From JAYEMH01 sp034717985 [NCBI: Candidatus Ratteibacteria bacterium] (GTDB lineage Bacteria > CAZDME01 > JAYEMH01), in NCBI GenBank assembly GCA_034717985.1, contig JAYEMH010000034.1, forward strand, positions 1 to 10,424: DNA of 10,424 nt, given 5' to 3'. How positions within the stretch are numbered: position 1 is the stretch's first letter; each line of letters begins with the position of its first letter. This document shows positions 1 to 10,424 of this stretch, piece by piece. The notes under the pieces were generated by a model. That model worked only from the letters and a program-made list of their open reading frames with translations, was not told where the DNA came from and made no database searches. Position numbers and translations under genes: made by a program.

Positions 1-182
1 CAATCTATCAATCACACCAGTAAAAATAGGAAAATTGCTTAAATTACCATCAATGTCAGAATTAATAGTACTTCTCCTTACGATACCCCTAATTAAAACC
101 ATACATACCCCGCCTCCGCCGTTCCGGCCAGCCCTAACACCAAACCAACCAAAATTCCTAACCCAACAAATTTTTTAAACAT
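1..182 (-). pseudogene. Secreted protein with broken reading frame, possibly DUF2341-like; runs off the window
   Basis: The ATG at 182 opens a classic signal peptide: MFKK, then a hydrophobic stretch of Val, Leu, Gly and Ile, then a likely signal peptidase I site after AEA. The frame stops at 93-95 after 29 residues (…AEAGYVWF). A second frame, displaced by one base, is open from there to the window edge and reads …STINSDIDGNLSNFPIF…. That is reminiscent of the start of DUF2341 domains (roughly 'ITIdssk-ID.dLtNFPvlv'), which follow a signal peptide in many surface proteins. Adding one T to the T run at 95-98 joins the two frames. The break is seen directly. The domain name is a tentative recognition from about 25 residues. 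It could be a real pseudogene, a slippage-controlled gene or an assembly error. It lies 36 bp beyond the small coiled-coil gene on the same strand. Confidence 0.5.
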
Positions 183-218
183 AACACTTCTTATCCATTT
201 AAATCTTGCTTTTCCACT

Positions 219-467
219 TTATAATGCCAGGTGGACTTTAATCTTGTTTACTTCTTCTTCCAAATGCCTGACTCTTTCTATGGTGAAAATACGCTCTTGA
301 TCCAACCTTTGCAAAATAACCATCATTTTATCTTGGCCATCAATAATTTTTGAGGTTTTCTCTTTAAGATCAGCCACATCTACCACTATCTTATCAATCG
401 ATCCTGTGTGTTTTGTAACTTCTAAGGCGATTTTATCTGCTTTTAACTCTAATCTTTCTTTTTCCAT
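219..467 (-). CDS. Small coiled-coil protein, function unknown
   Basis: This 82-residue protein has no signal peptide or membrane segment. It is rich in Lys, Glu, Asp, Ile, Val and Leu spaced like heptads over nearly its whole length (about residues 5-80), so it is probably one long helix that dimerises as a coiled coil. The start is well supported. The last codons of pdxA (GGG AGG TGA) form its Shine-Dalgarno GGAGGTGA, placed six bases from the ATG, and pdxA ends only 3 bp before the start. The two genes are therefore almost certainly co-transcribed and probably translationally coupled. Small proteins of this look occur as unnamed ORFs in many genomes, and I do not recognise a family. Coupling to pdxA does not by itself imply a role in vitamin B6 synthesis. 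Confidence 0.75.
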   Translation of the reverse strand: MEKERLELKADKIALEVTKHTGSIDKIVVDVADLKEKTSKIIDGQDKMMVILQRLDQERIFTIERVRHLEEEVNKIKVHLAL

Positions 468-470
468 AAC

Positions 471-1490
471 TCACCTCCCATTATTTCTGTACGCCAATCT
501 CACGGCCAGCTTTATCGCTTCCTTCATACTGCCGGGGTCAGCTTTTCCCTTCCCGGCTAATTGGTAAGCGGTGCCGTGTCCGGGTGAAGTTCGAATAAAA
601 GGCAGCCCCCAGGTTACATTGACTGCATTCCCAAACCCGCTCATCTTAAGAGGAATTAAACCCTGGTCATGATACATAACTACCTGGGCATCAAACTTTT
701 TCCGGTTCTCAGGAAGAAACAAAGTATCAGCGGGAAAAGGGCCGAAGACAGCATAACCCTTTTTTCCGGCCAGCTTTATAGCCGGGCTAATAATTCTTTT
801 TTCTTCCTCACCTAAAAAACCGCCTTCGCCGCCATGCGGATTTAAAGCCGCCACTGCGAGCCGCGGCTTCCTGATTCCTAACTGTTTTAACCCCTTGGCG
901 CCAAGCTCAATCGCTTCAAGAATTTTTTCTTTAGTCAAAGAACTACTTACCTTCTTTAAAGGCAGATGCCGGGTAACCGGAATTACCCGCCACGGCCCCC
1001 CGATGAGCATCATCGCATAACGGCGAACCTTACAGAGTCCGGTTAAAAATTCGGTATGCCCGGAGAATCTAAAACCGGCGCGGTTTATCGCCTCTTTATT
1101 AACCGGGGCGGTAACTATGGCTGAAAAAACTCCGGCTAAAGCCAATTCAGTTGCCCTACGAATATATTTCAGGGCGGCTTGAGCAATTTTTTTATTTCTT
1201 TTTCCCCGGTTAAAACGCCCGGGTAAATTCCGGAAATCTAAAACGGCAATGTCTTTAGAATTATTTTTTAACCGGGAAATTTCCTTTATATTACTAAAAG
1301 CATATATACTTAAGTTTTTACCGGTAGTTCCTTTCGCTATAGAGTCTAAATAGCGGCTATCACCGAGAATGACAAATTGAGCTAATTTTCGGATGTCCGG
1401 GTCAAGCAGGGCTTTTAGAGTTACCTCCGGGCCAATCCCGGCCGCATCACCCATACTAATGCCAATCAACAAGTTTCTCTTTTTCACCAT
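471..1490 (-). CDS. pdxA: 4-hydroxythreonine-4-phosphate dehydrogenase PdxA
   Basis: PdxA oxidises 4-phosphohydroxy-L-threonine with NAD(P). The unstable product decarboxylates to 3-amino-2-oxopropyl phosphate, which PdxJ condenses with deoxyxylulose 5-phosphate to make pyridoxine 5'-phosphate. The 339-residue length is normal for this cytoplasmic dimer. Hallmarks seen are GDAAGIGPE (residues 14-22, more often GDPAGIGPE), TAPVNK (127-132) and three likely divalent-metal histidines: SGHTEF (H145), NPHGGE (H219) and MYHDQG (H274). The end carries the family pattern TSPGHGTAYQLAGKGKAD. The only unusual point is Ala for Pro in the first motif. The ATG at 1490 has no clear Shine-Dalgarno, and the next in-frame ATG (codon 13) would cut into the conserved N-terminus. 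PdxA-like enzymes of sugar-acid catabolism (PdxA2/DenD type) are the main alternative; no kinase neighbour supports that here. Confidence 0.93.
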   Translation of the reverse strand: MVKKRNLLIGISMGDAAGIGPEVTLKALLDPDIRKLAQFVILGDSRYLDSIAKGTTGKNLSIYAFSNIKEISRLKNNSKDIAVLDFRNLPGRFNRGKRNKKIAQAALKYIRRATELALAGVFSAIVTAPVNKEAINRAGFRFSGHTEFLTGLCKVRRYAMMLIGGPWRVIPVTRHLPLKKVSSSLTKEKILEAIELGAKGLKQLGIRKPRLAVAALNPHGGEGGFLGEEEKRIISPAIKLAGKKGYAVFGPFPADTLFLPENRKKFDAQVVMYHDQGLIPLKMSGFGNAVNVTWGLPFIRTSPGHGTAYQLAGKGKADPGSMKEAIKLAVRLAYRNNGR

Positions 1491-1532
1491 ATTTTTGATT
1501 CAGACACAAACACTGGACTTCAAACAGAAAGA

Positions 1533-1574
1533 CAGACTATAGACATCAGACACCAGACATCAGACATCAGACTT
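1533..1574. repeat. Short heptamer tandem array, CAGACAT type
   Basis: Six consecutive 7-bp units can be read in phase: cagacta, tagacat, cagacac, cagacat, cagacat, cagactt. Their reverse complement (ATGTCTG) resembles the units of the larger array at 1778-1910. The two arrays therefore face each other in inverted orientation across the palindromic element. Confidence 0.85.
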
Positions 1575-1585
1575 TTCTATGTAAA

Positions 1586-1698
1586 CCCCGTTAGAGAACT
1601 TTGTTCTCTAACGTCCTGCGCTGACGGTGGCTTTAAACCACCGTCAGCTTCAAGTGATGATGACCACCGATTAAAATCGGTGGCTTTCTCTAACGGGG
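1586..1698. repeat. Intergenic multi-hairpin palindromic element (MITE- or REP-like)
   Basis: The ends are inverted repeats: CCCCGTTAGAGAA on the left and TTCTCTAACGGGG on the right. Inside are three independent palindromes: AGAGAAC/GTTCTCT around TTT, GCTGACGGTGG/CCACCGTCAGC around CTTTAAA (11 bp perfect), and CCACCGATT/AATCGGTGG around AA. No protein is encoded. Nested hairpins bounded by matched ends are typical of non-autonomous elements mobilised by Y1/REP-type (IS200/IS605-like) transposases or of structured repeat families. The mobilising enzyme is not in the window. The termini match those of the element inside mfd (5082-5167), which suggests one family. Confidence 0.8.
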
Positions 1699-1777
1699 TA
1701 AACAGTCAACCTCTGGAGAATCCTTCCTGATTCTTTGCCTATAATTCTTCTAATCTCTATTTATTTTTTTCATCTCA

Positions 1778-1910
1778 GTCTATGGTCTGTGGTCTATAGT
1801 CTGTGGTCTATCTTTTATGGTCTGTAGTCTTTTGTCTTGTGTCTTGTGTCTTGTGTCTTGTGTCTTGTGTCTATGGTCTATCGTCTATGGACTATCGACT
1901 ACGGACTTCT
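1778..1910. repeat. Heptamer tandem array of 19 units, GTCTATG/GTCTTGT type
   Basis: Reading from 1778 in steps of seven gives gtctatg, gtctgtg, gtctata, gtctgtg, gtctatc, ttttatg, gtctgta, gtctttt, five gtcttgt units, then gtctatg, gtctatc, gtctatg, gactatc, gactacg and gacttct. That is 19 units without a phase break (133 bp). The five identical units in the middle look like a recent expansion. The array lies just downstream of the mfd stop. No open frame of quality crosses it. Confidence 0.9.
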
Positions 1911-1947
1911 TCTTTCTATGGTCTGGTTTCTAAATATTACCATACCT

Positions 1948-4900
1948 TTAATCCTTCTGCAAGAGCTTTTTCAAAAGCGGCAGGCTCGCTTTATCGTCAC
2001 TTTCCTTCCATTCCAAAGCCAGATTCAGCCGATTGTCCTGAGCCTGGCGAAAAGAAAACCTGTTCCCGGCTGATTCAGTTAGTTTCTCAATTTCCGGAAG
2101 AGCCGGCATATATTCGGGATTGAACTGAAAATTGAAAGTTCCTTCCTCTTTTTGCCGATAGATTCGTTCAATTCCCCAGTGATTGGCCTGAATTCTTATT
2201 TCAGCTAAATCCAGAAGAGCTGCCATCCCCTCTTTTAAAGGACCAAAGCGGTCAACAAGCTCAATCTTCAAGTCATTCAGCCCCTCTATAGTTTCCAGGG
2301 AAGAAAGCTTGGCATAAATCTCTACTTTCTGTCCTGCCTCCGGAATATATTCATCCGGAATATATTCGGGCACATCTAAATTGACCTTTGTCTCTAAACG
2401 CGGAGCGGAAATGACCTTTCCCTTTAATTCAGAAACAGATTCTCGAAGTAACCGGCAGTACAAATCAAACCCAACGGCGGTAATAAATCCATGCTGCTGG
2501 TGTCCCAGAATATTTCCTGTTCCCCGAATTTCCAGGTCACGCATGGCGATTCGAATACCGGCTCCCAGTTCGGTAAATTCCTCCATCGTCTTAAGGCGTT
2601 TGACTGCCTCCCCGCTAACTATTTCGCCCTCAGGGATAAAAAGATAAGCATAAGCGCGGTGTTTATACCGGCCTACCCGTCCCCGAAGCTGATAAAGGTC
2701 AGCCAGGCCATACCGGTGAGCATTAATGATAATGATAGTGTTCACATTGGGGATATCCAATCCCGATTCAATAATGGTAGTAGAAACCAGAACATCGATT
2801 TCTCCGTTGATAAAACGGCGCATCACTTTTTCCAGCTCTTTTTCCTGAAGACGGCCATGGGCGACAGCAATTTTTAAATCAGGCAGGAGTTCCCTGAGCC
2901 TTCCGGCTGTCTTATGAATATAATTGATGCGGTTAAAAACAAAAAATACCTGTCCTCCCCGTTCTACTTCGCGCCGAATTGCTCCGCAAATTATCTTTTC
3001 ATCATATTCCAGAATAAAAGTTTGAATAGGAAGCCGGTCGCGCGGCGGAGTTTCAATCACGCTCAAATCCCGAATACCGGTAAGAGACATATAAAGGGTG
3101 CGGGGTATCGGCGTAGCGCTCAAGGTCAAAACATCAACTAATTCCCGGATTTTCTTTATCTTTTCTTTATGGGCTACCCCAAAACGCTGTTCTTCGTCTA
3201 TCACCAGTAAACCTAAATCTTTAAACTTGACGTCATCCTGGAGCAGACGATGAGTGCCAATGATTACATCAATCTTCCCGGCAGCTAATTCTTTAATAAC
3301 TATCTCCTGCTCCTCCGAAGTCCTAAACCGGCTTAACATTTCAATCCGGATGGGATAATTAGCCATCCGGTCCCCGAAGGTGTAATAATGCTGCTGGGCT
3401 AAAATCGTGGTGGGAACGAGAATGGCCGCCTGTTTCCCTTCGGTAGCGGCCTTAAAAGCGGCCCGGACAGCCACTTCGGTTTTACCATAACCGACATCGC
3501 CGCAAACCAGCCGGTCCATCGGCCGGGCCCTTTCCATATCCTTTTTTACCTCTTGAATTGCCTCCCTCTGGTCAGGGGTTTCCTCGTATATAAAAGAAGC
3601 TTCAAACTCTTTTTGCCAATCGCTGTCCCCGGAAAAGACAAAGCCGGGCCGCGTTTCCCTTTTGGCATAAATATTCAAAAGTTCGGCGGCCATATCCCTT
3701 AAAGCCCTTTTTGTTCTTTTTACTGCCTTAAACCAGGCACTGCCTCCTAATTTATAAAGTTTTGGCGCTGTCCCTTCAGAACCGATATATTTCTGCACTA
3801 ACCTGACCTGTTCGATGGGAACGTAAAGTATGTCACCGCCCTGATATTCAACTGCCAGAAAATCTTTTTTTCCTTCTTCGATTTTTAATTTTTTTATTCC
3901 CTGAAATTTACCGATACCGTGATTGAGGTGAACCACCAAATCTCCCTTTTCTAATTCCCGGTAAGTAGAAAGGGGTAAGCCTCCTTTAAAACGCTGACGA
4001 GGACGCCTCTCGGCATAGCGATGAAAGATTTCTCGGTCGGTAATAACGGCGAGCTGCAAATCGGGGAAGAGAAAACCCCGGTTCAACTCGGCGACAACAA
4101 AAGATATATTTTTTGCCGGATTTACCCCGTTCTCTTTGAGTAACTCCTTAAGCCTTCTCTCCTCTCCTTCGTTTTGCGAAACGAGAGAAACCTTAAATTT
4201 TTCTTCCTGCCATTTCTGAAGACGGGAAAGAAAACCGGAAAAATCTTCCCAGAGCGTATCAATTGCCCGGGTGCTGATTTGAAATTTTGAATCTATTGGA
4301 ATTTCCGGCATTGACTGCCGAATGGTAGAAAAACAGATTCTCTTTTTCGTTTTTATAAAAGTGATGAGTTCCCTCCAGAGAGATTCGGTCAACTGGGCTT
4401 TAATCAGCCCCGGTTCATCCAAAACAACCAAATCTATATTACTGAGGAATTCAAAGAAATTGCTTTCTCCCTGAATGGCCGCCGGGGGAATAAAAACAGA
4501 TTTTACCTTTTTTAAAGAACGCTGGGTAAGGGGATCGAAATAACGGATGGATTCGATTTTTTCGCCAAAGAATTCTATTCTTACAGGATTTTCCTCGCTC
4601 AGGGGAAAGATATCAAGGATGCCTCCCCGAAGAGAAAAATTTCCTTTCTCCTCGGCAAGGGGAAAGCGGATATATCCGCCCTGGTCCAATTTCTTTAAGA
4701 TGTTACCTAAATCATATTCTTTGCCTGAAAATATTTCCAGAGACAAACGATTGAATTGCGGCGGGGATATAACTTTATGGTAGAAGGACTTTGCCGAAGT
4801 GACAAAAATTTGAAGAGTTTCCGGGGACTCACCGCTTAAAAGTTTCAAAATCCTTAACTGTTCCCCGACAATATCCTTATGCGGTAAAATCTTTTCCTTA

Positions 4901-5256
4901 GGCAGAATTTCCCAGGCGGGAAAGTTAAAGGTTTCCCGGCCGCTAAAAAATTTTATATCCTGAGCTGCTTTTTCTGCTTCTGTAATGCCGGCTGAAATTA
5001 ACAAAATCCGCCGGGAAAAACTTTTCCCCAGCCCGGCCAGCCAGAAAGCTTTAGCCCCCGGGACTAAGCCGCTAATTTCCACCCCATTAGAAATTCCCTC
5101 TACAAGCGGGACAGCCGCCTTGCCCCTAAAGGGATGGCTTCGCCTAGGCGACTTACTTCTAACGGGGCAGGCCCCATTATCTCCGGAGAATGTTCTTATA
5201 ACTTCTTTAAACTGAGAAAAATCCTTTAGTGAATTTATGAGTTTTTCGGAATTCAT
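1948..5256 (-). CDS. mfd: Transcription-repair coupling factor Mfd
   Basis: Mfd pushes RNA polymerase off DNA lesions using ATP and recruits UvrA to start nucleotide excision repair. The 1102-residue length is close to the usual ~1150. Order seen: UvrB-like N-terminal region (about 60-300), CarD-like RNA polymerase interaction domain (about 430-500, with [20 protein letters not shown]), then the RecG-like translocase. The translocase has Walker [10 protein letters not shown] (586-594), DEEQ (687-690), LSATPIPRT (712-720), [12 protein letters not shown] (826-837) and QLRGRVGR (856-863). The C-terminal TRCF domain follows (about 950-1060). The start has a Shine-Dalgarno GAGGA close to the ATG. 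Residues about 27-57 look foreign: a basic stretch ([16 protein letters not shown]…) encoded by a palindromic element at 5082-5167 that keeps the frame open. The translocase motifs are intact, so the protein is probably active. Confidence 0.97.
5082..5167. repeat. Palindromic element inside the mfd coding frame
   Basis: The plus strand begins CCCCATTAGAA and ends TTCTAACGGGG, which are inverted repeats with one mismatch. Inside are the perfect 12-bp palindrome TCGCCTAGGCGA (5140-5151) and a shorter CCC-TAAA-GGG hairpin. The right end is followed by GGGGC-AG-GCCCC. The termini match those of the intergenic element at 1586-1698. The frame stays open through it, adding about 29-31 residues (basic, Pro/Arg/Ser-rich) between the first helix of Mfd and the UvrB-like region. 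Confidence 0.7.
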
Positions 5257-5281
5257 TTTCCTCAGAAAATGTCTGTTCTTG

Positions 5282-5358
5282 ATTGGTAATTTCGGTTATT
5301 TGGGCATTGTTTATTGTTTGTGGTTTGTATATTGTAATTTGGGTATTGGTTTATTATT
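5282..5358. repeat. Degenerate heptamer tandem array between mfd and the permease gene
   Basis: Eleven 7-bp units can be read in phase from 5282: attggta, atttcgg, ttatttg, ggcattg, tttattg, tttgtgg, tttgtat, attgtaa, tttgggt, attggtt, tattatt. The unit sequence differs from that beside pdxA, but the period is the same. It fills most of the 100-bp spacer between the permease stop and the mfd start and touches the permease stop codon (5357-5359). Confidence 0.65.
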
Positions 5359-6388
5359 ATATAAGGCTTATCCAGAAGGGAACGGTAACAATAGATAGAA
5401 GATGGGTAAAGAATACCCCGGACCCGGCTAAGTCCGGGTCGCCGCCGTAACGCTGGACGAAAAGAGGAGTAGTAGAAGCCGAAGGCATACCGGCCTGAAG
5501 AACAAATATACCCAGAATAGGAGAAGGGAAAGAAAATAATTTACCTATTCCCAGGGCTAAGGCGGGAATAATAAGCAGGCGGATTAAAACCAGCGGGACA
5601 ATCAGTTTGAAAGATATCCTTTTATGAAATTTTTGCCCGGCCAGTATCCCGCCGATAATCAGCATCGCCAGCGGAATGGTAATTCCGCCGATAAGCCCGA
5701 ATGCCCCGTCGATTATGTAGGGCAATTTTACTCCCAGAGCGACACCCAAAAATCCTAAGGCTAAAGCGATGGTGCCCGGGTTAAATATCCCGCACCTTTT
5801 TAATATCCCGCCGGTTCCCCGGCAAAAAGGTGCGGAGCCGCCCCGGAGAATACTTACGCCCAAAGTCCAGATGAGAACAGAAAATCCAAGGTTAAAAATA
5901 ACTACTCTAACAACTCCTTCCTGTCCAAAAAGAAATAGAGCCAGGGGAATGGCTAAAAATCCGCAGTTAGTAAATGAAGAAAGATAGAGGAAGGTTTTCT
6001 TTTGTGGATTAGGCGCAGAAATAAATCCCGCCCCTTTCTGCCGGCTAAGTACCGACCCAGTCCCTTCTGACTCTGCTTTCATGCTATCTTGTGGAAAATG
6101 CGGGGTAAAAAGGTGCGGGATAAATCTACTGCAACAATAAGCCAGTATTGCGCCGGTTAAAACAATACCAACCGCCAAAAGAGGCAGATACCAGCTGGAA
6201 ATTAAAACTTCCCGCGAGGTCTGGGCAACCAGAACATAAAAATATAAAATGGGAAGAGTCAGCCCGATAACCAATTTATTTAAATCACGGGTAACCGCTT
6301 CAGTTAAAATCTTCCAGAATCTGGCCAACACCCCGACCAAAACGATTAATAAAAGAATGCCAATCTGACTAATTATCTCCTGAAACAT
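5357..6388 (-). CDS. AEC (auxin efflux carrier) family permease with two repeat-encoded loop insertions
   Basis: AEC-family proteins (Pfam Mem_trans, TC 2.A.69) are inner-membrane permeases with about ten helices, usually exporting organic acids such as malate; the substrate here is unknown. The 343 residues show alternating hydrophobic segments and two family hallmarks: SFTNCGFLAIPLAL (138-151) and, near the C-terminus, QAGMPSASTTPLFVQRYGGD (298-317) followed by the last helix. Two hydrophilic stretches between helices look inserted. Residues ~88-127 are encoded by an inverted-repeat element (6021-6125), and residues ~183-203 by a nested hairpin (5790-5835). Both lie in loops, so the fold may tolerate them. 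The start ATG lies at the end of an attC-like palindrome, with only a weak GAGAG as Shine-Dalgarno. The gene may therefore depend on read-through from the cassette region. Confidence 0.88.
   Translation of the reverse strand: MFQEIISQIGILLLIVLVGVLARFWKILTEAVTRDLNKLVIGLTLPILYFYVLVAQTSREVLISSWYLPLLAVGIVLTGAILAYCCSRFIPHLFTPHFPQDSMKAESEGTGSVLSRQKGAGFISAPNPQKKTFLYLSSFTNCGFLAIPLALFLFGQEGVVRVVIFNLGFSVLIWTLGVSILRGGSAPFCRGTGGILKRCGIFNPGTIALALGFLGVALGVKLPYIIDGAFGLIGGITIPLAMLIIGGILAGQKFHKRISFKLIVPLVLIRLLIIPALALGIGKLFSFPSPILGIFVLQAGMPSASTTPLFVQRYGGDPDLAGSGVFFTHLLSIVTVPFWISLI
5790..5835. repeat. Nested perfect hairpin inside the permease gene
   Basis: CCGCACCTTTTT (5790-5801) and AAAAAGGTGCGG (5824-5835) form a perfect 12-bp stem. 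Its interior holds a second perfect hairpin, GCCGG-TTCC-CCGGC (5810-5823). The minus-strand reading through it is hydrophilic (SAPFCRGTGGILKRCG) and falls in a loop of the permease. The 12-mer recurs at 6107-6118 in the same gene. Confidence 0.8.
6021..6125. repeat. Second palindromic element inside the permease gene
   Basis: The left arm (6021-6042) and the reverse complement of the right arm (6104-6125) match at 17 of 22 positions, sharing ATCCCGC-CCTTT-T-CC. The span is 105 bp, exactly 35 codons. The right arm contains AAAAAGGTGCGG, the same 12-mer that forms the stem at 5790-5835. On the minus strand it encodes a hydrophilic stretch with no membrane character (about residues 88-122). Confidence 0.65.
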
Positions 6389-6452
6389 AAGCTCTCGCCC
6401 CGGGAATTACCCGCCCCGACGCTTCGGAGTCAGGTACAGCGCTTTGTTATCT
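6388..6452 (-). other. Degenerate attC-like site at the edge of the cassette region
   Basis: Read on the minus strand it starts AGATAACAAAGCGCTG, overlapping the antitoxin stop codon. It continues TACCTGACTCCGAAGCGTCGGGGCGGGTA, where TACCTGACTCCG pairs imperfectly with CGGGGCGGGTA. It closely parallels the left half and loop of the site at 8727-8789 (shared ATAACAAA, TGAC.CCGAA, TCGGGGC.GG). The right end (GAGAGCTTATG) is a poor match to the GTTRRRY recombination core. A worn attC at the last cassette boundary is the best reading. Confidence 0.5.
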
Positions 6453-6734
6453 ATGATATTTTACAAGTTCCTCTTCTACTTTCTCTGAAATATAAAGCTT
6501 CATAAGCGACTGGTAAGGAATATCTTTTTTGTGTGCTATCAATTTTAATTCTTCAACCATTATTTCAGGCAGACGGATTGAAATGCTTATTACAGACGGT
6601 TTCAAATTGGATAAAGTCATATCCTTTGCTTTTGACCAGTCAATATACTCAGTAGAATCATGGGAATTCCAAAACTTTCTTTCCTCGTCTTCATTTCTGA
6701 ATTTTGGTATTCTATTCTTTTTCATGTTCTTCAT
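6447..6734 (-). CDS. brnA: BrnA/CopG-type antitoxin of a BrnT toxin
   Basis: This is the antitoxin half of a type II module. It should bind and neutralise the adjacent BrnT ribonuclease and, as a dimer, repress the shared promoter. The 95 residues begin with the pattern IPKFRNEDEERKFWNSHDST (residues 9-28), known from CopG-antitoxin (PF12441-like) proteins. The C-terminal half SISIRLPEIMVEELKLIAHK…PYQSLMKLYI is a ribbon-helix-helix DNA-binding fold: a short strand, then two helices. The gene overlaps the end of brnT by 23 bp. Two in-frame ATGs (6734 and 6725) compete for the same AAAGGAG Shine-Dalgarno. The first is very close to it and the second is 11 bases away, so the product may be three residues shorter. 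An attC-like site starts at its stop codon. Confidence 0.85.
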   Translation of the reverse strand: MKNMKKNRIPKFRNEDEERKFWNSHDSTEYIDWSKAKDMTLSNLKPSVISISIRLPEIMVEELKLIAHKKDIPYQSLMKLYISEKVEEELVKYHR

Positions 6735-7026
6735 ATCTCCTTTTCTCTTTTTTATTCATATCTCTTGCAGATATTACTCGAATTAATTTATTCCGTATCG
6801 TAAAAACAATAAACAACTTTCGATGCAAATCAGTTTTCCCCAAAATAAAACATCGTCTTTCATATTCAGAATGTTTTGCGTCATCAGCCATAATTAATGG
6901 TTTATTAAAAAAAATTTGCTCACACTCAGATGGGGTAACTTTATGATTTTCCCAATTTTTTTTGGCATTATACTCATCCCATTCAAAACCGGTGCATTTC
7001 TGTAATACTTTGTAAATATCACGCAT
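6712..7026 (-). CDS. brnT: BrnT family ribonuclease toxin
   Basis: BrnT toxins are small RelE-fold ribonucleases that stop translation by cutting RNA and are held inactive by BrnA. The 104 residues match the family layout: FEWDEYNAKKNWENHKVTPSE (14-34; usually FEWDe.Ka..N..KHgVsFeeA), a central HSEYERRCFILGKTD stretch, then KLIRVISARDMNKKEKRRYEEHE at the end (usually RIISAR.A...ErrrYE). The conserved RVISAR and RRYEE are complete, so the toxin is probably functional. The only in-frame start is the ATG at 7026. It lies inside a perfect palindrome and just where transcription should begin from the promoter at 7033-7061. No Shine-Dalgarno is visible. It is a typical stabilising passenger in integron arrays. 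Confidence 0.88.
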   Translation of the reverse strand: MRDIYKVLQKCTGFEWDEYNAKKNWENHKVTPSECEQIFFNKPLIMADDAKHSEYERRCFILGKTDLHRKLFIVFTIRNKLIRVISARDMNKKEKRRYEEHEKE

Positions 7027-7039
7027 ATACTAAGTATAT
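7025..7039. promoter_or_regulatory. Palindromic operator overlapping the brnT start codon
   Basis: ATATACT-A-AGTATAT is a perfect 15-bp palindrome. It covers the -10 hexamer and the first two bases of the brnT start codon. Ribbon-helix-helix antitoxins bind palindromes of this size over their own promoters, so this is the likely BrnA-BrnT repression site. The palindrome is seen directly; its role is inferred. Confidence 0.6.
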
Positions 7040-7061
7040 ATCATAAACATACATTTGCCAA
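7033..7061 (-). promoter_or_regulatory. Near-consensus sigma-70 promoter of brnT-brnA
   Basis: On the minus strand, TTGGCA (7061-7056) and TATACT (7038-7033) are separated by exactly 17 bp. Initiation about seven bases past the -10 would fall on the A of the brnT ATG (7026), which predicts a leaderless or nearly leaderless toxin mRNA. Confidence 0.6.
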
Positions 7062-7081
7062 ATTAATTTTATGTGTGTCAT

Positions 7082-8125
7082 TCAAAAACAACGTTTCTTT
7101 TGTTTTTTCAAACAAGAATTTCCGCATTTGTAGCATATTTCATTTTTGAGATATCCGCCGTCAAAAAATTCTTTAAGATTATTCAGTGTGGTTTCTGCAA
7201 TATTGCCTAAGGCCTCGGATGTAAAGAACCCCTGGTGTGATGTAATTAGAACGTTTGGAAATGTTAATAAACGCGCAAGGATATCATCGGTAATCATTTC
7301 TGTTGATTTATCTTCAAAAAAATATTCGCTTTCTTCTTCATATACATCGAGTCCCGCTGTTCCTATTTTTCCGCATTTAAGGCCGTTTATTAACGCTTCG
7401 GTGTGAATTAATTTCCCCCGGCCGGTGTTGATTATCATAACGCCGTCTTTCATGAGGCCTATCGTTGTCTCGTTAATCATATGTTCCGTCTCAGTATTGA
7501 GCGGACAGTGAAGAGAAATAACATCGGATTTTGCATATAATTCATTTAAATTTACATATTTTATGCCGGTTTTCCCCGCATATTCTTCGTTTGGCTCAGG
7601 ATCATAGGCAAGAACGTTCATCCCAAACCCTTTTAATATAGAAACAAGACATTTTCCGATTTTGCCGGTCCCGACAATTCCGGCAGTCTTCTCATGCATG
7701 TCAAAGCCAAGCAGACCATTAATTGAAAAATTTCCGTCCCGCGTGCGGTAATACGCCTTGTGTATTTTTCGGTTGAGGGACAACATAAGAGCGGTGGCAT
7801 GTTCTGCAACAGCAAAAGGAGAATAGGCCGGAACGCGGACAACATGAATTTTTCCATAGGCAGCTTTAAAATCGACATTGTTATACCCGGCGCATCGCAA
7901 AGCGATTAGCTGAACGCCATGCTCAACAAGGTATCCAATAACTTCTTTGTTGAGCGCATCATTGACAAAGATACAGACAGCATCAAAGTTATAGGCTAAT
8001 TCCGCAGTTTTTTGATTAAGATGCGCCTCAAAATAAGTTATGTCGAATTCGAAATTTTTATTGATTTCATCAAATGATTTACGGTCATATGGCTTGGTGT
8101 CGAAAAAAGCGATTTTTTTATTCAT
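7082..8125 (-). CDS. ldhA: D-lactate dehydrogenase-like D-2-hydroxyacid dehydrogenase
   Basis: Enzymes of this family reduce pyruvate to D-lactate with NADH in the cytoplasm. The 347 residues resemble LdhA over their whole length: N-terminal FFDTKPYD (7-14), CAGYNNVD (78-85), the Rossmann motif GTGKIG (152-157) after AGIV, an acidic residue in YDPEP for NAD preference, and INTGRG (232-237) with catalytic Arg236. The Glu is probably in VYEEE (261-265), and the catalytic His297 is in SHQGFFT. The start ATG follows GAGGG at normal spacing. The odd part is the tail: after LKNEI the protein continues with CYKCGNSCLKKQKKRCF. This holds four Cys and many Lys, and ordinary LdhA proteins end near this point. 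The tail could bind metal or sense redox state. Other hydroxyacid substrates are possible. Confidence 0.88.
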   Translation of the reverse strand: MNKKIAFFDTKPYDRKSFDEINKNFEFDITYFEAHLNQKTAELAYNFDAVCIFVNDALNKEVIGYLVEHGVQLIALRCAGYNNVDFKAAYGKIHVVRVPAYSPFAVAEHATALMLSLNRKIHKAYYRTRDGNFSINGLLGFDMHEKTAGIVGTGKIGKCLVSILKGFGMNVLAYDPEPNEEYAGKTGIKYVNLNELYAKSDVISLHCPLNTETEHMINETTIGLMKDGVMIINTGRGKLIHTEALINGLKCGKIGTAGLDVYEEESEYFFEDKSTEMITDDILARLLTFPNVLITSHQGFFTSEALGNIAETTLNNLKEFFDGGYLKNEICYKCGNSCLKKQKKRCF

Positions 8126-8148
8126 AAATTTTCCCTCATTTTTTCGCG

Positions 8149-8209
8149 GCTCAATCCCAATATTTTTCTATTTTTAAATGGCGGATAGTAACAGTCAGAT
8201 GTAACATAA
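8149..8209 (-). other. Possible decayed attC remnant between methyltransferase and dehydrogenase genes
   Basis: The minus strand contains CATCTGACTGTTAC, matching CATCTGACCGTTAC of the clear attC at 9635-9712 with one change. Further on it has GGGATTGAGCC, where that site has TGCGTTGAGCC. The order and spacing resemble an attC, but the two arms between them hardly pair and the AAC of the left core is changed. This is weak support, offered mainly because it falls exactly at a cassette boundary. Confidence 0.25.
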
Positions 8210-8212
8210 ATT

Positions 8213-8728
8213 TCAGCTATCTTTTCTTATTGACAATTTGATATTCTCCGCTGGGAATATATATGTCCAGAATCGTTCGTAGATATCTGGATATTTATTG
8301 GCTAAATATTTAATTCCCGCCAATCTAAATGCCTTATAAAATGTAATTTCTTGTTTAATAACTGTAATTCCATCGATATCACTTAGCAAATTGTTAAACA
8401 TGAAATAAGAATAAAATAGTTTATGTTGCGGTTCGGAGTAAGCTACACGACATGAAAAATGGGGGGTTTCAACAAATGCTGTGCCTCCCGGCTTTAAAAT
8501 GCGCGAAATTTCCTTTATCAACCTTTTAGGGTCATTCAGGTGTTCAATAATATGTTTGGCATAGATTCTGTCAATGCTGTTATCTTCTATAGGATAAGGA
8601 TAAGAATTCAAGTCATGTAAAATATCGGCCTGGCTCTTTTCATCAATATCTATACCTATAGCGTTAGGTATTTTATTACGTGCACAGCCGATATCAAGTG
8701 TTTTGCAATTTTCCGGGTTACTTTTCAT
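8213..8728 (-). CDS. Class I SAM-dependent methyltransferase
   Basis: The protein carries the Methyltransf_11-type signature: motif I LDIGCARNKIPNAIGIDIDE (SAM-binding loop followed by an acidic residue), then DNSIDRIYAKHIIEHLNDP (motif II region with the frequent HxxEHL), and ILKPGGTAFVETP (motif III). The first strand lies near the N-terminus, so no upstream domain is missing. The tail (FWTYIFPAENIKLSIRKDS) has no catalytic motif I know. The substrate is unknown; similar small methyltransferases often sit in glycan or polysaccharide loci. A longer frame from a TTG at 8770 is open, but those 14 codons are attC-like sequence, so I chose the ATG at 8728 (171 residues). It has no good Shine-Dalgarno, which fits a gene captured directly behind a recombination site. 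Confidence 0.85.
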   Translation of the reverse strand: MKSNPENCKTLDIGCARNKIPNAIGIDIDEKSQADILHDLNSYPYPIEDNSIDRIYAKHIIEHLNDPKRLIKEISRILKPGGTAFVETPHFSCRVAYSEPQHKLFYSYFMFNNLLSDIDGITVIKQEITFYKAFRLAGIKYLANKYPDIYERFWTYIFPAENIKLSIRKDS

Positions 8729-8789
8729 ATTTACTATGGGTATTCCCCTGCCCCGAAGATTCGGGGTCAAGTGGATTGGTTTGTTATAA
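8727..8789 (-). other. attC-like cassette recombination site, right arm degenerate
   Basis: On the minus strand the left half reads TTATAACAAACCAATCC followed by ACTTGACC. It matches the corresponding part of the attC at 9635-9712 (CATAACAAGCCGATCC, ATCTGACC) at about 20 of 24 positions. The centre CCCCGAA-TC-TTCGGGG is a perfect hairpin. The right arm (GGCAGGGGAATACCCATAGTAAATA) parallels that of 9730-9804 (GGCAGGTGATTTTTATGTTATG) but has lost a clean GTT core. It ends at the start codon of the methyltransferase. Confidence 0.55.
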
Positions 8790-8821
8790 TTTTATTTATG
8801 TATTTCATTATTTTAACCTGT

Positions 8822-8848
8822 AGGGACAAGACATGCCTTGTCCTCTAT
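8822..8848. repeat. Small GGACAAG hairpin repeat
   Basis: GGACAAG-ACATGC-CTTGTCC (8824-8843) is a 7-bp perfect stem. Flanking bases extend it imperfectly (TAGGGACAAG…CTTGTCCTCTA). The sequence resembles the widespread REP-like hairpin family built around GGACAAGGCATGCCTTGTCC. There is no U tract directly after it on the minus strand, so a terminator role for the upstream gene is uncertain. Confidence 0.5.
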
Positions 8849-8876
8849 AGAATGATTTTTAATATTTTGTCCCTCT

Positions 8877-9110
8877 TTATCTCTTTTTCCGATAAGTTGC
8901 TTCAGTTGTTTGTTCGTCTCCGTCCTCGTCTGCATGCAAGTCAATAAACCGTCCGCGTCGTTTCTCTTGCCTGCTCTTCTCCGAGTAAGGTTTGTCTTTG
9001 ATCTCCTCTTTCACCATTTTGTCAGTTTCTTTTAACTCTTTTTGCAGTTTTTTTTCTCCGCCAGTCCTTTGAACGTTACCGTTCTCCTGATTTTTTTCTT
9101 CATTAGACAT
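8877..9110 (-). CDS. Small, highly charged hypothetical protein
   Basis: This 77-residue protein has no hydrophobic core. The first 45 residues are almost all Lys, Glu, Asn, Gln and Asp, and the rest mixes basic (RQEKRRGRF) and acidic (HADEDGDE) patches, ending in YRKKR. It is probably intrinsically disordered. It is nonetheless a credible gene. A strong Shine-Dalgarno AGGAGG lies eight bases before the ATG, and it sits in line with the other cassette genes. It follows the basic protein gene at 9211 after about 100 bp containing a long imperfect hairpin. I recognise no family. Such proteins can be stress-related hydrophilins or nucleic-acid or protein-binding factors, but nothing in the sequence decides this. 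Confidence 0.65.
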   Translation of the reverse strand: MSNEEKNQENGNVQRTGGEKKLQKELKETDKMVKEEIKDKPYSEKSRQEKRRGRFIDLHADEDGDEQTTEATYRKKR

Positions 9111-9150
9111 AATTTTTCCTCCTAGTTGTTAGGTTTCTATTGGTCGCTGT

Positions 9151-9209
9151 TCCGATGGAACGATTATCAGATCAAATCGTGACTACTACAACTTGACCAT
9201 GATCGTCCT
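9151..9209. repeat. Long imperfect hairpin between two small cassette genes
   Basis: On the plus strand, GGAACGATTATCAGATCAAATCGT (9157-9180) pairs imperfectly with the stretch ending at 9208 (ACTTGACCATGATCGTCC), with about 16 pairs plus several G:T wobbles. A smaller perfect hairpin GTTCC-GAT-GGAAC (9149-9161) overlaps one arm. Directly next to it, over the stop of the 9211 gene, the minus strand reads GTATAACA, which resembles the left core of the local attC sites. No GTTRRRY core is found at the far side. It may be a worn attC or a rho-independent-like structure without a clear U tract. Confidence 0.4.
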
Positions 9210-9210
9210 G

Positions 9211-9438
9211 TTATACATTTTTTGTCAGCACGACGGCGTTATGCCCGGGGTTCATACTCTCATGCCTTCTTTTGGCGTTGTTCGCATAACCCTGCTTCGT
9301 ATACATGTTGCTGACCCAGCCATACGCACCGTGGGAATTATGTCTACAATACGCGTAGTATCGCTTCTGACCCTTTGTGCTCCGCCGCTTGGCAGCCGCG
9401 GAAGCAGTCTTCGGAGACGCTTTCTTCTTAGTAACCAT
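9211..9438 (-). CDS. Small basic protein with Lys/Ala-rich tail, function unknown
   Basis: The first 25 residues (VTKKKASPKTASAAAKRRST…) are a Lys, Ala, Ser and Pro-rich arm like those of histone-H1-like or other DNA-binding proteins. The remaining 50 (RYYAYCRHNSHGAYGWVSNM YTKQGYANNAKRRHE…) look like a small folded domain rich in Tyr, His and Asn. That second part faintly recalls single-repeat DUF1508 proteins ('…SegYt.k..A..aakr…'), but I would not name it on this. An ATG three codons earlier (9447) lies inside AAGGATG, too close to a ribosome site. The ATG at 9438 has AAGGA at eight bases, so I chose it (75 residues). It is cationic and probably binds nucleic acid. It lies just after the attC at 9635-9712 with about 190 bp of leader. 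Confidence 0.65.
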   Translation of the reverse strand: MVTKKKASPKTASAAAKRRSTKGQKRYYAYCRHNSHGAYGWVSNMYTKQGYANNAKRRHESMNPGHNAVVLTKNV

Positions 9439-9634
9439 GCTTAACATCCTTTTTGTTTTGTTGCTCGGGATTTCTTGCTAACTTCCGTCTAATTCAATGG
9501 CACATTGATTTTTGTCTACCGAGTCTGTAGAAAAAACCCATTTTCTGAGAAAAACCAAAAATTAAATTAAATCTCTCCTCGAGACTAAACTTTGCTTTTA
9601 GTGATAAAAAGCCTTTTTTAGACTTTTCCTGCAG
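9439..9634. other. Leader region without a gene before the small basic protein
   Basis: No open frame is supported in this roughly 195-bp AT-rich stretch. A small inverted repeat, TCTAC/GTAGA around AGACTCG, lies near 9515-9532. No confident promoter could be read on the minus strand. It is long for a cassette leader, and integron cassettes often lack their own promoters. Confidence 0.4.
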
Positions 9635-9712
9635 GCTCAACGCAAAAATCAGCGGCCGTTATCCCGACGCCGAAGACGACGGGTAACGGTCAGATGGATC
9701 GGCTTGTTATGT
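9635..9712 (-). other. attC site (integron cassette recombination site)
   Basis: Read on the minus strand it begins ACATAAC (left core; consensus RYYYAAC) and ends GTTGAGC (right core; consensus GTTRRRY, full match). Between them, AGCCGATCCATCTGA and CCGTTACCCG pair with CGGGATAACGG and CCGCTGATTTTTGC, with small bulges and a loop at GTCGTCTTCGGCG. The length (78 bp), the imperfect palindrome and the …CCGCTGATTTTTGCGTT… ending are those of environmental attC sites. This is the best of the set. Confidence 0.8.
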
Positions 9713-9729
9713 GTTTCTTTATTAATTTC

Positions 9730-9804
9730 ACATAACATAAAAATCACCTGCCTTACGGAATGGCGAAGCCGCGGAGTAAGGTCCGCTGGATTTATTTGTT
9801 AGAA
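9730..9804 (-). other. attC site directly downstream of the second toxin-antitoxin module
   Basis: The minus strand runs from TTCTAAC to GTTATGT over 75 bp. The left arm TAACAAATAAATCC…GGACCTTACTCCG pairs with the right arm CCGTAAGGC…GTGATTTTTATGTTA through most of its length, with the usual bulged bases. It starts nine bases after the antitoxin stop, the normal place for the attC of a cassette. The right core departs from GTTRRRY in one or two positions. Confidence 0.7.
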
Positions 9805-9812
9805 GCAGTTAA

Positions 9813-10040
9813 TTATGATAAGGATTTTTGTACGCGTTCTGCCACCCAAACCTTGATGATAGATTGCCGAGCTACACCAAGACGCTTTGCTTCCTTATCT
9901 AAAGATTGAATCATCCATAGAGGGAAATCTACATTAACTCTTTTTTGTTCTTGCTCAGGTCTCCTCGCCTTTGATATATCGAGGTATTTAGATATATCTT
10001 GGCCTTTATCAAATTTTTTATCAAAATCTTTAGTCTTCAT
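9813..10040 (-). CDS. BrnA-like ribbon-helix-helix antitoxin
   Basis: The 75 residues open with MKTKDFDKKFDKGQDISKYLDISKA, a family-typical lead-in, and continue RVNVDFPLWMIQSLDKEAKRLGVARQSIIKVWVAERV. This is a complete ribbon-helix-helix: strand, helix with a basic face, turn at GV, second helix. It should neutralise a BrnT-type toxin and bind operator DNA. The gene start is set by GAGGAGG nine bases before the ATG at 10040; a TTG nine bases earlier lies inside that ribosome site and is rejected. It overlaps the end of the toxin-derived gene by 11 bp, as in normal modules. The partner is a headless chimera, so this antitoxin may now act on BrnT toxins elsewhere, as an anti-addiction factor. 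Confidence 0.85.
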   Translation of the reverse strand: MKTKDFDKKFDKGQDISKYLDISKARRPEQEQKRVNVDFPLWMIQSLDKEAKRLGVARQSIIKVWVAERVQKSLS

Positions 10041-10422
10041 AGATATCAACCTCCTCTTGTCGAGCTCGACGAACTGAAATAATTCTTATTTTTTCTCCTC
10101 GATACGTAATCACTCCTGAGTAATGTTTACCTGAAATACGCCCTATCACCAAAAGCCTTGATTCATCATGTGTTTTTTTTGAGTGTCCCGGAGTATGAAT
10201 AATTTTAATTGAAATACCTGCTTCCAGTTCAATCAAGTCATTGTCTTTAATTAATTTGTCAATTTTAACGGATTTGTTGACAAAAGACTTAAACCCCGGA
10301 ACCGGACGATCAGAACATTGTTTTTCAATGTTCTCTATCCATTCTTTTTCGCCTTCATGTGCTAAAACTTCACAATTAGATTTCTCTTTAATATTTCTTG
10401 CCGAGCCAATATGGTCAGGATG
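10030..10422 (-). CDS. Chimeric gene: metallo-beta-lactamase-fold front fused to BrnT rear; 5' end outside the window
   Basis: The frame is open from the window edge to the stop at 10030 (130 residues visible). The first part reads HPDHIGSARNIKEKSNCEVL… and later GISIKIIHTPGHSK. HPDHIG is the tail of the HxHxDH metal motif, and HTPGHS holds the third metal histidine of metallo-beta-lactamase-fold hydrolases. Right after HSK, where such enzymes continue 'GS…', the sequence changes to KTHDESRLLVIGRISGKHYSGVITYRG and EKIRIISVRRARQEEVDIYE. This is the back half of a BrnT toxin, including RIISvRrA. The BrnT N-terminal FEWD part is absent, and so is the last part of the hydrolase. BrnT proteins also carry an 'HS' at this place, so joining could have occurred at a short shared sequence. 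It probably codes neither a working hydrolase nor a working toxin, unless the fusion has been adopted. Confidence 0.75.
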   Translation of the reverse strand, partial: HPDHIGSARNIKEKSNCEVLAHEGEKEWIENIEKQCSDRPVPGFKSFVNKSVKIDKLIKDNDLIELEAGISIKIIHTPGHSKKTHDESRLLVIGRISGKHYSGVITYRGEKIRIISVRRARQEEVDIYED

Positions 10423-10424
10423 GG

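What the first reader, a model, noticed from the sequence alone, without database searches (positions are those of the whole stretch)
6388..10424. Probable integron gene-cassette array without an integrase in view
Seen: four imperfect palindromes (9730-9804, 9635-9712, 8727-8789, 6388-6452) in the same orientation. They share a left end of the form TAACAAA…ATCCA…TGACC and a right arm …GGTGATTTTT/CGCTGATTTTT…GTT. Each lies just past a stop codon or just before a start codon of small accessory genes. The genes all run one way, include two TA modules, and look AT-richer than the housekeeping block. Known: sedentary integrons carry such promoterless cassettes and TA modules. Inference: this is the distal part of an array in an uncultured lineage, abutting conserved genes at about 6390.
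Basis: partly seen in the sequence, partly recalled or inferred. Interest (0 to 1): 0.8.

Follow-up and report, generated by a model that had tools for sequence, protein, structure and literature searches.

The report
Integron array with nested recombination site
An uncultured bacterium carries the worn end of an integron, the bacterial system that collects genes as small cassettes, and in it one recombination site appears to have been split by a tiny cassette that landed inside it.

Summary
A covariance model built from 31 attC sites of other bacteria (window excluded) finds 9804-9730 (51.1 bits) and 9712-9635 (35.3 bits) on the minus strand. It does not accept 8789-8727 or 6452-6388. Those two keep the attC left arm and hairpin but lack the right R box, so they look like dead remnants. 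The genes are cassette-like (BrnT/BrnA toxin-antitoxin, methyltransferase, dehydrogenase, small unknowns). No integrase was seen in the window; whether one lies beyond 10424 is unknown.

New here: the two good sites each have a mismatched L box, and the mismatches are reciprocal. Left arm of site 1 plus stem and right arm of site 2 closely match one intact attC of an Omnitrophota integron. The other two halves form a second plausible attC. The simplest reading is a 92-bp ORF-less cassette circle inserted inside an attC, at the L''/central-spacer boundary instead of the normal R' point. None of 135 neighbouring attC pairs examined in relatives is this close, and 1 of 231 relative sites has the same hybrid L box.

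Also: 18 of 384 Omnitrophota genomes carry an integron integrase, all 18 with attC hits.

The parts
9730..9804 (-). attC site 1 (read as hybrid: left arm of attC A, stem and right arm of attC B); L''=CAGCGG, L'=CAGGTG
   Evidence: R1 model 51.1 bits; L-box mismatches at pairs 3 and 5 of 6
9635..9712 (-). attC site 2 (read as hybrid: left arm of attC B, stem and right arm of attC A); L''=CATCTG, L'=CCGCTG
   Evidence: R1 model 35.3 bits; stem and right arm best match L102:6803-6880, score 41 against 16.5 for the next of 63
9688..9779 (-). inferred inserted 92-bp ORF-less cassette circle, bounded by GACC at 9780-9783 and 9688-9691
   Evidence: period 92; folds of the rejoined halves
9713..9729 (-). 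17-nt spacer between sites 1 and 2; R' of site 1 (GTTATGT) and R'' of site 2 (ACATAAC) complementary 7 of 7
8727..8789 (-). attC remnant (site 3): left arm and hairpin kept, 5 of 6 L-box pairs, R' lost (GTA instead of GTT)
   Evidence: fold z -2.93
6388..6452 (-). attC remnant (site 4): left arm and hairpin kept, 6 of 6 L-box pairs with one T-G, no R' box
   Evidence: 11.3 bits, E 0.53
10030..10422 (-). 5'-open ORF: metallo-beta-lactamase-fold fragment fused to C-terminal half of BrnT
   Evidence: PF00753 residues 1-81, PF04365 residues 82-124
9813..10049 (-). BrnA-family antitoxin, cassette gene before site 1
   Evidence: NF047399 126.4 bits, cut-off 60
9211..9447 (-). small ORF, 78 aa, no family found
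8877..9110 (-). small ORF, 77 aa, no family found
8213..8728 (-). SAM-dependent methyltransferase, 171 aa from the ATG at 8728 (start not certain)
   Evidence: PF08241 E 3e-11
7082..8125 (-). D-2-hydroxyacid dehydrogenase
   Evidence: PF02826 E 2.4e-55
6712..7026 (-). BrnT toxin
   Evidence: PF04365 E 9.2e-24
6447..6734 (-). CopG/BrnA antitoxin
   Evidence: PF12441 E 5.6e-31; NF047399 53.2 bits, under its cut-off of 60

Best explanation
The stretch 6388-10424 is the distal, decaying end of an integron gene-cassette array in an uncultured bacterium. Read on the minus strand it is a row of cassettes: BrnT/BrnA pair, attC; small unknowns, attC remnant; methyltransferase, dehydrogenase and BrnT/BrnA, attC remnant; then chromosomal genes. 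As seen, it is a cluster of attC sites lacking an integrase. The first attC (A) was split when a 92-bp ORF-less cassette circle carrying attC B joined it at the short shared GACC where the L'' box meets the central spacer, instead of at the normal G|TT of R'. This left two hybrid attC sites 17 nt apart whose L boxes no longer pair fully within each site but pair across the two. Shown: the attC identity of sites 1 and 2, the reciprocal L boxes, the match of the outer halves to one intact attC of a relative. Inferred: the circle, the order of events, and the way it joined (replication template switch at the hairpin base, or an off-site act of the integrase). Sites 3 and 4 have no R' core, so by the known reaction their cassettes should be frozen in place (inferred).
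For: attC model built without the window finds sites 1 and 2. The model's structure covaries in its 31 seeds: 96.6% of 495 cells paired, score 0.547 against 0.152 shuffled and at most 0.133 slid. Cassette boundary rule: R' of a site pairs with R'' of the next 7 of 7 in 77 of 135 neighbouring pairs of relatives, against 3.5% of random pairs; window sites 1 to 2 give 7 of 7. Swap: own L boxes 4 of 6 pairs in both sites, cross-paired 6 of 6 both ways, T-G allowed. Of 231 relative sites with a readable L box, 181 have no mismatch, 44 one, 5 two, 1 three; only L146:232-305 has the same hybrid. L102:6803-6880 matches site 1's left arm 22 of 24, and site 2's stem plus right arm with score 41, next best 16.5 of 63. 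Rejoined A scores 59 to L102 against 47 (site 2) and 32.5 (site 1), and 38 to L139 against 32 and 25; rejoined A folds at -21.3 kcal/mol against -9.4 (site 1) and -13.2 (site 2). The 170-nt pair folds as one nested junction: minus strand -31.0, z -3.74, 0 of 200 shuffles as good; plus strand -29.4, z -2.81, 2 of 200. Sites and spacer folded apart sum to -22.6.
Against: No integrase, attI or cassette promoter could be looked for beyond the window. Site 2 to site 3 breaks the boundary rule (3 of 7), so at least one cassette is fused or cut. Site 1's left arm alone is a common type (21 of 24 to three other sites). The B half is weakly supported: rejoined B's best relative scores 35.0, whereas site 1 as it stands scores 37.5 to L098:8157-8239, and B folds at only -11.4. 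Rejoining gains nothing against L141 (28.5 both ways) and L142 (29.5 both ways), and L141 carries an A-like stem with CACCTG/CAGGTG boxes, so the stem alone does not tell which boxes it began with. Tandem attC sites can in general cross-pair through R' and R'', so the nested fold is weaker evidence than the L boxes. Four further relative sites with one mismatch combine two common L-box types, so hybrid boxes arise in other ways too. A join over 4 shared bases has no demonstrated mechanism here.
Confidence: 0.66

Rival explanations
1. A plain cassette array whose two adjacent attC sites changed in the L boxes by point mutation or by piecemeal exchange of short stretches; no insertion inside an attC took place.
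For: 44 of 231 relative sites carry one L-box mismatch, and 4 of these combine two common box types. Sites 3 and 4 show that attC sites in this array decay. Site 1 as it stands has a relative scoring 37.5, above rejoined B's 35.0.
Against: Both sites mismatch at the same two pairs and each L half fits the other site 6 of 6. Only 6 of 231 relatives have two or more mismatches. The 17-nt spacing is below the smallest of 135 pairs, 85 nt. Site 2 without its left arm, and site 1's left arm, both fit one intact relative.
Confidence: 0.2
2. Assembly artefact: the assembler joined different attC copies of one array or of several strains.
For: Similar attC sites are said to complicate assembly (PMC9024848, passage seen). 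The host genome is not held.
Against: The two junctions share only GACC, far less than an assembly overlap (own knowledge), and two reciprocal misjoins would be needed.
Confidence: 0.08
3. The palindromes are an ordinary dispersed repeat family, not recombination sites.
For: Other palindromic repeats lie in the window, for example 1580-1704. The host's own genome could not be searched.
Against: Model hits follow integron integrases: 18 of 18 carriers, 7 of 27 other genomes of the phylum, 1 of 50 Atribacterota. Boundary rule. Covariation with a bulged base on the L'' side.
Confidence: 0.03
4. The hybrid pair acts as one composite attC: the outer arms pair, the inserted part forms a side hairpin, and the integrase excises or inserts at the outer R boxes. 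(An add-on to the best explanation rather than an exclusive rival.)
For: Best fold of both strands is the nested junction.
Against: Outer R boxes TTCTAAC and GTTGAGC pair poorly outside the AAC/GTT core (read by eye); no recombination data.
Confidence: 0.15

Closest known systems
CALIN (cluster of attC sites lacking an integron integrase; IntegronFinder 2.0, PMC9024848, passages seen)
   Same: At least two attC sites, cassette genes in one direction, no integrase in view.
   Different: The window ends 0.6 kb upstream of site 1, so an integrase nearby is not excluded; two further sites are dead remnants.
Sedentary chromosomal integron arrays (as in Vibrio, Xanthomonas; recalled)
   Same: attC structure with R'', L'', bulged base, L', R'; TA cassettes; array beside housekeeping genes.
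   Different: Integrase, attI and promoter not seen; array short and decaying.
Integrons of Omnitrophota found here (L090-L109)
   Same: Closest attC sites, including L102:6803-6880; same L-box types.
   Different: 181 of 231 readable sites have intact L boxes and none of 135 neighbouring pairs lies within 85 nt; the 16 of 18 genomes with a scored Mfd have a short Mfd frame of 628-747 aa, the window 1102.
Hybrid attC (attC aar-3/catB3 of In1085, PMC5454043, one passage seen) and fused cassettes (PMC4670013, start of abstract seen in a search listing)
   Same: A site or cassette made from parts of two.
   Different: Fused cassettes are said there to come from loss of an attC; the In1085 passage names one hybrid and does not tell its origin. 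Here two reciprocal hybrids are kept with a small cassette between them.
ORF-less gene cassettes (PMC6557892, search listing only)
   Same: Cassette with an attC but no ORF.
   Different: Here it lies inside another attC.

Membership tests
attC site (sites 1 and 2) | R'' ending AAC and R' beginning GTT, pairing | tested here: met
   site 1 TAAC/GTTA, site 2 TAAC/GTTG
attC site (sites 1 and 2) | L''/L' pairing with a bulged base on the L'' side of the top strand | tested here: inconclusive
   bulged A present; only 4 of 6 L pairs in each site, 6 of 6 when swapped
attC site (sites 1 and 2) | significant match to an attC covariance model made without them | tested here: met
   51.1 and 35.3 bits; model from 31 sites of relatives only. 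Not the published model, which was not at hand.
attC site (sites 1 and 2) | recombination of the folded bottom strand by an integron integrase | not testable with these tools
   needs a laboratory assay
attC site (sites 3 and 4) | complete R'' L'' L' R' structure | tested here: not met
   no GTT core at R'; 11.3 bits E 0.53 for site 4 and no hit up to E 10 for site 3
Gene-cassette array | R' of one site complementary to R'' of the next (start and end of one cassette) | tested here: met
   sites 1 to 2: 7 of 7; sites 2 to 3: 3 of 7, not met there; sites 3 to 4 not counted, as site 3 has no R'
CALIN | at least 2 attC sites, no integrase nearby | tested here: inconclusive
   2 sites found; the neighbourhood beyond 10424 is not held
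Complete integron | intI gene, attI site, cassette promoter | not testable with these tools
   no genome held for the window
Ordinary dispersed repeat | copies scattered without integrons | tested here: not met
   in relatives only: 18 of 18 intI genomes, 7 of 27 others, 1 of 50 Atribacterota; the host itself not tested

The most novel reading that the evidence does not exclude
Cassettes can enter an attC not only at R' but at the base of its central hairpin, the L''/unpaired-central-spacer boundary. This gives nested, reciprocally hybrid attC sites that together fold as one four-way composite site, which may lock the neighbouring cassettes in place or change which boundary the integrase uses.
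Probability: 0.23. Interest if true: 0.75.

Novelty: new variant of a known kind. Interest (0 to 1): 0.47.

Why it matters
attC sites are read by shape, so how they swap halves bears on which cassettes stay mobile. A reciprocal pair of hybrid attC sites, with the inserted cassette still between them, would be a record of one off-site joining event and makes that route testable. The side result, integron integrases in 18 of 384 genomes of the Omnitrophota phylum, all 18 with attC hits, adds a phylum not named in the 2021 list of integron-bearing phyla (PMC8618304, passage seen).

Tried and rejected
Rfam scan of the window: four matches, none reaching its family's gathering score. A home-made palindrome scan with loose settings was unspecific; one search listed one stretch over site 1 among several chance ones, one search did not list the four sites. 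The stricter version served to pick seed sites near integrases and printed nothing for the window itself. DNA folding of each site alone gave modest z-scores (-1.48, -0.92, -2.93, -1.57 for sites 1-4 on the minus strand) and does not prove attC sites. The Mfd tree was meant to place the host; it left the window outside the Omnitrophota clade but unresolved, on a long branch, with short Mfd rows in that clade. No Mfd match as good as E 1e-216 in 384 Omnitrophota, which says little because their Mfd is short; the best seen in handles was 1.1e-212. The 6 of 50 Atribacterota with E up to 1e-230 are 45-52% alike. pdxA beside mfd: 6 of 8 Omnitrophota loci (the two without, L034 and L059, end near or inside mfd) and 0 of 4 Atribacterota stretches, of which only two, L224 and L225, hold more than 5 kb downstream of mfd. 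Host phylum therefore left open, Omnitrophota-like most likely. A viral contig found with an attC A pattern (L138) is read as a chance match inside a coding stretch (no model hit). An attC B pattern found nothing in viral contigs. The right-arm motif of sites 3 and 4 is absent from the 127 loci then held and is unexplained; with up to 2 mismatches it gives 4 window matches, of which 2 are sites 3 and 4. Window cassette proteins found no match at E 1e-4 in the loci then held, apart from BrnT at 31-39% in two.

Seed bias: the 31 seeds of A1 were hand-picked's output across 11 of 20 loci for good pairing, so leans towards the structure, and these seeds are among the 240 sites. Long sites such as L098:5579-5705 and L098:6921-7050 and several further L106 sites were left out of A1. 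In one search, 9 of 240 sites were dropped because the L box had gaps; the 240 include 4 weak matches with E between 0.01 and 1. Neighbouring pairs are those under 2500 nt apart in the fetched stretches.

Full report
Setting. The window holds, all on the minus strand, pdxA (471-1490), mfd (1948-5256) and a membrane-transport gene (5357-6388), followed towards 10424 by small accessory genes. No genome is held for it. The host is uncertain. pdxA lies beside mfd in 6 of 8 Omnitrophota loci (the other two end near or inside mfd) and in 0 of 4 Atribacterota stretches, only two of which are long enough downstream. The Mfd core is 52-61% identical in 7 of 8 Omnitrophota genomes, the eighth being a fragment at 44%. 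But the window's Mfd is full length (1102 aa), whereas the 23 Omnitrophota rows in the tree are 628-747 aa, and the tree leaves the window outside that clade without resolution.

Checking the sites. I looked for integrases in the phylum of one Omnitrophota genome. 18 of 384 genomes pass the curated cut-off of TIGR02249, and 0 of 14 control genomes. I took 20 stretches around them, picked 31 attC-like palindromes by eye from a scan, aligned them and tested the attC structure on them: 96.6% of 495 cells paired, covariation 0.547 against 0.152 in shuffles and at most 0.133 in slid versions. The seeds were chosen for pairing, so this leans towards the structure. A covariance model from these 31 sites, none from the window, scored on every position of the window, gives 51.1 bits for 9804-9730 and 35.3 bits for 9712-9635; the next best, 6452-6380, has E 0.53, and 8789-8727 is not listed up to E 10. 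E-values are rough by the tool's own warning.

Are they attC sites and not just repeats? The model hits 18 of 18 integrase-bearing genomes and 7 of 27 others of the phylum at E 0.01 (the integrase status of one of the 27, G003, was not tested), and 1 of 50 Atribacterota at E 0.001 (strict filters in both). A second test does not use the model's score: in an array the R' box after one attC and the R'' box of the next attC are the two ends of one cassette and should be complementary. In relatives, 77 of 135 neighbouring pairs fit 7 of 7, against 3.5% of random pairs. Window sites 1 and 2 fit 7 of 7, sites 2 and 3 only 3 of 7.

Sites 3 and 4. Both carry an attC left arm and a paired hairpin: L box 5 of 6 and 6 of 6 pairs, stem 7 of 7 and 6 of 6, T-G allowed. 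Both lack the GTT core of R', which is where the integrase cuts (own knowledge; passages of PMC8946536 seen give the general layout). I read them as dead attC remnants; the genes before them are then fused or frozen cassettes. Their right arms share GGG-AAT-CCC-like letters that I cannot explain.

The swapped pair. Site 1 has L'' CAGCGG but L' CAGGTG; site 2 has L'' CATCTG but L' CCGCTG. Within each site 4 of 6 pairs form; across the two sites 6 of 6 form both ways. Among 231 relative sites with a readable L box (of 240), 181 have no mismatch, 44 one, 5 two and 1 three. A single one, L146:232-305, is the same CAGCGG/CAGGTG hybrid; four more, with one mismatch, combine two common box types. The closest relative of site 2's stem and right arm is L102:6803-6880 (score 41, next 16.5 of 63), and that site begins with a left arm 22 of 24 identical to site 1's, but 16 of 24 to site 2's. 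Rejoining site 1's left arm with site 2's remainder (attC A) raises the score to L102 from 32.5 and 47 to 59, to L139 from 25 and 32 to 38, and the fold from -9.4 and -13.2 to -21.3 kcal/mol. It gains nothing against L141 and L142. The converse join (attC B) gives a site whose two R boxes pair fully, at -11.4 kcal/mol; its best relative scores 35.0, while site 1 as it stands reaches 37.5 with L098:8157-8239, so the B half is the weak side of the case. L141 has an A-like stem with CACCTG/CAGGTG boxes, so stems and boxes are not tightly tied (all).

The order along the DNA is therefore read as A-left, B-right, 17-nt spacer, B-left, A-right. That is what one crossover between attC A and a circular cassette bearing attC B would leave, if it fell at the L''/spacer boundary. 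The shared letters at both junctions are GACC, 92 bp apart. The whole 170 nt prefers one nested junction on both strands.

Mechanism. Shown: two attC sites, reciprocal L boxes, boundary rule. Inferred: a 92-bp ORF-less cassette circle, joined at GACC. Two routes fit: a replication template switch at the base of the attC hairpin, or an off-site act of the integrase. I favour the first, weakly, because there is no GTT core at the point of exchange. An assembly join is unlikely with four shared bases and two reciprocal junctions needed. Drift or piecemeal exchange cannot be excluded but needs matching changes at the same two pairs of both sites.

Relation to what is known. As seen, this is a CALIN in IntegronFinder's sense (two attC sites, no integrase in view; PMC9024848 passages). 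A hybrid attC is in print (PMC5454043 passage), and so are fused cassettes (PMC4670013, search listing). Two searches for hybrid, composite or interrupted attC sites (listings, with passages opened for PMC6393395, PMC5454043 and PMC8946536) showed no cassette nested inside an attC; the library holds open-licence papers only. Omnitrophota is not in the list of integron-bearing phyla of PMC8618304. Searches for integron with Omnitrophota and attC with Omnitrophica gave 1 and 2 papers, unrelated by title and start of abstract and not opened.

Verdict. The array is ordinary in kind; the nested hybrid pair is the part that deserves a follow-up.

Noticed in passing
window 10030-10422, minus strand: ORF open at the window end: metallo-beta-lactamase-fold fragment (residues 1-81) fused in frame to the C-terminal half of BrnT (residues 82-124), beside an intact BrnA. 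Far below the NCBIfam cut-offs for true beta-lactamases.
   Followed up: partly
window 1580-1704: MITE-like element between pdxA and mfd: terminal inverted repeats around three inner palindromes.
   Followed up: partly
window 5082-5167: Related-looking short element (CCCCATTAGAA ... TTCTAACGGGG, read by eye) lying in frame inside the mfd reading frame near its N-terminus; the repeat tool did not list it at its settings.
   Followed up: no
window 1533-1572 and 1778-1907: Intergenic tandem repeats of 7 nt, with inverted copies of each other, in the pdxA-mfd gap.
   Followed up: no
window 8821-8847; L090:11488-11578: Palindrome GGGACAAGACATGCCTTGTCC, in a stretch shared with an Omnitrophota array region (75.5% over 94 bp).
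   Followed up: no
L146:232-305 (G255): The one relative attC with the same hybrid L box (CAGCGG/CAGGTG) as window site 1; a possible second case of half-swapping.
   Followed up: partly
L090 (G133 contig 44): Integrase gene lies at the far end of its attC row and on the same strand as the attC sites, unlike the divergent layout of L102 or L107.
   Followed up: no
Omnitrophota loci L027-L046 (Omnitrophota rows only) and L110-L125: Mfd frames of these genomes are short (628-747 aa), unlike the window's 1102 aa.
   Followed up: no
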